Below are positions 1 to 59,597 of a DNA stretch of 59,597 nucleotides, piece by piece. Both the position numbers and the translations under genes were made by a program. Source of the stretch: Methanobrevibacter sp. (GTDB lineage Archaea; Methanobacteriota; Methanobacteria; Methanobacteriales; Methanobacteriaceae); NCBI RefSeq assembly GCF_017940815.1, contig NZ_JAGAXX010000082.1, positions 1 to 59,597 on the forward strand, read 5' to 3'. A model generated the notes under the pieces. The model was not told the DNA's origin. It saw only the letters and a program-made list of their open reading frames with translations, and did no database searches. Position 1 is the first letter of the stretch, and every line of letters starts with the position of its first letter.

Positions 1-1
1 A

Positions 2-121
2 CACAAATACACACCAAAATCAGTTGCAAAAACCGTATATCTAAATGTATTTTTAGGAGCCCTAATCATATCACAAGGATACTACTCAAAAACGGCCATA
101 CAACAATTATCTGAGAACTAA
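2..121 (+). CDS. 3' end of an unidentified protein gene (truncated by window edge)
   Basis: An open frame runs from the window edge to a TAA at 119-121 and encodes the last 39 residues of a protein ending in QQLSEN. It contains a hydrophobic stretch (VYLNVFLGALIISQG) followed by a polar tail. I do not recognise the family from so short a piece. Real coding is suggested by the non-random composition compared with the very AT-rich 218 bases that follow, which hold no gene. Confidence 0.5.
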   Translation, partial: HKYTPKSVAKTVYLNVFLGALIISQGYYSKTAIQQLSEN

Positions 122-339
122 AAAATTCAGGCCCCTAAATACTTTACTAATTAAAATAATGTATAACATTTCTTACATTTCAAAAGAATATATGATAAAA
201 ATAAAATTGAATATATGAATCAGTAGAAAAATTGGAAAAAAATGAACTATGTAAAATTTATTTGTTAATTAAAAAAATTATTTTATGCAAAATAAAAAAA
301 AAGAAACTAATTAATAATTAATGGATTATAATAAATATT

Positions 340-1452
340 ATGACTACGCTAGAGAAGATGAAAATCTTAACAGATTCAGCACAGTATGATCTTTGCGATT
401 ACGTTAGTCATAACAAGAGCTCTCAAATAAACTTGCCCGGAATTTATGAGGCCATAGGCCATAACGGATGTAAGATTCCTCTTTTCAAAACACTTTTAAC
501 AAATAAATGCAAAAACGATTGCAAGTACTGCATCAACCAGTCAAAAAGAAACTTTACAAGATTGGAACTGTCACCGGAAGAACTGGCCAAGGCATTTCTC
601 GGATACTACAACCGAGGCCTGGTAAATGGACTGTTTTTAAGCTCAGGAATTTCAGGTGATGTAGACTCTACAATGGAAAAGCAGATAGAAACCGTGCATC
701 TTCTGAGAAACAAGTACGGTTATGACGATTACATCCATTTGAAAGTGGTCCCCGGGGCAAGCAAGGACGACATCAAAAGGGCAATGGCACTTGCTAACAG
801 GGTAAGCATAAACATTGAAGCAGCTACACCATCCGGTTTGGCTGAACTGTCCTCCACCAAGGACTACAACAAGGACATATTGAAAAGGTTGTCATGGATC
901 AACAGTCTACAGCACAAGAGTACAACATATCCAAATTCTACCCATACCACACAGCTCATTGTCGGTGCAAACGATGAAAGTGACAAAGAAATATTGAGTA
1001 GAATGGAAAAAATATACAAAAATTCCGAATTGAAAAGGACATATTTCTCAGCATTCACCCCAATTGCGGAAACAGAATTCGGAAATAAGGAAGCCTGTTC
1101 TACTGACAGAACCGCTAAACTATATAATGCAGACAGCTTGCTTAATGATTACCATTATAATGTTAAGGAATTGGTATTTGATGAAAATGACCAGCTTTCA
1201 CTTGACCAGGATCCAAAGATTCTGGCCGCAAAGAACATGGACATTTTCCCTGTAGAAATAAATTCAGCACCCTTCATCGAACTTATAAGAGTTCCAGGCA
1301 TAGGCGTGAAATCTGCACGTGAAATTATATCTATTCGTAAAAAAATGCCATTCTCCAATAAAGAACAGCTTAAAAAATTAGGGGTTGTAGTGGATAGGGC
1401 AGAGCCTTACATTAAAATAAGTGGAGAATATCAAACCACTTTCGATTTTTAG
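340..1452 (+). CDS. radical SAM protein, putative DNA modification/repair type
   Basis: A 370-residue radical SAM protein. The cluster motif C-x3-C-x2-C is at about residues 57-64 (CKNDCKYC). A helix-hairpin-helix-like segment near residues 305-350 (VPGIGVKSAREI) suggests DNA binding. This combination and the N-terminus KILTDSAQYDLCD match the family annotated as putative DNA modification/repair radical SAM protein, which in many bacteria sits beside a uracil-DNA-glycosylase-like gene. Here no such partner is adjacent: the neighbour downstream is the convergent ParB-like gene. The exact reaction is unknown. The ATG at 340 lies after an AT-rich promoter-like region with no clear ribosome binding site. 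Confidence 0.85.
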   Translation: MTTLEKMKILTDSAQYDLCDYVSHNKSSQINLPGIYEAIGHNGCKIPLFKTLLTNKCKNDCKYCINQSKRNFTRLELSPEELAKAFLGYYNRGLVNGLFLSSGISGDVDSTMEKQIETVHLLRNKYGYDDYIHLKVVPGASKDDIKRAMALANRVSINIEAATPSGLAELSSTKDYNKDILKRLSWINSLQHKSTTYPNSTHTTQLIVGANDESDKEILSRMEKIYKNSELKRTYFSAFTPIAETEFGNKEACSTDRTAKLYNADSLLNDYHYNVKELVFDENDQLSLDQDPKILAAKNMDIFPVEINSAPFIELIRVPGIGVKSAREIISIRKKMPFSNKEQLKKLGVVVDRAEPYIKISGEYQTTFDF

Positions 1453-1575
1453 AATAAACTGTCATTATAATGATGATTGTGTGATTTTAATTTAAAATAA
1501 ATGATGGGTAATTTCACTATAATAATAGATAAAATTTTAAAACAAATATATTTTAATAGAATCTATTCACCATAA

Positions 1576-1587
1576 TTTCAAGTGTAA
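1576..1587 (-). promoter_or_regulatory. isolated Cdc6 origin-box match
   Basis: The 12-mer TTTCAAGTGTAA (TTACACTTGAAA on the minus strand) occurs here between convergent genes. It is identical to the boxes in the likely origin at 27.4-27.6 kb and to the short origin repeats known to bind Cdc6 in Methanothermobacter. Binding at this site is inferred only. Confidence 0.45.
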
Positions 1588-1597
1588 ATAGATTATA

Positions 1598-2134
1598 TTA
1601 TAAATCCTTAAATAGCTCCCAAATTTCAGGATATTTTTTGGCAACGGCTTCTTCAATCAGAACAGAAGCTTCCTTGGAAATGCTGAATTCAGGTTCGGTT
1701 TTTCTTAAATATCTGAAAACTGCTGAAGATTTTGATGACCATAAAGTGATCCTTGGATTTTTCTCTACAATTTCAATGACTTCATCCACATGTTCCTGGT
1801 TCACTTGGATTTTTTGTGATGTTTGTACATCATCTTCAACGCTTTCATCGCTAGGTAGGTCTTCGGATGTGCTATCATCCTCTTCATCTTCTTCTGATTC
1901 CTCTTCCTCTGGGACCTCTTCTTGGACTTCTCCACTTCCAGTGGAATCTGAATTAACGTCTTCAACATTTTCATCATCTTTAACTTCTTCAATAACTTCT
2001 TCCTCAGTTTCTTCAACAGGTTCATTCTTCTTGAGCATATCCTCCAGGGATTGAGGTGAATTGCTGTCGAAATCTTCGTTGTAAAAATCAGGTATTAAAG
2101 AATCTAATCCTTTACCGAGTCCTTTCCTAGCCAT
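1598..2134 (-). CDS. acidic ParB-like partner protein lacking the ParB DNA-binding core
   Basis: A 178-residue protein that begins with GKGLGKGLDSLIPD-type sequence (MARKGLGKGLDSLIPDFYNE), the signature found at the N-terminus of chromosomal ParB proteins, where it contacts ParA. From about residue 30 to 105 the protein is extremely acidic (runs of E, D and S) and likely disordered. A C-terminal segment of about 70 residues (VNQEHVDEVIEIVEKNPR onward) is probably folded. No ParB nuclease-like/HTH core is present. Its start codon overlaps the end of the ParA gene at 2134, so the two are translationally coupled. It probably serves as ParA partner; how it reaches DNA is unknown. Confidence 0.75.
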   Translation of the reverse strand: MARKGLGKGLDSLIPDFYNEDFDSNSPQSLEDMLKKNEPVEETEEEVIEEVKDDENVEDVNSDSTGSGEVQEEVPEEEESEEDEEDDSTSEDLPSDESVEDDVQTSQKIQVNQEHVDEVIEIVEKNPRITLWSSKSSAVFRYLRKTEPEFSISKEASVLIEEAVAKKYPEIWELFKDL

Positions 2135-2913
2135 TATAAATCCTCTCCGTCACGTTTAAGAATTTCTTTAGCTAACTTTAAATAAGCTTTTGTACCTGTA
2201 CTGTCCGGATCATAGATTAAACATGGTTTACCGAAACTAGGAGCTTCAGCCAATCTAATATTTCTAGGAATGATTGTCTTGAATAATAAGTCTGTTTCGC
2301 CAAAGTAATTTTTTAATTCCTTATGAACATCTTTACTAAGTCTAGTTCTTTTATCAAATAGAGTGAGGAGAATTCCTTTAATTGGAGTGGGGCTTCTAAG
2401 CCTTTTTTCAACTAATTTTATTGTATTAATTAAATCAGCTACTCCTTCAAGAGCATAATACTCAGCTTGGATAGGTATCAGAACACTATCGGAAGCTACT
2501 AATGCATTGACTGTTATGACTCCTAATGAAGGAGGTAAATCGATGAAAATGTAATCGAATAATGGTACAACATCTTTAAGAGTTTCTTTTAGGATAATAT
2601 GATAATTTTCACGTTGAGAAAGCTCCATTCCAGCACCACTGAGGGATATATTACTTGGGATAATAAATAAATTTTTAATAAACGTAGGAATTGTTGCTTT
2701 TTTAACATTAATATCCCCAATGATAGCATCATATATTGTATTTTCTATTTTGGTCTTATCAATACCAAAACTTGTAGTGGCATTGGCTTGAGGATCCATA
2801 TCCACAACCAAAACAGATTTGCCCATTACCGCTAAGGATGTTGCAGTATTCACAACAGTAGTTGTTTTACCACAGCCTCCCTTTTGATTCATCACCGCAA
2901 TTACTTCACTCAT
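2134..2913 (-). CDS. parA: ParA/Soj-family chromosome partitioning ATPase
   Basis: A 259-residue deviant-Walker ATPase. The P-loop KGGCGKTTT is at about residues 10-18, with the signature lysine of the ParA/MinD class, the A' motif VVDMDPQAN near residue 38 and the B motif FIDLPPSLG near 121. The size and motifs fit Soj-type ParA rather than MinD, because there is no C-terminal amphipathic membrane helix. It is transcribed away from a 600-bp AAGTTA-rich region and overlaps the ParB-like gene by one base. Role by family: ATP-dependent segregation of chromosomal DNA through a partner protein. Confidence 0.9.
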   Translation of the reverse strand: MSEVIAVMNQKGGCGKTTTVVNTATSLAVMGKSVLVVDMDPQANATTSFGIDKTKIENTIYDAIIGDINVKKATIPTFIKNLFIIPSNISLSGAGMELSQRENYHIILKETLKDVVPLFDYIFIDLPPSLGVITVNALVASDSVLIPIQAEYYALEGVADLINTIKLVEKRLRSPTPIKGILLTLFDKRTRLSKDVHKELKNYFGETDLLFKTIIPRNIRLAEAPSFGKPCLIYDPDSTGTKAYLKLAKEILKRDGEDL

Positions 2914-2944
2914 TTAAAGAATTCTCCTTTATCTGATAAGTTTT

Positions 2945-3482
2945 AAGTTACCAGTTATGAATTATAACTTAAAAATTCAAAGTTCTAAAGAATAACGTTT
3001 AAGTTATCCAGTATAAGTTAAAAGGATTAAGTTATTCCTTTTAATTTAAAACTTAAAGGAAATAAGTTATCAGTTTTAACTTCTAAGGGATAGGAAATAA
3101 GTTTTAAGTTAAAACTTCTAAATTATAAAAAATAAGTTTTAAGAAATAACTTATCATAACTAACTTTTAACAAATAAGTTATATTTTATAACTTCTATCT
3201 TATAAAGTATTCGTTTTCACAAATAAGTTATTAGTGTAACAGGTGTAAGTTAAATGTTAAAAGTTATAAGTTATAAGTAAAATAATTCATACATCAACTA
3301 ATCTAATGAAAAGGTAAGAATAAAATTACATTTTAAGAGAAGCAAGAAACGATTAAATGAACTGAAAAATAACTTATATTTCAATCGAAATCTTTGTGAG
3401 TTATAGTTCAAGTGAAAAGAAATTCATATATAAAACAAGATTTAAGACTTAATCAAGAAAAAAATATTTTAGTTATAAGTTA
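2945..3482. repeat. AAGTTA/TAACTT hexamer-rich intergenic array upstream of parA (possible centromere)
   Basis: This 600-bp gene-free stretch holds, by my count, 12 copies of AAGTTA (2945, 3001, 3015, 3029, 3064, 3106, 3176, 3225, 3247, 3261, 3268, 3477) and 6 of TAACTT (2965, 3077, 3147, 3161, 3189, 3370). Two of them sit 7 bp apart (3261 and 3268). The array lies directly upstream of parA, as centromere sites and autoregulatory operators do in many Par loci. Its function is inferred; the AT-richness of the region makes chance copies more likely than in average DNA. Confidence 0.55.
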
Positions 3483-3518
3483 TAACTAAAAAATTAAAAA
3501 AAATAAAAGGAAAAAGGA

Positions 3519-4820
3519 TTATTTAGCATTTTCCATAGTTCCTTCGAAATAGCTAGCGTATCCTTTCAAATCCAACATTCCATGACCGGATAAGTTAAAC
3601 ACAATAGTTTTTTCTTCTCCAGTTTCTTTACATTTCAATTCTTCATCAATAGCCACTTTAATTGCATGTGTAGATTCTGGAGCAGGAACTATACCCTGAT
3701 TACGGGCAAAAATAATTCCAGCATTGAAACAGTCTCTTTGATGAGCGGATCTAGGTTCGATATAACCTTCATTAGTTAAAAGGGAAACAATTGGAGACAT
3801 ACCGTGGTATCTTAATCCTCCAGCATGAACGGAAGGAGCAACAAAGTCGTGTCCTAAGGTAAACATCTTAAGCATTGGAGTAAATCCACTAATATCACCG
3901 AAATCATAATCATAAGTTCCTTCAGTCAATGTAGGACATGCGCTAGGTTCGACTGCAATGAATTGAGTGTCGGAATTGCCGTCAATCTTATCCTTAATGA
4001 ATGGGAACAGAGAACCTGCAAGGTTACTTCCACCACCAGCACATGCAATCATCACGTCAGGAGTCTCTTCTGCAATTTCAAGTTGAGTTTTCATTTCCTG
4101 ACCAATTACGGTTTGATGCAACATCACATGGTTCAATACACTACCTAATGAGTATTTAACTTCTTCATTTTCCAAAGCCTCTTCCATAGCTTCTGAAATT
4201 GCCACACCCAATGAACCGGGATGATCCGGATTATCAGCCAATATTTCACGGCCAACCTTGGTGTTTTCACTTGGGGAGGCATAAACATTACCGTCATAAA
4301 TGTGCATGATGTTCTTTCTGTCTGGTTTTTGATTGAATGAGACCTTTACCATGTAAACTGTACATTCGAGGTCGAGTAAGTTACAAGCTAGGGACAATGC
4401 AGTACCCCACTGGCCTGCACCGGTTTCTGTAGTTAATCTTTCAACACCTTCCTTTTTAGCAAAGTAAGCCTGAGGAATAGCAGAATTTAATTTGTGAGAA
4501 CCAGTTGGTGAGCTATCTTCTCTTTTAAAATAAATTTTTGCTGGTGTATTCAAATACTCTTCAAGCTTATTTGCCCTAACTAAAGGAGATGGTCTACCCA
4601 TTTCCATATATAACTCCCTAACTTCTTTAGGGATCTTAATGTATCTGTCAGTTGCAAATTCCTGTTCTAAAGCTGATTTTGTAAACGCTAATTGTAATGA
4701 AGAAATCTGATCTTTACCTTCACTGTTTTTTGGAGCTGGAAGTGGAACTGGCAAATCTGCAAGCATATTATACCATTGTTTTGGCACTTCGTCTGAGGAT
4801 AATTCAATTTTATAAGTCAT
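3519..4820 (-). CDS. trpB2: TrpB2-type tryptophan synthase beta chain-like protein
   Basis: A PLP-dependent fold-type II enzyme of the TrpB2 group, which has N-terminal extensions compared with TrpB1 and usually is not paired with TrpA. The PLP lysine lies in GSHKLNSA and the phosphate-binding loop is CAGGGSNLAG. I take the ATG at 4820 as the start, giving 433 residues beginning MTYKIELSSDE. A longer frame is open to 4865, but a TATA-like CTATTTAAA (minus strand TTTAAATAG) centred at about 4847 is 27 nt upstream of 4820, which places transcription start at the ATG and implies a leaderless mRNA. Likely reaction: indole plus serine to tryptophan, perhaps a salvage role. Confidence 0.9.
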   Translation of the reverse strand: MTYKIELSSDEVPKQWYNMLADLPVPLPAPKNSEGKDQISSLQLAFTKSALEQEFATDRYIKIPKEVRELYMEMGRPSPLVRANKLEEYLNTPAKIYFKREDSSPTGSHKLNSAIPQAYFAKKEGVERLTTETGAGQWGTALSLACNLLDLECTVYMVKVSFNQKPDRKNIMHIYDGNVYASPSENTKVGREILADNPDHPGSLGVAISEAMEEALENEEVKYSLGSVLNHVMLHQTVIGQEMKTQLEIAEETPDVMIACAGGGSNLAGSLFPFIKDKIDGNSDTQFIAVEPSACPTLTEGTYDYDFGDISGFTPMLKMFTLGHDFVAPSVHAGGLRYHGMSPIVSLLTNEGYIEPRSAHQRDCFNAGIIFARNQGIVPAPESTHAIKVAIDEELKCKETGEEKTIVFNLSGHGMLDLKGYASYFEGTMENAK

Positions 4821-4842
4821 GAATATAAGTATGAATAATGTA

Positions 4843-4851
4843 CTATTTAAA
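4843..4851 (-). promoter_or_regulatory. TATA box of trpB2
   Basis: TTTAAATAG on the minus strand, centred about 27 nt before the ATG at 4820. This spacing is typical for archaeal TATA box to transcription start and supports the shorter TrpB2 start and a leaderless transcript. Confidence 0.5.
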
Positions 4852-4911
4852 GCTTTGTTGTACATAAATGTACACTTAAAATTTTAATAATATAAAAAAC
4901 AATTAAAAATC

Positions 4912-5943
4912 ATGAGAATTTTAGCTATAGATGTTGGAACAGGAACACAGGACATAATGATTTATGACACAGAAAAAGAATTGGAAAACTCAATAAAACT
5001 GGTTTTACCATCTCCCCACCTATTTATCTCACAGCAGATAAGAGACATTGAAAATGACATCTATTTCGAAGGAGACATAATGGGAGGAGGAAAGATAAAA
5101 AATACAATCCTGGAACATATGGAAAAAGGATACAAGGTTGTAATGGAACCAACATGCGCTAAAACTATACGTGACGATATCAATCAGGTCAAATCGTTTG
5201 GAATAGAAATAGCTGATGAAAACGAGGATTACGAATCCTATTCCAAAATCAAACTGGGCGATATCAACCTAACCAAATTGTCTGAGTTCCTGCTGGGCTA
5301 TGATTTGGAGTTCGACTTTGACAAAATTGCTATAGCTGTACAAGACCACGGATACAATGAAAACATGGGGGACAGGGACTTCAGATTCGAAAAGATAAGG
5401 GAAAAGGTTTCCGAACCAATTTCCCCACTTGAATTCGGATTCAGGGGCGATGACCTGCCTGAATACTTCACAAGAATGCAATCCGTCAGAAGGCAAGTAG
5501 CAAGCGAGGGAATTGAAGAGTTGCCTCTTGTAATGGACACCAAGTTCGCATCAATAGCTGGAATGTGTTTCGATGAAGTGGCAAAAGAACTAAATAGCTA
5601 CATTGTTATTGATATCGGAAACGGACATACAACAGCAGCATCCATTGAAGATGGAAAGATTCAAGGAGTCTTTGAACATCACACTTCTAGTTTAACAGGT
5701 GAATCATTGGAAAGATACCTCAAAAGACTGGCTTCAGGAGAAATAACCCATGAGGAAGTCTATAATGACCATGGACATGGAGCACATGTCTTAAATCCAA
5801 TATCTGAAATTCAAAAAGTGATAGTAAGCGGACCTAAAAGGGAATTGATTGAAAAGACAAACCTCGACTGGCATCATGCGGCTCCTGGAGGCGACGTGAT
5901 GATGACCGGTACCGTTGGACTGATAAAAACAATATTGGGATAG
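4912..5943 (+). CDS. DUF1786 family protein (ASKHA-like fold)
   Basis: A 343-residue protein starting MRILAIDVGTGTQDI, a phosphate-1-like motif of the actin/hexokinase ATPase superfamily. A second motif, YIVIDIGNGHTTAA, is near residues 230-243. This is the DUF1786 family, sometimes loosely labelled as related to pyruvate formate-lyase activating enzyme, but it has no radical SAM cysteine motif, so that name should not be used. The function is unknown. It is followed 6 bases later by a PHP-domain gene, suggesting one transcript. It is transcribed divergently from trpB2. Confidence 0.8.
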   Translation: MRILAIDVGTGTQDIMIYDTEKELENSIKLVLPSPHLFISQQIRDIENDIYFEGDIMGGGKIKNTILEHMEKGYKVVMEPTCAKTIRDDINQVKSFGIEIADENEDYESYSKIKLGDINLTKLSEFLLGYDLEFDFDKIAIAVQDHGYNENMGDRDFRFEKIREKVSEPISPLEFGFRGDDLPEYFTRMQSVRRQVASEGIEELPLVMDTKFASIAGMCFDEVAKELNSYIVIDIGNGHTTAASIEDGKIQGVFEHHTSSLTGESLERYLKRLASGEITHEEVYNDHGHGAHVLNPISEIQKVIVSGPKRELIEKTNLDWHHAAPGGDVMMTGTVGLIKTILG

Positions 5944-5949
5944 ATTCAA

Positions 5950-6609
5950 ATGCTTAAAATGGACTCTCACATTCACAGTGAATATTCACCCGACTCAAAT
6001 TCAAAGATTGATGACATTTTAAAGACAGCACAAAGAAGAAACATAGATGTGATTGCCATCAGCGATCACAATACCGTTGACGGAACAAGTGAAGTTTTGC
6101 GTAAAACTAGAAACACAGATATATTAGCAATTCCATCCATAGAAATTTCTTCATCACTAGGCCATATCCTTGGTTTTGGGTGTGAGGAAAAGATACCTCG
6201 TGACCTATCACCTCAAGATACAATAGACAGAATTCATGATTTAGGGGGTCTTGCAATAGTGCCCCATCCATACTGTTTCTACAGACATGGACTTCTACAC
6301 AAAACCGACTATACAGACTTAAAAATTGATGCAATCGAGACAAAAAACGCAAGATTCATTGTTGGATATTGCAATAGTAAGGCGAAAAAATTGTCAAAAT
6401 TAGAAAATCTCCCAGGACTGGGCGCAAGCGATGCACATTACTGGAAATTTGTTGGTGATTGTTATAGTTTGGTCGATTGTGAAAAGGATATTGATAGCAT
6501 TTTAAAAGCAATATCAAAAGGAAAAGTAGAGGCTCATGGAAATGGAACATCAAATATATTACTTTCAAAATACCTTTTTGATAAAAATGTTTTAAAGAAA
6601 TTTGATTAA
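5950..6609 (+). CDS. PHP domain phosphoesterase
   Basis: A 219-residue PHP-domain protein with the metal-binding motifs HIHSEYS at the N-terminus, ISDHNTV near residue 37 and VPHPY near residue 98. A C-terminal motif GASDAHY supplies the last ligands. Such single-domain proteins hydrolyse phosphate esters, nucleotides or histidinol phosphate; the substrate cannot be told here. GGATAG just upstream of the ATG at 5950 may serve as ribosome binding site and overlaps the stop of the DUF1786 gene. The gene converges on alba. Confidence 0.8.
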   Translation: MLKMDSHIHSEYSPDSNSKIDDILKTAQRRNIDVIAISDHNTVDGTSEVLRKTRNTDILAIPSIEISSSLGHILGFGCEEKIPRDLSPQDTIDRIHDLGGLAIVPHPYCFYRHGLLHKTDYTDLKIDAIETKNARFIVGYCNSKAKKLSKLENLPGLGASDAHYWKFVGDCYSLVDCEKDIDSILKAISKGKVEAHGNGTSNILLSKYLFDKNVLKKFD

Positions 6610-6615
6610 AAAGAG

Positions 6616-6891
6616 TTATTCGCTCTTTTCAATTAAAATTTCAATAATAGAAACATTTGTTTTTTCATGGTTATAGTTTTCAATTTCTTCAGTAGAAATC
6701 TTAATATCAGTAACCTCTGAATCTGGTACGAACCTATTTCTTACGATTTCAGCAGCATCAACAGCACGACTTATAGCTTTTCCTCTAGCTCTTAATAATA
6801 CACTGTTAGATCCTTCATTAAATTGAGTTACTACTGCTAAAACATAATTCATAACAGGTTTACTACCAACAAAAATTGTATTATTTTCCAT
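6616..6891 (-). CDS. albA: DNA/RNA-binding chromatin protein Alba
   Basis: A 91-residue Alba protein. The sequence [19 protein letters not shown] contains the conserved KP-(V)-MNY segment of the nucleic-acid-binding helix, followed by the [13 protein letters not shown] helix. Length matches the family. The start has a good ribosome binding site (GGTGAG, 6 nt spacing) and a TATA-like sequence lies farther upstream. The protein coats DNA as a dimer. It works alongside the histone encoded at 23.2 kb, as in other Methanobacteriales. Confidence 0.93.
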
Positions 6892-7075
6892 ATTAACTCA
6901 CCATATATAACTTAGGTCATCTATGTATATAAAATTTTACACAAAATCCAATAATCTTTAAAAAGGACAAGAAAACTTAATTTTTTATAAAAAAATAAGA
7001 GAATATAGATATAAATTAAAAAAGAATAATAAAAAATAGGATTATTTTAAAAAAAATTTAAAATTAATAAAAAAA

Positions 7076-8620
7076 TTAACTAAAATTTGAATTCTTAATC
7101 AACAATAATTTATTAATGGAATCCAAAACCGCCAATATACTAGCCATGACTATATCCTGATTAGTGGACCTTCCAGTGGACTTATTACCTTGAGAATCAG
7201 AAGTAACCACAAATACCTCAGCCAATGCATCAGTACCTCCTGTAATAGCCTCAAGGTTATATTCTTCAAGTTCCATATCAATATCATCCTTAAGCAAGTC
7301 CCGAATAGCATTCAATGCAGCATCAACAGGTCCAACACCTATTGAAGCTGTTTCCTTTTCAACACCTTCAACTTCAAGCCTTACGGTAGCGGTAGGTGAA
7401 ACACCATTACCTGAAGAAAGCCCCAGGCCTTTTAAAACAATTGGAGTTTCACGAGCTGAAGAAAGCTCAGTAATAGCAATAGCAACCAAATCATCATCGG
7501 TTACACATTTTCCACTATCACCCAATGCCTTAATCTCATCAAACACCTTGCAGAATTGCTCTTCATTCAAATCAATATGATAATCCTTAAGTTTTGATTT
7601 TAAAGCGTTGGCTCCTGTATGTTTTCCTAAAACAATGCGGCGGGAATGTCCAACCATCTCTGGAGAGATCGGCTCATAGGTTGAAGCGTTATTCAATATA
7701 CCATGAACATGAATTCCTGATTCGTGAGCAAATGCATTATCTCCAACGATTGGTTTGTTGACCGGCATCTTAACCCCTGTCAAACGACCCACGAGATTAG
7801 ATAAACTATATAATCTTGTAGTGTCCAATCCCAAATCAATTCCATAAGCTGACTTGAGGGTCATGACCAATTCCTCAAGTGAACAGTTACCTGTTCTTTC
7901 ACCTAAACCATTGACTGTAACGTGAGCCTGGTTTGCTCCACATTCAATAGCTGTCAATGTATTGGCTGTAGCCAAACCGAAATCGTTATGGAAATGTACA
8001 CTGATAGGAGTGTCGAAATTGCTTTTTATATCAGTGATCAATTCCTGGGTGAAATTTGGAGTCAGTATACCAACTGTATCCGGAACATCCAAAAAGTCTG
8101 CACCTGCATCAACAACTGCATTGAATGTTTCAAACAGGAAATCCCTTTCTGTTCTTGTACCGTCTTCTGCGGAAAACTCTACTGTCAAACCATGATCTTT
8201 TGCATACTCGACAGAGTTAACGGCTGTTTCGATAATCTTTTCCTTAGACATCTTAAGTTTGTAATCACGATGCAACGGGGAAGTACCAATAAAAGTGTGA
8301 ACATATTCCAAACCAGCATCCAATACGGCATCGATATCACTAGGCAATGAACGTGCCAAACCTACAAGTGTTGAATCCAAGCCCATATCTCTGATTTTTC
8401 TAGCTGATTCTATTTCGCCTTGTGAAGAAGCCGGAAATCCGACTTCAATTTTATCGACACCCAAGTTGTTGAGCTTTCGTGCGATTTGAATCTTCTCGTC
8501 CACTGTAAGAGCGACACCAGGTGTCTGCTCACCATCTCTTAAGGTTGTGTCGAAAATATAAATCTTGTCTGAAATATTCATATTTTCCTTTTTTAGTATT
8601 TCCATTTTGCTTATAGTCAT
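7076..8620 (-). CDS. leuA: 2-isopropylmalate synthase (LeuA/CimA/AksA family)
   Basis: A 514-residue acyl-CoA/2-oxoacid condensing enzyme. It has the catalytic motif [12 protein letters not shown] near residue 24, the metal-binding HFHNDFG near residue 213 and a C-terminal LeuA-type regulatory domain (from about residue 385, ending with DALAEVFV). Homocitrate synthase AksA of methanogens lacks that C-terminal domain, so LeuA or citramalate synthase CimA is likely. The [10 protein letters not shown] segment favours LeuA, but I cannot settle the substrate. GGAAG 7 nt before the ATG at 8620 supports this start; an internal ATG at 8581 is an alternative. TTTATAAAG near 8667 is a likely TATA box. 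The leuCDB genes are at 52-55 kb. Confidence 0.85.
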
Positions 8621-8691
8621 CGTATTACTTCCTTATTGATAGTTTAATATTCTTAATAAAACTTTATAAAGTTATTGAAAAGGTAAAAAAA

Positions 8692-9894
8692 CTATTTTTT
8701 GCTTTTTACCTTTCTAACCAATACAACAGCAACAATAATCACAATAATTAAAACCGCTATTGAATAGTACATCTGGGTTGAACCCGGAACCTCATATTTC
8801 TCGATGTTCAATGAATATGCATGTCCGGAATCGTCACCGAAGAAGAGACTGTTTCCATTTATAACCGGAGAAGAGGTTATAGCTGAGTTAAACAGGATTG
8901 TTCCTGGGTTGTATGTAAATTCCTCTGCTCCAGTGTACTTGTTCAGCACATATAAAAATCCGTTGTTAGATCCGAATGCCACCAAATTGTCCTTTAATGC
9001 AGGAGTTGTCTGAACCTTGCCGCCGACAGAATGGCTCCATTTAACAGTTCCGTCACGGACATCCAAACAGGTCAAGTTGCCCTCATCAGAACCTATGAAC
9101 ACACTGTTGTCATGCTTATCCAGGGTTGGGGATGAAATGACCTTATCGTTGAGGTCCTCCTTCCATACCAAATCACCATCTGAGGTGTTTATGCAGTATA
9201 TATTGCCGTCATTTGATCCGAAAATGACGCTATCGTTGACGTATGTCGGTGATGATAAAATCTCATCTCCCGCTGTGAATTCCCAATTCTTTTCCTTGTC
9301 GGTACCAATGCTGTACATTTTGGCATTGGTTGAACCCACATAGATATTGTCGTCTACAACAATCGGTGAAGATTTAATGTCAGATCCAAGATTCTTATTA
9401 AACTGAACCTTGCCGTCCTCATCCAATCCATACAAGTGGCCGTCGTCACTTCCGAAGTAAATGACATCCTCATAGTATACTGGAGTTGAAGCCACATTAT
9501 CACAGTCATAATCCCAAATGACCTTGTGGGAGTTAATGTTGACTGCCTTAAGGCCATCCTCACATCCGATGTATAACCTGTTCTTGTGAACTATAGGTGA
9601 GGAATTTGTTTGAGCCCCTAAATCCAAATCCCATTCCTCTTCACCTGTTGACATGTCAATAGCCTTTAAAATTCCATTGTCAGATACAAAATATGCATAA
9701 TCATCATATATTGCCGGGGATGAATGTATTGGAGATTCCATGTTGAATGTCCAAAGATTTGTCACGAAATCTGAATTTCCTTCCCTGAATGCATTGTGAT
9801 TGACTCCTCCCGCAAATGAATCCCAATTTTCAGCGGCAATTGGAGACAAGCACAAAATACCAATGATAAATGCGATTAATAATTTTTTATACAT
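8692..9894 (-). CDS. secreted, membrane-anchored PQQ-like beta-propeller protein
   Basis: A 400-residue protein with an N-terminal signal peptide (KLLIAFIIGILCLSPIAAE), about eight PQQ-like beta-propeller blades marked by recurring SP/TP-x-x turns and W/F-x-x-D strands, and a C-terminal transmembrane helix (SIAVLIIVIIVAVVLVRKV) ending in basic residues. It should therefore sit outside the membrane, anchored by its C-terminus. It is the last gene behind PadR, ABC ATPase and permease genes and only 11 nt after the permease. Its role with the transporter is inferred: perhaps an extracytoplasmic scaffold or sensor. No enzymatic PQQ-binding residues can be claimed. Confidence 0.8.
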   Translation of the reverse strand: MYKKLLIAFIIGILCLSPIAAENWDSFAGGVNHNAFREGNSDFVTNLWTFNMESPIHSSPAIYDDYAYFVSDNGILKAIDMSTGEEEWDLDLGAQTNSSPIVHKNRLYIGCEDGLKAVNINSHKVIWDYDCDNVASTPVYYEDVIYFGSDDGHLYGLDEDGKVQFNKNLGSDIKSSPIVVDDNIYVGSTNAKMYSIGTDKEKNWEFTAGDEILSSPTYVNDSVIFGSNDGNIYCINTSDGDLVWKEDLNDKVISSPTLDKHDNSVFIGSDEGNLTCLDVRDGTVKWSHSVGGKVQTTPALKDNLVAFGSNNGFLYVLNKYTGAEEFTYNPGTILFNSAITSSPVINGNSLFFGDDSGHAYSLNIEKYEVPGSTQMYYSIAVLIIVIIVAVVLVRKVKSKK

Positions 9895-9905
9895 TTGAAA
9901 ACCTC

Positions 9906-11066
9906 CTATACATCCCTGTTAAATCGTTTCACACCTATTATAAAGAACAGCACTGTGAAACCTAAAAGCACGACCAAATCCAACCATACGTCACCTAAGG
10001 TCTGACCCTTAAGCATTATTCCCCTCATTGCATCATTAAGGTAAGTCAATGGGAAAACATAAGCCAACTTCTGCAAGATCCAAGGCATTGTTTCAATCGG
10101 ATAGAACACTCCTGAAACAAACATCATAGGCATTGAGAACGGCAGTGAAATTTGGGCATAATCCTCCTGTGTTTGGGTTCTTGCTGAAAGCATGATACCG
10201 AATCCGACAAAACAAAGCGCCCCTATCACAAGCACGATGAATGTCTGGAGGAAACCTCCCTTGATGCTGACATTGAAGAGCAGCACCGCCATGAAGATAA
10301 GTATCAGTGCCCTTACAAGCTCAATTAAAAGCTTGGCCGCAATCTTTCCACCGATTACTGTTGAAACTGATGTAGGAGTCATGAAAAGTCTTGCAAGCTC
10401 ACCTGTTTCACGTTCACCTGCAATGGTTGCACCCATTCCCATCATACAGCTCATCATGATGGTCATACCCAATATTGCAGGAACTAAAAAGTCAATGTAC
10501 TTGATGTTTCCATAAATACGATTAATGTGCAGGCTGATGTCATCTTTAAAGTTGTTTAAGGAATGGATTACTGACGGTTCGATGTCCGCATCCTTGGTGG
10601 ACACGCTTGTTTGTGAAGCGACCATATTGGACAATCTGTAAAATATTCCCTGAGTTGATGATTCAAGAATCTGTGATGCCATCTGGTCTGAAGAGTCCAA
10701 ATAAAGCGTTACGGATTTCTGCTGCGAAGAGTCCTTGTCATAATCGGACGGCAATATGATAGCCGCCTTGACTTCTCCCGAATCGACACGCTCCTTTCCC
10801 TCGTCCATATCATCAATTACCTCAACCACATGATATGTCTCCGTGTCCTTGATGGTGTCAAGTGTCAAGTCGGTCAAATCTCCGTGAGACTGGGAAACCA
10901 CAACAATAGGCAAGTCGGTCATTTCCCCTCCCATTCCGTAACCGAAAAGCAGAATCATGATTATAGGAAATGCAAGAATTGAAACCAATCTGGCAGGGTG
11001 CCTTTTAAGTGAAATCAATTCCTTTTTTATCATCCACCAGAATTTCTTAGGCTCTATCATCTTCAT
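9906..11066 (-). CDS. ABC-2 type transporter permease
   Basis: A 386-residue permease. One N-terminal transmembrane segment (LVSILAFPIIMILLFGYGMGG) is followed by an extracytoplasmic domain of about 150 residues and five C-terminal membrane segments, the layout of YhgE/DrrB-like and NatB-like ABC-2 exporters. It overlaps the upstream ATPase gene by 20 bases. The complex likely exports a drug, lipid or peptide; the substrate cannot be predicted. The PadR-type regulator in the same operon suggests induction by a toxic compound. Confidence 0.87.
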   Translation of the reverse strand: MKMIEPKKFWWMIKKELISLKRHPARLVSILAFPIIMILLFGYGMGGEMTDLPIVVVSQSHGDLTDLTLDTIKDTETYHVVEVIDDMDEGKERVDSGEVKAAIILPSDYDKDSSQQKSVTLYLDSSDQMASQILESSTQGIFYRLSNMVASQTSVSTKDADIEPSVIHSLNNFKDDISLHINRIYGNIKYIDFLVPAILGMTIMMSCMMGMGATIAGERETGELARLFMTPTSVSTVIGGKIAAKLLIELVRALILIFMAVLLFNVSIKGGFLQTFIVLVIGALCFVGFGIMLSARTQTQEDYAQISLPFSMPMMFVSGVFYPIETMPWILQKLAYVFPLTYLNDAMRGIMLKGQTLGDVWLDLVVLLGFTVLFFIIGVKRFNRDV

Positions 11067-12093
11067 TCACCTCTGCAGTCGCTTTGATAAACACATCCTC
11101 CAATGAAGGCTCTTCAGTTGTGATTGACTTGATTACACCACCTGAAGCGATGATTTCATTTAAAACGTTTTGAACGGCCATGTCGTCAAAACTGTCAATC
11201 CTTAAATTTATACGTCCATTGTGAGCAACTTCAATGCTTTTTACATCCTCGGATTTTCTGATTGAATCTATGATTTCATCATTTTGATTTTTAAGTAAAA
11301 ATGACATCTTACGCAAGCTAAGCTTTTCTATATCCTCCTTAGTGGAAGTGGATACATCATTTTCACTGGATATTTGACTTAAAGCTTCAGTCATTTCTTT
11401 CTTGTTGCTTTCCAAAAGAGAGTCCTTAAGGCCCTGCGGTGTGTCATAAGCCACCAGGTTTCCGGTGTTTATGATTCCCACATTGTCACAGAGCATGTCC
11501 ACTTCATACATGTCATGGGAACATAGGATAATTGTATGGCCATTATCATTCAATTCCCTAATCAAATCCCAGAGAGTGCGTTTTGTGGTCGGATCAAGTC
11601 CTATTGTAGGCTCGTCCAAAAACAGGATTTCAGGCCTGTGAACCAAACTGGCAACAAGTGACGCCTTTTGCTTTTGGCCTCCTGATAGCTGACCCACACG
11701 CTTGTCCTTTGCATACTTTATGTCAACAAGTTCCATTAAATCCTCAATTCTAGAATCCCTTTCATCCTGTGGAACGCCATAGTAGTCCGCACACAACTGT
11801 GAGTTTTCCATGACTGTCAAATCCTTATACAGGCTTACCTGTTGGGGAACCATTCCCAAGAGGTTTCTGACCTCATCAGGATTTTTTTGAACATCATATC
11901 CACCAACAGTTGCCTTACCTGAGGTAGGCTGAATCAGGCAGGTCAACATCTTGATTGTTGTTGTTTTTCCTGCACCGTTAGGACCCAGCATTCCAAAAAT
12001 AGTCTTTTCAGGAATTTCCAAGTTAAGGGAATTAACAGCGGTAAAGTTATTGCTGTAAACCTTTGTCAGGTTCTTTGTTTCTATTGCATTCAT
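11047..12093 (-). CDS. ABC transporter ATP-binding protein
   Basis: A 348-residue ABC ATPase with Walker A GPNGAGKTTT near residue 38, signature LSGGQKQKA near 139 and Walker B EILFLDEPTIGLD near 158. A C-terminal domain of about 90 residues after the ATPase core is typical of the DrrA/CcmA-like exporters. It overlaps padR by 4 bases at its start and the permease at its end. It powers the exporter encoded next to it. Confidence 0.92.
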   Translation of the reverse strand: MNAIETKNLTKVYSNNFTAVNSLNLEIPEKTIFGMLGPNGAGKTTTIKMLTCLIQPTSGKATVGGYDVQKNPDEVRNLLGMVPQQVSLYKDLTVMENSQLCADYYGVPQDERDSRIEDLMELVDIKYAKDKRVGQLSGGQKQKASLVASLVHRPEILFLDEPTIGLDPTTKRTLWDLIRELNDNGHTIILCSHDMYEVDMLCDNVGIINTGNLVAYDTPQGLKDSLLESNKKEMTEALSQISSENDVSTSTKEDIEKLSLRKMSFLLKNQNDEIIDSIRKSEDVKSIEVAHNGRINLRIDSFDDMAVQNVLNEIIASGGVIKSITTEEPSLEDVFIKATAEVNEDDRA

Positions 12094-12491
12094 TTGTTAA
12101 TCTCCCGTCCGGTCATGTCTTCAAAAAATTCTAACCATGAAGGGTTATCCAAAATGTTATTCATGTGATCTTGAATTGTCTTTAGAAAGACTTCTCCATC
12201 TTCAGTGATTGAATAAAACTTAACCCTTTTATTGTTTTCATTTATTTTCCATTCGCCAACTATAAATCCATTTTTCTCCATCTTGGATAGAATTGGATAT
12301 ATCTTACTTGAATTTACAGTGATATCACATTTCGAATCCTCAAAGCTAAAAAACTCATTTAGCCTTTTCATGATGCCGTAGCCATGAATGTCCTCCCTTG
12401 AGATAATCCACAGTATCAAGTTGTGAATTATGCCGTTGGAGAAGTTCTTGAAGACTTTCTTATGTGATTCGCTAAAGTTTTCTTCTATCAT
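12090..12491 (-). CDS. PadR family transcriptional regulator
   Basis: A 133-residue winged-helix protein. LILWIISREDIHGYGIMKRLNEFF followed by SSKIYPILSKMEKNGFI is the PadR helix-turn-helix and wing, slightly shifted from the standard GxSGYEI motif. It is the first gene of the ABC-transporter operon, a standard arrangement in which the regulator represses its own operon until a ligand binds. GGTGA 4 nt upstream of the ATG is the ribosome binding site. A 10-bp inverted repeat immediately upstream is a plausible operator. Confidence 0.85.
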   Translation of the reverse strand: MIEENFSESHKKVFKNFSNGIIHNLILWIISREDIHGYGIMKRLNEFFSFEDSKCDITVNSSKIYPILSKMEKNGFIVGEWKINENNKRVKFYSITEDGEVFLKTIQDHMNNILDNPSWLEFFEDMTGREINK

Positions 12492-12498
12492 ATTTCAC

Positions 12499-12521
12499 CA
12501 TATGTCAATTTTTGATATATG
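12499..12521. promoter_or_regulatory. inverted repeat, candidate PadR operator
   Basis: CATATGTCAA and TTGATATATG form a 10-bp inverted repeat with one mismatch and a 3-base spacer. It starts 8 nt upstream of padR and lies between the divergent padR operon and the isomerase gene at 12559. Position and symmetry suit a dimeric winged-helix repressor. Binding is inferred. Confidence 0.45.
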
Positions 12522-12558
12522 TTAACATTTATTATATAGTCGTTACTTATATTTAAAC

Positions 12559-13272
12559 ATGAAATTGGGTTTTACAACACTAGCTCTATTCATGGAACCG
12601 AATAACGACATCATCGATTTAGCTAAAAAACATGGATTTGAAATAGTTGAAATTCTTGGGGAAGATCCATTCTACGAAAAGGACAATGGCGAGTTCAAGG
12701 ACTGTGGATTGGACATGAGAATTCATGCAGCAACAGTGGACATCAACATCGCAAGCCTCAACAAGGGAATCAGAGCTGAAAGCGTAAAGCAAATGATACA
12801 ATGCGGACAGTATGCAGAAAGCATCAATGCAAATACAATAACAGTTCACCCGGGAATAATCGGAAGAAACGAGCCACACCTTAGAAAATGGGCATTGGAG
12901 CTTGCAATCGAAAGCGTAGGGGAGATAATCGACAACACCAATGTCGAGATTTCAGTTGAAAACATGCCTGTGCGAGGAAAGTTCCTGGGAAACACCGTTG
13001 AGGAGATTGAAATGATTCAGGAGGCAACCGGATGTTCATTGACAATCGACACAGGTCACGGAAACACCTGCGGAAACCTAGAGGAGATGCTTTCACTGAA
13101 AAACATCAGCTATTGTCACCTCAACGATAACGATGGGGTTAAAGACCAGCACATAACATTGGGTGAAGGCACTCTTGACTTGAATCTGCTTAAAAAGATT
13201 GACACTGCAATCATAGAGCTGAACAACTGGGATAACATCCTTAAAAGCAAAGATGTCATCGATAATCTATAA
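12559..13272 (+). CDS. sugar phosphate isomerase/epimerase-like TIM barrel protein
   Basis: A 237-residue protein of the AP-endonuclease 2/xylose isomerase-like TIM-barrel superfamily. Metal-binding residues are seen in TVHPGIIG near residue 96, ISVENMP near 132, TIDTGHGN near 157 and YCHLNDNDG near 182. The substrate is unknown. TATA-like TTATTATATAG about 27 nt upstream suggests a short or absent leader. It is divergent from padR and may share control with it. Confidence 0.78.
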   Translation: MKLGFTTLALFMEPNNDIIDLAKKHGFEIVEILGEDPFYEKDNGEFKDCGLDMRIHAATVDINIASLNKGIRAESVKQMIQCGQYAESINANTITVHPGIIGRNEPHLRKWALELAIESVGEIIDNTNVEISVENMPVRGKFLGNTVEEIEMIQEATGCSLTIDTGHGNTCGNLEEMLSLKNISYCHLNDNDGVKDQHITLGEGTLDLNLLKKIDTAIIELNNWDNILKSKDVIDNL

Positions 13273-13302
13273 TTCAATTTATTTTTTAAATGTTATTAGT
13301 TA

Positions 13303-13343
13303 TAACTTATAACTTTTAACCATTGAAATATCAGTTATAACTT
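13303..13343. repeat. small satellite cluster of TTATAACTT repeats
   Basis: Three TAACTT hexamers (13303, 13310, 13338) in the contexts TTATAACTTATAACTT and GTTATAACTTATAAG occupy the 100-bp gap between convergent genes. They are the same hexamers as the dense array upstream of parA at 2.9-3.5 kb, with the same 7-bp step. A link to the Par system is a hypothesis. Confidence 0.35.
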
Positions 13344-13372
13344 ATAAGTGATAAGAAAAAATAAAAAAATGA

Positions 13373-14167
13373 TTAAAAATCAATCATCGTAACTTCAAAT
13401 ATATCCTCGATAATGTGGTCTGTCTTGTCCATCATCTTAGGGGATACCTCTTCTTGCTGTTCAATTGTTAAAACGCTAACATCAGCCTTTTTGAAAGCCA
13501 AAACATCGTTCAGGCCATCTCCCACCATCATGACCTTATAGCCGCCTTCCTTCAGGATGGATACAACCTCACATTTTCCCCTAGTGGAAACCGTTCCGTA
13601 GGCGTTGTCCTCAGGAATGTCCAGCATGTTGGCCAGCCTGTTGATGGCGCCCTTCCTGTCACCGGAAGCTATGAATATCTCAATTCCTCTGGATTTCAAT
13701 GTTTCGACCGTTTCAAAGACCTTTGGGAAAAACTTGCCCGCTGAAGTGATGGTGTATGCAACCACTCCAAGATCCATGTCAACAATGAGGGCAGAACCGT
13801 TGCACAGCTCGAAATAGGGAATCTTTTCCCTTAAGATGTCAAAGCCGTCGGTAATGTCTGAAATTTTGGTGGACTTCTCATTGTCAAGAATCTCCTTGAC
13901 TTCCGCTTTTGAAACCTGCCTGGTTGAAAAGCTCACGTCAAATTCAATTCCATACTCCCTGATAACATCTGAAATCAAAGTGTCAGGATTCAAATCCAAT
14001 AGCTTGTTGGTATTGAACTGTAGAACAACCAAGGCCAAAGCGTCAGCTGAATCAATGAGATCCAAAGAGTTGATGTCAGTGAATATATTGCCATTCAAGA
14101 CATCCTTGACAACCCTGTACCTTTCAATCAATGTTCCTGAGTTATCAAATACGACTGCCTTTTTCAT
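13373..14167 (-). CDS. soluble HAD-superfamily protein resembling a P-type ATPase catalytic domain
   Basis: A 264-residue HAD protein. The nucleophile loop reads VFDNSGT near residues 7-13, close to the DKTGT of P-type ATPases, and lacks the second aspartate used by most HAD phosphatases. The C-terminal motif VGDGLNDVLAFKKADVS near residue 217 is also P-type-ATPase-like, and IASGDRKGAI supplies motif II. No transmembrane segments are present, so this is a stand-alone soluble P-domain-like protein, similar to archaeal soluble HADs such as MJ0968. Activity is probably a phosphatase; the substrate is unknown. Its end faces the isomerase gene. Confidence 0.75.
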   Translation of the reverse strand: MKKAVVFDNSGTLIERYRVVKDVLNGNIFTDINSLDLIDSADALALVVLQFNTNKLLDLNPDTLISDVIREYGIEFDVSFSTRQVSKAEVKEILDNEKSTKISDITDGFDILREKIPYFELCNGSALIVDMDLGVVAYTITSAGKFFPKVFETVETLKSRGIEIFIASGDRKGAINRLANMLDIPEDNAYGTVSTRGKCEVVSILKEGGYKVMMVGDGLNDVLAFKKADVSVLTIEQQEEVSPKMMDKTDHIIEDIFEVTMIDF

Positions 14168-14171
14168 AGTA

Positions 14172-14462
14172 TCACATAAATGTTAAGTCTAAACCTTCTG
14201 GACTGAAATAGTCAAAGTCTAATTTTTTTATTTTACCATCTATCCAATCAAAATAAATTTGTTTTAAATTAGGAGTTCTCCTTTCTACTTTTTGCTTATA
14301 TTCTAAAAAATCATCGAATTCCTTAGGATATAATTCTTTAATATGTTTTTCATATGCAATTTTATCTTCAATTGAATTTTTCTCGTTTCTGTACGAATGT
14401 AAAAGAATTTCTACAACATTAATAGTAAATTCATCATTGAAACAGTTTAATTCATTAAACAT
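14172..14462 (-). CDS. hypothetical protein, 96 residues
   Basis: I do not recognise this protein. It is rich in charged and aromatic residues, mostly helical in appearance (ELNCFNDEFTINVVEILLHSY at the N-terminus), with a basic middle and no membrane segment. It ends 4 nt before the HAD gene start and begins 9 nt after the next upstream small gene, so the three are probably one transcript. The upstream sequence GGGAGGAATTTA-like (minus strand) offers a ribosome binding site close to the ATG. Confidence 0.65.
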   Translation of the reverse strand: MFNELNCFNDEFTINVVEILLHSYRNEKNSIEDKIAYEKHIKELYPKEFDDFLEYKQKVERRTPNLKQIYFDWIDGKIKKLDFDYFSPEGLDLTFM

Positions 14463-14475
14463 ATTAAATTCCTCC

Positions 14476-14739
14476 CTATAATCTTATATATACATAACAT
14501 ACATTAAATTTTTCCATTCTGGAATTAAATTCAACCACGAATCTTTCAATATTCTGAGCAATATACCTGTCAAAAAGATATTCTCTCTGTTTTTTAAATG
14601 CAGATTTGAATAAAACAATATTATCCTTCGATTCATATTTTTCAATTGTTTCCTCAAAATCAAAATTATTAAGTGGATTCAATTTTTCAAATCCAAGCAA
14701 ATGTTGAAATTTAATTTTAATTTCGTTAATAAAAGACAT
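14476..14739 (-). CDS. hypothetical protein, 87 residues
   Basis: I do not recognise this protein. It looks helical and charged (SFINEIKIKFQHLLGFEKLN, then FKKQREYLFDRYIAQNIERF), with no membrane segment and no cysteine motif apart from one C-terminal Cys. AAAGGAG 6-7 nt upstream of the ATG at 14739 is a good ribosome binding site. It is the first of three genes that end with the HAD protein. Confidence 0.62.
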   Translation of the reverse strand: MSFINEIKIKFQHLLGFEKLNPLNNFDFEETIEKYESKDNIVLFKSAFKKQREYLFDRYIAQNIERFVVEFNSRMEKFNVCYVYIRL

Positions 14740-14948
14740 ATAATTACTCCTTTGATTTAATCAAAAGTTAAATAAATTATTATTAAATTTAAAAGTATAT
14801 AAAGCATTAAGTTTAGAGTTAAAGCAATTTAACAAAGTTAAATCAATTATACAAAGTAAAAACAATTATTAATAAAAAAGAAAACAAGTATATAAACCTT
14901 GAAAAATAAACTAATAATATTATAATTTACGATTATTTAGGTGTTTTA

Positions 14949-16319
14949 ATGAACGTTATTGAAAAGTTAAACTCCATTAAAAGTGGAGAAATGACAGCTA
15001 AAGAAAATGTTGAAAGCTTCATTAAAGTAATCGATGAAAATAACGATGAAATTAATGCATTCATTGAATTAAACTATGAGAATGCATTAAAACAAGCAGA
15101 AGCTATTGATGAAAAAATCGCAAATGGCGAAGATGTCGGTGCTTTAGCTGGTTTAGTATTTGGTATAAAAGCAAACATTAATGTTGAAGACTTAATCATA
15201 TCCGCAGCTTCCAAAACCTTGGAAGACTACATTGGAAGTTACAATGCAACCGTTGTTGAAGAAATCCTTGCTGAAGACGGTATAATCATCGGTATATTGA
15301 ATATGGATGAATTTGCAGCAGGAAGTTCAACCGAAACCTCATACTACGGACCAACCCAAAACCCAGCGGCTATGGGCAGAATCCCTGGAGGTTCCAGTGG
15401 TGGATGTGCAGCGGCCATTGCAGCAGAAATGTGTGACATTTCAATCGGGTCAGATACAGGCGGATCAATCAGAAACCCTGCATCCCACTGTGGCGTAATC
15501 GGATTCAAACCAACCTACGGTGCAGTTTCAAGACAAGGTCTCTTGGACTTATCCATGAGTCTAGACCAAATCGGACCGTTAGCTAATGATGTCAGCGGAA
15601 TTGCACTTGCATTGAATACAATTGCAAAATATGACGAAACCGAATGTACCACATTGAACTGGGACAAACCTGACTTCACAGAAGTGTTAGGAGAAACTTC
15701 CCTCGAAGGCATGAAAATTGCGGTATGTAAAGAGTTCATCGATGTTACAGATGATGAAATCAACAAGACAGTCAACAAGGCAATCCAAAAGTTGGTTGAT
15801 GCCGGCGCTGAACTTGTAGAGGTCAGCTTTGACTACATTGACTTATGTTTACCTACCTACTACCTAATCAACTATGTGGAATTCTTCTCAGCTACCAGAA
15901 AATACGACGGAAGAGATTACGGTTCCAGAATTGAAGAGGTTTGTGGAGACGAAGTGCTTAGAAGAATCAAAATCGGTTCTCACATTGCTGAAGCTGAATT
16001 CAGCGGTAAATACTACAAGCAAGCTTTAAAAGCAAGATCAGTCATCAGAGGAGAAATCACCTCAATGCTTGAAAACGTTGACTTGATTGTCGGACCTACA
16101 GTTCCTAAGCTTCCTCACGAAATCGGCGCTGAATTGGAACCTATGGAAATGTACGCATACGACGTATTGACCGTAATAGCTAACCTTGCTGGTATTCCAG
16201 CAGCAAGCATTCCTGCAGGCGAAGTTGACGGCATTCCTGTCGGATTACAAATTCAGGCAAAACCATTAGATGACGAAAAAATTATCAAAGCTATGAGTGT
16301 TTTCGAAAACACTCAATAA
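14949..16319 (+). CDS. gatA: glutamyl-tRNA(Gln)/aspartyl-tRNA(Asn) amidotransferase subunit A
   Basis: A 456-residue amidase-signature protein. The Ser-cisSer-Lys triad is seen as Lys in VFGIKANI near residue 75, and the serines in PGGSSGGCAAA and GSDTGGSIR near residues 140-175. The family hydrolyses glutamine to supply ammonia for converting Glu-tRNA(Gln) or Asp-tRNA(Asn). GatB and GatC are not in the window. The gene has its own 200-bp AT-rich upstream region and AGGTG before the ATG at 14949. Confidence 0.93.
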   Translation: MNVIEKLNSIKSGEMTAKENVESFIKVIDENNDEINAFIELNYENALKQAEAIDEKIANGEDVGALAGLVFGIKANINVEDLIISAASKTLEDYIGSYNATVVEEILAEDGIIIGILNMDEFAAGSSTETSYYGPTQNPAAMGRIPGGSSGGCAAAIAAEMCDISIGSDTGGSIRNPASHCGVIGFKPTYGAVSRQGLLDLSMSLDQIGPLANDVSGIALALNTIAKYDETECTTLNWDKPDFTEVLGETSLEGMKIAVCKEFIDVTDDEINKTVNKAIQKLVDAGAELVEVSFDYIDLCLPTYYLINYVEFFSATRKYDGRDYGSRIEEVCGDEVLRRIKIGSHIAEAEFSGKYYKQALKARSVIRGEITSMLENVDLIVGPTVPKLPHEIGAELEPMEMYAYDVLTVIANLAGIPAASIPAGEVDGIPVGLQIQAKPLDDEKIIKAMSVFENTQ

Positions 16320-16340
16320 ATTCTTTTTTTATAACTTTTT

Positions 16341-16352
16341 TTACACTTGAAA
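16341..16352 (+). promoter_or_regulatory. isolated Cdc6 origin-box match
   Basis: TTACACTTGAAA occurs here in the 89-bp gap after gatA, next to T-rich runs that probably terminate gatA transcription. It is an exact match to the origin boxes at 27.4 kb. Function inferred. Confidence 0.4.
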
Positions 16353-16408
16353 CAGACCTCTTAAATTTTATATTAGTTAAATTCCAATAGAATATCAAGA
16401 GGTATATT

Positions 16409-17902
16409 ATGACAAAAATAGGACTTGCTTATATCAATGGAGCGGTTCCAGGATTTGAAGATTTTGGAAATTTACCAACTGACATCGTTAAGGAAAACGG
16501 ACTTGTTAACGGTAACAATGCCAGCGATGAACTTGACGCGTTAATCATCCCTGGCGGAACATTGATTGAATCAAATGACATTAACATGGGCCTTAACACC
16601 GAAATCAGGAAGATGGCCCGTGACGGAAAACCGATTGTCGGAATATGTGCAGGTTTTCAGCTATTGTCCAACCAAATCGACATAGGAAGAAAATCCCCTG
16701 TGCCTATTGTAAAGCCCGGTCTTGGACTGATTGACGTGAATTTCTCACCGTTGATTACAAGCGACCGTGTCAAGGCAAAGGTGTTCGACAACTCATTTTT
16801 AACAAAAGGCCAGACAGAAGACGTAAACGGATTTCATACCCACACCTACGGTAAGGTTGAGGGGGACGCAAAGCCCTTGTTCTACTCACAGGTTCAAAGG
16901 ATGAACTATGGCGACACCAACAAGAAAGGGGAATACAACATCTTTTCAGGCGCATGCAATGACGACGGCAACGTTATCGGTACCATGATACATGGAATCC
17001 TTGATGAAAATCCAATCATAAAAAACAATCTCCTGGAACAAATAGACGCTACGGATATCGACGACATCTACAATAGAAACAAGGATGTCAAGAGGTTCCT
17101 GAGAAGCGAGGTCGGCATCAATACCGGAATCGAAATACCTTCAATTGACCCAATCAAAAAGCCAAAATACCTGATGATTGGAAGTAACGGATCCGACAGC
17201 GGAAAGACATTCATCGTTACAGGCCTTGCGGGTGCACTCACAAAAAGGGGCTATAAGGTGGCTCTTCTTAAAGTGGGTCCAGATGTTCGTGACATAATAC
17301 CTGGATTATACTTGACAAAGGGAAAGATGGAGGACTTCGCTTCAATCAAGATAGGACACCTGGGTTGGGCAGACATAGAGTCTACAATAAACAGGCTTAA
17401 CAATTCCAACTATGATATAGTGCTCATTGAGGGTGTCATGAGCGTGTTCACAGGTCTTTTGAATGAAAAGGTACCGTTTTCAGCTGCAGAAATTGCAATG
17501 TCATCAAATATACCTATGATTCTTGCATCAGGAGTTAACAAGGGCGGAATCGAATCTGCTGCAATTGATTTGGTCTCACATGCCAACATGCTTGAAAAAT
17601 TCGGAGTCGACGTTGAGGCAATTCTTCTCAATAAGGTATACAACGACGATATATTCGACAATGTGGTTCCGTATATCAAGAACAACACAAGCGTCGAGAA
17701 CGTTTTAAAACTTCCTAAGTTAAAGTCAGCGGACATGCGCGGATTCATCCCTGAAGTCGAGATACGCTACGAGCTTTTCACTTCACATGCAATGAACCTG
17801 ATTGAGGACAACCTGGACATTGACTTGATAGTGAGCATGGCCCGTGAGGTAGAATTCGAAAAAATATACTCATTCGATGAAATCAAAAGCAAGGTGATTT
17901 AA
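16409..17902 (+). CDS. CobQ/CobB-like amidotransferase with reversed domain order
   Basis: A 497-residue protein joining an N-terminal class I glutamine amidotransferase domain (nucleophile Cys in GICAGFQLL near residue 79; later His in FHTHTYGK) and a C-terminal P-loop domain (SDSGKTFIVTGLAGAL near residue 260). CobQ, CobB/CbiA and CfbB have the ATPase first and the amidotransferase second, so the order is swapped here. The P-loop part resembles dethiobiotin synthetase/CobQ ATPases. An amidation step on a tetrapyrrole or another carboxylate is possible, but no substrate can be assigned. It overlaps the next gene by 1 base. Confidence 0.78.
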   Translation: MTKIGLAYINGAVPGFEDFGNLPTDIVKENGLVNGNNASDELDALIIPGGTLIESNDINMGLNTEIRKMARDGKPIVGICAGFQLLSNQIDIGRKSPVPIVKPGLGLIDVNFSPLITSDRVKAKVFDNSFLTKGQTEDVNGFHTHTYGKVEGDAKPLFYSQVQRMNYGDTNKKGEYNIFSGACNDDGNVIGTMIHGILDENPIIKNNLLEQIDATDIDDIYNRNKDVKRFLRSEVGINTGIEIPSIDPIKKPKYLMIGSNGSDSGKTFIVTGLAGALTKRGYKVALLKVGPDVRDIIPGLYLTKGKMEDFASIKIGHLGWADIESTINRLNNSNYDIVLIEGVMSVFTGLLNEKVPFSAAEIAMSSNIPMILASGVNKGGIESAAIDLVSHANMLEKFGVDVEAILLNKVYNDDIFDNVVPYIKNNTSVENVLKLPKLKSADMRGFIPEVEIRYELFTSHAMNLIEDNLDIDLIVSMAREVEFEKIYSFDEIKSKVI

Positions 17903-18306
17903 TGGCACTTAACCTAAGCCCCGAAAAGGGAGTCAAGCTAACAAAAAAGGACAGAGCCCACGTATTGAAGAAAATGAAACAAGGATGGAAGGCAACATGT
18001 CTGATACCTGATTACGTTTTTGACGAGAACGGAGACATTCAAATAGCTTCAGATATGAACCGCCGTGTCGTGAAAATAGTTAGAATCTATGAGGATAACA
18101 TCCAGATAGAAAAGGCGTTGAAAAGCAAAACGTTGAGAATTCCATTTACAAAAATAGTTTCTATCACAAAGTCATCCGAAATAAGGGATGCTTTGGAAAT
18201 AAGAATGAACGATGGGAAATATGTGGTTTTCAGTATTTACAACTCTTATAAAATCCAACAGATTACCCAATTCATTGCAAATTATATAGCTAATAACAAA
18301 AATTAG
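17902..18306 (+). CDS. hypothetical protein, 134 residues
   Basis: Not a family I can name. The N-terminal half is basic (LTKKDRAHVLKKMKQGWKAT) and the C-terminal half looks like a small beta-rich PH-like fold (IPFTKIVSITKSSE, YVVFSIYNSYKI) ending in an amphipathic helix. There is no signal peptide or membrane segment. The start overlaps the stop of the amidotransferase gene (TAATG), so the two are coupled and may work together. The stop touches the convergent ribB. Confidence 0.65.
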   Translation: MALNLSPEKGVKLTKKDRAHVLKKMKQGWKATCLIPDYVFDENGDIQIASDMNRRVVKIVRIYEDNIQIEKALKSKTLRIPFTKIVSITKSSEIRDALEIRMNDGKYVVFSIYNSYKIQQITQFIANYIANNKN

Positions 18307-18990
18307 CTATTCTTTTAAATATTCATTGATGATGTCTTCGCCTCTAAGCAATACGAGACCATTTTCATCTGCATATTTGCGAACTTTTTCTAGTGAAGTA
18401 GCCTGACCGGTTTCACCATCCATCATTTCACAAACTACACAAACAGGAGTTACTCCTGCAAGTTCACATAAAGCAAGACCGATTTCAGTGTGTCCTTGCC
18501 TGTTTTTGACAAGTCCGTCAGCTCCTCTTAAAAGACATACGTGACCAGGAGATCTGAAAGTTCCACCAAATTCATCGAATCTTTCCTCTTTCATCATTAA
18601 TGCTGATTCGGATATGGTCATTGCTCTGTCATGGTCTGTTACACCAGTGAATGATTTTCTGTGATTTACCCAAATTGAAAAGGATGATCTTTCATCGTAT
18701 GGAATGTCATTTGGAGCAAGTTCAGCAAGTTCCGGATATTTTTCAGTAGCCGCTTGCATGATATCCACCATGAATGGTAAATGGATTGCATCACAATAAT
18801 CAGGATGTAAACAGTTGCAGATTAATCCGCCTGCATCATTTCTCATGGTTGCGATTGATTTAGGGGTCACAAATTCAGAAGCGATGATCATGTCGACTTC
18901 TCCTTCCCTATCGTCATCGTCGAAAACTAGTACGAATTCACCATTTCTAATAGCTTCTAGAGCTTTATCTAAATCTGTTTCGTGATTCAT
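18307..18990 (-). CDS. ribB: 3,4-dihydroxy-2-butanone-4-phosphate synthase
   Basis: A 227-residue RibB. It forms dihydroxybutanone phosphate and formate from ribulose 5-phosphate for riboflavin synthesis. Hallmarks are DDDDREGEVDMI near residues 24-35, the RSPGHVCLLR motif near 145-154 and HTEIGLALCELAG near 166-178. Length fits a stand-alone enzyme, not a RibBA fusion. It is preceded by an SD (AAGGAG) and a bacterial-type FMN riboswitch at 19046-19174. Regulation is therefore likely through FMN. Confidence 0.95.
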   Translation of the reverse strand: MNHETDLDKALEAIRNGEFVLVFDDDDREGEVDMIIASEFVTPKSIATMRNDAGGLICNCLHPDYCDAIHLPFMVDIMQAATEKYPELAELAPNDIPYDERSSFSIWVNHRKSFTGVTDHDRAMTISESALMMKEERFDEFGGTFRSPGHVCLLRGADGLVKNRQGHTEIGLALCELAGVTPVCVVCEMMDGETGQATSLEKVRKYADENGLVLLRGEDIINEYLKE

Positions 18991-19017
18991 AGTAATGTCT
19001 CCTTAATTTACTAGAAC

Positions 19018-19023
19018 CAGGGC
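19018..19023 (-). promoter_or_regulatory. GCCCTG element complementary to the riboswitch core
   Basis: On the minus strand the leader between aptamer and ribB contains GCCCTG, perfectly complementary to the conserved CAGGGC at the 5' side of the FMN aptamer. Such a pairing could form an alternative structure without ligand. It is only six bases, so the role is speculative. Confidence 0.3.
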
Positions 19024-19045
19024 TAAAAATAACTATAATACTATT

Positions 19046-19174
19046 ACTTCTCTTCCATCCGGACTGTCACCGTCGGTTTTGGAATCTCACCAAATCAACA
19101 CTTCCCTGTGCTCGTGGACTTATTTTGTTGTAAAAATCACCACCGGTGGAGAATTTCACTCCGCCCTGAGAACG
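19046..19174 (-). promoter_or_regulatory. FMN riboswitch (RFN element)
   Basis: The minus strand contains the conserved RFN blocks in order: CAGGGCGGAGTGAAATTC, CCACCGGTGGT, CCACGAGC, GATTTGGTGAGATTCC, CCGACGGTGACAGTCCGGAT and GAAGAGAA. Stem P1 is TTCTC near the 5' end with GAGAA at the 3' end. It ends about 55 nt before the ribB start, after which come a short linker and AAGGAG. FMN riboswitches are common in bacteria and rare in archaea. It should switch ribB off when FMN binds. Confidence 0.93.
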
Positions 19175-19193
19175 TATTAAAAAATATATCAAT

Positions 19194-19203
19194 CATATAT
19201 AAA
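19194..19203 (-). promoter_or_regulatory. TATA box for the riboswitch-ribB transcript
   Basis: TTTATATATG on the minus strand is centred about 25 nt upstream of the first base of the FMN aptamer. This is the normal archaeal TATA-to-start distance, so transcription should begin right at the riboswitch. Confidence 0.5.
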
Positions 19204-19235
19204 AAACTTTACGGTAAAAAAAGAAAAAAAAGATA

Positions 19236-19580
19236 TTAGCCTTTAATATCTTTAATCAATGCGACAACACCTGCTGGCAATGCACAGCCAAACACGTGGC
19301 CTAAAACTGAAAATTCAAACAGTGAAGCAATTTGTGGAGGTAATACAAAGTGAGGTACAATTCCCTGAAGAACTGAAACTACCACACCAGCCACACCGGC
19401 AACAACCAATGCTGAATCTATGCTGTCTTCTAAAAATCCTATTACTATACCTGCAATGAACACAGGTATTAAGAAACTGAATTTACCTACATTGAAATAA
19501 GCAAGTATCAATCCCACTATTAAAGCAACGATACCTGCTATAATTGACTTGATTGCTATATCCTTATAATCATATTCCAT
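19236..19580 (-). CDS. DUF5518-like membrane protein
   Basis: A 114-residue integral membrane protein with about four hydrophobic segments (IKSIIAGIVALIVGLILAYF; FLIPVFIAGIVIGFL; ALVVAGVAGVVVSVL; VFGCALPAGVVALI) separated by very short loops with glycines. Pattern and length resemble the DUF5518 proteins common in methanogens. The function is unknown. It follows ribK by 15 nt on the same strand and so is probably co-transcribed with it. Confidence 0.7.
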   Translation of the reverse strand: MEYDYKDIAIKSIIAGIVALIVGLILAYFNVGKFSFLIPVFIAGIVIGFLEDSIDSALVVAGVAGVVVSVLQGIVPHFVLPPQIASLFEFSVLGHVFGCALPAGVVALIKDIKG

Positions 19581-19595
19581 TCGTACACACCTTAA

Positions 19596-19970
19596 TTAGA
19601 ATTCAATAGAAACTATATCCCCATCATCTAAATCAAGCTCTTCCCTTAATCTGTTTTCGGCAATGAATTCCAAATAATTTTCGTCATGAGTTGTTTTTGC
19701 AGGAAATACTATGGCACCATCGATCTTATCGCATAATTTCGCCTTAATGTATTTGACCGCACCGAATTCCATGTCCGGCTTGATGATGTTTTCACAGCTG
19801 TTCTTGATTTCATTGATATCTTCCAGGTATACGCTGTCGACGACGACATTCAATGTTCCTGGATACGGGACGAACCCCAAATTCTTCTTGAACTCACTTG
19901 TGTAAAACTCCTGTGATAGGAAAAATGCAGCTTTTCCCAAACCGGTTGTAACTTCACCATCAATTTTCAT
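19596..19970 (-). CDS. ribK: CTP-dependent riboflavin kinase (archaeal type)
   Basis: A 124-residue RibK of the archaeal DUF120 family, which makes FMN from riboflavin with CTP. Conserved features are the GLGKAAFFLSQEFY-like N-terminus, GFVPYPGTLNVVV near residue 30 and a C-terminal acidic segment LRELDLDDGD-like. The frame stays open to 20015, but AGAGG spaced 7-8 nt before the ATG at 19970 and the usual family N-terminus (MKIDGEV) set the start. RibB lies 0.6 kb downstream under its own riboswitch promoter. Confidence 0.9.
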   Translation of the reverse strand: MKIDGEVTTGLGKAAFFLSQEFYTSEFKKNLGFVPYPGTLNVVVDSVYLEDINEIKNSCENIIKPDMEFGAVKYIKAKLCDKIDGAIVFPAKTTHDENYLEFIAENRLREELDLDDGDIVSIEF

Positions 19971-20195
19971 CAAATAACCTCTCATTAAATTAAATAGAAT
20001 TAATATACCTATCAAAATTTTAAATAAAATTCTAATTTAATCAAAGAATGCTATAATTCATTAATGTTTTGTTTAAGAAATATAGATTCGATATTATAAA
20101 GTATTGATTTTCAATAAATAAATACTTTTTAAGAAATTTATATAATAATTGAAAAACAAAAGTATTAGCGATAAAAATTTTACAGGGTAATTGAA

Positions 20196-21839
20196 ATGAA
20201 TATAGAAACTATCTCAACAGACGTATTGATTATCGGATCTGGAGGAGCAGGTTCAAGAGCAGCTATTGAAGTTGATGATGCTGGCTTGAAGGCAATAATT
20301 GTATCAAAAGGTCTTTCATTCAGGTCTGGCTGTACCGGAATGGCTGAAGGCGGTTACAATGCAGTGTTTAAAACAGTCGATAAGGAAGACTCAATTGATG
20401 CTCATATAAAGGACACCATGAAAGGCGGTAGCTTTTTGAATGATGAAAAGCTGGTTAAAATACTGGTAAACGAATCACCTAAAAGGCTTATCGACCTTGA
20501 AAACTATGGTGCACTCTTCGACAGGCAGGAATCAGGTGAAATAGACCAGAGACCATTCGGTGGTCAAACCTACAGAAGAACCTGTTACCAAGGAGATAGG
20601 ACAGGTGCAGAACTTTTAAATGCACTCAAGGAGGAAATCATCAAAAGAGATATCGAATGCATCGAGGAAGTAATGATTACATCACTCGTAACCGAAGGCG
20701 ACGAGGTAATCGGTGCAACAGGACTCAAACTCAAAGATTCCAGTTTAATTTATTTCAAGGCAAAATCCGTAATTTTAGCAAGCGGAGGAGCTGGACAATT
20801 ATTCCCTGTAACATCCAACACCTTCCAGAAAAATGGAGACGGTTTCGCAATGGCCTACCGTGCGGGAGCCAACCTTGTGGACATGGAACAAATACAGTTC
20901 CACCCAACCGGAATGGTGACCCCAGAATCCAAAAAAGGTGTTCTTGTAACCGAAGCTGTTAGGGCTGAAGGTGGAAAGCTCATCAATAAGGACGGCGAAA
21001 GGTTCATGAGCAAATACGCACCTGAAAAGATGGAGCTCGCTACACGTGACGTTGTCGCACGTTCAATCTATCAGGAAATCATTGAAGGCAGAGGAACCGA
21101 AAACGGTGGAGTATACCTTGACATTTCACACCTTGATGACGACTACATTGACGAAAAGCTAGAGACCATGGTCTTGCAGTTCGATAACGTTGGCGTTGAC
21201 ATCAAGCACGGACCTATTGAAGTGGCTCCAACCGCACACCACTTTATGGGTGGTTTAAAAATCAATGAAGACGCTTCAACAAACCTTAAAAACCTGTTCG
21301 GAGCAGGAGAGGTTTGCGGAGGAGTTCATGGAGCTAACCGTTTGGGAGGTAATGCACTTGCAGACACTCAGGTGTTCGGTAAGATTGCCGGTTTGAGCGC
21401 TTCCAAAGCATGCGAAAATGTTGAACTTAAATCCAATGAGAATCAAGTCAAACAGGAAGCTGAAAGAATTGAAAGCCTAATTAAGGAAGGTTCAATCAAA
21501 CCTCAAGAGTTCAAGAACAACATCAAGAACCTCATGTGGGAAAAGGTAGCTATCGTAAGGGACGAAAAAGGCCTGAACGAGGCACTCAAAAAACTCCAAA
21601 AAATGCAGGATGACCTTGAAAACCTGGATGTCAGCGACAATACACAATACAATACAGACCTTGTGACCGCACTTGAAGTGATAAACATGGTTGAAATATG
21701 TATCTTATCAGTTAAATCTGCGATATTGCGTAGAGAAAGTCGTGGAGCACATTTCAGATCTGATTTCCCTGAAACAAACGACGAGTGGAAAAGAAGTATT
21801 GTAATAAATAAAAATAAAATAGAATTTGAAGCTAGATAG
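20196..21839 (+). CDS. tfrA: thiol:fumarate reductase (CoM/CoB) subunit A
   Basis: A 547-residue flavoprotein of the succinate dehydrogenase/fumarate reductase family. It has the FAD-binding GSGGAGSRAA near residue 14, the flavin histidine/substrate region RSGCTGMAEGGYNA near 43 and FHPTGMVT plus the HFMGGL motif farther on. In Methanobacteriales TfrA works with TfrB to reduce fumarate with CoM-SH and CoB-SH, giving succinate and heterodisulfide. TfrB is not in this window, as is usual for unlinked tfr genes. The 3' end overlaps the convergent deaminase by 8 bases. Confidence 0.85.
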   Translation: MNIETISTDVLIIGSGGAGSRAAIEVDDAGLKAIIVSKGLSFRSGCTGMAEGGYNAVFKTVDKEDSIDAHIKDTMKGGSFLNDEKLVKILVNESPKRLIDLENYGALFDRQESGEIDQRPFGGQTYRRTCYQGDRTGAELLNALKEEIIKRDIECIEEVMITSLVTEGDEVIGATGLKLKDSSLIYFKAKSVILASGGAGQLFPVTSNTFQKNGDGFAMAYRAGANLVDMEQIQFHPTGMVTPESKKGVLVTEAVRAEGGKLINKDGERFMSKYAPEKMELATRDVVARSIYQEIIEGRGTENGGVYLDISHLDDDYIDEKLETMVLQFDNVGVDIKHGPIEVAPTAHHFMGGLKINEDASTNLKNLFGAGEVCGGVHGANRLGGNALADTQVFGKIAGLSASKACENVELKSNENQVKQEAERIESLIKEGSIKPQEFKNNIKNLMWEKVAIVRDEKGLNEALKKLQKMQDDLENLDVSDNTQYNTDLVTALEVINMVEICILSVKSAILRRESRGAHFRSDFPETNDEWKRSIVINKNKIEFEAR

Positions 21840-23136
21840 CTTCTTTTAATTCTTTTATAGCTTTTCTAGCTTTTTTGTAAATTTCTTGTTCATCTAAAAC
21901 AGTCAATTTTTTATTTTCCATTAATATTTTACCGTTACAAATTGTAGTATCCACATTGGAACCATTTGCTGAGTAAATAACATTGGAACTTAAGGATGAA
22001 CTGTCAGGAACCATATTGGCAGAATTGGTATCGATTAAAATAATATCTGCTTTTTTACCGACTTCGATGGAACCGATTTCTGATTCAAGACCTAAAGCTT
22101 CAGCACCTTTGATAGTTGCCATCTCGACTGCCTCATCTGAAGACAATACCTTAGGATCAAGGGTTGCTACCTTTTGAAGCAGGCTAGCGGTCTTTAACTC
22201 CTCAATCAAATCAAGGTTATTGTTTGAGGATGCGCCATCAGTTCCTATTGAAACACAGACATCGTTTTCAATCAATTTTGAAACAGGAGAAATACCTGAA
22301 GCCAGTTTCATGTTACTGCATGGGTTGTGTGAAACCTTAACGTTATGCTTTTTGATGATTTCGATTTCCTCATCGCTTAGCCATACGCAGTGTGCTGCAA
22401 CAACATCAGGACCTAAAAAGCCAATCTTATCCAAATATTCAAATGGCCTGAGTCCTTTTTCTTCTAAACTGTCATTGATTTCCTTTTCTGTTTCGGAAAC
22501 ATGAATATGGATACCCATGTTGTACTCGTCAGCCAACTCACGTACTTTAAGTAACAATTCTTCTGATGCAGTGTAGGGTGAATGAGGTCCTAAAAACACC
22601 TTGATTCTTCCGTCAGCCATTCCATTACATGAATTGAACAGCTGTAGGTTTTCCTTGATTTCACCTTCTCTTTTTTCCGCATCTCCAAAGTCAATCATTC
22701 CATATGACAACACTGCCCTTATTCCAGCGTCTTCCACTGCACGGGCAACGTCTTCCATATAGAAGTACATGTCGGAAAATGTGGTTGTTCCTGACTTAAT
22801 CAATTCGACTGCGCCTAAAAGAGCACCGATATAACAATAATCACCATTAAGATTAGCTTCCATCGGCCATATGTGATCGTTAAGCCAACTGTCTAAACTC
22901 AAATCGTCAGCTAATCCTCTAAATAAAGTCATTGATAAATGAGTATGAGTATTAATCAATCCTGGAAGTAATATTTTTCCTTCTGCATCGATAATTTTGT
23001 CTGCACTGCCTTCATCGATGTCATCAGCAATCTCTGCAATTAAATCTTCTTTAATTAATAAGGATTGTTTCTTGTTTTCGAAATTATCTGGATTTAAAAT
23101 TAATGCGTTCTTAATTAAAATAGTATTATCGCTCAT
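21832..23136 (-). CDS. dadD: amidohydrolase, 5'-deoxyadenosine/S-adenosylhomocysteine deaminase family
   Basis: A 434-residue amidohydrolase. Metal ligands are seen in INTHTHLSMTL near residue 65, the later HIHVSETEKE near 215, AAHCVWL near 245 and SIGTDGASSNN near 295. It belongs to the MtaD/DadD group, which deaminates 5'-deoxyadenosine, S-adenosylhomocysteine or methylthioadenosine. That would recycle the by-product of the radical SAM enzymes encoded in this window. AGGTG before the ATG at 23136 sets the start; a GTG three codons upstream overlaps that motif and is unlikely. Confidence 0.87.
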   Translation of the reverse strand: MSDNTILIKNALILNPDNFENKKQSLLIKEDLIAEIADDIDEGSADKIIDAEGKILLPGLINTHTHLSMTLFRGLADDLSLDSWLNDHIWPMEANLNGDYCYIGALLGAVELIKSGTTTFSDMYFYMEDVARAVEDAGIRAVLSYGMIDFGDAEKREGEIKENLQLFNSCNGMADGRIKVFLGPHSPYTASEELLLKVRELADEYNMGIHIHVSETEKEINDSLEEKGLRPFEYLDKIGFLGPDVVAAHCVWLSDEEIEIIKKHNVKVSHNPCSNMKLASGISPVSKLIENDVCVSIGTDGASSNNNLDLIEELKTASLLQKVATLDPKVLSSDEAVEMATIKGAEALGLESEIGSIEVGKKADIILIDTNSANMVPDSSSLSSNVIYSANGSNVDTTICNGKILMENKKLTVLDEQEIYKKARKAIKELKEAI

Positions 23137-23180
23137 AAATAACACCTAAAAAAAATAAAAAAAAGTTAGCTAAAAACTAC

Positions 23181-23387
23181 TTATAAGTTTTTGATAGCTA
23201 ATTTGATATCTTCTGCTTTAACAGTTTTACGTTTTGCGATTTTAGCAACATTGTTAGCTTCTTTAGCAACATCACGAGCAACTTCTTCTAAGTATGCAGC
23301 TAATTCAGCTTTTGCATCTTCACTTACTCTTTCTGCACCAGATTCTTTGATGATTCTAGCAACAGGAGCTTTTGGTATTTCAGACAT
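23181..23387 (-). CDS. archaeal histone
   Basis: A 68-residue histone-fold protein. [19 protein letters not shown] and the central helix with [20 protein letters not shown], then [14 protein letters not shown] at the C-terminus, are classic HMf-type sequence. The start at ATG 23387 is set by GAGGTGA and the family N-terminus; an upstream GTG at 23396 overlaps that site. It wraps DNA as homo- or heterodimers and tetramers. A 13-bp perfect inverted repeat lies 29-60 nt upstream. Confidence 0.95.
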
Positions 23388-23415
23388 AATTTTCACCTCA
23401 CATAAATTCAGTTAA

Positions 23416-23447
23416 AACTTATTATTAAGAGATTTTAATAATAAGTT
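23416..23447. promoter_or_regulatory. perfect inverted repeat in the histone leader
   Basis: AACTTATTATTAA and TTAATAATAAGTT are a perfect 13-bp inverted repeat with the 6-base spacer GAGATT. They lie 29-60 nt upstream of the histone start codon, either in the 5' untranslated region or at the promoter. It could form an RNA hairpin or be a protein site. Its AT-only arms make coincidence possible. Confidence 0.45.
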
Positions 23448-23629
23448 AAATAAGTTTTAATATATCTTAATATTTAAATATTTTGCAAAATTATGCGATT
23501 ATTTAAAAATAAGATTAAATTATTATTATGATTATCAAATAAAACATATAAAAATTAATACTCTTAAAAAAAAGTATTTAATAATATGATTACAATATAT
23601 TAATCAGAATTAAAAAAAATTTGAGAGAT

Positions 23630-24493
23630 ATGATGAAGATAAAAATTGCTATTCCTTCAAAGGGAAGAATAAGTGAACCTTCCATAAATATCCTAGAAAA
23701 GGCAGGTTTAGGCTTAATTGATAAAAACAACAGAAAACTGATTTCAAAAACATTCAACGATAATATAGAGGTAATGTTTGCAAGGGCATCCGACATTCCT
23801 GAATTCGTCAACGACGGCGTTGCGGACATGGGAATAACAGGCGTGGACCTGATTCAGGAAAGCGAGTCAGACGTCAACGAACTGCTGGACTTAAGATTCG
23901 GCCAAACCAAACTGGTCTTGGCAGCTCCCGAAGAGTCAAACATAAATTCAGTCGATGACATCACTGAAGACATGAAAGTGGCTACCGAGTTTCCTGTTTT
24001 AACTCGAAAATACTTTAATGAAAAGGGTCTTGACTTGAAAATCGTCAAGTTGAGCGGATCAACAGAGGCTGCGCCGTTCATCGGAATTGCAGACCTGATT
24101 ACCGACCTGACCAGTACTGGAACAACATTGAAAATGAACCATCTTGAAATCATAGATGTGATTCTTGACAGTAGCATCAAGCTCATCGCAAACCATGAAA
24201 GCCTAAAAACCAAAAAACAATTGATTGAGGCTGTAAGCACCAGCATCAAGGGTGTGCTCGATGCTGACAGGAAAAAACTGATAATGATGAATGTCGATGA
24301 GGAGGACTTGGATAAGGTCAAAGAAGTTATGCCTTCAATGGGCGGTCTAACCATATCTGAAGTTTTATCCGAAAGCAAAACCGTTGCGGCACAGGCTGTT
24401 ATTGATGAAAAGCAAGTGTTCGAACTTGTAAACGACTTAAGAAATGCAGGTGCCCGTGACATTCTCGTTGTGCCAATCGAAAGAATAATATGA
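23630..24493 (+). CDS. hisG: ATP phosphoribosyltransferase, long form
   Basis: A 287-residue HisG. It carries out the first step of histidine synthesis. The phosphoribosyl motif region LTSTGTTLKMNHLEII near residue 165 and the N-terminal IAIPSKGRI are clear. The C-terminal extra domain of about 75 residues (from KKLIMMNV) marks the long, HisZ-independent, histidine-regulated form. GAGAG before ATG ATG at 23630 favours that start over the TTG at 23621. It overlaps the next gene by 4 bases (ATGA). Confidence 0.92.
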   Translation: MMKIKIAIPSKGRISEPSINILEKAGLGLIDKNNRKLISKTFNDNIEVMFARASDIPEFVNDGVADMGITGVDLIQESESDVNELLDLRFGQTKLVLAAPEESNINSVDDITEDMKVATEFPVLTRKYFNEKGLDLKIVKLSGSTEAAPFIGIADLITDLTSTGTTLKMNHLEIIDVILDSSIKLIANHESLKTKKQLIEAVSTSIKGVLDADRKKLIMMNVDEEDLDKVKEVMPSMGGLTISEVLSESKTVAAQAVIDEKQVFELVNDLRNAGARDILVVPIERII

Positions 24494-24987
24494 AAATCGC
24501 AATAATCTATACAACAACTACAGAATCGACAAAAAAGTCCTGCAAGATATTGTCAGGAAAGATCAATGCAGATGTCCAGCTGATACCTATTGGAATCGCA
24601 AAAAGCGAATGCATATTGAAATACAATTTCATAATATTGGCAGGATCTGCTTTGAACGGTAAAGTGCAGAGCGATTTAAAATTATACATTTCAAAAAACA
24701 TTAAAACATTGAAAGGAAAGCCATTGGGATTGATTATCAACTGTGAAGCGAATAAGGACAGATTCAATAAAACATTCACAGAGGAACTTGTTAACTCATC
24801 ATACATTAACTCAAATTTTGGCTATGAATTGAATCCCGATGAAGGAAATTATATTGAAAAAAGAAAAACAAATAAATTAATCAATGACTATAAGAAAAAT
24901 AAAGAAAGCCTTCCAACTTTGAACATTGAGGAAATAGACAAATTTGCCGATTACATGAACACTATGATTGAAAAAAGGGTTGATTAA
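24490..24987 (+). CDS. flavodoxin-like protein
   Basis: A 165-residue protein with a flavodoxin-type start ([18 protein letters not shown]): a beta strand followed by a T/S-rich phosphate loop, then [17 protein letters not shown] near residue 50, which resembles the second flavin loop of HemG/flavodoxin families. Electron-transfer or oxidase function is inferred only. It lies in a tight operon between hisG and pyrB, with ATGA overlap to hisG. Confidence 0.65.
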
Positions 24988-25915
24988 AATTTTTAAGTTA
25001 AAAAACATAATTTCAATAAAAGATTTTGAAAGAGAAGACATTGAATACATCCTTGACGAGGCATCCAAACTTGAGGACATTGCTAAATCAAGAGACATTT
25101 CAGAGGAACTTAAGGGAAAAATTTTAGGATTGATGTTTTTCGAACCTTCAACTAGGACAAGAATCTCATTTGAAACAGCTATGAAACGTTTGCATGGTCA
25201 ATGCATCGGATTTACAAGCAGCGGATCAAGTTCGGTGTCAAAAGGTGAAAGCATTGCAGACACCGCCAAGATGTTTGAGGGATACAGTGACGCTTTGGTA
25301 ATAAGACACGAGCTTGAAGGCGTGTCAAAATTCATTTCAGACATTGTGGACGTTCCTGTAATCAATGCAGGTGACGGTGCAGGCCAGCACCCTACACAGA
25401 CCCTACTTGACTTATACACCATAAGAAATGAAATAGGAAGCATTGACAATCTAAAAATAGCATTGATTGGTGATTTGAAATTTGGACGTACAGTACACTC
25501 ACTATCAAACGCTTTATGCCTATTCGACAACGTGAAAATTTATCTTGTCTCACCACCGGAACTCAGAATGCCTCAAGAAGTATTGATTGATTTGGACAAA
25601 ACAAATGTTGAATATGAAGAAGTGAGCAATATTGAGGACATCATCGATGACGTTAACGTGTTATATGTAACAAGAATCCAAAAAGAGCGCTTCGGAGACA
25701 TTGACGAGTATGAAAAAATTAAAGGTGCATATATCGTTAATAAAAAAATGTTAGAAGGAAAGGATTTAATCGTTATGCATCCTTTACCTAGAATAGATGA
25801 AATTGCAGGGGACGTTGACGATACCAAATACAATAAGTATTTCACCCAGGCAGCAAATGCCGTTCCTGTAAGAATGGCTATTTTAAAAACATTAATTAAA
25901 AACAACCCTAAATAG
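24968..25915 (+). CDS. pyrB: aspartate carbamoyltransferase catalytic subunit
   Basis: About 305-315 residues, catalysing carbamoyl phosphate plus aspartate to carbamoyl aspartate. The carbamoyl-phosphate motif [12 protein letters not shown] is near residue 60, with [10 protein letters not shown] near 135 and [10 protein letters not shown] near 265. No ATG occurs before the FEPSTRT region, so translation must begin at a non-ATG codon. TTG at 24968 or 24980 are candidates, and an ATT-initiated form starting near FKLKN is conceivable. The listed 5' end is therefore an upper bound. PyrI is not adjacent. The stop overlaps the convergent cdc6 gene. Confidence 0.9.
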
Positions 25916-27074
25916 AGTATAAGGCTGTTTCTAATAATTCTTCATCGCATTGAAGCTTGATTATATTAGTTCTACCTTTTCCACGTCCACGTGAAATGGT
26001 GTTTGTTGAGATTATTCCCAACAATTCAAGCTCATTGATGAAATCAAAAATTCTTCTGTAGGTAACTGCATCCTTTTTGGAAACTTCAGTGTAAGCATCA
26101 TAAAGCTTTCCGGAAGTTATTTCCTCACCTTGCTTGGTTAGGTTTAAGATAGCTTCCAATACCCTTTGCTGCTGGAGAGGTAATGTGGACAATATTTCAC
26201 TGACTTTGCTGTGTTCAATTCTTTCTTTTGCTCTTTTTACATGATCACTGGTTACCTTTTCACAATCCTCATCAAATGCCAATTCACCAGCATTTTTAAG
26301 TAAATCCAAAGCGTATCTAGCATCACCCTCTTCCTTAGCTGCCATTGCAGAACATAAAGGAATAACAGCACCTTCCAGAACATCATCATTGAATGAAAGG
26401 GCAGCCCTTTCGGATAGGATATCAGCCAATTGGTCTGCTCCATACGGTGGGAAAACAATTTCCTTGTCGTTTAAACTGCTTGTTACTCTTGACTTGATTA
26501 AATTTTTAAAGTCTAGATAGTTACTGATTGAAAGTACTGCAACATTGTCTGTTCTTGTCAAGGTGTAGAGGATTCCATCCCCATCCTTATCCAATAGGAT
26601 ATCGATTTCGTCCAGAATTACAATCAAGTGCAATTTCTTTCCAAATGCATTTGTTCTGAAGAGTTCCCTGAATGCATTAACGACTTCAGCTTTTGTCCAA
26701 CCACGATTTGGAACATCCCTACCAAGCCTGTTACACAATTCTGCCAATACCTGGTATTCTGTTGTGAAGTCTGTGCATCTGACATATTCTATTTTGACAA
26801 AGACATGTTCATTGCTTGCTGCTTCAATCAACTGTTCACGTGCGAATTTGGACGCAGCTGTTTTTCCAGTACCTGTCTTTCCATATAAAGTCACATTGGA
26901 TGGAGTCACATCATCCAATACATCAACCCAATATTTTGCAATCTGCCTAATCTGTTCATCCCTGTGAACTAGCTTTTCCGGTAAAAATCTATGATCCAAT
27001 GGTTTCTTATCCTTGAATATGGCATTGCGCCTGCGATTACCAAAAAGACTTTCATCCTCAAAAATATTTGACAT
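25908..27074 (-). CDS. cdc6: ORC1-type DNA replication protein (Orc1/Cdc6)
   Basis: A 388-residue initiator ATPase. Walker [15 protein letters not shown] is near residue 63, Walker [11 protein letters not shown] near 152, and a C-terminal winged helix covers the last 80 residues ([12 protein letters not shown]). It binds origin boxes and loads MCM. GGTG 7 nt upstream of the ATG is the ribosome binding site. Just upstream of the gene is a 650-bp AT-rich region with TTTCAAGTGTAA boxes, as expected for an adjacent origin. Confidence 0.95.
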
Positions 27075-27723
27075 GTTTTTTCACCTTAATAAAAATTATA
27101 AAATAATCCCAAAATTATAAAAAATGTGTAAGTATAATTTCCAGTGTTAATAATATTAAATAGATATTAAATAAAGTTTTTTATTACGAATCATTATAAT
27201 GAGTAATAAAATTTTAAAAAATATAAAAATTAAATCGATTAAAATCAATAAAGATCTATTTAGAAAATCATATTCACTCAATAACTTATAAAAATAATTA
27301 TAATTCAATTAATTTAATTTAAACGTTTGATTATTAAATTAAAATTATAATATGAAATGGTACTATTTCAAATATAAGATAAGCATTTCAAGTGTAAAAA
27401 TTGACTACTAATTATGATTTTAAGGCCTCAGATTCATTGTTGAAAATAGCATCTGAAAAAATTATCATGATTTAACACAAAGACAGAGAGGTGTGTTTCA
27501 AGTGTAATGTATTTTGTATGCGAGCCCAAAATCAAGACATGCATTTCAAGTGTAAAATTTGAAAAATCATGAATGAAAATGTAAAAAACAATTATAAGAC
27601 GTTTAAATCAAAAAATAAGGAAAAAAATTAGAGATAAATTTCAAGTGTTTACAGTTGAAATATACCCCTTCAATCTCGAATATACCTTCGTAAACGTTTC
27701 ACTTGCAATGCACCTCTCCCTCT
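27075..27723. other. probable chromosomal replication origin (oriC)
   Basis: This 650-bp gap beside cdc6 has no gene. It begins with about 300 bp of almost pure A/T, a candidate unwinding region that includes the palindrome TCATTATAATGA at 27191-27202 flanked by ATTAC/GTAAT. Exact 12-mers TTTCAAGTGTAA follow at 27386, 27496 and 27544, all in one orientation, with a near match at 27639 and partial forms at 27365 and 27691. They equal the short origin boxes bound by Cdc6 in Methanothermobacter. Origin activity is inferred. Confidence 0.82.
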
Positions 27724-28206
27724 CTAAATAAACATGTCATTCTCATTGGAGGGAGTTACACTGATAGAAACATTTCCAAATTTCTGGTCTATTAACCATA
27801 TGCAATGTAATTTTGACTTGAAAACTCTTTTAAGAGTTCTTATGAATTCATTTTTGGTCAATCCATCCTCAAATATCTGATCAGTAACAACAAATTGCTG
27901 TAGAATATCCTGATTGACCTGAAGTTCATAATCAACTAAAAACTTATTCAAACCAAAGTTCAATTCCATGATGAAATCCTTTTGTGTTTTCTTATCTGAA
28001 GATTGCATCAGATTCAAGTGTTGAGGAGCCACTTGAGTTGCACATGCAACAACAACACAGTCCTTGTCTTTAGGCTTGACAACATCCATTATGTTTTCAT
28101 TTGGAAATTCGATAATGAAATGGAAATCTGCATTTTCGTCATATTTCATTTCCCTTAGGAAATCTTCTTCAGTTAGCCATTGTCTTACTTTTTCTTCAAT
28201 ATCCAT
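27724..28206 (-). CDS. DUF2299 family protein
   Basis: A 160-residue protein resembling the DUF2299 family of methanogens (EEKVRQWLTEEDF start, then ADFHFIIEFPNEN near residue 27). It appears to be a mixed alpha/beta soluble protein with no catalytic motif I can point to. The function is unknown. It sits next to the origin and is transcribed toward it. Confidence 0.65.
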   Translation of the reverse strand: MDIEEKVRQWLTEEDFLREMKYDENADFHFIIEFPNENIMDVVKPKDKDCVVVACATQVAPQHLNLMQSSDKKTQKDFIMELNFGLNKFLVDYELQVNQDILQQFVVTDQIFEDGLTKNEFIRTLKRVFKSKLHCIWLIDQKFGNVSISVTPSNENDMFI

Positions 28207-28271
28207 AATATCATCTTTAATTAATAAAAATTATAATAAATTATTTATTTTTTTATTATATATATTAAACT

Positions 28272-29309
28272 ATGATTGAATATAATAATTTAATTAATGA
28301 TATTATTAACACAAATATGAGCGGTATTGTCTCATTCAAGTTATTTTTATTTATTATATTAATTTTAATAGCATCATTAATGATTGATATTATATTTGGA
28401 GAGCTGCCAACAAGAATACATCCTGTTGTCATAGTTGGATCATTGATTAGTTTTTTCAAAAATATATTCATAAAAATAAGAAGCAGGATTTCAGGACTGT
28501 TGGTTATAATAGGCGTGTGTTGTGTTTCAAGTGTAATATTATTTATTATTTATTTAATTTCATCATATAATATTATATTATTATTTATTATATTTTCTAT
28601 ACTATTATCTTCTTCATATTCAATAAATATGCTATTACAGACTGCTGTTGATGTGGAAAATGCATTAAATGAAAGTATTGACAAGGCAAGGCAACTTGTT
28701 TCATACCTGGTAAGCAGGAACACAGATGAATTGACAGAAAGTTTCATCGTTTCAGCAGCTGTTGAAAGTCTTACGGAAAACATAACCGACTCATATGTTG
28801 CACCGGTATTTTACTATTTTATTATTGGATTGATAACATTATATTATCCTGTTAACCATTATTTATTTGCTTTAATATTGATACCAATGTTTTACAGGAT
28901 TTTCAATACACTAGATGCAATGTTGGGTTATCAGACTGATGAACTGATTAACATTGGTTTTTTCCCGGCCAAAATAGATGACATATTGAATTTCATACCG
29001 TCAAGAATTGCTGGAATATTTGTTGTTATCTCAGCATATCTATTAGGATTGGATGGAAAAAATGCGTATAAAATCATGAGAAGAGATGCAAGAAAATGTC
29101 CTTCACCAAATTCAGGTTACACAATGGCAACAACTGCAGGTGCACTCAACATCCAACTTGTCAAGAAGGGAACATATATACTTGGTGATGACAATAAAAA
29201 AATAACCTCAGATGACATTTCAAAGGCTGTCAAATTATCAAAATTAACTATTATTTTATTTACAATAACAGTTATATTATTATTTACATTATTATATGTG
29301 ATATTATGA
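28272..29309 (+). CDS. cbiB: adenosylcobinamide-phosphate synthase
   Basis: A 345-residue integral membrane protein of the CbiB/CobD type. It attaches aminopropanol phosphate to adenosylcobyric acid in cobamide synthesis. The signature IIFGELPTRIHPVVIVG is near residue 40, SFIVSAAVESLTENITDSYVA near 157-175 and SPNSGYTMATTAGAL near 277. Membrane segments dominate the first 100 residues. It overlaps cbiG by 4 bases. One exact copy of the origin-box 12-mer lies inside this gene at 28525. Confidence 0.9.
   Translation: MIEYNNLINDIINTNMSGIVSFKLFLFIILILIASLMIDIIFGELPTRIHPVVIVGSLISFFKNIFIKIRSRISGLLVIIGVCCVSSVILFIIYLISSYNIILLFIIFSILLSSSYSINMLLQTAVDVENALNESIDKARQLVSYLVSRNTDELTESFIVSAAVESLTENITDSYVAPVFYYFIIGLITLYYPVNHYLFALILIPMFYRIFNTLDAMLGYQTDELINIGFFPAKIDDILNFIPSRIAGIFVVISAYLLGLDGKNAYKIMRRDARKCPSPNSGYTMATTAGALNIQLVKKGTYILGDDNKKITSDDISKAVKLSKLTIILFTITVILLFTLLYVIL
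28525..28536 (-). promoter_or_regulatory. Cdc6 origin-box match inside cbiB
   Basis: TTTCAAGTGTAA, same orientation as the three boxes in the neighbouring origin and about 1 kb beyond the nearest of them. Being in coding sequence it may be chance, but its closeness to the origin makes it worth listing. Confidence 0.35.
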
Positions 29310-30319
29310 AAATAGCATTAATTTCAGTATCTGACAAAGGTTTAACATTGGCAAATGATTTGAAAGAAAAGCTTAACGACGATTCGACAATAATAAAAGT
29401 TGATTCCTATCATAAGAATGTTAAAAAATATTTTCCGATTTTGTTCGATGAATATGATGCAATAATTGCCATCATGGCTTCAGGAATATTGATCAGGTCA
29501 ATTGCACCACTTATTGAATCAAAGATTACAGATCCAGCAGTGTTAAATGTTGATGACAATGGAAATTTTGTAATATCAACCCTTTCAGGCCATCTTGGCG
29601 GTGCAAACAAACTAACTGAAAAAATTGCAGGTTTGATTGATGCAACACCCGTCATAACCACATCCACTGATGTAAACAACAAATTGGGAATTGACGTTAT
29701 TGCTAAAGACTTGTATTTGTCAATTGATGATACAAAACAAATTCTTTTTTTCAACAAGGCCATTCTTGATGGGAAAGAAATTTCACTAACCGTAAATCCT
29801 AACAGAAATTTCAATTATCTATTTGATTATCTAAACAGTAATACACTTGAAATTAATGTGTCAATTAATTTTTCATCAAAAGTGAATACAGATGAAATAC
29901 ATGTCCACATTGATGAACATGAAATGATTTTGAAAGAGAGAAAAATTGTCGTTGGAATAGGCTGCAGACGTGGCAAGGAATGTGAAAAGATATACAATGG
30001 ATTAACCCAATCAATTGATGAGCTGAACATTGATGTTTCAAGAATCAATTTACTGGCTTCTGCTGAGATAAAACAGGATGAGAAAGGCATATTGGAATTA
30101 TCCCAAAAATTAAGCATTCCGGTTGATTTTGTTGAACTTGACAAATTGAGACTATTTGAATCAAATGATGTTGCAAAATCAGAATTCGTAATGTCAAAGT
30201 TTGGAATATGGGGTGTCTGCGAACCTTCAGCATTGATAATGGCAGGTTTTGATTCTAAGTTGATTTATAAAAAAACTTCTTATGATGGCGTTACAATTTC
30301 AATAGCGGTGTCAAAATAA
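29306..30319 (+). CDS. cbiG: cobalt-precorrin-5A hydrolase
   Basis: A 337-residue CbiG. It opens the ring lactone and releases acetaldehyde in anaerobic corrin synthesis. The N-terminal domain has AIIAIMASGILIRSIAP and LSGHLGGANKLTE near residues 50-100, and the C-terminal domain has VVGIGCRRGKE near residue 217 and EPSALIMAG near 310. It is translationally coupled to cbiB by an ATGA overlap. A one-mismatch origin-box (ATACACTTGAAA) at 29841 is inside the gene and probably by chance. Confidence 0.9.
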   Translation: MKIALISVSDKGLTLANDLKEKLNDDSTIIKVDSYHKNVKKYFPILFDEYDAIIAIMASGILIRSIAPLIESKITDPAVLNVDDNGNFVISTLSGHLGGANKLTEKIAGLIDATPVITTSTDVNNKLGIDVIAKDLYLSIDDTKQILFFNKAILDGKEISLTVNPNRNFNYLFDYLNSNTLEINVSINFSSKVNTDEIHVHIDEHEMILKERKIVVGIGCRRGKECEKIYNGLTQSIDELNIDVSRINLLASAEIKQDEKGILELSQKLSIPVDFVELDKLRLFESNDVAKSEFVMSKFGIWGVCEPSALIMAGFDSKLIYKKTSYDGVTISIAVSK

Positions 30320-30339
30320 AATAAAAAATAAAAACTAAA

Positions 30340-30588
30340 TTAGATTGCTTCTAATTTAGATAGAACTTCCCAAATTAAAGTTCTTGCATGTACTGGGATG
30401 TTAGGATCATTACTGATTTCATCCAATTTTCCTAAAACAGTACTTATTTTTACTGATTGGTCTTGTTCTTCGTCTTTTAACAATTCAGTAGATTGGCTTG
30501 CTGCTTCTCTGATGTTACGAGGAACAGTATTGTTATCTGAAATATAGTCAAGTATTTCACATACTTCATTAATTGCATCATTACTCAT
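30340..30588 (-). CDS. UPF0147 family protein
   Basis: An 82-residue all-helical acidic protein of the archaeal UPF0147 family (EVCEILDYISDNNTVPRNIREAA). Function unknown. The ATG at 30588 has an excellent ribosome binding site, GGAGGGAG, 5-6 nt upstream; the TTG five codons farther up sits within that site and is rejected. Confidence 0.85.
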   Translation of the reverse strand: MSNDAINEVCEILDYISDNNTVPRNIREAASQSTELLKDEEQDQSVKISTVLGKLDEISNDPNIPVHARTLIWEVLSKLEAI

Positions 30589-30734
30589 TATAACTCCCTC
30601 CAAAATAAAATATTTAAAATAAGTAAAATAACTATATTATTTAAAATATATATGACTAATCAATTTAAATAGTTTATGGTATTTGAAACTATTTATTAGA
30701 AAAATTTATATTAAATTAAATTGAATTATTATAC

Positions 30735-30899
30735 ATGTCAGATATAAGCAAAACTACAATAAACTTACCTGTAGACTTAAAAAAAGAATTAAAAAAGATG
30801 GCAATCGATGAAGATACTTCCTTATCAGGATTAATCATTAAAATGATTGAAGAAGGAATGGAATCCAGAAATAAAACTGTTGTTTCAGATGAAGATTAA
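30735..30899 (+). CDS. small ribbon-helix-helix protein, 54 residues
   Basis: A short gene: MSDISKTTINLPVDLKKELK followed by a second helix DTSLSGLIIKMIEEGME and an acidic tail. The TTINLP strand and two helices are typical of ribbon-helix-helix (CopG/Arc-like) DNA-binding proteins. No toxin gene is adjacent, so a plain regulator is more likely than an antitoxin. A TATA-like sequence lies about 30 nt before the ATG. Its stop overlaps the convergent aldolase gene by 4 bases. Confidence 0.75.
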   Translation: MSDISKTTINLPVDLKKELKKMAIDEDTSLSGLIIKMIEEGMESRNKTVVSDED

Positions 30900-31471
30900 T
30901 CATTATCTTCAGCTGAATTTAACATATATGTAACAAATTGAGTTTTAGCGGTCTCTTCAACAAAAACCGCAAGTAACATAGCTTCTTTTAAACTGTCACT
31001 AACACAGATTACACCATGGTTTTTCAAGATTAAAACATCCTCATCGCCGATACCTTCACTTGCACTTTTTGCAAGCTCATCGCTTCCAGGTTTTTTGTAT
31101 TCAATGTAGGATAGATATTCCTGTTTTATTGCTCCGAAACCTTCTAACCTTTTAAGCTTTTTGTTTGAAAATGCAAATCCTGTAGCATATGGTGAGTGAG
31201 TGTGAACTATTGCCTGAACATCAGATCTTTTTTTGTAAATTTCCAAGTGCATAAAGACTTCTGAAGAAGGTTTTCCTTTTGTCAATACGTTACCCTCCAT
31301 ATCCACTAAAACAATATCCTCCTCACATAAGTTTGAAAGTGATTTCAATGTAGGGGTGATTGCCACCACATCTCCGAATCTAGCGCTTATGTTTCCGGAT
31401 TTGCCGGAAACCAATCCTTTGTCATAAACTTCATTTGAAACATCAATAATCTCAGCAATATTTTTTTTCAT
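30896..31471 (-). CDS. fucA: class II aldolase, L-fuculose-phosphate aldolase-like
   Basis: A 191-residue class II aldolase/adducin-family protein. Zinc ligands are in VHTHSPYATG near residue 92 and LKNHGV near 152, with the catalytic glutamate likely in SSEVFMH near 70. In Methanocaldococcus a related enzyme (MJ1418) makes lactaldehyde, proposed for coenzyme F420 synthesis, so this gene may serve that role. GAGG before the ATG at 31471 sets the start; it follows the DP1 gene by 9 nt. Confidence 0.82.
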   Translation of the reverse strand: MKKNIAEIIDVSNEVYDKGLVSGKSGNISARFGDVVAITPTLKSLSNLCEEDIVLVDMEGNVLTKGKPSSEVFMHLEIYKKRSDVQAIVHTHSPYATGFAFSNKKLKRLEGFGAIKQEYLSYIEYKKPGSDELAKSASEGIGDEDVLILKNHGVICVSDSLKEAMLLAVFVEETAKTQFVTYMLNSAEDND

Positions 31472-31480
31472 CAAATAACC

Positions 31481-33223
31481 TCATAAAAATTTGAAATGTC
31501 TATATTTTCCCTTATGGATAATTGGAACTTCCGCAGGGGTTGGGTTGATGTTGTAAATTTTCTGGAACTCTGTCTGAGTCTGGAAAGTACCTGAATTGAT
31601 CAAGTGAATGCCCTTGTATCTTCTGTAGCTGTTAATGTGAATGTGTCCTGTGTGGAAAATATCTGGCACCTCATCAATAACAAGATAATCCTCAAGTTCT
31701 GAAGCAAGTGGAGTTCTTTCACCATAAATTGGAGCCAAGTGTCTTTTTTGCAATAATTCTTCCATTATGACATCGCTTTTCTCATATGAAAAGTCTTTTA
31801 CAGCCATTACCAGGTCGTCGAAACTACGTCCGTGGTAAATCAATACGTTGATTCCGTCAAGGGAGACTACACCTGGATTTGAAATGAATTCAACGTTGTC
31901 AAGTTCATATAATGCCTTTGCATACTCTTCAGGAACCGCAGGCTGGGGTTCTGCCACCCTTGATGCGTCGTGGTTTCCAGGAGCGATGATGATTTTAATG
32001 TCGCTACGGATATTTCCTAAAAATCTTGCAGCCTCATTGTACTGTTCTGTGATATCCTTAATAGCAAGTTCCTTGTCCTGGTTAGGATACACACCGATTC
32101 CGTCCACAATATCCCCACCAATGATGAGATACTTAACGTCTTCTGCAACTCTTCTCTGTTCCTCATCACCATATTCGCAGTTGATCCAGTCAATGAATCT
32201 TTGGAATGCATCTTCGAGGAATGTTAAACTACCAATGTGAACATCGGATAGGAATACTATTCCAAAGTCCATAGGCTTTTCAGGAACCCTTAAAACTCCG
32301 GGCTTAATGATTTCCTGACCGAATGCGAAGTTTCTATCATCACTTTTATTAGCAATGACACCGACAACCTCATCCCTTACAAGCTTTTCGGCTTCTCTAA
32401 ATAGGTCTTCATTCTTATTTGAGAATAATACTGAAATGTTTCCAGTGTCATCTTCAAATTCAACAATTTTATGACCGTTTTTACTGGTTCTTATTTCCTT
32501 AACCATTAGAATCAAGCTTAGGCTGTCCATTCCATCGTCAATGTCGGCAATCTTTGTGTAGTTTCTAAGGTCTGGCCTTTTGGATAGGATATTGGATAAC
32601 TTTTCGTAACGGCTTTTGAAGTATGAAATCAGGTTTTCAAGCTCTCCGCTTGTGTATGATTTCTTACTTGTGTCCTGAATAATTTTAAAATCATATTCAA
32701 CATTAATCTTTTGTTCGTTTCTCTTGAATTTGATTTTAGTATCCTTAATTGTTTCAGATGCCTCTAATATCTCCTTATTAACGTAAGTTTCAGGTTCGTC
32801 AGTTTCCTTTTTAAGGCTGTCTATTGAAGATGCCTTTTTGACTTCCTGAACTTGAGGTTCATCATCAGGCTTTTTGGTTTCTTCCGTTTTGATATTTTTT
32901 TCAACCTGTGGTGTTTCGACTGCCGGTTTAGGAGTCTCTTTTTGTGGTGTTTGCTTTTTAACTTCAACTTTAGGCTCTTCATTTTGGACTAGGGTTTCCT
33001 GGGTTCCGGTTTCTTTAACCGTTTTTACACCAGTGATTTCGTCGACAGTTTCTCCACTGATGGAAACCAAATCCTTTGATGTAAATTTATCACCTTTTAA
33101 TTTAACTATTAGATTAGATGCAAAATCTACAGGATTTTCTGCATTCATGACCTTGTCAAATGCTTCAGGTGATAGGTTAATTCCCTTTTTTGCAAATTTT
33201 AATAGAATTTTATTAGTTGACAT
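31481..33223 (-). CDS. polB: DNA polymerase D small subunit (DP1)
   Basis: A 580-residue DP1 subunit of the archaeal D-family DNA polymerase, with 3'-5' exonuclease activity. The N-terminal 60 residues form a small helical domain, residues about 80-165 are a low-complexity K/E/P/T-rich linker, then an OB fold and a calcineurin-like phosphoesterase domain with LSDVHIGS near 330, GGDIVDGIG near 373, APGNHDASR near 415 and GHIHINS near 530. The large subunit DP2 is not in this window. It lies 5 kb from the likely origin. Confidence 0.93.
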
Positions 33224-33386
33224 ATTAATAAAAATTTTATTTTTCTATATTAATAAACTTTGAGAATTTCTGTTTTTAAAATTGTTTTAGCAATATTAAA
33301 TTTAGTTATATTTATTATATATTAAACATAAAAATTAACATATTATAAGATAATCTTTAATAATCAAAGATTAAGTTTGTGATAAA

Positions 33387-33884
33387 ATGGCGAATAAAAT
33401 AGTTAGAATTGTTTTAGTTGTAGTATTATTTATAATATTCTTTGAATTAGGACTATTTAGCTCATATACAATCGTTACAGCTGAAGCACCTAATCCTCAG
33501 GCATTGATAGATATGCAGGTTTCTAAAATCACTGGATTTTTCAGTCCTGAAAAGGTTAACGAAGCTTTGATTAAAGACCCAACTCCAGTTAACATCACAA
33601 ATAAAAAAGATGTTGCACTGCAGATGGAGAATCTGTCGAAGGTTGACGGTGTTAATGTGGATTCAATGAATATAACAACCTATGATGATACAGATAATAA
33701 GAATTTAACAGTAAATATTGAAGCTTTAGGTTACGCTTCTCCAAATTCAACTTCAGGCCAAATTGTCATTAGCCAAGATCCTTCATATAAGGTTATAGCA
33801 ACAGGACAGGCTAGTTTCAAGGAAAATGGTTTAAGAGTTGATGAGAATACAGTAACTATAAATTCAATCTTAAAATTGTACTAG
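33387..33884 (+). CDS. membrane-anchored hypothetical protein
   Basis: A 165-residue protein with an N-terminal transmembrane helix (IVRIVLVVVLFIIFFELGLF) and a soluble extracytoplasmic domain of about 135 residues with many beta strands and several N-x-S/T sites. I do not recognise the family. It is 9 nt upstream of cobJ and the two probably share a transcript, but a role in cobamide synthesis is not implied by the sequence. Confidence 0.7.
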   Translation: MANKIVRIVLVVVLFIIFFELGLFSSYTIVTAEAPNPQALIDMQVSKITGFFSPEKVNEALIKDPTPVNITNKKDVALQMENLSKVDGVNVDSMNITTYDDTDNKNLTVNIEALGYASPNSTSGQIVISQDPSYKVIATGQASFKENGLRVDENTVTINSILKLY

Positions 33885-33893
33885 TGATATATA

Positions 33894-34967
33894 ATGATTA
33901 ATGTAATAGGAATAGGCCAGAATAGAGACAACATGACTTTGGGAGCTGTAAAAGCCATTGAAGAGTCAGACGTTGTTATTGGCTATAAGAAATACATCGA
34001 ACAGATAGATGACTTGATTCAAGGAAAAGAAGTCGTAAAAAAAGGAATGGGCGATGAGATAGCAAGAGCAGAGTTTGCAATTCAAAAAAGTCTTGAAGGC
34101 CAGACCGTTTCATTAATTAGTTCCGGAGACCCTGGTGTCTTTGGAATGGCAAACGTATTATATCAGATTGTAAGCAAGTATGAAGGTGTTGAAATCAAGG
34201 TTTATCCTGGAGTGTCTGCTCTGAATTATGCGGCAAGCCATTTGGGTGCTCCATTGCATGATTTTGCAGCAATAAGCTTAAGCAATATCTTGACTCCAAT
34301 GTCTGAAATCGAAAAGAAATTGAGATATGCTCTTGAGGCCAACCTGATTGTTGCAATTTATAATCCCATAAGCAAAACACGTAAGGAACCTTTCAGAAGA
34401 TTCAAGCAATGTGTTTTGGAAATCAAGGGTGAGGACGCTTTAATCGGTATTGTGGACAGTACCTATGAACCTCCGAAATCAACAATCGTTAAGGTCAAGG
34501 ACTTGACAGAGGACATTGTGAACATGTCCTGCACTTTAATTGTCGGAAACGATTTAACTTATATTCAAGATGATAACCTAATAACACCAAGAGGATACGT
34601 TATCAGGTCTAAAATTCATCCTTTATCACAAAATCATTATGAAAAATTCTTGAATGGCGAAGTCGCACACGGACCTAACCGTGAATGTGAATTTTACCCA
34701 TGCCACTGGGACGGCCAATACTGTGATTTCTGCTATTGTCCGTTTTATCCATGTGGAGACTCAGCAACAGGCGGAGAATGGATTAAGGGAAAAGGTGTCT
34801 GGAACTGTACAAATTGCCACTGGCTGCATGAAAAGGAGACAGTCGAATACCTGAGAGAACCTTTGGAAAACATTCTCGACGAAGTTGAGGACTTGAAAAC
34901 CAAGAAGAAAACTTTATTGAAACTTAGAAAAGCATGCTTATTAAAAACAGATCCAAATGATCTTTAG
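33894..34967 (+). CDS. cobJ: precorrin-3B C17-methyltransferase fused to a Cys-rich domain
   Basis: A 357-residue protein. Residues 1 to about 240 are a SAM-dependent tetrapyrrole methylase ([37 protein letters not shown]). Residues about 250-320 form a cysteine-rich module with repeated C-x2-C and [18 protein letters not shown], matching the small Cys-rich domain that is fused to or next to corrin genes in methanogens, probably binding metal. CobJ/CbiH performs ring contraction with C17 methylation. It is separated from cbiB-cbiG by about 3.6 kb. Confidence 0.9.
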
Positions 34968-34978
34968 GGGAATTTCAA

Positions 34979-35575
34979 TTGACAATCAAAAATCTATTAA
35001 TAGAAATGAAAAACTTGTCGGAACTGATGGTCGATTTAGCTTATTCAGCGGTTTTATTCAACAGTAAGACAGCAGCTGAAGAGGTTATTGCATTGGAAAA
35101 CGAAGTTAATACAATGAATTATGAAATCAAAAAGGAATCATTGGTTGCCGCCAGGTCTTATGAAGATGCAGAAAAACTAACAGCATTACTGGAAATTGCA
35201 GAAGCTGCTGAGAGTATAGCAAACGCAGCTAAGGATTTAGCTGATTTGGTTATCACCGGTTTTAAACCACATCCGGTATTTAAAATGGTTATGGAAGAGT
35301 CCGATAAAAGTATTGTTAGGGTTACAATTGAAGAAAATTCAGACTTAGCAAACAATACCTTAGGAGACTTATTATTAGTAAATCGTACAGGAATGAGGGC
35401 TATTGCAATCAGAAGAGGTACATCATGGATTTATGGACCTGATAAACATACAACCCTGCTTCCAAACGATACATTAATTTTAAAAGGAACAGACGAAGGT
35501 GCAGACTTGCTTGAAAAATTGGCTGCAGGAACCTGTTCTTTAGAAGACATTCCAGAAGAATTAGAAGACGACTAG
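34979..35575 (+). CDS. PhoU-like/TrkA-C domain protein
   Basis: A 198-residue cytoplasmic protein. The N-terminal 100 residues are helical and PhoU-like ([19 protein letters not shown]), and residues about 110-180 are a TrkA-C (RCK-C) domain ([33 protein letters not shown]). It starts with TTG at 34979; AGGGG overlapping the cobJ stop is the ribosome binding site. It is followed by an MgtE-like transporter, so it is probably the ligand-sensing regulator of that channel. Confidence 0.78.
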
Positions 35576-35610
35576 AAGAGTGATAAAAATGATTATGGGT
35601 AGTGATATGT

Positions 35611-36876
35611 GTGAAAGATCAACAGAAGAAGATTCGCAGTCCACTATCTGTAATTTCAACATTTCCTGATTTTGTTGAAGAACATAGTTCTATTATAAAA
35701 GAAAGCCTTATAGCATTGCTCATTTGCGCTATAGGCGATTTATGCGCTGGACTTATTTTAGGTAAGATGACATTTTTCCTTGAAGCATTTCCGGGATTAT
35801 TGGTAATTATCCCTGGAGCAATCGGTATGAGAGGAAACATTTTCGGTTCATTCGCTTCAAGGCTTTCAACTAGCCTGCACATCGGTATCATATCACCTAA
35901 ATTCAAGTTTTCAGAGTACTTGAACTATAACATATTCTCATCCTTTGTCTTGACACTGGTATTGTCATTGTTCTTGGCTATCATTGCAAAGGTTTTATGC
36001 CTTATCCTGCATCAGCCTTCTATGAGCATAATCGACTTTATATTGATTAGCGTTATTGCTGGAATAATTTCAAACTTGATAATGCTCCCTATTACAATGC
36101 TTGTATCATTTAAAAGCTTTGAGCATGGATGGGACCCGGACAACATTACAAGTCCTATCATTGCCGCATTCGGTGATCTGTTTACCTTACCTGCAATCAT
36201 TGCTTCAGTATTCATATTGCAGGCCATGAACTTCAGCTACCTGTTTAAGGATGCTGTTTTGGCGATAATGTTGATTGCCGTTGCAGTCAGTTTCGTTTAC
36301 TGTTACAGACTGTCAGATGAGACCAATACAATACTAAGGCAATCCACACCTGTACTGTTGCTTTGTTCCCTTTTGGGAGGAACAGCAGGTGCAATTTTGA
36401 ATTCAGCGGTTGAAACATTGCTAACCAATCCTAGTTTGCTTACCTTATTGCCGTTATTCTCAGGTGAATGCGGAAGCTTAATCAGTATTTTGGGAGCCAG
36501 ATTATCCTCAGGCCTTCACTCAGGTTTAGTAGAACCATTCAGAAAACCTGAAGGCGAAGCGGTTCACAACTTCATAATCTGCTTCATTCTGGCAATCATT
36601 GTATTTCCGGTAATCGGTCTTTTGGCTGAAGGATCATCATTTGCATTGGGTGTTTTAGGTGTTGGATTCGATAAGATATTGGAGATATCAACCTTGTCCG
36701 GATTGATTTTGGTTGCAATAATGGTTATTATCGTTTACTATGTATCAGTGACATCATACAACAATAATATGGACCCTGATAACATTGTAATTCCAATTTC
36801 AACAAGTATTACCGATTCAATTTCAAGTTTGACATTGATATCAGTTTCCCTGCTTATTTTGGGTGTTTTGATTTAA
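35611..36876 (+). CDS. MgtE-like divalent cation transporter (two SLC41 domains)
   Basis: About 421 residues with two homologous membrane domains, each with a conserved pore-like segment (PGAIGMRGNIFGSFASRLST near residue 70; FSGECGSLISILGARLSSGL near 295). The second half also repeats YNNNMDPDNIVIP versus HGWDPDNITSPI. The cytoplasmic N-domain and CBS domains of bacterial MgtE are absent; the preceding PhoU/TrkA-C protein may substitute. The start is probably GTG at 35611 with GGGT 10 nt upstream; GTG at 35602 is an alternative. Confidence 0.82.
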   Translation: MKDQQKKIRSPLSVISTFPDFVEEHSSIIKESLIALLICAIGDLCAGLILGKMTFFLEAFPGLLVIIPGAIGMRGNIFGSFASRLSTSLHIGIISPKFKFSEYLNYNIFSSFVLTLVLSLFLAIIAKVLCLILHQPSMSIIDFILISVIAGIISNLIMLPITMLVSFKSFEHGWDPDNITSPIIAAFGDLFTLPAIIASVFILQAMNFSYLFKDAVLAIMLIAVAVSFVYCYRLSDETNTILRQSTPVLLLCSLLGGTAGAILNSAVETLLTNPSLLTLLPLFSGECGSLISILGARLSSGLHSGLVEPFRKPEGEAVHNFIICFILAIIVFPVIGLLAEGSSFALGVLGVGFDKILEISTLSGLILVAIMVIIVYYVSVTSYNNNMDPDNIVIPISTSITDSISSLTLISVSLLILGVLI

Positions 36877-36877
36877 T

Positions 36878-37735
36878 TCAATACCATGCGGTCAGTCTCA
36901 ATTCACACTCGTTTGTTCTGAAGTAGTCATAGTCGAGAAAGCTCTTGTCGAAATCCTTTGGAACGCAAATTATCACGGCTTTAGGATGGGGCTTGTCCAG
37001 ATGAACGAATGCAACGGCGCTGTCGTCGTCATAGAAGAATATCTTGTCATTTAGATAAACTTCCTTCGAACCTACTTTTTCCCAATATCTCTCCTTGACG
37101 ACCCTTGTCGTGTCGACAATGTAGTTCAGGTCATATTCCTCATTGTCATCCACCAGTAAATAGTAATCAGACTTCTTGAAGTTTCCCGGAAAGACCTTGA
37201 AGTAGTTGCAGCTGTGATCCTTCTGGCTGTGGTGCCTTTCGCATTTTCCCTCGTTTTGAAAGTCCTTGATGACATAGCTCTTGTAGAAGTCGCATTTCAC
37301 CAGCCTATTGACAGAAAAGATACCATTTCCCTCTTCAATGTCACCTATTTTTACACTTGAAATACTACTCTTCTGTGGGTTCAGTTCAATTGAGCTTTTA
37401 ATCTTTGAGTTGAAAAGGTTTTCATATACCATCTTGTCATAGTTTTTTCCAAGGGCTATGAATTTTGCATATGAAACGCTGTTGGGAACAGTCTGTCCCT
37501 CCTCATTAACGATTGCAAGGCCGGGTGTTCCCCTATCATATTCGTTCCAGTTTTCAGGCACTCCAGGGTTGTTGATCAGGTTATCAAGAATTTCCGATGT
37601 TAGCTTTTCCATATTATTGATTTCCTGGGTCCTGATGATTTTTTGGGAGGTGTCCTCCACTGAAGACAAGACTACACCAAATATCATCAATATTACTATC
37701 AATATTATGCCTATTTCAATCAGTCTCATTGCCAT
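36878..37735 (-). CDS. Cys-containing membrane-anchored surface protein
   Basis: About 285 residues with one N-terminal membrane helix (LIEIGIILIVILMIFGVVLS) and a large extracytoplasmic domain. It includes a cluster with Cys, His and Lys (KCERHHSQKDHSCNYFK). The layout resembles type IV pilin-like or archaeal surface proteins, but no class III processing site is clear. The start is uncertain: GTG 37741, ATG 37735 or ATG 37729. It overlaps the upstream similar gene by about 20 bases, so they form a two-gene unit. An exact origin-box 12-mer lies inside at 37351. Function unknown. Confidence 0.7.
   Translation of the reverse strand: MAMRLIEIGIILIVILMIFGVVLSSVEDTSQKIIRTQEINNMEKLTSEILDNLINNPGVPENWNEYDRGTPGLAIVNEEGQTVPNSVSYAKFIALGKNYDKMVYENLFNSKIKSSIELNPQKSSISSVKIGDIEEGNGIFSVNRLVKCDFYKSYVIKDFQNEGKCERHHSQKDHSCNYFKVFPGNFKKSDYYLLVDDNEEYDLNYIVDTTRVVKERYWEKVGSKEVYLNDKIFFYDDDSAVAFVHLDKPHPKAVIICVPKDFDKSFLDYDYFRTNECELRLTAWY
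37351..37362 (+). promoter_or_regulatory. Cdc6 origin-box match inside a surface-protein gene
   Basis: TTACACTTGAAA, exact copy of the origin boxes, 10 kb from the probable origin and in coding sequence. It may be a dispersed Cdc6 site or chance. Confidence 0.3.
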
Positions 37736-38666
37736 AGTCACTCAATCCGTATTTTTTCCTGTGGGATGAATCCAAAATCAGGCTGTCCCAGTCGTTCGGG
37801 TCTATCTTTTCACCGTTGTAATGGTCTGCAAACACCACATGGTCAGAACATGACAGGGATTCGTTATTCAAGGGTGTGTGGGTTTGTATGAACACTTCAA
37901 ATCCGTAATGTGGACATTTTCCCTTGCCTTCAAGTCTGCATAAATAGCAGCTTCCGTCGGCGCTTTCATGAAAATATCCAGTATCAAGACAATCCTCCAG
38001 TGCTCCCGGATCTCCATGATGGGTGTATGGATCATATGGACATTTCTTGATGGTCATTGGCGCTGTGGCTTCTATGTATGATTCCGGCGAGTCCAGATTA
38101 TGCAGTAGCATGTATGCAGACAATGCGGTCTTATAATGAATCTTATCATCATATGCCATTATTCCGGATGCTATTGTCAGCTTGGCTATAGGAAGTGGGT
38201 CTCTCAGGCCTTCAATTGAGGCATTCCTTTCAATTATTTGTGAGAAATGCTCATTATCCTTTTGACCGTCAAGTTTCACCTTAAACAATATCTTCCAAGG
38301 TGAATCGGTGTTTTCAACTGATAACGCTTCAGAAGTCAGGTCAATATCATACTTCTCCTTATATTCCTCATTCTTTTCTTCAAGATGCTTATTCAAGTTC
38401 TTTTTGATTTGGTCTGGGCTGTTGTGAACGGGCAATCCGTTGTATACCTTTTGTGTTACCTCAGCTATCGATTCCCTCCCAAGCAGTTCCAAATTGCTGG
38501 AATAGTCATCAATAATGTACTTGAAGTTGTCATTCGATTGTGATTCGATATTATGGTTTTGGATATAATGTATGGAGGCTATTGTGAAAATGCATACCAA
38601 AAGCAATACTGCAATCAGAATAGCGGTTGTACCTACAATTATATTCCCTTTTGAGTCGAGCTTCAT
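37716..38666 (-). CDS. Cys-rich membrane-anchored surface protein
   Basis: A 316-residue protein beginning MKLDSKGNIIVG followed by a hydrophobic helix (TAILIAVLLLVCIFTIASI), a pilin-like N-terminus. The extracytoplasmic part holds a dense cysteine cluster near residues 205-260 (KKCPYDPYTHHGDPG, DGSCYLCRLEGKGKCPHYGF), suggesting a metal site or disulfides. I cannot name the family. It is the first of two overlapping genes; the promoter lies in the 170 bases between it and the divergent Zn-ribbon gene. Confidence 0.7.
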   Translation of the reverse strand: MKLDSKGNIIVGTTAILIAVLLLVCIFTIASIHYIQNHNIESQSNDNFKYIIDDYSSNLELLGRESIAEVTQKVYNGLPVHNSPDQIKKNLNKHLEEKNEEYKEKYDIDLTSEALSVENTDSPWKILFKVKLDGQKDNEHFSQIIERNASIEGLRDPLPIAKLTIASGIMAYDDKIHYKTALSAYMLLHNLDSPESYIEATAPMTIKKCPYDPYTHHGDPGALEDCLDTGYFHESADGSCYLCRLEGKGKCPHYGFEVFIQTHTPLNNESLSCSDHVVFADHYNGEKIDPNDWDSLILDSSHRKKYGLSDYGNETD

Positions 38667-38836
38667 TTTTAAGAATTTAAAAAAAATTTTATAAATTACT
38701 TGTTGAAGTGCGACTGTATGATTTTGTGTTAATGTGTAATACTTTTTTAAAAAATGGCTGAAATAAGTAATAAAAAAAATAGTTATTTATATTATTGCGA
38801 ATAAATTATACTTATTGAAAATTATGGAGGCATTAC

Positions 38837-39235
38837 ATGTCAGATACTGTAAGAACATGGCGTCATATTCAACAAAGATATAATCTTATAGGTTCTAAAT
38901 GTAACACTTGTGGTGAAGTATTCTTCCCATCTCGTGTAGTTTGTCCTAACTGTAGAAGAAAAGGAGACCTTGAACCTTTCCAATTCTCTGGAAAAGGTAA
39001 AATTTATACTTACTCAGTAATTAGATCTGCTCCTGACGACTTCAAGAAAGCAGCTCCATATGCTGTGGCTGTTATTGAACTTGAAGAAGGTGCAAAACTA
39101 ACCTCACAATTGGTAGATTGTGATGTTGAAACTTTAGAAATCGGCGACGATGTAGAAATGGTATTTAGAAGAATAAGAGAGGATGGAAAAGACGGAGTTA
39201 TCTCTTATGGATACAAATTCAAAGTTATCAAGTAA
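38837..39235 (+). CDS. Zn-ribbon OB-fold protein (DUF35 family)
   Basis: A 132-residue protein with an N-terminal rubredoxin-like zinc ribbon (SKCNTCGEVFFPSRVVCPNC) and an OB fold (GKGKIYTYSVIRSAP onward). In archaea this family bridges acetoacetyl-CoA thiolase and HMG-CoA synthase to channel intermediates in isoprenoid synthesis; those partners are not in this window. GGAGG 7 nt before the ATG and a TATA-like TTTATATTAT upstream indicate a strong own promoter. It overlaps the CbiX gene. Confidence 0.82.
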   Translation: MSDTVRTWRHIQQRYNLIGSKCNTCGEVFFPSRVVCPNCRRKGDLEPFQFSGKGKIYTYSVIRSAPDDFKKAAPYAVAVIELEEGAKLTSQLVDCDVETLEIGDDVEMVFRRIREDGKDGVISYGYKFKVIK

Positions 39236-40118
39236 TTCCGGTGTAATCCTTGTCAGCCACGGCAGTACCTTGCCTTACGCTGAAGAGGTATTTACCGAAA
39301 TAAAGGAGAAATTCATCAAGAAGACAGGCTATGCAGCTGAAATCGGTTATATGAAAGTTTCCGAGCCTACAATTGCAGGCGCTGTTGAAATCCTAAAGGA
39401 TGAAGTCGATGATTTGGATAAAATCATCGCATTGCCTGTATTTTTAGCTCCAGGTATCCATACCAACATTGACATTCCGCAACTTTTGGGCCTTGAGCCT
39501 TTGGAAGTCGACCCAAGATGTCCTGACGGCAACTATCCGCCAGAACATTACCTGTCCATTGCAGATGACGTTGACTTTAACGGTGAAATCGTATTGCTGT
39601 CATCAATCGGACCAAGGGATGAACTTTTAGACATTATTGATAAGAGAATCAATGAAGCGTTAGCTGAATCCAAATTGGACGACGATGCAAAAACAGGAAT
39701 ATTGCTTGTAACTCACGGTTCAAGATTGAACTACAACAAGGAATTTGCAACCGCATTGTACAATAAGTTCGAAAAGACTTGCGAATATCCTTCAAGCTTT
39801 GGATTTATGGAATTGTGCGGTCCAAGCATACCTGAATCCATCAATAAGCTAGTCGATGAAAACGCTTTGGAAAGATTGGTTGTCGTACCGGTCTTCATCG
39901 CTCCTGGAATGCACACAACCCATGACATTCCACATATCCTAGGATTTTTGGAAGAGCATGAGCACGAGCATCATCATCACGACCACGGACACGGTCATGA
40001 CCACTCACATGATTTGACTCCGGTGGAATTCGACGGTGAGATATTGTATCCAGAGCCAATAAAGGCGGATGACATATTGATAGATATTCTAGCTAAGATG
40101 ATTGATGAAAAATTATAG
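39207..40118 (+). CDS. two-domain CbiX/CfbA-like chelatase with His-rich insert
   Basis: A 303-residue protein made of two CbiX domains in tandem. Each carries the metal-binding HGS (VSHGSTLPYAEE; VTHGSRLNYNKE) and a second H site (APGIHTNIDIP; APGMHTTHDIP). The second domain has a His/Asp-rich insert (EHEHEHHHHDHGHGHDHSHD). The start at ATG 39207 is set by GGAG 9 nt upstream; the frame is open to 39183. CbiX inserts Co into sirohydrochlorin and CfbA inserts Ni for F430; methanogens usually have a single short form. It overlaps the Zn-ribbon gene by 29 bases. Confidence 0.82.
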   Translation: MDTNSKLSSNSGVILVSHGSTLPYAEEVFTEIKEKFIKKTGYAAEIGYMKVSEPTIAGAVEILKDEVDDLDKIIALPVFLAPGIHTNIDIPQLLGLEPLEVDPRCPDGNYPPEHYLSIADDVDFNGEIVLLSSIGPRDELLDIIDKRINEALAESKLDDDAKTGILLVTHGSRLNYNKEFATALYNKFEKTCEYPSSFGFMELCGPSIPESINKLVDENALERLVVVPVFIAPGMHTTHDIPHILGFLEEHEHEHHHHDHGHGHDHSHDLTPVEFDGEILYPEPIKADDILIDILAKMIDEKL

Positions 40119-40214
40119 ATTTTTCATATATTTTTTTGAAAAATTTTTTTCTCAAGATAACTTAATTGAATTTAACATAAAACTTAATTATAATTTATTA
40201 ATGGATGTTAAATC

Positions 40215-40721
40215 ATGTCTGATAAAACAGGAATTTTATTGTTAAGCCACGGTTCCAGATTGGACGATGGTGAAGAAGTAATTAAAGCTTATAAGGAAAT
40301 GTATGCAGAAGAGTTTCCAGACATGCCCGTTGAATATGGATTTATGGAAATCAGAAAGCCAGGCATACCAGAAACTATTAAAAAATTAACCAGTGAAAAT
40401 GATTTGGATAAAATCATAGTTGTTCCAGTGTTTGTTGCACATGGACTTCATACAAAAAGGGACATTCCGGGATTGCTCGGAATTGAAAGTGATTTTGACC
40501 CTGAATCAATATCTGGCGGTCATCATCACCACCATCATGACCACGATGATCACGACCACGACCACCATCATGGACACGGTCACGGACATCATCATCACCA
40601 CCATCATGACCATGATGACGAGCCGGTTGAGTTCGATGGTGAAATCGTTCTAACCGATCCTTTGGGAATCGACAAGAGAATGTATGAAATCATCAAAGAC
40701 AGAGTTTCAGAACACTTGTAG
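40215..40721 (+). CDS. cfbA: single-domain sirohydrochlorin chelatase with His-rich insert
   Basis: A 168-residue CbiXS-type chelatase. The active-site histidines are in LLSHGSRLDDGEE near residue 10 and FVAHGLHTKRDIP near 77. A stretch of about 35 residues (95-130) is almost entirely His, Asp and Gly, probably a metal reservoir. In methanogens this short enzyme inserts nickel for coenzyme F430 and can insert cobalt. It follows the two-domain paralogue by about 100 bp and ends before thiL. The gene symbol is by family; metal preference is not determined by sequence. Confidence 0.85.
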   Translation: MSDKTGILLLSHGSRLDDGEEVIKAYKEMYAEEFPDMPVEYGFMEIRKPGIPETIKKLTSENDLDKIIVVPVFVAHGLHTKRDIPGLLGIESDFDPESISGGHHHHHHDHDDHDHDHHHGHGHGHHHHHHHDHDDEPVEFDGEIVLTDPLGIDKRMYEIIKDRVSEHL

Positions 40722-40783
40722 TTCTGAAATATTTTACTTTTTTTTCTTAAAACTTATTTAATTTGAAATTTATACTAATATTC

Positions 40784-41707
40784 ATGACATTAAGAGTCTC
40801 AGATATTGGTGAAAAGGAATTGGTTAAATATATCATTGCCCATTCCAAGGACATCACCCCCGATGATACAGCAATAACAAATTTTAACGATACTAATCTT
40901 ATTTCAACCTGCGACATGCTGATTCAGTCTAGGCACTTCCCTAAAAACATGTCCTATTTTGACATGGGATTCAAATCAGTAACCGTTAATGTAAGTGATC
41001 TTGCGGCAATGGGTGCAGAACCGTTGGGATTTTTATTATCAATCGCAATACCTAAGGATTTGAATGTCGATTCATTTAAGGAAATCATCGACGGAGTCAT
41101 TAACGCATGCGACTTTTATGAAATTCCACTGATTGGTGGAGATACCAATGAGGCTTCAGAGATAATCATCAACGGCACTGCGCTGGGAACTGCAGAAAAG
41201 CCTTTGATGAAGGACACTTATAACATGGGAGATCTAATCGCCATTACTGGAGACATCGGCCTTGCGGCATTGGGGTTCGAGATTGAGACTTTAGACAATA
41301 TCTACACCAAAAAGGCATTGAAGCCATTGGCAAGGATTAGGGAAGGATTGATTTTAAAGGATTTCGCGACATCTGCAACAGACATCACTGACGGGCTTGC
41401 AAGCGAATTGTACACAATCAAGAAGGATGATTTCGGATTCATGATTTATGAGGACATGCTTGACATCACCGATGAGTACAAAAGCCTTGCAGGCGATTTG
41501 AACCTGGATTATCTTGACTTGGTGTTGCATGTCGGAGAGGACTTTGAGCTATTATTTACAATATCAAGGGATGATGCGGAAAAGTTGCCGATTGACTTTA
41601 AGGTCATAGGCGAGGTCAATGACTCTGATGTAATCGAGCTCACATTGGAAAACGGTTTTGTCGAAAGAATAAGGAATAGGGGTTACGAACATTATGTTAG
41701 TGAATAG
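40784..41707 (+). CDS. thiL: thiamine-monophosphate kinase
   Basis: A 307-residue ThiL. It phosphorylates thiamine phosphate to thiamine diphosphate. The metal-binding DDTAI near residue 28, ADLAAMGAEP near 74 and GGDTNEA near 118 are conserved. The ATG at 40784 is preferred over an upstream in-frame TTG at 40763 because ATTTAATTT about 27 nt upstream is a plausible TATA box. The stop overlaps the following radical SAM gene by 14 bases, so translation is probably coupled. Confidence 0.92.
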   Translation: MTLRVSDIGEKELVKYIIAHSKDITPDDTAITNFNDTNLISTCDMLIQSRHFPKNMSYFDMGFKSVTVNVSDLAAMGAEPLGFLLSIAIPKDLNVDSFKEIIDGVINACDFYEIPLIGGDTNEASEIIINGTALGTAEKPLMKDTYNMGDLIAITGDIGLAALGFEIETLDNIYTKKALKPLARIREGLILKDFATSATDITDGLASELYTIKKDDFGFMIYEDMLDITDEYKSLAGDLNLDYLDLVLHVGEDFELLFTISRDDAEKLPIDFKVIGEVNDSDVIELTLENGFVERIRNRGYEHYVSE

Positions 41708-42566
41708 CGATTGGTACAAGAAAAGCTCGAAGACTCAAAAGATCAGATGTGAGATTTGTGCAAACTACTGCAAGATAGCTGAAGGCAATGTTGGAATCTG
41801 TTGCCAGCACAAAAACATCAATGGGGAGCTATTTGACGAGTCCTATGGAATCGTATCATCATTGAGTCCCGACCCGGTTGAAAAGAAGCCTTTAAATCAT
41901 TTTTTACCTGGAACCTTTACATACTCAATAGGCGGTTTTGGGTGCAATATGGGATGTTTGCACTGCCAGAACTATATGATATCACAGGAATACTATAACT
42001 ATTCAAGGGGTATCGAAATAACACCAGAGGCAATCGTGGAAAATGCACTTAAATATGATTGCAAGTCAATTGCTTGGACCTACAATGAACCTACGATACA
42101 CTTGCCATTCAACAAGAAAACTTCCCTATTGGCAAGGCAGAAAAACCTCAAGGTAATCTATGTCACCAACGGATACTTTTCAGACAAGTCACTCAATGAG
42201 GTTTTGGGTTTTGTCGACGCATTCAACGTGGACCTGAAGTCAATGTCCCAGGACTTTTACAAGAAGGTCTGCAGGGCGGACTTGGATGTAGTATTGGATA
42301 ATTTGAGAAGAATCTACATGGAAGGAAAGCATCTTGAAGTCACCAATCTCATAATCAATGACTACAACGATTCGATTTCACAGATTTCAGCACTTTGCGA
42401 CTTTGTGGTTGAGGAGTTGGGTCCTGAAGTTCCGCTTCATTTCTCAAGGGCATTCCCATATTATAAAATGGATGATATCGAGCCGACCAGGGCAGAGATA
42501 TTATTTAAAGCGAAAGAAATAGCAAAGGAAAAGGGAATTGAGAATGTGCATCTTGGAAACATTTAG
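41694..42566 (+). CDS. AmrS-like radical SAM protein, C-terminally short
   Basis: A 290-residue radical SAM protein of the AmmeMemoRadiSam (AmrS) / pyruvate-formate-lyase-activating-like family. The SAM motif is C-x3-C-x2-C in FGCNMGCLHCQNY near residue 82. An N-terminal Cys set (CEICANYCKIAEGNVGICC) is typical. Family members usually run some 30-40 residues past the VHLGNI-like strand with a CxxC element; here a TAG follows directly. A remnant GC-rich hairpin lies just after it. AmrS partners (AmrA/AmrB) are not adjacent. Function may be altered. Confidence 0.78.
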   Translation: MLVNSDWYKKSSKTQKIRCEICANYCKIAEGNVGICCQHKNINGELFDESYGIVSSLSPDPVEKKPLNHFLPGTFTYSIGGFGCNMGCLHCQNYMISQEYYNYSRGIEITPEAIVENALKYDCKSIAWTYNEPTIHLPFNKKTSLLARQKNLKVIYVTNGYFSDKSLNEVLGFVDAFNVDLKSMSQDFYKKVCRADLDVVLDNLRRIYMEGKHLEVTNLIINDYNDSISQISALCDFVVEELGPEVPLHFSRAFPYYKMDDIEPTRAEILFKAKEIAKEKGIENVHLGNI

Positions 42567-42583
42567 GTGATGGCGTGGCGGTG

Positions 42584-42602
42584 GGGGTCCGCCATGATTA
42601 TT
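42584..42602 (+). other. GC-rich hairpin after the AmrS gene
   Basis: TGGCGG and CCGCCA form a perfect 6-bp stem with a G-rich loop (TGGGGGT) about 17-35 nt past the AmrS stop. It is much richer in G+C than anything around it. It could be a terminator-like structure or a scar from a rearrangement that shortened AmrS. Confidence 0.4.
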
Positions 42603-42690
42603 ATTAACATTTAAAAAATTATTCTTAACACTATTTTTTTATGATTCTATGAGCTTATTTTAATGAAATATTTACATTTTTTGTTTGAAA

Positions 42691-42719
42691 TGAAAGCAAT
42701 TTTACACAGTGAAAGCAAT
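42691..42719. repeat. direct repeat upstream of the DUF4062-HATPase gene
   Basis: TGAAAGCAAT occurs twice, 19 bp apart start to start (42691 and 42710), about 100-130 nt before the gene at 42820. It could be an operator; the gene's own C-terminal helix-turn-helix is a candidate ligand. Purely positional inference. Confidence 0.3.
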
Positions 42720-42819
42720 AATAAAATTAACAATTTTTGCAATATTGTTTAAAATAACAAAAGAGTTATAAAGATGTTCGCGAGTAAATACTAACAATTA
42801 ACTTTTTAAAAGTGATATA

Positions 42820-44274
42820 ATGAAAGTAGATGTATTTATCAGCAGCAACATTTCTGAGTTTTCCGATGAGCGAAAACTAATAAAGGAAGAAATTTCAAAA
42901 GACCCTCTTTTTAGCAAGATTTTCAATGTGTTTCTTTTTGAGGATGAGATATCAAAACCGGATTCAGCAGACAAGGTGTTCATTAATGAGGTGGAATACA
43001 CAGACATATACATTGGGTTGATCGGCTGTGAATATGGCGAAATATACAGAAAAGGATATTCTGCAACAGAATATGAGTACGACACATACATTTCCAACAA
43101 GGCCGATGCATATCTTTTTGTAAAGAATGTCTATGACCGGGATGAAGGCTCTAAAAAGTTTTTAAAAAGAATTTCTAAAAAGCATAAGTATCAGACCTTC
43201 AATAACCCTCAGGAACTTGTCAGCGAGATAAAAAAATCATTAACAAGCTATATCATTGAACAGGCCCATCGAGGAATCTTTGATGAGAGGATAATAAAGA
43301 ATTCCTCATGTGAAGATGTTGACCCGAAGGCGTTGGAATTGTTTTTTGATAGTTTGACTGACGATTCTGTAAAACAGCTTAAGGGCTTGAGGGACATGGA
43401 CAAGATTTTAGAATATATCGGTGCGGGAAAGATTGACGAGTTTGGAAATTTCAATTTAAACAATGCAGGAGCACTATTTTTTGCAAAAGACATTTCTAAG
43501 TTTGGGATAGATCATGACATCAAGATGGTAAGGTTCAATGGGAATGAGCGACTTGAAATAATTGACCGTTTCATGTCTAAGAGTTCATTTTTCATATTGC
43601 TTGAGGAATTCGATGATTTTTTCAGAAAAAATACAAAGCTCGGTGCAGTTGTTGAAGGAATGCACCGCATTGACATTCCGGAATATCCAATTAAGGCTAT
43701 AAGGGAAGGTTTTGTAAATGCACTGGCTCATAGAAACTATGACCTGCAGGGGGACTGCATTACATTCTATATCTATGACAACAGGATTGAAATCATCAGT
43801 CCAGGCAGTCTTCCATTTCCAATGACTCTTGACGATTTGGGTGTTGAGGAAAATCCGAAGCACAGAAACGAGAATATCTGTAAAATATTTGGAAAAACAA
43901 GATACATGGAACATGTGGGCACTGGAATTAAAAGAATGAGGGATGAAATGGCCGATGCAGGATTGAAGACACCCGAATTTTTTGACAATGGCTATTTTGG
44001 TGTGAAATTCTACGGGCCTGATGGCAAGTTGATTTACAATAAAGAAAATAACTCATATAATGTTAAAGACTTAAAGGAATATGATTTAAATAAGCGCCAG
44101 CTCGAAGCAATGAGAAAAATGGTAAATGAAAGACAAGTATTTACATATAAGTCGTATTCCCAATATTTTGGGTTGTCTAGAGCTACATCCAAACGAGATT
44201 TGGATGACTTAGTTGATAAAAAATTAGTGTCCCTGAATAAATTAGGTAAAGCAAATAATTTTTCATCCTTATGA
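42820..44274 (+). CDS. DUF4062-HATPase-winged helix protein
   Basis: A 484-residue three-part protein. Residues 1 to about 150 resemble DUF4062 (VDVFISSNISEFSDERKLI, YTDIYIGLIGCEYGEI), a TIR-like nucleotide-binding fold. Residues about 230-400 are the HATPase_c-4 region found in Schlafen/AlbA-type proteins, with REGFVNALAHRNYD and VGTGIKRMRDEM. The end is a winged helix (YFGLSRATSKRDLDDLVDKKLV). Most relatives carry an AlbA_2 domain at the N-terminus; here DUF4062 occupies that place. Related proteins act in defence or regulation. The gene stands alone in low-density flanks, suggesting an acquired island. Confidence 0.78.
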   Translation: MKVDVFISSNISEFSDERKLIKEEISKDPLFSKIFNVFLFEDEISKPDSADKVFINEVEYTDIYIGLIGCEYGEIYRKGYSATEYEYDTYISNKADAYLFVKNVYDRDEGSKKFLKRISKKHKYQTFNNPQELVSEIKKSLTSYIIEQAHRGIFDERIIKNSSCEDVDPKALELFFDSLTDDSVKQLKGLRDMDKILEYIGAGKIDEFGNFNLNNAGALFFAKDISKFGIDHDIKMVRFNGNERLEIIDRFMSKSSFFILLEEFDDFFRKNTKLGAVVEGMHRIDIPEYPIKAIREGFVNALAHRNYDLQGDCITFYIYDNRIEIISPGSLPFPMTLDDLGVEENPKHRNENICKIFGKTRYMEHVGTGIKRMRDEMADAGLKTPEFFDNGYFGVKFYGPDGKLIYNKENNSYNVKDLKEYDLNKRQLEAMRKMVNERQVFTYKSYSQYFGLSRATSKRDLDDLVDKKLVSLNKLGKANNFSSL

Positions 44275-44463
44275 ACACATGCCGCCAAATTTTGGACACT
44301 TTCTGGACCACTGTTAAAATAAAGAATTGATTAATAATTTTATAGTTTTAATCATTAACTATAATTTTAATTAATCAAATTTTTTAAATTATTCATTTTA
44401 GAAATTTATGGACACTTCGTGAACACTTAATTTTTTTCCAAAATAAATTAATTAAAAGTTAGT

Positions 44464-45720
44464 TTATTCACCAAAACTAACTCTTTCGAATTTTTCTAAT
44501 GTTTTAAGTGATTTTGTTGCGTCCACACCGATTTTGGTGGTGGTACCGTCACTTTCAGCCACAGGGTCTAGAGATGATCCACGGACATTTGGAACAATCA
44601 TTATGTCACGGTCACCTTTCACACGGGTGGCTATTGCATACTCGACATCCTCAGCGTCAAATATGTTGACGTCTGTATCCACTGCAACGCAATGCTTAAG
44701 TGAAGGGTGTGCAGACAATGCGGCCATGATGGCGTTTTTACCGTCACCTTCAGTCTGCTTGTTGATGGATACAACAGCATGCAACCAGCAGCAGCCTCCT
44801 TCAGTCAATACAACGTTTTCAACTGTAGGAACCGCATTTTTAACAGCCTTGTAAATCCTTGGCTCTTGTGGAAGGCCTTGTAACAGTTTATGCTCGAATC
44901 CTGCAGGAACGATTGCATGGTAAGCAGGATTGTCCTTTTTGATGTGCATCTTTTCAAGGTTTATGATTGGCTGGTCACGGATAATGTCGTAAGTGTCAGT
45001 TAAATCTACAAATGGTCCTTCAGCGACAGTTTCTGTAACTGAAATCTTACCTTCAAGGATGATGTCAGCTTGAGGAACTTCGAGGTCTCCACATTTGATA
45101 AGTTCCAATTCACCGTTCTTGAATGCGTTTGCAACTTCCATCTCATTGTAGTCGATTGGTATTGAGGTTGTACTTGCAAGCAATATTGCAGGGTCCATTC
45201 CGATAGCTATTGCAATTTGCAAGTCCTCGCCGGCCTCTTGCGCATTCTGGAAGTAGGTGTAAAGGTTTCTAGGCACGATTCTGATAACCAGTCTTTTATT
45301 GTCTAAAACCATCATACGGTGGATTGAAGCGTTTTGGATGCCTGTTTTTGGGTCACGTGCAAAGACTACACCTGCAGTGATGTATGCTCCACCGTCACGT
45401 TTGTAATGGGTAAGGATTGGGATTTTATCCAAATCGATTTCCAAGTTGTCATATTCTGAAAAGTCTGTGAACTTTTCGACTTTCAATGGATTTTCCATTG
45501 CATCAATGATTTTTTCTGTGATTTCAGACACTTCACAGTTGATTGATGCTGCAATCTTGTCACGTGTATTGCAGATTCCGGTAACAACTGGCATGTCATA
45601 TCCTTTGACGTTTTTGACAATGACAGTGTCCTTCGGATACTCTCTCAATACCTTTGAGATTTCATACTCGGTTGAAAGCTCGTCTGTAATTTCTATAATG
45701 TTTTCATCAGTAAGGTTCAT
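44464..45720 (-). CDS. UbiD family decarboxylase
   Basis: A 418-residue UbiD-fold protein (prenylated-FMN-dependent decarboxylase). Family features include [15 protein letters not shown] near residue 150 and [15 protein letters not shown] near 305. In archaea with the modified mevalonate pathway, a UbiD homologue of this size removes CO2 from anhydromevalonate phosphate; this gene is a candidate for that step, or for a separate UbiD role. The prenyl-FMN synthase UbiX and the phosphomevalonate dehydratase are not in this window. It is 7 nt behind purE on the same strand. Confidence 0.82.
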
Positions 45721-45727
45721 GTTATCA

Positions 45728-46750
45728 CTATAAGTTAATTTTTTTATCTTTTAATTTATCAAGAAGTCCTACAATTTCGGGATTGTCTATTGCAAGGATT
45801 TCACCGGCCAAAACCGCTGCGTTCTTACCGTTGTTTATTCCAACTGTTGCAACAGGAACTCCTGGCGGCATGCTGACGGTGGTGAGCCTGTAATCGTCAC
45901 CGTTTTCATTGGTACATGGAACTCCAATGACTGGCCTTGCGGTAAGTCCGACAACTCCACCTGTCACCTGTGAGGAGTTTGAGCTGACACCAATGAATAT
46001 TTTAGCGTTTTTCATTGATTTAACATAATTTATGAATTTCTTGTTTGATCTGATTGGGCAGACAACCTTTATGTCATGGGTAATCTTAAGCCTGTCAAGG
46101 ATTGTTGCCACCTTTTTACCAACCGGAACGTCGGTTTGCCTTCCAACAATGATTGCAACTTCCGCATCCTTGTTTTTGCAGCCGCTGTTTTCCTCATCGA
46201 ATTCTGCCTTCTTGATTTCAAGGTCCTTGATTCTCAAAAAGTCATTGTTGATGTATGGTCTGTCGATTGGTTGAACTATCTCTTCATTGCTTCTGATAAC
46301 CTTTTGGGCATATTCCTTTCTCAATTCAACAACTTTCCTGTGAACCTCATCGTCATGAAGCCCAATGAACTGTGCCGCCAATATTGCAGCATTGTCTCCT
46401 CTGTCTATTCCAACGGTTGCGATTGGGGAAGGATAAGGCATTTGAATTATTGAATCCAATGCGTCCAAACCATCAGTTTTCACGTCCACCGGAACACCGA
46501 TGACAGGTCTAGGGGTATAAGCCGCAATTGAACCTGGCAGGTGAGCGGCAAGACCTGCAATTCCTATAAAGACTTCGATTCCAGCATCAGTACCTTGTTG
46601 CACGATTTCACGGACAAGATTAGGTGTCCTGTGTGCTGATGCGATTTTCAAGCTGTATGGTATTTCTAATTTATCAAGTATGTCCATAGCTTTTTCTGCA
46701 ATAGCAATATCTGATCCACTTCCAAGAATAATCATTATCTTTGGTGTCAT
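45728..46750 (-). CDS. purE: tandem PurE (N5-CAIR mutase-like) with a degenerate second half
   Basis: A 340-residue protein containing two PurE domains. The first has the full set of PurE motifs: [13 protein letters not shown] near residue 10 and [10 protein letters not shown] near 38. The second, from about residue 195, keeps the fold ([31 protein letters not shown]) but reads CPIRSNKKF in place of SAHRTP, losing the catalytic His. PurE interconverts CAIR forms in purine synthesis. Two-domain PurE is known from methanogens. The end is 7 nt from the UbiD-family gene, so they are co-transcribed. Confidence 0.88.
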
Positions 46751-46809
46751 TAAAAATCCCTTCTTAAATAAATTATTTATTCACTATATAATATTCATTT
46801 TAAAATATA

Positions 46810-48957
46810 TTAAATTATCATAGACAAGTTGATTCTGTCACGGTTTGTATCAACATCCAAAACCTTGACGTCAACAATGTCTCCGACACTGACGATGTCC
46901 AATGGATGCTTGACGAACTTGTCTGCCACCAATTGTGAAATGTGGACCAAACCGTCCTGGTGAACTCCTATATCAACAAATGCACCAAAATCAACAATGT
47001 TTCTTACGGTTCCCTGTATTATCATTCCAATCTCCAAATCCTCAATTGACAACACGTTCTTTCTTAAAATCGGTTTAGGCATGTCCTCACGAGGGTCACG
47101 GCCAGGCTTTTTAAGTTCCTTGACAATGTCTTTTAATGTTTCAATTCCAATGTCCAGCTCTTCTGAAATCTCTTCCAGATTGATATTATCTAATTTTAAT
47201 GAATTGGAGCCTATGTCATTGACGGAATAGTTCAGTTTCTTCAGTAGCTTGAATGTTGTGTCATATGACTCCGGATGTATTGTGGTGTTGTCCAATGGAT
47301 ATTCGGGATTGTCCACCTTAATGAATCCAGCACATTGCTCATATGTCTTTTTACCTAATTTCTTAACGTTTAGAAGTTCCTTACGTGAACTGAAGCTTCC
47401 GTTTTCCTCACGGTATGTGATGATGTTTTTTGCGGTTGTGTTCCCGATTCCTGAAACGTAATTCAATAGGCTCACTGAAGCCGTGTTCAGGTCAACCCCC
47501 ACCTCGTTCACCACCTTCTCGACAACTCCGGTGAGTGATTCGCTTAGCTGCTTCTGGTTCATGTCGTGCTGGTACTGGCCGACACCGATTGATTTTGGAT
47601 CAATCTTAACAAGTTCAGCCAATGGGTCCTGAAGCCTTCTTGCGATTGAAACCGCACTGCGTTCTCCTTCTGAAAAGTCCGGGAATTCCTCATCCGCAAG
47701 CTTTGAAGCGGAATATACTGACGCTCCGGCTTCATTGACGATGATGTATTCCACATTTGTTCCCTTGATTATTTGGGCAACAATCTCCTCTGATTCCCTT
47801 GAGGCGGTACCGTTACCGATGGCAATGACATTGATGTTGTACTTTTCAATAAGGTCACGGACTGTTTTGATTGATTCTTTTACCTTGTTTTGAGGTGCTG
47901 TCGGATAAATCAATGCTGTATCCAACACTTTTCCTGTATCGTCAATGATTGCAAGCTTGCAGCCTGTCCTGAAAGCAGGGTCCCATCCGAGAATGGTCTT
48001 TCCGACCAACGGGCTTTCCATAAGAAGCTGGTTCAGGTTTTTGGCAAACACCTCAATTGATTTCTCTTCAGCCTTTTCAGTCAGGTAATTTCTGATTTCA
48101 CGCTCGATTGCAGGTGAAATAAGTCTTTTGTAGGCATCCTGCACCGCTTCCTTGATGATTGGTGTTGTATGCTTGTTATATTCAATCTTTTCAGGTATCT
48201 TGGATATGTTTTTAAGCATGTGCCTGTTGAGGTATTTAATAATCTCATCGCTTTCACACGCTATTTTCGCTCTGATTATCCCCTCATTTTCAGCACGGTT
48301 TATCGCTAAAATCCTGTGTGGAGGTATCTTTTTGACGCTTTCTGAGTAGTTATAGTAGATGTCATATTCTGTGGATTTTTCCTTATCCTTTGCTTTGGTT
48401 TCTATCTGGCCGGTAAAGAAGGTGTTCTGCCTGATTTTCTTTCTGAAATTGGAATTGTCGGAAACGATTTCTGCAATGATGTCCTGTGCTCCCTGAATGG
48501 CCTCTTCAGCAGTTTTTACTTCATCTGTTATGTATTTTTCAGCTATCTTCTTCACGCTTTGATTTATTTCCTGCGCTAGGATGATTTCCGCAAGTGGCTC
48601 AAGACCTTTTTCACGGGCCTTTGTTGCACGGGTCTGTTTCTTGCTTTTGTATGGCCTGTACAGGTCCTCAAGCTCGACCAATGTTTCTGCCTTTAAAATT
48701 CTACTCTTCAACTCATCGTCCAGTTTTCCAAGCTCATCAATCCTTTTGATGATTTTTTCCTTTTTGTCTTCCAGGTTCCTGAGGTATTTCAGCCTTTCAT
48801 CGAATTTCCTCAAGGTTTCATCGTTTAGCGAACCTGTGACATCCTTTCTGTACCTTGCAATGAATGGTATGGTGTTGCCGTCATCAATCAGTTTAATTAC
48901 TTTTTTTACTTGCCAGTTTGCAAGGTTCAATTCTTTTTCGAGGGTTTTTTCTATCAT
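46810..48957 (-). CDS. Tex family RNA-binding protein
   Basis: A 715-residue Tex protein with the full bacterial architecture: helical N-terminal domain, YqgF-like RNase H fold (TILGWDPAFRTGCKLAIIDD near residue 325), HhH motifs (LLNYVSGIGNTTAKNII near 490) and a C-terminal S1 domain (IIQGTVRNIVDFGAFVDIGV near 650). Tex/Spt6-like proteins bind RNA polymerase or RNA and affect transcription and expression. They are chiefly bacterial and scattered in archaea. The gene stands alone in a single-gene transcript. Confidence 0.9.
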   Translation of the reverse strand: MIEKTLEKELNLANWQVKKVIKLIDDGNTIPFIARYRKDVTGSLNDETLRKFDERLKYLRNLEDKKEKIIKRIDELGKLDDELKSRILKAETLVELEDLYRPYKSKKQTRATKAREKGLEPLAEIILAQEINQSVKKIAEKYITDEVKTAEEAIQGAQDIIAEIVSDNSNFRKKIRQNTFFTGQIETKAKDKEKSTEYDIYYNYSESVKKIPPHRILAINRAENEGIIRAKIACESDEIIKYLNRHMLKNISKIPEKIEYNKHTTPIIKEAVQDAYKRLISPAIEREIRNYLTEKAEEKSIEVFAKNLNQLLMESPLVGKTILGWDPAFRTGCKLAIIDDTGKVLDTALIYPTAPQNKVKESIKTVRDLIEKYNINVIAIGNGTASRESEEIVAQIIKGTNVEYIIVNEAGASVYSASKLADEEFPDFSEGERSAVSIARRLQDPLAELVKIDPKSIGVGQYQHDMNQKQLSESLTGVVEKVVNEVGVDLNTASVSLLNYVSGIGNTTAKNIITYREENGSFSSRKELLNVKKLGKKTYEQCAGFIKVDNPEYPLDNTTIHPESYDTTFKLLKKLNYSVNDIGSNSLKLDNINLEEISEELDIGIETLKDIVKELKKPGRDPREDMPKPILRKNVLSIEDLEIGMIIQGTVRNIVDFGAFVDIGVHQDGLVHISQLVADKFVKHPLDIVSVGDIVDVKVLDVDTNRDRINLSMII

Positions 48958-49115
48958 TAAAATTACTACCTAAAAACAATTTTTCTTTCAAAAAGTCAAT
49001 ATAGTTAGTTTAATCGGTTATCGAATAATAATTTTTTGTTTAGGTTTACAAAAACATTTATAACTGTTAATTAAAATATTTATTAATGTAGAAATTATTT
49101 TAATGGTGAATTTGA

Positions 49116-50813
49116 GTGTATTGGTTTTTAGTAATTGTTGTATTTTTACTGGCTGGTATAAAAAGCCAAAAGCCTAAGAAATACCAAAAGGTTTCAGTCA
49201 TCATTCCCGCCTATAATGAGGAAGAGACTGTTGCCAAGGTAATCGGCGTGGTTAAGGAGGTATCGTTTGTCGATGAAATCATTGTTGTCAATGACGGATC
49301 AACCGACAATACTGAATCCGAAGCGTTGAACGCTGGAGCTGTTGTAATTAATCATGCAGTTAACAAGGGTAAGGGTGAAGCGCTGTATACCGGTTATAAG
49401 GAAGCTGAATGTGACATTATCGCATTCATTGATGCTGACATTTATAACTTAACTTCCGGTAAAGTAGAAGCGATGATTAAGCCTATTTTGGAAGGCAAAA
49501 CCGATATTACAAAAACTAAATTTTCACGTGCCAGTGGACGTGTGACTGAGCTTACTGCAAAGCCTTTACTGAACTTTTTCTTCCCGGAAATCTCTTTTGA
49601 ACAGCCTTTAAGCGGTCAGTTTGCGGCACGTAAGGAAGTATTGAAGAAAATCAATTTTGAAAAGGATTACGGTGTGGACGTAGGTATCGTCATCGATGCT
49701 GACGTTCTTGGAATTTCAATAACTGAAGTGGACATCGGTGCAATCGAGCATGACATGTCACCGCTTTCCGACTTGAATATTATGGCTAATGAGGTCGTAA
49801 GGACAATCATCGGCCGTGCAAACAAGTATGGTAGGGTTGTTATGATTGATGACATCGGTTACTTTATCAGAATGTCCATTGTAGGTTTATCCTTGGTTAT
49901 TTTAGGATTATTTACAATATTCTTTGTGAAGTTCGTTCCATTGGCTGTTGGAGTAATCATTTCCGTGGTCGGTATTATAATAGCTATTTATTACATAATC
50001 AAGGTCATTGTAAAATCCATCCACATGTTTAGAAAGACTCCAAGGGGAAACCTGGTCAAGTCCTTCATTAAAATTCATTTTCCAATGATAATTTCCATAA
50101 TCGTGTTATTATTGATGATTTCAACATTCATCGGTGCCGCTCATTTTGAACATGGTGTTTTGTCAATTGAACCTAACTCAAGAAATCTAATTATTTATGC
50201 CGACAATAGTCCAAGCGATAATTCAATTTCTGTCAGGGGACCATACACTATTGATGCAGCTATCGAAAATGAATCAAATATTATTCGTATGCCGTCAGAT
50301 GCAATGATGACGTTGGGAATAGGGCTAAACGATACGATAAAGATAGACGATCGAAATTATATAATCAATGAGACAAGACCTGGCGAGCCGGATATTTTAA
50401 GGTTACCAATCAATGCTAAAAATGAGTTGAATGTCGAAACTGGGGATATCATACAAAACAGTAGATTAAATGAGATATTTTCAGGATCAACAATATCACA
50501 TGCCCATTATCTGGATAACAATACCACTATCTATGAAAAATTCACTGTTTCCGATAGGTATTATAATTCAACAAGTTTTGAGGTCTTTATAAACAATGAA
50601 TCAGTTATGTATTCGACTGGAATGTTTAAGGAAAACTCAACATATGACATTGCGATTGGAGGGGAATACATCACTTCAGTCATGGTTCCTGAAAACAAAT
50701 CACTGACTTATCAAAACAATTCTATAGATATAGAATTCATGGATACAAATTCAACTTCCATCAAGCAATATAACTCTAATGGAAATTTCTTGAATTTTTA
50801 TTTTAATAATTAA
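49116..50813 (+). CDS. membrane glycosyltransferase family 2 with extracytoplasmic C-domain
   Basis: A 565-residue protein. It begins with a membrane helix (MYWFLVIVVFLLAG), then a GT2 domain (VSVIIPAYNEEETVAKVI, VNDGSTDNT, FIDADIYNL) to about residue 230, two hairpin membrane segments at about 250-298 and 325-346, and about 220 extracytoplasmic residues with at least six N-x-S/T sequons. The transferase part resembles dolichol-phosphate sugar synthases. The start is GTG at 49116 with GGTGA 6 nt upstream. The C-domain is unrecognised; it may act on surface glycans. Confidence 0.8.
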   Translation: MYWFLVIVVFLLAGIKSQKPKKYQKVSVIIPAYNEEETVAKVIGVVKEVSFVDEIIVVNDGSTDNTESEALNAGAVVINHAVNKGKGEALYTGYKEAECDIIAFIDADIYNLTSGKVEAMIKPILEGKTDITKTKFSRASGRVTELTAKPLLNFFFPEISFEQPLSGQFAARKEVLKKINFEKDYGVDVGIVIDADVLGISITEVDIGAIEHDMSPLSDLNIMANEVVRTIIGRANKYGRVVMIDDIGYFIRMSIVGLSLVILGLFTIFFVKFVPLAVGVIISVVGIIIAIYYIIKVIVKSIHMFRKTPRGNLVKSFIKIHFPMIISIIVLLLMISTFIGAAHFEHGVLSIEPNSRNLIIYADNSPSDNSISVRGPYTIDAAIENESNIIRMPSDAMMTLGIGLNDTIKIDDRNYIINETRPGEPDILRLPINAKNELNVETGDIIQNSRLNEIFSGSTISHAHYLDNNTTIYEKFTVSDRYYNSTSFEVFINNESVMYSTGMFKENSTYDIAIGGEYITSVMVPENKSLTYQNNSIDIEFMDTNSTSIKQYNSNGNFLNFYFNN

Positions 50814-50842
50814 AAAAAGAAAAAAAAGAATAACCTAAAAGG

Positions 50843-51778
50843 TTATTTGCCATAAGCCTTTACAGCTTCTTCAACATCATCATAAAGTCCAAGTGCTGCA
50901 AGAGCACCAACTTTACCTTGCTCACCAGTCACTGCGATTAATGGAATGTCCAATTCAGCTGCAACACTTTCTGCAGTTTCAACATCCATCATTCCGGATT
51001 TTGTAGCGATGGAATATTCCCTTAGTTTTTCAGGAATATCCAATCCTTCTAGAATTGCAATTGCGGTTTTGTCTGATAAAGTGTCTCTTTTAAGTATTTC
51101 AATGGTCTTGTCAATCAACTCTTGCTTTTTGTCGCTTTCAACAGCAAATGTCAATGCGATTGAAACACAATTTTGGGTTTTATGAGGGTTGTGTGGATAT
51201 AATTGGACAATAATGTGGTCCAAGTACTCGAATCCTAAATCCCTAAGCTCAACACCGAGGTTATGTGCCATTGTCCAGGTTGCACCGGCATCTTTAACGT
51301 CAGTGTCGTCAACGCCAATCACGACTTTTTCAAGTTTTGGAGTTACAACGGTTGCTCTTCCTACCTTTGATCCTCCTCCGATGTCGAGAAGTTCGATGTA
51401 TTTTACTCCTTCACCCATTCCTCTGCACATTCCAGCACCTACGCCAGCTCCGGCAAGGCCTGCATGTGTAACTTTCACTTCATCACCATCAATAGCGATC
51501 TCGTCAATTCCTGCGGCATTGAAACTAGCTTTCAAGTCAAGGGGTGCGGATCCGACATGGCATTTGTATACATGCTTGTTTCCGTCACGGTAAGCTGAAT
51601 CAATTAGTTCTGAATTGTTTCTGTATTGATGTAATAACCAATGAGACCCTGAAATGCATGGGTGGTATTCCACAAGCTCTACCTTATCGCCGTCAACCAT
51701 AGTCAATACTTTTTCATATGGTGCAATCCAAGGGTCTTGGAATTTTTCTCTTAATTCGTCTGGTTTCAATATTTCCAT
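50843..51778 (-). CDS. methanogenesis marker protein 11
   Basis: A 311-residue protein of the methanogen-restricted marker 11 family. The IGVDDTDVKDAGATW motif near residue 155 is distinctive, and GLAGAGVGAGMCRGMGEG near 105 is glycine-rich. Some members are annotated with a DUF1743 domain. Its function is unknown; its distribution links it to methanogenesis. It is the last gene of the leuCDB-ribH operon, 8 nt after ribH. Confidence 0.87.
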   Translation of the reverse strand: MEILKPDELREKFQDPWIAPYEKVLTMVDGDKVELVEYHPCISGSHWLLHQYRNNSELIDSAYRDGNKHVYKCHVGSAPLDLKASFNAAGIDEIAIDGDEVKVTHAGLAGAGVGAGMCRGMGEGVKYIELLDIGGGSKVGRATVVTPKLEKVVIGVDDTDVKDAGATWTMAHNLGVELRDLGFEYLDHIIVQLYPHNPHKTQNCVSIALTFAVESDKKQELIDKTIEILKRDTLSDKTAIAILEGLDIPEKLREYSIATKSGMMDVETAESVAAELDIPLIAVTGEQGKVGALAALGLYDDVEEAVKAYGK

Positions 51779-51786
51779 ATGATCAT

Positions 51787-52203
51787 CTAGATTTCTTTTA
51801 ATCTGTCACACATTTTGATAGCTGCTTCAACAGCACTTTTTGCGTTTTTAACACGTCTGTGAGCATCCATTCTGGTCATTCCAGGTCCGGTGATACCGAG
51901 TGCGACTGGAGTGTCATATTCTAATGCTAAGTCAGCAATTTTACGGGAAGCGTGTTGTGCCACGATTTGGTCGTGGTCAGTTGCACCTTCAATTACTGCA
52001 CCAAGGGTGATAATTGCGTCGTATTCGTCCTTTTGCAATAATTTTTTGATTACAAGTGGCATATCGAATACGCCAGGAACTGCAACCACTTTAGTGATTT
52101 CACAGCCTCTGTTTTTTGCTTCCGCTTTTGCAAGTTCCAACATCATTTGTGTAATGTCATAGTTAAATTCAGCTACTACTGCTGCTATTTCATATTTTGC
52201 CAT
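51787..52203 (-). CDS. ribH: 6,7-dimethyl-8-ribityllumazine synthase
   Basis: A 138-residue RibH. It condenses ribityl-aminouracil with dihydroxybutanone phosphate to lumazine. Conserved sequence includes VAEFNYDITQMMLE near residue 10, PGVFDMPL near 44 and GAVIEGATDHDQIV near 66-79 with the catalytic His. It lies in an operon with leucine genes, not with ribB (18 kb) or ribK, and no FMN riboswitch is seen upstream. Confidence 0.94.
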   Translation of the reverse strand: MAKYEIAAVVAEFNYDITQMMLELAKAEAKNRGCEITKVVAVPGVFDMPLVIKKLLQKDEYDAIITLGAVIEGATDHDQIVAQHASRKIADLALEYDTPVALGITGPGMTRMDAHRRVKNAKSAVEAAIKMCDRLKEI

Positions 52204-52226
52204 TTTATCAAACCTCTTTATTTTAT

Positions 52227-52340
52227 TTACATTCCGCCACTAAATATCATGAGTAAAAATCCTGCTACCCCACTTACTACCATAATGAATATGATAAAAA
52301 GTGCTGCCATTTGCATTTTAGTTAACTTTTTGAAATTCAT
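52227..52340 (-). CDS. 37-residue single-pass membrane peptide
   Basis: A tiny gene on the minus strand begins MNFKKLTKMQMAALF, continues through a hydrophobic segment of about 22 residues (IIFIMVVSGVAGFLLMIF) and ends SGGM. Three basic residues precede the helix, so the N-terminus should face the cytoplasm. GGAGAT 7 nt before its ATG is a strong ribosome binding site. It fills the gap between leuB and ribH in the operon. No similar gene is known to me; function unknown. Confidence 0.65.
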   Translation of the reverse strand: MNFKKLTKMQMAALFIIFIMVVSGVAGFLLMIFSGGM

Positions 52341-52358
52341 AATTTATCTCCATTAATT

Positions 52359-53366
52359 TTATAGATTATTCTTAACCTCATTAGCCAGTTGCATAGTGGT
52401 TGCGGAACCGCCTAAATCTCCAGTTAATATATTAGCTTCATTTAAAACTTTTAATATAGCACCGTCTAGTCTGTCAGCAGCCTCATTTTCACCTATGTAT
52501 CTAAGCATCATGACTGCTGAAAGCATCATTGCTATTGGATTAGCTATTCCTTTTCCTGCAATATCCGGTGCTGAACCGTGAACCGGCTCGAATAATGCAG
52601 CATTTAGTCCAATATTTGCTGATGGAATCAAACCAAGACCTCCAACAAGTCCTGCACCCTCATCAGATAGTATATCTCCAAATAAGTTGGTTGTAACTAT
52701 TACCTGGAAGGTTTCCGGTTGTGTAATGAGATACATCGCTGTTGCATCTACATAGTAGTCCTCGGTTGCAATTTCAGGATAGTCCTTTGCAACTTCATAG
52801 AAAATCTCTTTAAACAATCCATCAGTTTTCTTCAATACGTTTGCCTTATGAACTGCGGTTACTTTTGTCTTGTTGTTTTCCTTTGCATAGTTGAATGCGT
52901 AATTTATGATACGTTCTTCAGCTTCACGTGTGATGATCCGTCTTGCAATTGCCCCATTGTCAGTGTAGGACTCTTCATCTGCAATGTACATTCCTTCCGT
53001 ATTTTCACGCACAATCATAAAGTCAATGTCATCGGATAATGAATTTGTATGTGGATAAGCTTTAACAGGTCTTAAGTTAGCGAACATTTTCATTTCTTGA
53101 CGTATTTTGACAATAACGTCTGCAGCGGTTTCTCCTGCAGCTCCGAATAAACATGCATCTGCATCTCTTATGATGTCCAATGTTTCACTAGGCAATGCTG
53201 AACCTGTTTTCTCAAGACACTCGTCTCCAGCTTCACCATAGACATAGTCAAAGTCAATGCCAAGGGCATCCAACACATGTATTGTCGCTTCCATTACCTC
53301 ACGGCCGATTCCATCACCGGGAACGACAGCTATTTTATATTTATCTTTTGTTTTTGAGGTACTCAA
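52359..53366 (-). CDS. leuB: 3-isopropylmalate dehydrogenase family (LeuB/AksF)
   Basis: A 335-residue NAD(P)-dependent oxidative decarboxylase. The beginning KIAVVPGDGIGREV, REMK-like NLRPVKAYP near residue 95, MIVRENTEGMY near 115 and the late HGSAPDIAGKGIANP are typical. Methanogens have two related enzymes, LeuB and AksF (homoisocitrate), and leuCD adjacency supports LeuB. The start codon is TTG at 53366, with GGTGG 5-6 nt upstream, overlapping leuD by 26 bases. Confidence 0.88.
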   Translation of the reverse strand: MSTSKTKDKYKIAVVPGDGIGREVMEATIHVLDALGIDFDYVYGEAGDECLEKTGSALPSETLDIIRDADACLFGAAGETAADVIVKIRQEMKMFANLRPVKAYPHTNSLSDDIDFMIVRENTEGMYIADEESYTDNGAIARRIITREAEERIINYAFNYAKENNKTKVTAVHKANVLKKTDGLFKEIFYEVAKDYPEIATEDYYVDATAMYLITQPETFQVIVTTNLFGDILSDEGAGLVGGLGLIPSANIGLNAALFEPVHGSAPDIAGKGIANPIAMMLSAVMMLRYIGENEAADRLDGAILKVLNEANILTGDLGGSATTMQLANEVKNNL

Positions 53367-53829
53367 TCAAACCACCTTGTTCTAATATTTCTAACATAAA
53401 TGGAGGCAATTTTTTGAATTCGATGCTTTCTCCATTCTGGGATGTTATTGTAGCGTTTTCCATATCTACGCTGATTTCTTCTCCATTCTCTACAAGTTCG
53501 CTAATTCCTGGAGCTTCAAGAAGTGGAACTCCAACGTTTGTAGCGTTACGGTAAAAGATTCTTGCAAAGGATTCTGCAATCACTGCAGCAACCCCAACAC
53601 CTTTAAGCGCGATTGGAGCGTGTTCCCTTGATGAACCGCATCCGAAATTGGTTCCGGCAACAATAAAGTCACCTTCGCTGCATTTTTCATTGAAGTCAGG
53701 ATCCAATCCTTCCATACAATGTTCAGCTAATCTTTCCTCATCTGTGTATATCAAGTATCTTCCGGGAACTATGATGTCTGTGTCAATATCGTTTCCAAAT
53801 TTCCATGCTTTTCCTTTCATATTAATCAC
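53341..53829 (-). CDS. leuD: 3-isopropylmalate dehydratase small subunit
   Basis: A 162-residue LeuD of the archaeal type. GRYLIYTD near residue 22 is the loop that distinguishes isopropylmalate isomerase (YLV/IY-like) from methanogen homoaconitase (YLRT-like), so LeuD is favoured over Aks[15 protein letters not shown] near 57 is conserved. It overlaps leuC by 4 bases and leuB by 26. Confidence 0.92.
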
Positions 53830-55070
53830 TCCGGTGCCACAATTCTTCCTTCAATAGCTGAAGCAGCTGCAACAGCCGCAGAAGATAAGTATACTTTTCC
53901 GTCAGGAGATCCCTGTCTTCCTTTAAAGTTTCTGTTAGATGTTGAAAGGCTTACTTCGTCTGGACCGATGATTCCGGTATGTCCTCCAAGACATGGGCCG
54001 CAGCATGGAGCTGATACGAGCGCTCCTGCGTCAACGAATATCTTAAGCAATCCTTCATCTAATGCTTTTGAATAAACTTCAGTTGATGCCGGTATCACTA
54101 ACATTCTGGTTCCGTTAGCTATCTTGTTTCCCTTTAGGATTTTTGCAGCATCTCTAAGGTCACTAAGTCTTCCGTTAGTGCATGAACCTAAAAATACTTG
54201 GTCGATTTCTGTATCGACCTCACTGATAGGTTTCACATTGTCCACATTGTGAGGGCAAGCGATTTGAGGTTCCAAATCACTAACGTCAATATCAATTATA
54301 TTAAGAGAAGAGGAGTTCAAATCGGTTTTAAATACTTTATATGGTTTGTTGGAACGTTTTTCAACATAATCGATTGTTTTCTTATCAGGTTCCACCATAC
54401 CGGTTTTACCACCCATTTCAATTGCCATATTACACAAAACCATTCTGTCGGAAACACTCATGTCAGAAATGGTTTCTCCAGCAAATTCACATGCCTTATA
54501 GGTTGACCCATCAGCACCCATTTTACCAATGATATGCAAAATAACGTCTTTTGCATAAACGTTGTCCTTGAGCTGTCCTGTGACATTAAATCTATTTGTT
54601 TCAGGAACTTTGAACCATAAGTTTCCTTCAGCAAACACCATTGCCATATCTGTTGAACCTATACCGGTTGCAAATGCTCCCAAAGCACCGTGGGTGCATG
54701 TGTGTGAGTCAGCACCTACAATTACCTCTCCAGGTACAACATGACCCTTTTCAGGCAAAATTTGATGGCAAACTCCGGCGTTTACATCATAGAAATGTTC
54801 AATTCCTTGTTCTTTTACGAATTTTCTCATTAATATGTGGTTATTAGCTGAGTCTATGGAGTCAGCTGGAACTTGATGGTCAAAAGGAATAACAATTTTT
54901 GATGGATCCCAGACTTTTTCAGCCCCAATTTTTTCAAAAGATTGTACTGAAAGAGGTCCAGTTAAATCATGTGTCATTGCTACGTCAATATTTGCTATAA
55001 TTATGTCTCCAGCTTCAACTTCATCTTTTCCTGAAGCTCTAGCTAATATTTTTTCTGTCATTGTTGGCAT
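53826..55070 (-). CDS. leuC: 3-isopropylmalate dehydratase large subunit
   Basis: A 414-residue aconitase-family protein. Cysteines for the 4Fe-4S cluster are in [12 protein letters not shown] near residue 295 and [11 protein letters not shown] near 355, and [20 protein letters not shown] near 122 is conserved. With LeuD it isomerises 2- to 3-isopropylmalate. It heads the operon leuC-leuD-leuB-small peptide-ribH-mmp11. GAGG precedes the ATG at 55070. Confidence 0.93.
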
Positions 55071-55180
55071 ATTTTTAAACCTCTTAATAATGATAAATGT
55101 ATATGTTTTACAATGTATATAACTCTTTTTTTATTAGGCATTTTTAACCTATATATATAATGTCTAACAAAATATAATCC

Positions 55181-56392
55181 ATGAGCAACTCATTTTTTAA
55201 AAGATTAAAAAAAGAAGAAGAACCTCCTATTATTGAGGACCAGACTTCTGTTTGGGAAGATAGGATTTTTTGGGTTTCAACATTGCAAAAGATAGCATAC
55301 CCTGTCATAAGTAATTTATCCAAAGGCTCACTTAGAAAAAACATGCCTTTCGAATCAAAAACTGGTGAAGGACAGAAATTCGTTTATCTTGCAGCTTTTG
55401 CTCGTGTTTTCAATGGAATAGCTCCTTGGTTAGAGTTAGGTGTAGAAACTTCTGATGAAGGAAAAGTGCGTGAAAAGTATATTAAATTAACATTAAAGGC
55501 TATTTCCAATGCGGTTAATTCAAACAATAACGATTATATTCTTTTTGTGGAACCTAAACAATCTTTAGTTGATGTTGCTTTATTTGCTCAAGGATTGCTC
55601 AGAGCTAAAAAACAAATTTGGCTTAACTTGCCGATGGATGTTCAGGCCAGAATCATTCGTGAACTTAAAAATACAAGAATTATTGCACCATATGAGAACC
55701 ATTGGTTACTCTACACTTCAATGATTGAGGCGGCATTGCTCGAATTCACTGGTGAATGTGATAAGGAAAGACTAACCTATGCAATCTCCAAGTTTAGAGA
55801 TGAATTCTATGCTGGCGATGCGATTTATTCAGATGGAGAGGACTTTGATGCAGGCTATAAGAATAGTTTAATTATACATCCAATGTTAAATGATATTTTG
55901 GAGGTAATGAGAAAATATGGCCTTCAGGAAGGGGAATTTTTAGATGTGCAATTGATGAGATCCTCCAGACTGTCCTCACAGCTTGAAAGGATGATTTCTC
56001 CTGAAGGAACCTATCCTTTAGTTGGCAAATTTTTATCCGCCCGTTTCGGCGTTTTCCAATTACTTTCACAAGCGGCTTTGCTTAAGATATTGCCGAGAAA
56101 TATTGCTCCGGCACAAGTTAGAAGCGCTCTTACAAAAGTTATTCAAAGACAATTCACAGGCAATCAAAACTTCAGTAGCGATGGATGGTTATTATGTGGA
56201 TTGAATGGTTCACAAATTGATATTTGTGAAAAAGAAGAAAATACTGGCAGTAATTATTCATGTTGCGCAGTATTTTTAGCGTTAGGTCTTTCTTCAGAAG
56301 ATCCGTTTTGGAAAGATCCGTCTGAAGATTGGAGTAGTCTAAAAGCATGGAACGGCCATCAAATACAACCAGACCAATCAATTAGTTTTTAA
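55181..56392 (+). CDS. DUF2264 family protein
   Basis: A 403-residue protein of the DUF2264 family (FVYLAAFARVFNGIAPWLELG near residue 66, HWLLYTSMIEAALLEFTG near 178). DUF2264 is common in bacteria, especially Bacteroidetes and gut species, and probably acts on polysaccharide as an (alpha/alpha)6-like protein. There is no signal peptide, so it should be cytoplasmic. It neighbours nucleotide-sugar genes and ends 4 bases into the convergent wecC gene. Transfer from gut bacteria is possible. Confidence 0.8.
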   Translation: MSNSFFKRLKKEEEPPIIEDQTSVWEDRIFWVSTLQKIAYPVISNLSKGSLRKNMPFESKTGEGQKFVYLAAFARVFNGIAPWLELGVETSDEGKVREKYIKLTLKAISNAVNSNNNDYILFVEPKQSLVDVALFAQGLLRAKKQIWLNLPMDVQARIIRELKNTRIIAPYENHWLLYTSMIEAALLEFTGECDKERLTYAISKFRDEFYAGDAIYSDGEDFDAGYKNSLIIHPMLNDILEVMRKYGLQEGEFLDVQLMRSSRLSSQLERMISPEGTYPLVGKFLSARFGVFQLLSQAALLKILPRNIAPAQVRSALTKVIQRQFTGNQNFSSDGWLLCGLNGSQIDICEKEENTGSNYSCCAVFLALGLSSEDPFWKDPSEDWSSLKAWNGHQIQPDQSISF

Positions 56393-57627
56393 TTCAATTT
56401 GTATAAGTTCCCGTAATTAATTAATTTAATTTCCTCTGGAACTTCTTTTATTATATTTTTAGTGTCAAATATCACCGCTTTTTTCATGTTTTTAGCGATG
56501 AAATCATAATCTAATTCTTTAAACTCATCATGGTCGCACAATACCAAAATCAAGTTGGCATTTTCGACAGCTTCATTGAAACTGACAAAATTAGGATTTT
56601 CAATGTGAGGGTCATGAATTGCAATCTCATAATTTGCACTTAATTTCGCTATGATTTCATATGCCGGGCTTTCCCTGTCGTCTCCGGTATTTCCCTTATA
56701 TGATACTCCGAATACTGCAATTTTACCTTCTTTAATGATTTTTTTGACATTTTCACATACAAAATCAGGCATTGAGTTGTTTGTATCACGTGCAAGCTTA
56801 ATGATTTTAGCGGTTTCAGGTGCTTTTGCATAAATGAAGTAAGGGTCGATTGCAAGGCAGTGTCCTCCTACACCTGGGCCAGGTGAGTGCAAGTTGACTC
56901 TTGGATGCTTGTTTGCCATTTCAATAACGTCAAGTGCATTTACACCAATTTCAGCACATATTTTTGCAAGTTCATTGGCAAGTGCAATGTTGACGTCCCT
57001 GAATGTATTTTCCATACATTTGGACAGTTCAGCGGTTTTAGCTTCTGTAAGCATCAAATCGCCTTCAACAAATTGCCCATACACTTCGCTTGCTTTCACT
57101 GCACATTCCTCTGTCACGCCGCCTATGATACGGTCATTGTGGATTAGTTCCTCTATGATTTTTCCTGGAAGGACTCTTTCAGGGCAGTGGGCAAGATACA
57201 AATCTTCACCAATGGTAAATCCTGCCTTTTCAAATATAGGCTTGATGGTTTCATCAGTTGACATTGGAGCTATTGTTGATTCAATAATGACGGTGTTTCC
57301 TTTTTCAAGGAAAGGTATTATTGTTTCGCATGCAGTTATGACATAGCTCAAATCGCAGCTGTAGTTCTCAACAATGTATGGGGTCGGCACTGTAATTATG
57401 AATGCATCTGCTTTTTCGGGAGTTAAGGACGCTTTGTAGACTTTATTATTTACTGCATTCTTGATGATGTCGCTTATTCCAGGTTCTTCAATATGGATGA
57501 TTCCTTTATTTAAATTTTCTACAATCTTTTCGTTTATATCCACTCCAACTACTTCACAGTGGTTTCTTGTAAACAATGCTGCTGTTGGAAGTCCGATATA
57601 TCCTTGGCCCATAATACATATTTTCAT
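56389..57627 (-). CDS. wecC: UDP-N-acetyl-D-mannosamine dehydrogenase family
   Basis: A 412-residue UDP-sugar dehydrogenase. The NAD motif IMGQGYIGLPTAALF is at the start, followed by AHCPERVLPG near residue 150 and PGVGGHCLAIDPYF near 254; the C-terminal motif GVSYKGNTGDDRESP near 305 fixes the class. The presence of GVGGHCL-AIDP and length favour the WecC type over UDP-glucose dehydrogenase. The ATG at 57627 is chosen because GGGGAG lies 9-10 nt upstream; an upstream ATG overlaps it. Product is likely a uronate for surface glycan. Confidence 0.85.
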   Translation of the reverse strand: MKICIMGQGYIGLPTAALFTRNHCEVVGVDINEKIVENLNKGIIHIEEPGISDIIKNAVNNKVYKASLTPEKADAFIITVPTPYIVENYSCDLSYVITACETIIPFLEKGNTVIIESTIAPMSTDETIKPIFEKAGFTIGEDLYLAHCPERVLPGKIIEELIHNDRIIGGVTEECAVKASEVYGQFVEGDLMLTEAKTAELSKCMENTFRDVNIALANELAKICAEIGVNALDVIEMANKHPRVNLHSPGPGVGGHCLAIDPYFIYAKAPETAKIIKLARDTNNSMPDFVCENVKKIIKEGKIAVFGVSYKGNTGDDRESPAYEIIAKLSANYEIAIHDPHIENPNFVSFNEAVENANLILVLCDHDEFKELDYDFIAKNMKKAVIFDTKNIIKEVPEEIKLINYGNLYKLN

Positions 57628-57705
57628 AATTAGCATCTCCCCTCTTTTTATATAATTAAGTATAATATATATTTTAACTAATATTAAAGTTTTTAAGTGA
57701 TTGTC

Positions 57706-58545
57706 ATGAAGATTTTAATTACCGGTTCTAATGGAATGTTGGGCCATGATTTGATTGATGTTTTAAAAAATAAGCACGAACTGGTCCTAACTACTTCCAA
57801 GACACTTGATATAACAGATAAAAATGGGGTCATCGAGTTTATTGTTGACGCTCATCCAGACATTGTAATCAATTCGGCGGCATATACAGATGTTGACGGG
57901 TGCGAAAGCAATCCTGAATTGGCATATTCCGTAAATGGAGAGGGCGTTAAAAACTTGGCCATGGCCTGTAAGGAAGTTAATTGTCCATTGGTTCATATCA
58001 GTACCGATTATATCTTCAACGGTGAAAATGACAGGCCGTGGATTGAGGATGATGATATAGGTCCGATCAGCGTTTACGGCAAAAGCAAGCTTAAAGGAGA
58101 GGAATACATTCAGGAAATCCTTGATGAGTATTATATCGTAAGGACCGCATGGTTGTATGGTGTTAATGGCCGGAATTTTCCAAAAACAATGCTTGAATTG
58201 GCCAAAAACCACTCCGAAATCACCGTTGTTTATGATGAGGTGGGCACACCCACATACACTCGTGATTTGGCTTACGGCATTGGCCAGCTAATTGAAAGTG
58301 AAGCTTATGGCATTTACCATTTAACCAATTCCGGAAGCTGTTCCTGGTGTGAATTTGCGAGATATATCTTTGAGGTTGCGGATGTCAATGTCAATGTCGT
58401 TCCCGTCACTGCAAAAGAGTTTGCAAGGCCTGCGCCAAGACCTCATTATTCCGTTCTGGAAAATAGGAATTGGGCAGAAAATGGATTTGTACCGTTAAGA
58501 AGCTACAAAGAAGCTATTAAAGAATATATAGAGTTGATTAAATGA
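57706..58545 (+). CDS. rfbD: dTDP-4-dehydrorhamnose reductase
   Basis: A 279-residue short-chain reductase of the RmlD type, last step of dTDP-L-rhamnose synthesis. The Rossmann loop ITGSNGMLGHD is at the start, with VNSAAYTDVDGCE near residue 60, HISTDYIFNGEND near 100 and the YGKSKLKGE catalytic Tyr/Lys near 125. The ATG at 57706 is preferred to the GTG at 57697. RmlA, RmlB and RmlC are not in the window. The last bases overlap the barnase-like gene (ATGA), coupling a cell-surface sugar gene to a secreted RNase. Confidence 0.9.
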   Translation: MKILITGSNGMLGHDLIDVLKNKHELVLTTSKTLDITDKNGVIEFIVDAHPDIVINSAAYTDVDGCESNPELAYSVNGEGVKNLAMACKEVNCPLVHISTDYIFNGENDRPWIEDDDIGPISVYGKSKLKGEEYIQEILDEYYIVRTAWLYGVNGRNFPKTMLELAKNHSEITVVYDEVGTPTYTRDLAYGIGQLIESEAYGIYHLTNSGSCSWCEFARYIFEVADVNVNVVPVTAKEFARPAPRPHYSVLENRNWAENGFVPLRSYKEAIKEYIELIK

Positions 58546-58991
58546 ACAAGAAATATGTTTTTGTCATTGCATTAGTCATTGCTCTTTTTAGCATTTCTGC
58601 AGTGAGTGCAGGATTTCTGGACTTTTTGGGTTTAGGAGGCCATGACAGCAATGTTAATGTGGTGGAAGATGGAGAGTACTGCACAGTTGATGAAGTTGCA
58701 GCCTATATCAAGGAGTTTCACAAACTTCCAAGTAACTACATAACCAAAAAAGAGGCACAGAGCCTAGGCTGGCATGGAGGCCCACTTAAGAAATATGCTC
58801 CTGGAAAAAGCATCGGTGGAGACACATTTACAAATAGGCAACATGTCTTGCCGGATAGCAGTTCCAAATACATTGAATGCGATATCAATGCAAACGGAAC
58901 CAGCCGTGGAGCTGAAAGGATAGTTTATAATACTGGGGATTATTCAGTCTACTATACATCTGATCATTACAGCACATTTAAAGAGGTATAG
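58542..58991 (+). CDS. secreted barnase-like ribonuclease
   Basis: A 149-residue protein with a signal peptide (residues 1-23, ending AVSA) and a domain of about 105 residues that matches barnase throughout: EFHKLPSNYITKKEAQSLGW, APGKSIGGDTFTNR and SDHYSTF. Catalytic residues by comparison with barnase are Glu112 (E73), Arg126 (R87), His142 (H102) and Lys61 (K27). It should be exported and cleave RNA. Its start overlaps the rfbD stop by 4 bases, and a barstar-like gene follows one base after its stop. Archaeal barnase is unusual; this looks like a weapon or scavenging enzyme. Confidence 0.9.
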   Translation: MNKKYVFVIALVIALFSISAVSAGFLDFLGLGGHDSNVNVVEDGEYCTVDEVAAYIKEFHKLPSNYITKKEAQSLGWHGGPLKKYAPGKSIGGDTFTNRQHVLPDSSSKYIECDINANGTSRGAERIVYNTGDYSVYYTSDHYSTFKEV

Positions 58992-58992
58992 C

Positions 58993-59220
58993 ATGCAATT
59001 GGATGGAAAGTTGATAAAGGAAAACGGCCATGACTATCTTATGGAAGCACTGAATTTTCCGGATTATTATGGTAAAAATTTGGATGCATTGTATGACTGC
59101 CTATGTGAGATTGAATGTGAAATAATTCTGGTGAATTCCGATGATGTCGATGACGATATCCTTGAAACCTTCAAGGATGCCGCAGATGAAAACGATTCAC
59201 TTGAATTTAGTATACAATAG
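58993..59220 (+). CDS. barstar-like ribonuclease inhibitor
   Basis: A 75-residue acidic protein with no signal peptide, aligned with barstar: PDYYGKNLDALYDCL near residues 23-37 keeps the Tyr, Asn, Asp31 (barstar D35) and Asp35 (D39). Asp62 in FKDAADEND stands where barstar has Glu76. It lacks about 14 residues compared with barstar. It starts one base after the barnase-like stop, with GAGG upstream of the ATG. Role by family: cytoplasmic inhibitor that protects the producer from the RNase before export. Confidence 0.87.
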   Translation: MQLDGKLIKENGHDYLMEALNFPDYYGKNLDALYDCLCEIECEIILVNSDDVDDDILETFKDAADENDSLEFSIQ

Positions 59221-59382
59221 AAAATTTAAAATTTATAGTATATTTCTTTTAATTTTTATACATATTATTTACATTCATAAACTTAACTGATAGTTCTTCA
59301 AATATCACTAAAGTTAATGTTATGTATCCGGAACAGGATACTCCTGAATAACCGATTTATCTTTATAATGCAAGAATACCAT

Positions 59383-59415
59383 GACCTCTTTAGGTCGGGG
59401 ATGAATTGCACTGTT
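59383..59415 (+). mobile_element. possible IS605/TnpB right-end remnant
   Basis: GACCT-CTTT-AGGTC is a perfect 5-bp hairpin followed by GGGGATGAATTGCA. The combination AGGTCGGGGATGAATTGC is like the right end/omega-RNA 3' region found after TnpB genes in archaeal and bacterial IS605-group elements. Before it, an open frame ends at 59351 (last residues VNVMYPEQDTPE), which might be a decayed C-terminus of such a protein. No intact tnpA or tnpB exists here, and the rest of the last 377 bases is AT/T-rich with no gene I can support. Confidence 0.35.
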
Positions 59416-59597
59416 TTGTGTACTATCTTTTTTTAATAACTTTTATTTTTATTTATTTTGTGTTTTTTTGGATGTTATTTTTTTTTTACATGATTTTTTT
59501 CAGTATACATTTTTTTTATGTTGATTGTAATATTGTTTTGGGTGTGAAAAATTGTTTTGAGTACGTTATTTGATTACTTTCCAAATGCTCTTGCTCT

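What the first reader, a model, noticed from the sequence alone, without database searches (positions are those of the whole stretch)
57706..59220. Exported barnase and a barstar-like inhibitor translationally coupled to a cell-surface sugar gene in an archaeon
The protein at 58542-58991 has a signal peptide and all barnase catalytic residues (Glu112, Arg126, His142, Lys61), and the next gene keeps the barstar YYG-N-LDALYD core. rfbD, RNase and inhibitor overlap or sit one base apart. Barnase-barstar pairs are known from bacteria. In a methanogen whose wall is pseudomurein, an exported RNase with cytoplasmic immunity suggests inter-species antagonism, nucleic acid scavenging, or DNA/RNA turnover around cells. 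A gene order with envelope sugar genes hints at cell-surface strain diversification and effector-immunity cassettes.
Basis: partly seen in the sequence, partly recalled or inferred. Interest (0 to 1): 0.88.

Follow-up and report, generated by a model that had tools for sequence, protein, structure and literature searches.

The report
Exported barnase-barstar pair in gut methanogens
A gut methane-producing archaeon carries a real exported RNA-cutting enzyme with its own inhibitor, a bacterial-type pair already reported from a few methanogens, which in this genus sits inside the operon for a cell-surface sugar and is conserved too tightly to look like a diversifying weapon.

Summary
58542-58991 encodes a signal-peptide-bearing barnase-family RNase (PF00545, E=5e-18; barnase in the PDB, 4e-27). 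58993-59220 encodes a compact barstar (PF01337, 5e-13). The RNase start overlaps the rmlD stop (ATGA); the inhibitor starts one base after the RNase. One residue was misassigned: the Lys27 equivalent is Lys69, not Lys61.
The RNase occurs once per genome in 89 of 151 Methanobacteriales genomes; a barstar lies beside it in 87 and never occurs alone. In the window's genus the pair sits between rmlD and rmlA of the dTDP-rhamnose operon; seven genus-mates without it have rmlD next to rmlA. In other genera it lies elsewhere. Catalytic residues are invariant, RNase dN/dS (0.06) is below that of rmlD (0.10), and the inhibitor's contact residues hardly vary. This argues against strain-diversifying effector-immunity cassettes and for a conserved exported RNase with a safety inhibitor. 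The closest bacterial relatives (gut Clostridia, Treponema, Kiritimatiellae) mostly have the same secreted RNase plus barstar; the better trees give one archaeal clade. Barnase-barstar in methanogens was reported in 2012, so this is a new member of a known kind. The extracellular role is inferred.

The parts
57706..58545 (+). rmlD, dTDP-4-dehydrorhamnose reductase; upstream gene of the operon
   Evidence: PF04321 E=1e-102, TIGR01214 338 bits; directly upstream of the RNase in 55 of 56 carriers of the genus
58542..58991 (+). Exported barnase-family RNase, 149 aa
   Evidence: PF00545 E=5e-18; barnase 3.6e-27; Lys69, Glu112, Arg122, Arg126, His142 invariant in 84 archaeal and 42 bacterial relatives
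58542..58610 (+). Putative Sec signal peptide, residues 1-23
   Evidence: sequence inspection; matching N-terminal hydrophobic segments in relatives
58542..58545 (+). ATGA overlap of RNase start and rmlD stop (possible translational coupling)
   Evidence: same 4-base overlap in 43 of 55 loci
58680..58988 (+). Barnase catalytic domain, residues 47-149
58983..58987 (+). GAGGT ribosome-binding site of the inhibitor, inside the RNase 3' end
   Evidence: match of 5 or more bases in 43 of 53 loci against 4% at random positions
58993..59220 (+). Barstar-type inhibitor, 75 aa, no signal peptide
   Evidence: PF01337 E=4.7e-13; profile hit to barstar 9e-17; model pLDDT 96.9
59065..59106 (+). Conserved inhibitor segment YYGKNLDALYDCLC with Asp31 and Asp35
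   Evidence: Asp31 and Asp35 invariant in all archaeal first copies that cover them
59356..59597 (+). End of a repeated, probably TnpB-type element that breaks the contig between the inhibitor and rmlA
   Evidence: 97-98% copies near the ends of five other contigs; the contig holding rmlA-rmlC-rmlB begins with a TnpB-like C-terminus (by inspection)

Best explanation
This is a genuine barnase-barstar module. The RNase is made with a signal peptide and leaves the cell (a putative lipoprotein in another genus). The small barstar has no signal and stays in the cytoplasm, where it plugs the active site of any RNase not yet exported, with Asp31/Asp35/Asp62 facing Lys69/Arg99/Arg122/Arg126. The translation layout fits a safety arrangement: the RNase starts by overlap with rmlD and usually lacks a good ribosome site, while the inhibitor has its own. 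Outside, the enzyme most likely degrades extracellular RNA from lysed neighbours, as a scavenging or clean-up enzyme made together with envelope-sugar synthesis. Shown: gene identity, catalytic and contact residues, co-inheritance, operon position, purifying selection. Inferred: export, RNase activity, inhibition, translational coupling, and the extracellular role, which is the least certain step.
For: Family and residues. RNase half of a relative's model matches barnase with TM about 0.9 of the target. Co-inheritance in 87 of 89 genomes, never inhibitor alone. Export signal or lipobox in the archaeal relatives. RNase dN/dS 0.058, rmlD 0.098, barstar 0.237, and near-invariant contact residues, the pattern of a conserved enzyme rather than a diversifying toxin. 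Inhibitor ribosome site in 43 of 53 loci against 9 of 53 for the RNase. Bacterial homologues binase and balifase are secreted and induced by phosphate starvation, and balifase forms an operon with its inhibitor (PMC5021464).
Against: No activity, export or inhibition data exist. No phosphate or nutrient regulation was looked for here, and the rml operon position does not by itself suggest scavenging. The complex could not be inspected, and Foldseek did not list barstar for the inhibitor model. The Glu60 equivalent is Gln in the window and in 77 of 84 archaeal relatives, so base preference or rate may differ from barnase.
Confidence: 0.55

Rival explanations
1. Secreted weapon with immunity: the RNase harms competing bacteria, archaea or protozoa that take it up and lack a matching barstar, and the barstar is the immunity protein.
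For: Toxin-then-immunity gene order with dedicated inhibitor. Zhang et al. 2012 treat barnase-barstar pairs as incipient toxin-immunity systems (PMC3482391). Archaea can kill bacteria with exported enzymes (PMC12352652). Carriers live in crowded guts.
Against: No delivery module or uptake domain in the 149-aa protein or beside it. Strong purifying selection on the RNase and near-invariant inhibitor contacts across genera, so carriers should be immune to each other. Many rumen bacteria carry the same pair.
Confidence: 0.2
2. Surface maintenance: the RNase acts at the cell envelope on RNA in the matrix or mucus, changing aggregation or adhesion, which would explain its co-expression with rhamnose synthesis.
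For: Fixed place inside the rml operon in the genus; putative lipoprotein form in genus g9.
Against: In other genera the pair is not near sugar genes, and genus-mates keep the rml operon without it.
Confidence: 0.15
3. Intracellular system such as toxin-antitoxin or anti-phage abortive infection, in which the RNase acts on the cell's own RNA when the inhibitor is lost.
For: Adjacent, co-inherited RNase and inhibitor genes.
Against: Signal peptide or lipobox in the relatives; no hit in the defence-system library; fixed-site inheritance in the genus.
Confidence: 0.05

Closest known systems
Barnase and barstar of Bacillus amyloliquefaciens (PF00545, PF01337)
   Same: RNase core 54% identical in the alignment, same catalytic residues and fold; inhibitor with the same Tyr-Tyr-Gly-x-Asn-x-Asp-Ala-x-x-Asp segment.
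   Different: Archaeal host; pair adjacent and downstream of rmlD; inhibitor shorter (75 against 89 aa) and lacking one helix in the model; Gln at the Glu60 position, Tyr at barstar Trp38, Asp at barstar Glu76.
Balifase and its inhibitor of Bacillus licheniformis (PMC5021464)
   Same: Secreted barnase-type RNase in one operon with a barstar-type inhibitor.
   Different: Bacterial, with a phosphate-starvation-induced promoter of its own; not in a sugar operon.
Secreted or lipoprotein RNase plus barstar of gut Clostridia, Treponema and Kiritimatiellae
   Same: RNase core 53-62% identical to the window; hydrophobic N-terminus or lipobox in most, barstar next door in most.
   Different: Longer stretch after the signal; longer barstar segment (81-98 against 70-81 aa); Glu at the Glu60 position.
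Barnase-barstar-like systems of methanoarchaea (PMC3482391) and the barnase of Methanosphaera stadtmanae (PMC3445992)
   Same: Same kind of pair in the same archaeal family; Methanosphaera genomes here carry it.
   Different: Those papers, as far as their text was searched here, do not describe the rml insertion, the empty sites or the selection pattern.

Membership tests
Barnase family (PF00545) | Profile match above the curated cut-off | tested here: met
   65.8 bits against 24
Barnase family (PF00545) | Catalytic Glu73, His102, Arg83, Arg87, Lys27 | tested here: met
   Glu112, His142, Arg122, Arg126, Lys69; invariant in 84 archaeal and 42 bacterial relatives
Barnase family (PF00545) | Barnase fold | tested here: met
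   RNase half of the model of a relative (L182), TM about 0.9 of barnase
Barnase family (PF00545) | Guanine-preferring RNA cleavage | not testable with these tools
   needs an enzyme assay; the Glu60 position is Gln
Barnase family (PF00545) | Secreted protein | tested here: inconclusive
   signal peptide by inspection only
Barstar (PF01337) | Profile match above the curated cut-off | tested here: met
   49.4 bits against 23.4; profile hit to solved barstar 9e-17
Barstar (PF01337) | Contact residues Asp35, Asp39, Glu76 | tested here: met
   Asp31 and Asp35 invariant; Glu76 position is Asp62, a conservative change
Barstar (PF01337) | Barstar fold | tested here: inconclusive
   confident model with barstar-like element order minus one helix, but no barstar among the Foldseek matches listed
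Barstar (PF01337) | Tight binding to the cognate RNase active site | not testable with these tools
   no complex coordinates available
Polymorphic toxin / diversifying effector-immunity system | Variable toxin domain or diversifying selection | tested here: not met
   one RNase type throughout, dN/dS 0.058
Polymorphic toxin / diversifying effector-immunity system | N-terminal delivery module | tested here: not met
   only an N-terminal signal and a short linker before the RNase domain
Type II toxin-antitoxin system | Intracellular toxin | tested here: inconclusive
   signal peptide or lipobox argues against it; localisation was not measured

The most novel reading that the evidence does not exclude
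An inter-domain weapon tied to surface-sugar expression: gut methanogens acquired a clostridial secreted RNase with its inhibitor, placed it inside the rhamnose operon of one genus, and use it to suppress neighbours lacking a compatible barstar.
Probability: 0.15. Interest if true: 0.75.

Novelty: new member of a known kind. Interest (0 to 1): 0.36.

Why it matters
It indicates that an exported RNase with a dedicated inhibitor is a widespread, strongly conserved trait of host-associated Methanobacteriaceae rather than a strain curiosity. That makes one part of the extracellular life of gut methanogens testable: whether they digest RNA from lysed neighbours or use the enzyme against them. The clean site in the rml operon, with natural genus-mates lacking the pair, offers a ready comparison.

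Tried and rejected
A first RNase tree showed two archaeal groups, one (genus g9) inside Lachnospiraceae. It included poorly aligned N-terminal columns and long branches. With fewer rows, core columns only, or RNase plus barstar joined, archaea formed one clade. The two-origin reading is withdrawn, though g9 plus two Lachnospiraceae rows is not rejected by an AU test (p 0.21). Methanosphaera as one clade was not rejected either (p 0.43), so no transfer from Methanosphaera into the window's genus is claimed. Anti-phage system: no PADLOC hit. RNA elements in 56000-59597: none. A class-wide repeat of the family search added one genome and nothing new. The complex was not examined because model coordinates are not released. 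The literature searches made found no paper treating this pair in Methanobrevibacter.

Full report
WHAT IS THERE. rmlD (57706-58545) is dTDP-4-dehydrorhamnose reductase. The 149-aa protein at 58542-58991 has a Sec-type signal peptide by inspection and matches Pfam Ribonuclease at 5e-18 and solved barnase at 3.6e-27. The 75-aa protein at 58993-59220 matches Barstar at 4.7e-13; phmmer finds solved barstar at 1.6e-5 and a profile of its relatives at 9e-17 over nearly the whole chain. The RNase start overlaps the rmlD stop as ATGA; the inhibitor starts one base after the RNase stop. One detail was wrong: the barnase Lys27 equivalent is Lys69, not Lys61.

THE WHOLE OPERON. The contig ends at 59597. 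Bases 59356-59597 recur at 97-98% identity near the ends of five other contigs. rmlA lies at bases 537-1409 of contig C4, followed by rmlC and rmlB, and that contig starts with what reads as the C-terminal part of a TnpB-like protein. So in this genome a TnpB-type element most likely sits between the inhibitor and rmlA and broke the assembly; that the two contigs adjoin is inference. In genus-mates the order is rmlD, RNase, barstar, then rmlA, rmlC, rmlB. rmlD is directly upstream in 55 of 56 carriers, 43 of them with the 4-base overlap, and rmlA is found downstream on the fetched stretch in 50. In some carriers other genes, such as a putative export transporter, lie between the pair and rmlA.

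INSERTION OR LOSS. Nine genus-mates without the pair have an rmlD match. In seven of them rmlD and rmlA are neighbours with a short gap; in two (G041, G046) other DNA follows rmlD. On an rmlD tree some pair-free genomes stand apart from the carriers and two lie among them. The simplest reading is one insertion at this junction in the genus and later losses; the tree alone cannot separate gain from loss.

DISTRIBUTION. The RNase occurs once per genome in 89 of 151 Methanobacteriales genomes, in 5 of 19 genera. Barstar occurs in 87, next to the RNase and never in a genome without it. The two exceptions are G087, where the contig ends at the RNase, and G011. Named carriers in the public collection are Methanobrevibacter (M. 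thaueri, M. olleyae and uncultured gut types) and Methanosphaera. In other genera the pair lies in unrelated neighbourhoods. In genus g9 the RNase has a lipobox in 14 of 16 cases. The link with surface sugars is therefore a property of the window's genus, not of the system.

CONSERVATION AND SELECTION. The five catalytic residues are invariant in 84 archaeal and 42 bacterial relatives. The barstar Asp35 and Asp39 equivalents are present in every archaeal first copy that covers them, and the Glu76 position is Asp in 85 of 86. Within the genus (53 genomes), mean pairwise identity is 84% for the mature RNase, 80% for rmlD and 66% for barstar; median dN/dS is 0.058, 0.098 and 0.237. These ratios use a simple pairwise count on pairs with dS up to 1.5 and are rough. 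The order still argues that the RNase is a working enzyme under strong purifying selection and that the inhibitor is held at its contacts and freer elsewhere. A diversifying effector-immunity cassette should show the opposite.

EXPRESSION LOGIC (inferred). The inhibitor start has a ribosome-site match of five or more bases in 43 of 53 loci; the RNase start has one in 9 of 53; random positions in 4%. With the ATGA overlap this suggests that the RNase is translated by coupling to rmlD while the inhibitor is initiated on its own, which would favour inhibitor excess.

STRUCTURE. A relative's pair (L182), read as one chain with the stop codon as glycine, gave pLDDT 86.6 and pTM 0.63; Foldseek matched its RNase half to barnase with TM about 0.9 of the target. 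The window inhibitor gave pLDDT 96.9 with a barstar-like order of elements lacking one helix, but no barstar was among the Foldseek matches listed.

ORIGIN. The nearest bacterial relatives are gut Clostridia, Treponema and Kiritimatiellae/Verrucomicrobia. Most have a hydrophobic N-terminus or lipobox and a barstar beside the RNase. Trees of the RNase core and of RNase plus barstar put the archaea in one clade (support 100/95 and 95/92), next to two Lachnospiraceae rows or to an Anaerovorax strain. An earlier tree disagreed and was judged unreliable. Bacterial rows were chosen by closeness to the window protein and the trees are unrooted, so direction and donor are inference.

PRIOR KNOWLEDGE. 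Zhang et al. [quoted passage not shown] Lurie-Weinberger et al. 2012 (PMC3445992) name a putative secreted RNase (barnase) of M. stadtmanae among laterally transferred genes. The pair in archaea is thus known. The distribution, the empty site in the rml operon, the selection pattern and the single-clade trees are additions made here. In Bacillus, binase and balifase are induced by phosphate starvation, and balifase shares an operon with its inhibitor (PMC5021464), which is why RNA scavenging is the preferred role.

VERDICT. A real and well-conserved exported-type barnase with barstar; new member of a known kind. The most likely role is hydrolysis of extracellular RNA with a cytoplasmic safety inhibitor. 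A weapon is possible but less supported.

Noticed in passing
window 59356-59597 and L255 1-229: A repeated, probably TnpB-type element ends the window contig; the contig with rmlA-rmlC-rmlB begins with a TnpB-like C-terminus, so the rml operon of this genome is probably interrupted there.
   Followed up: partly
L070 6076-6321, L127 2016-2258, L095, L096, L098, L114: Six Methanosphaera genomes carry a second barstar-like gene right after the first; it has lost most contact residues and two tested copies miss the Pfam model. Possibly a decayed copy or an inhibitor of something else.
   Followed up: partly
L145 3088-3546 (G011): The only RNase with room on its contig but no recognisable barstar; a long branch on the tree.
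   Followed up: no
L151 5691-5939 (G075): RNase gene broken by a stop codon while the barstar beside it looks intact.
   Followed up: no
L102 5573-6025 (G065): The one carrier of the window's genus with the pair outside the rml operon and a divergent RNase; could be a separate transfer or a misbinned contig.
   Followed up: no
window 58542-58991, Cys47 and Cys113: Cys113 is present in nearly all archaeal and all 42 bacterial relatives, and Cys47 in all of the window's genus in the core alignment; barnase has neither in the alignment. A disulfide in the exported enzyme is possible.
   Followed up: no
window 58839-58841 (Gln100): The barnase Glu60 position is Gln in 77 of 84 archaeal relatives but Glu in all 42 bacterial ones; base preference may differ.
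   Followed up: no
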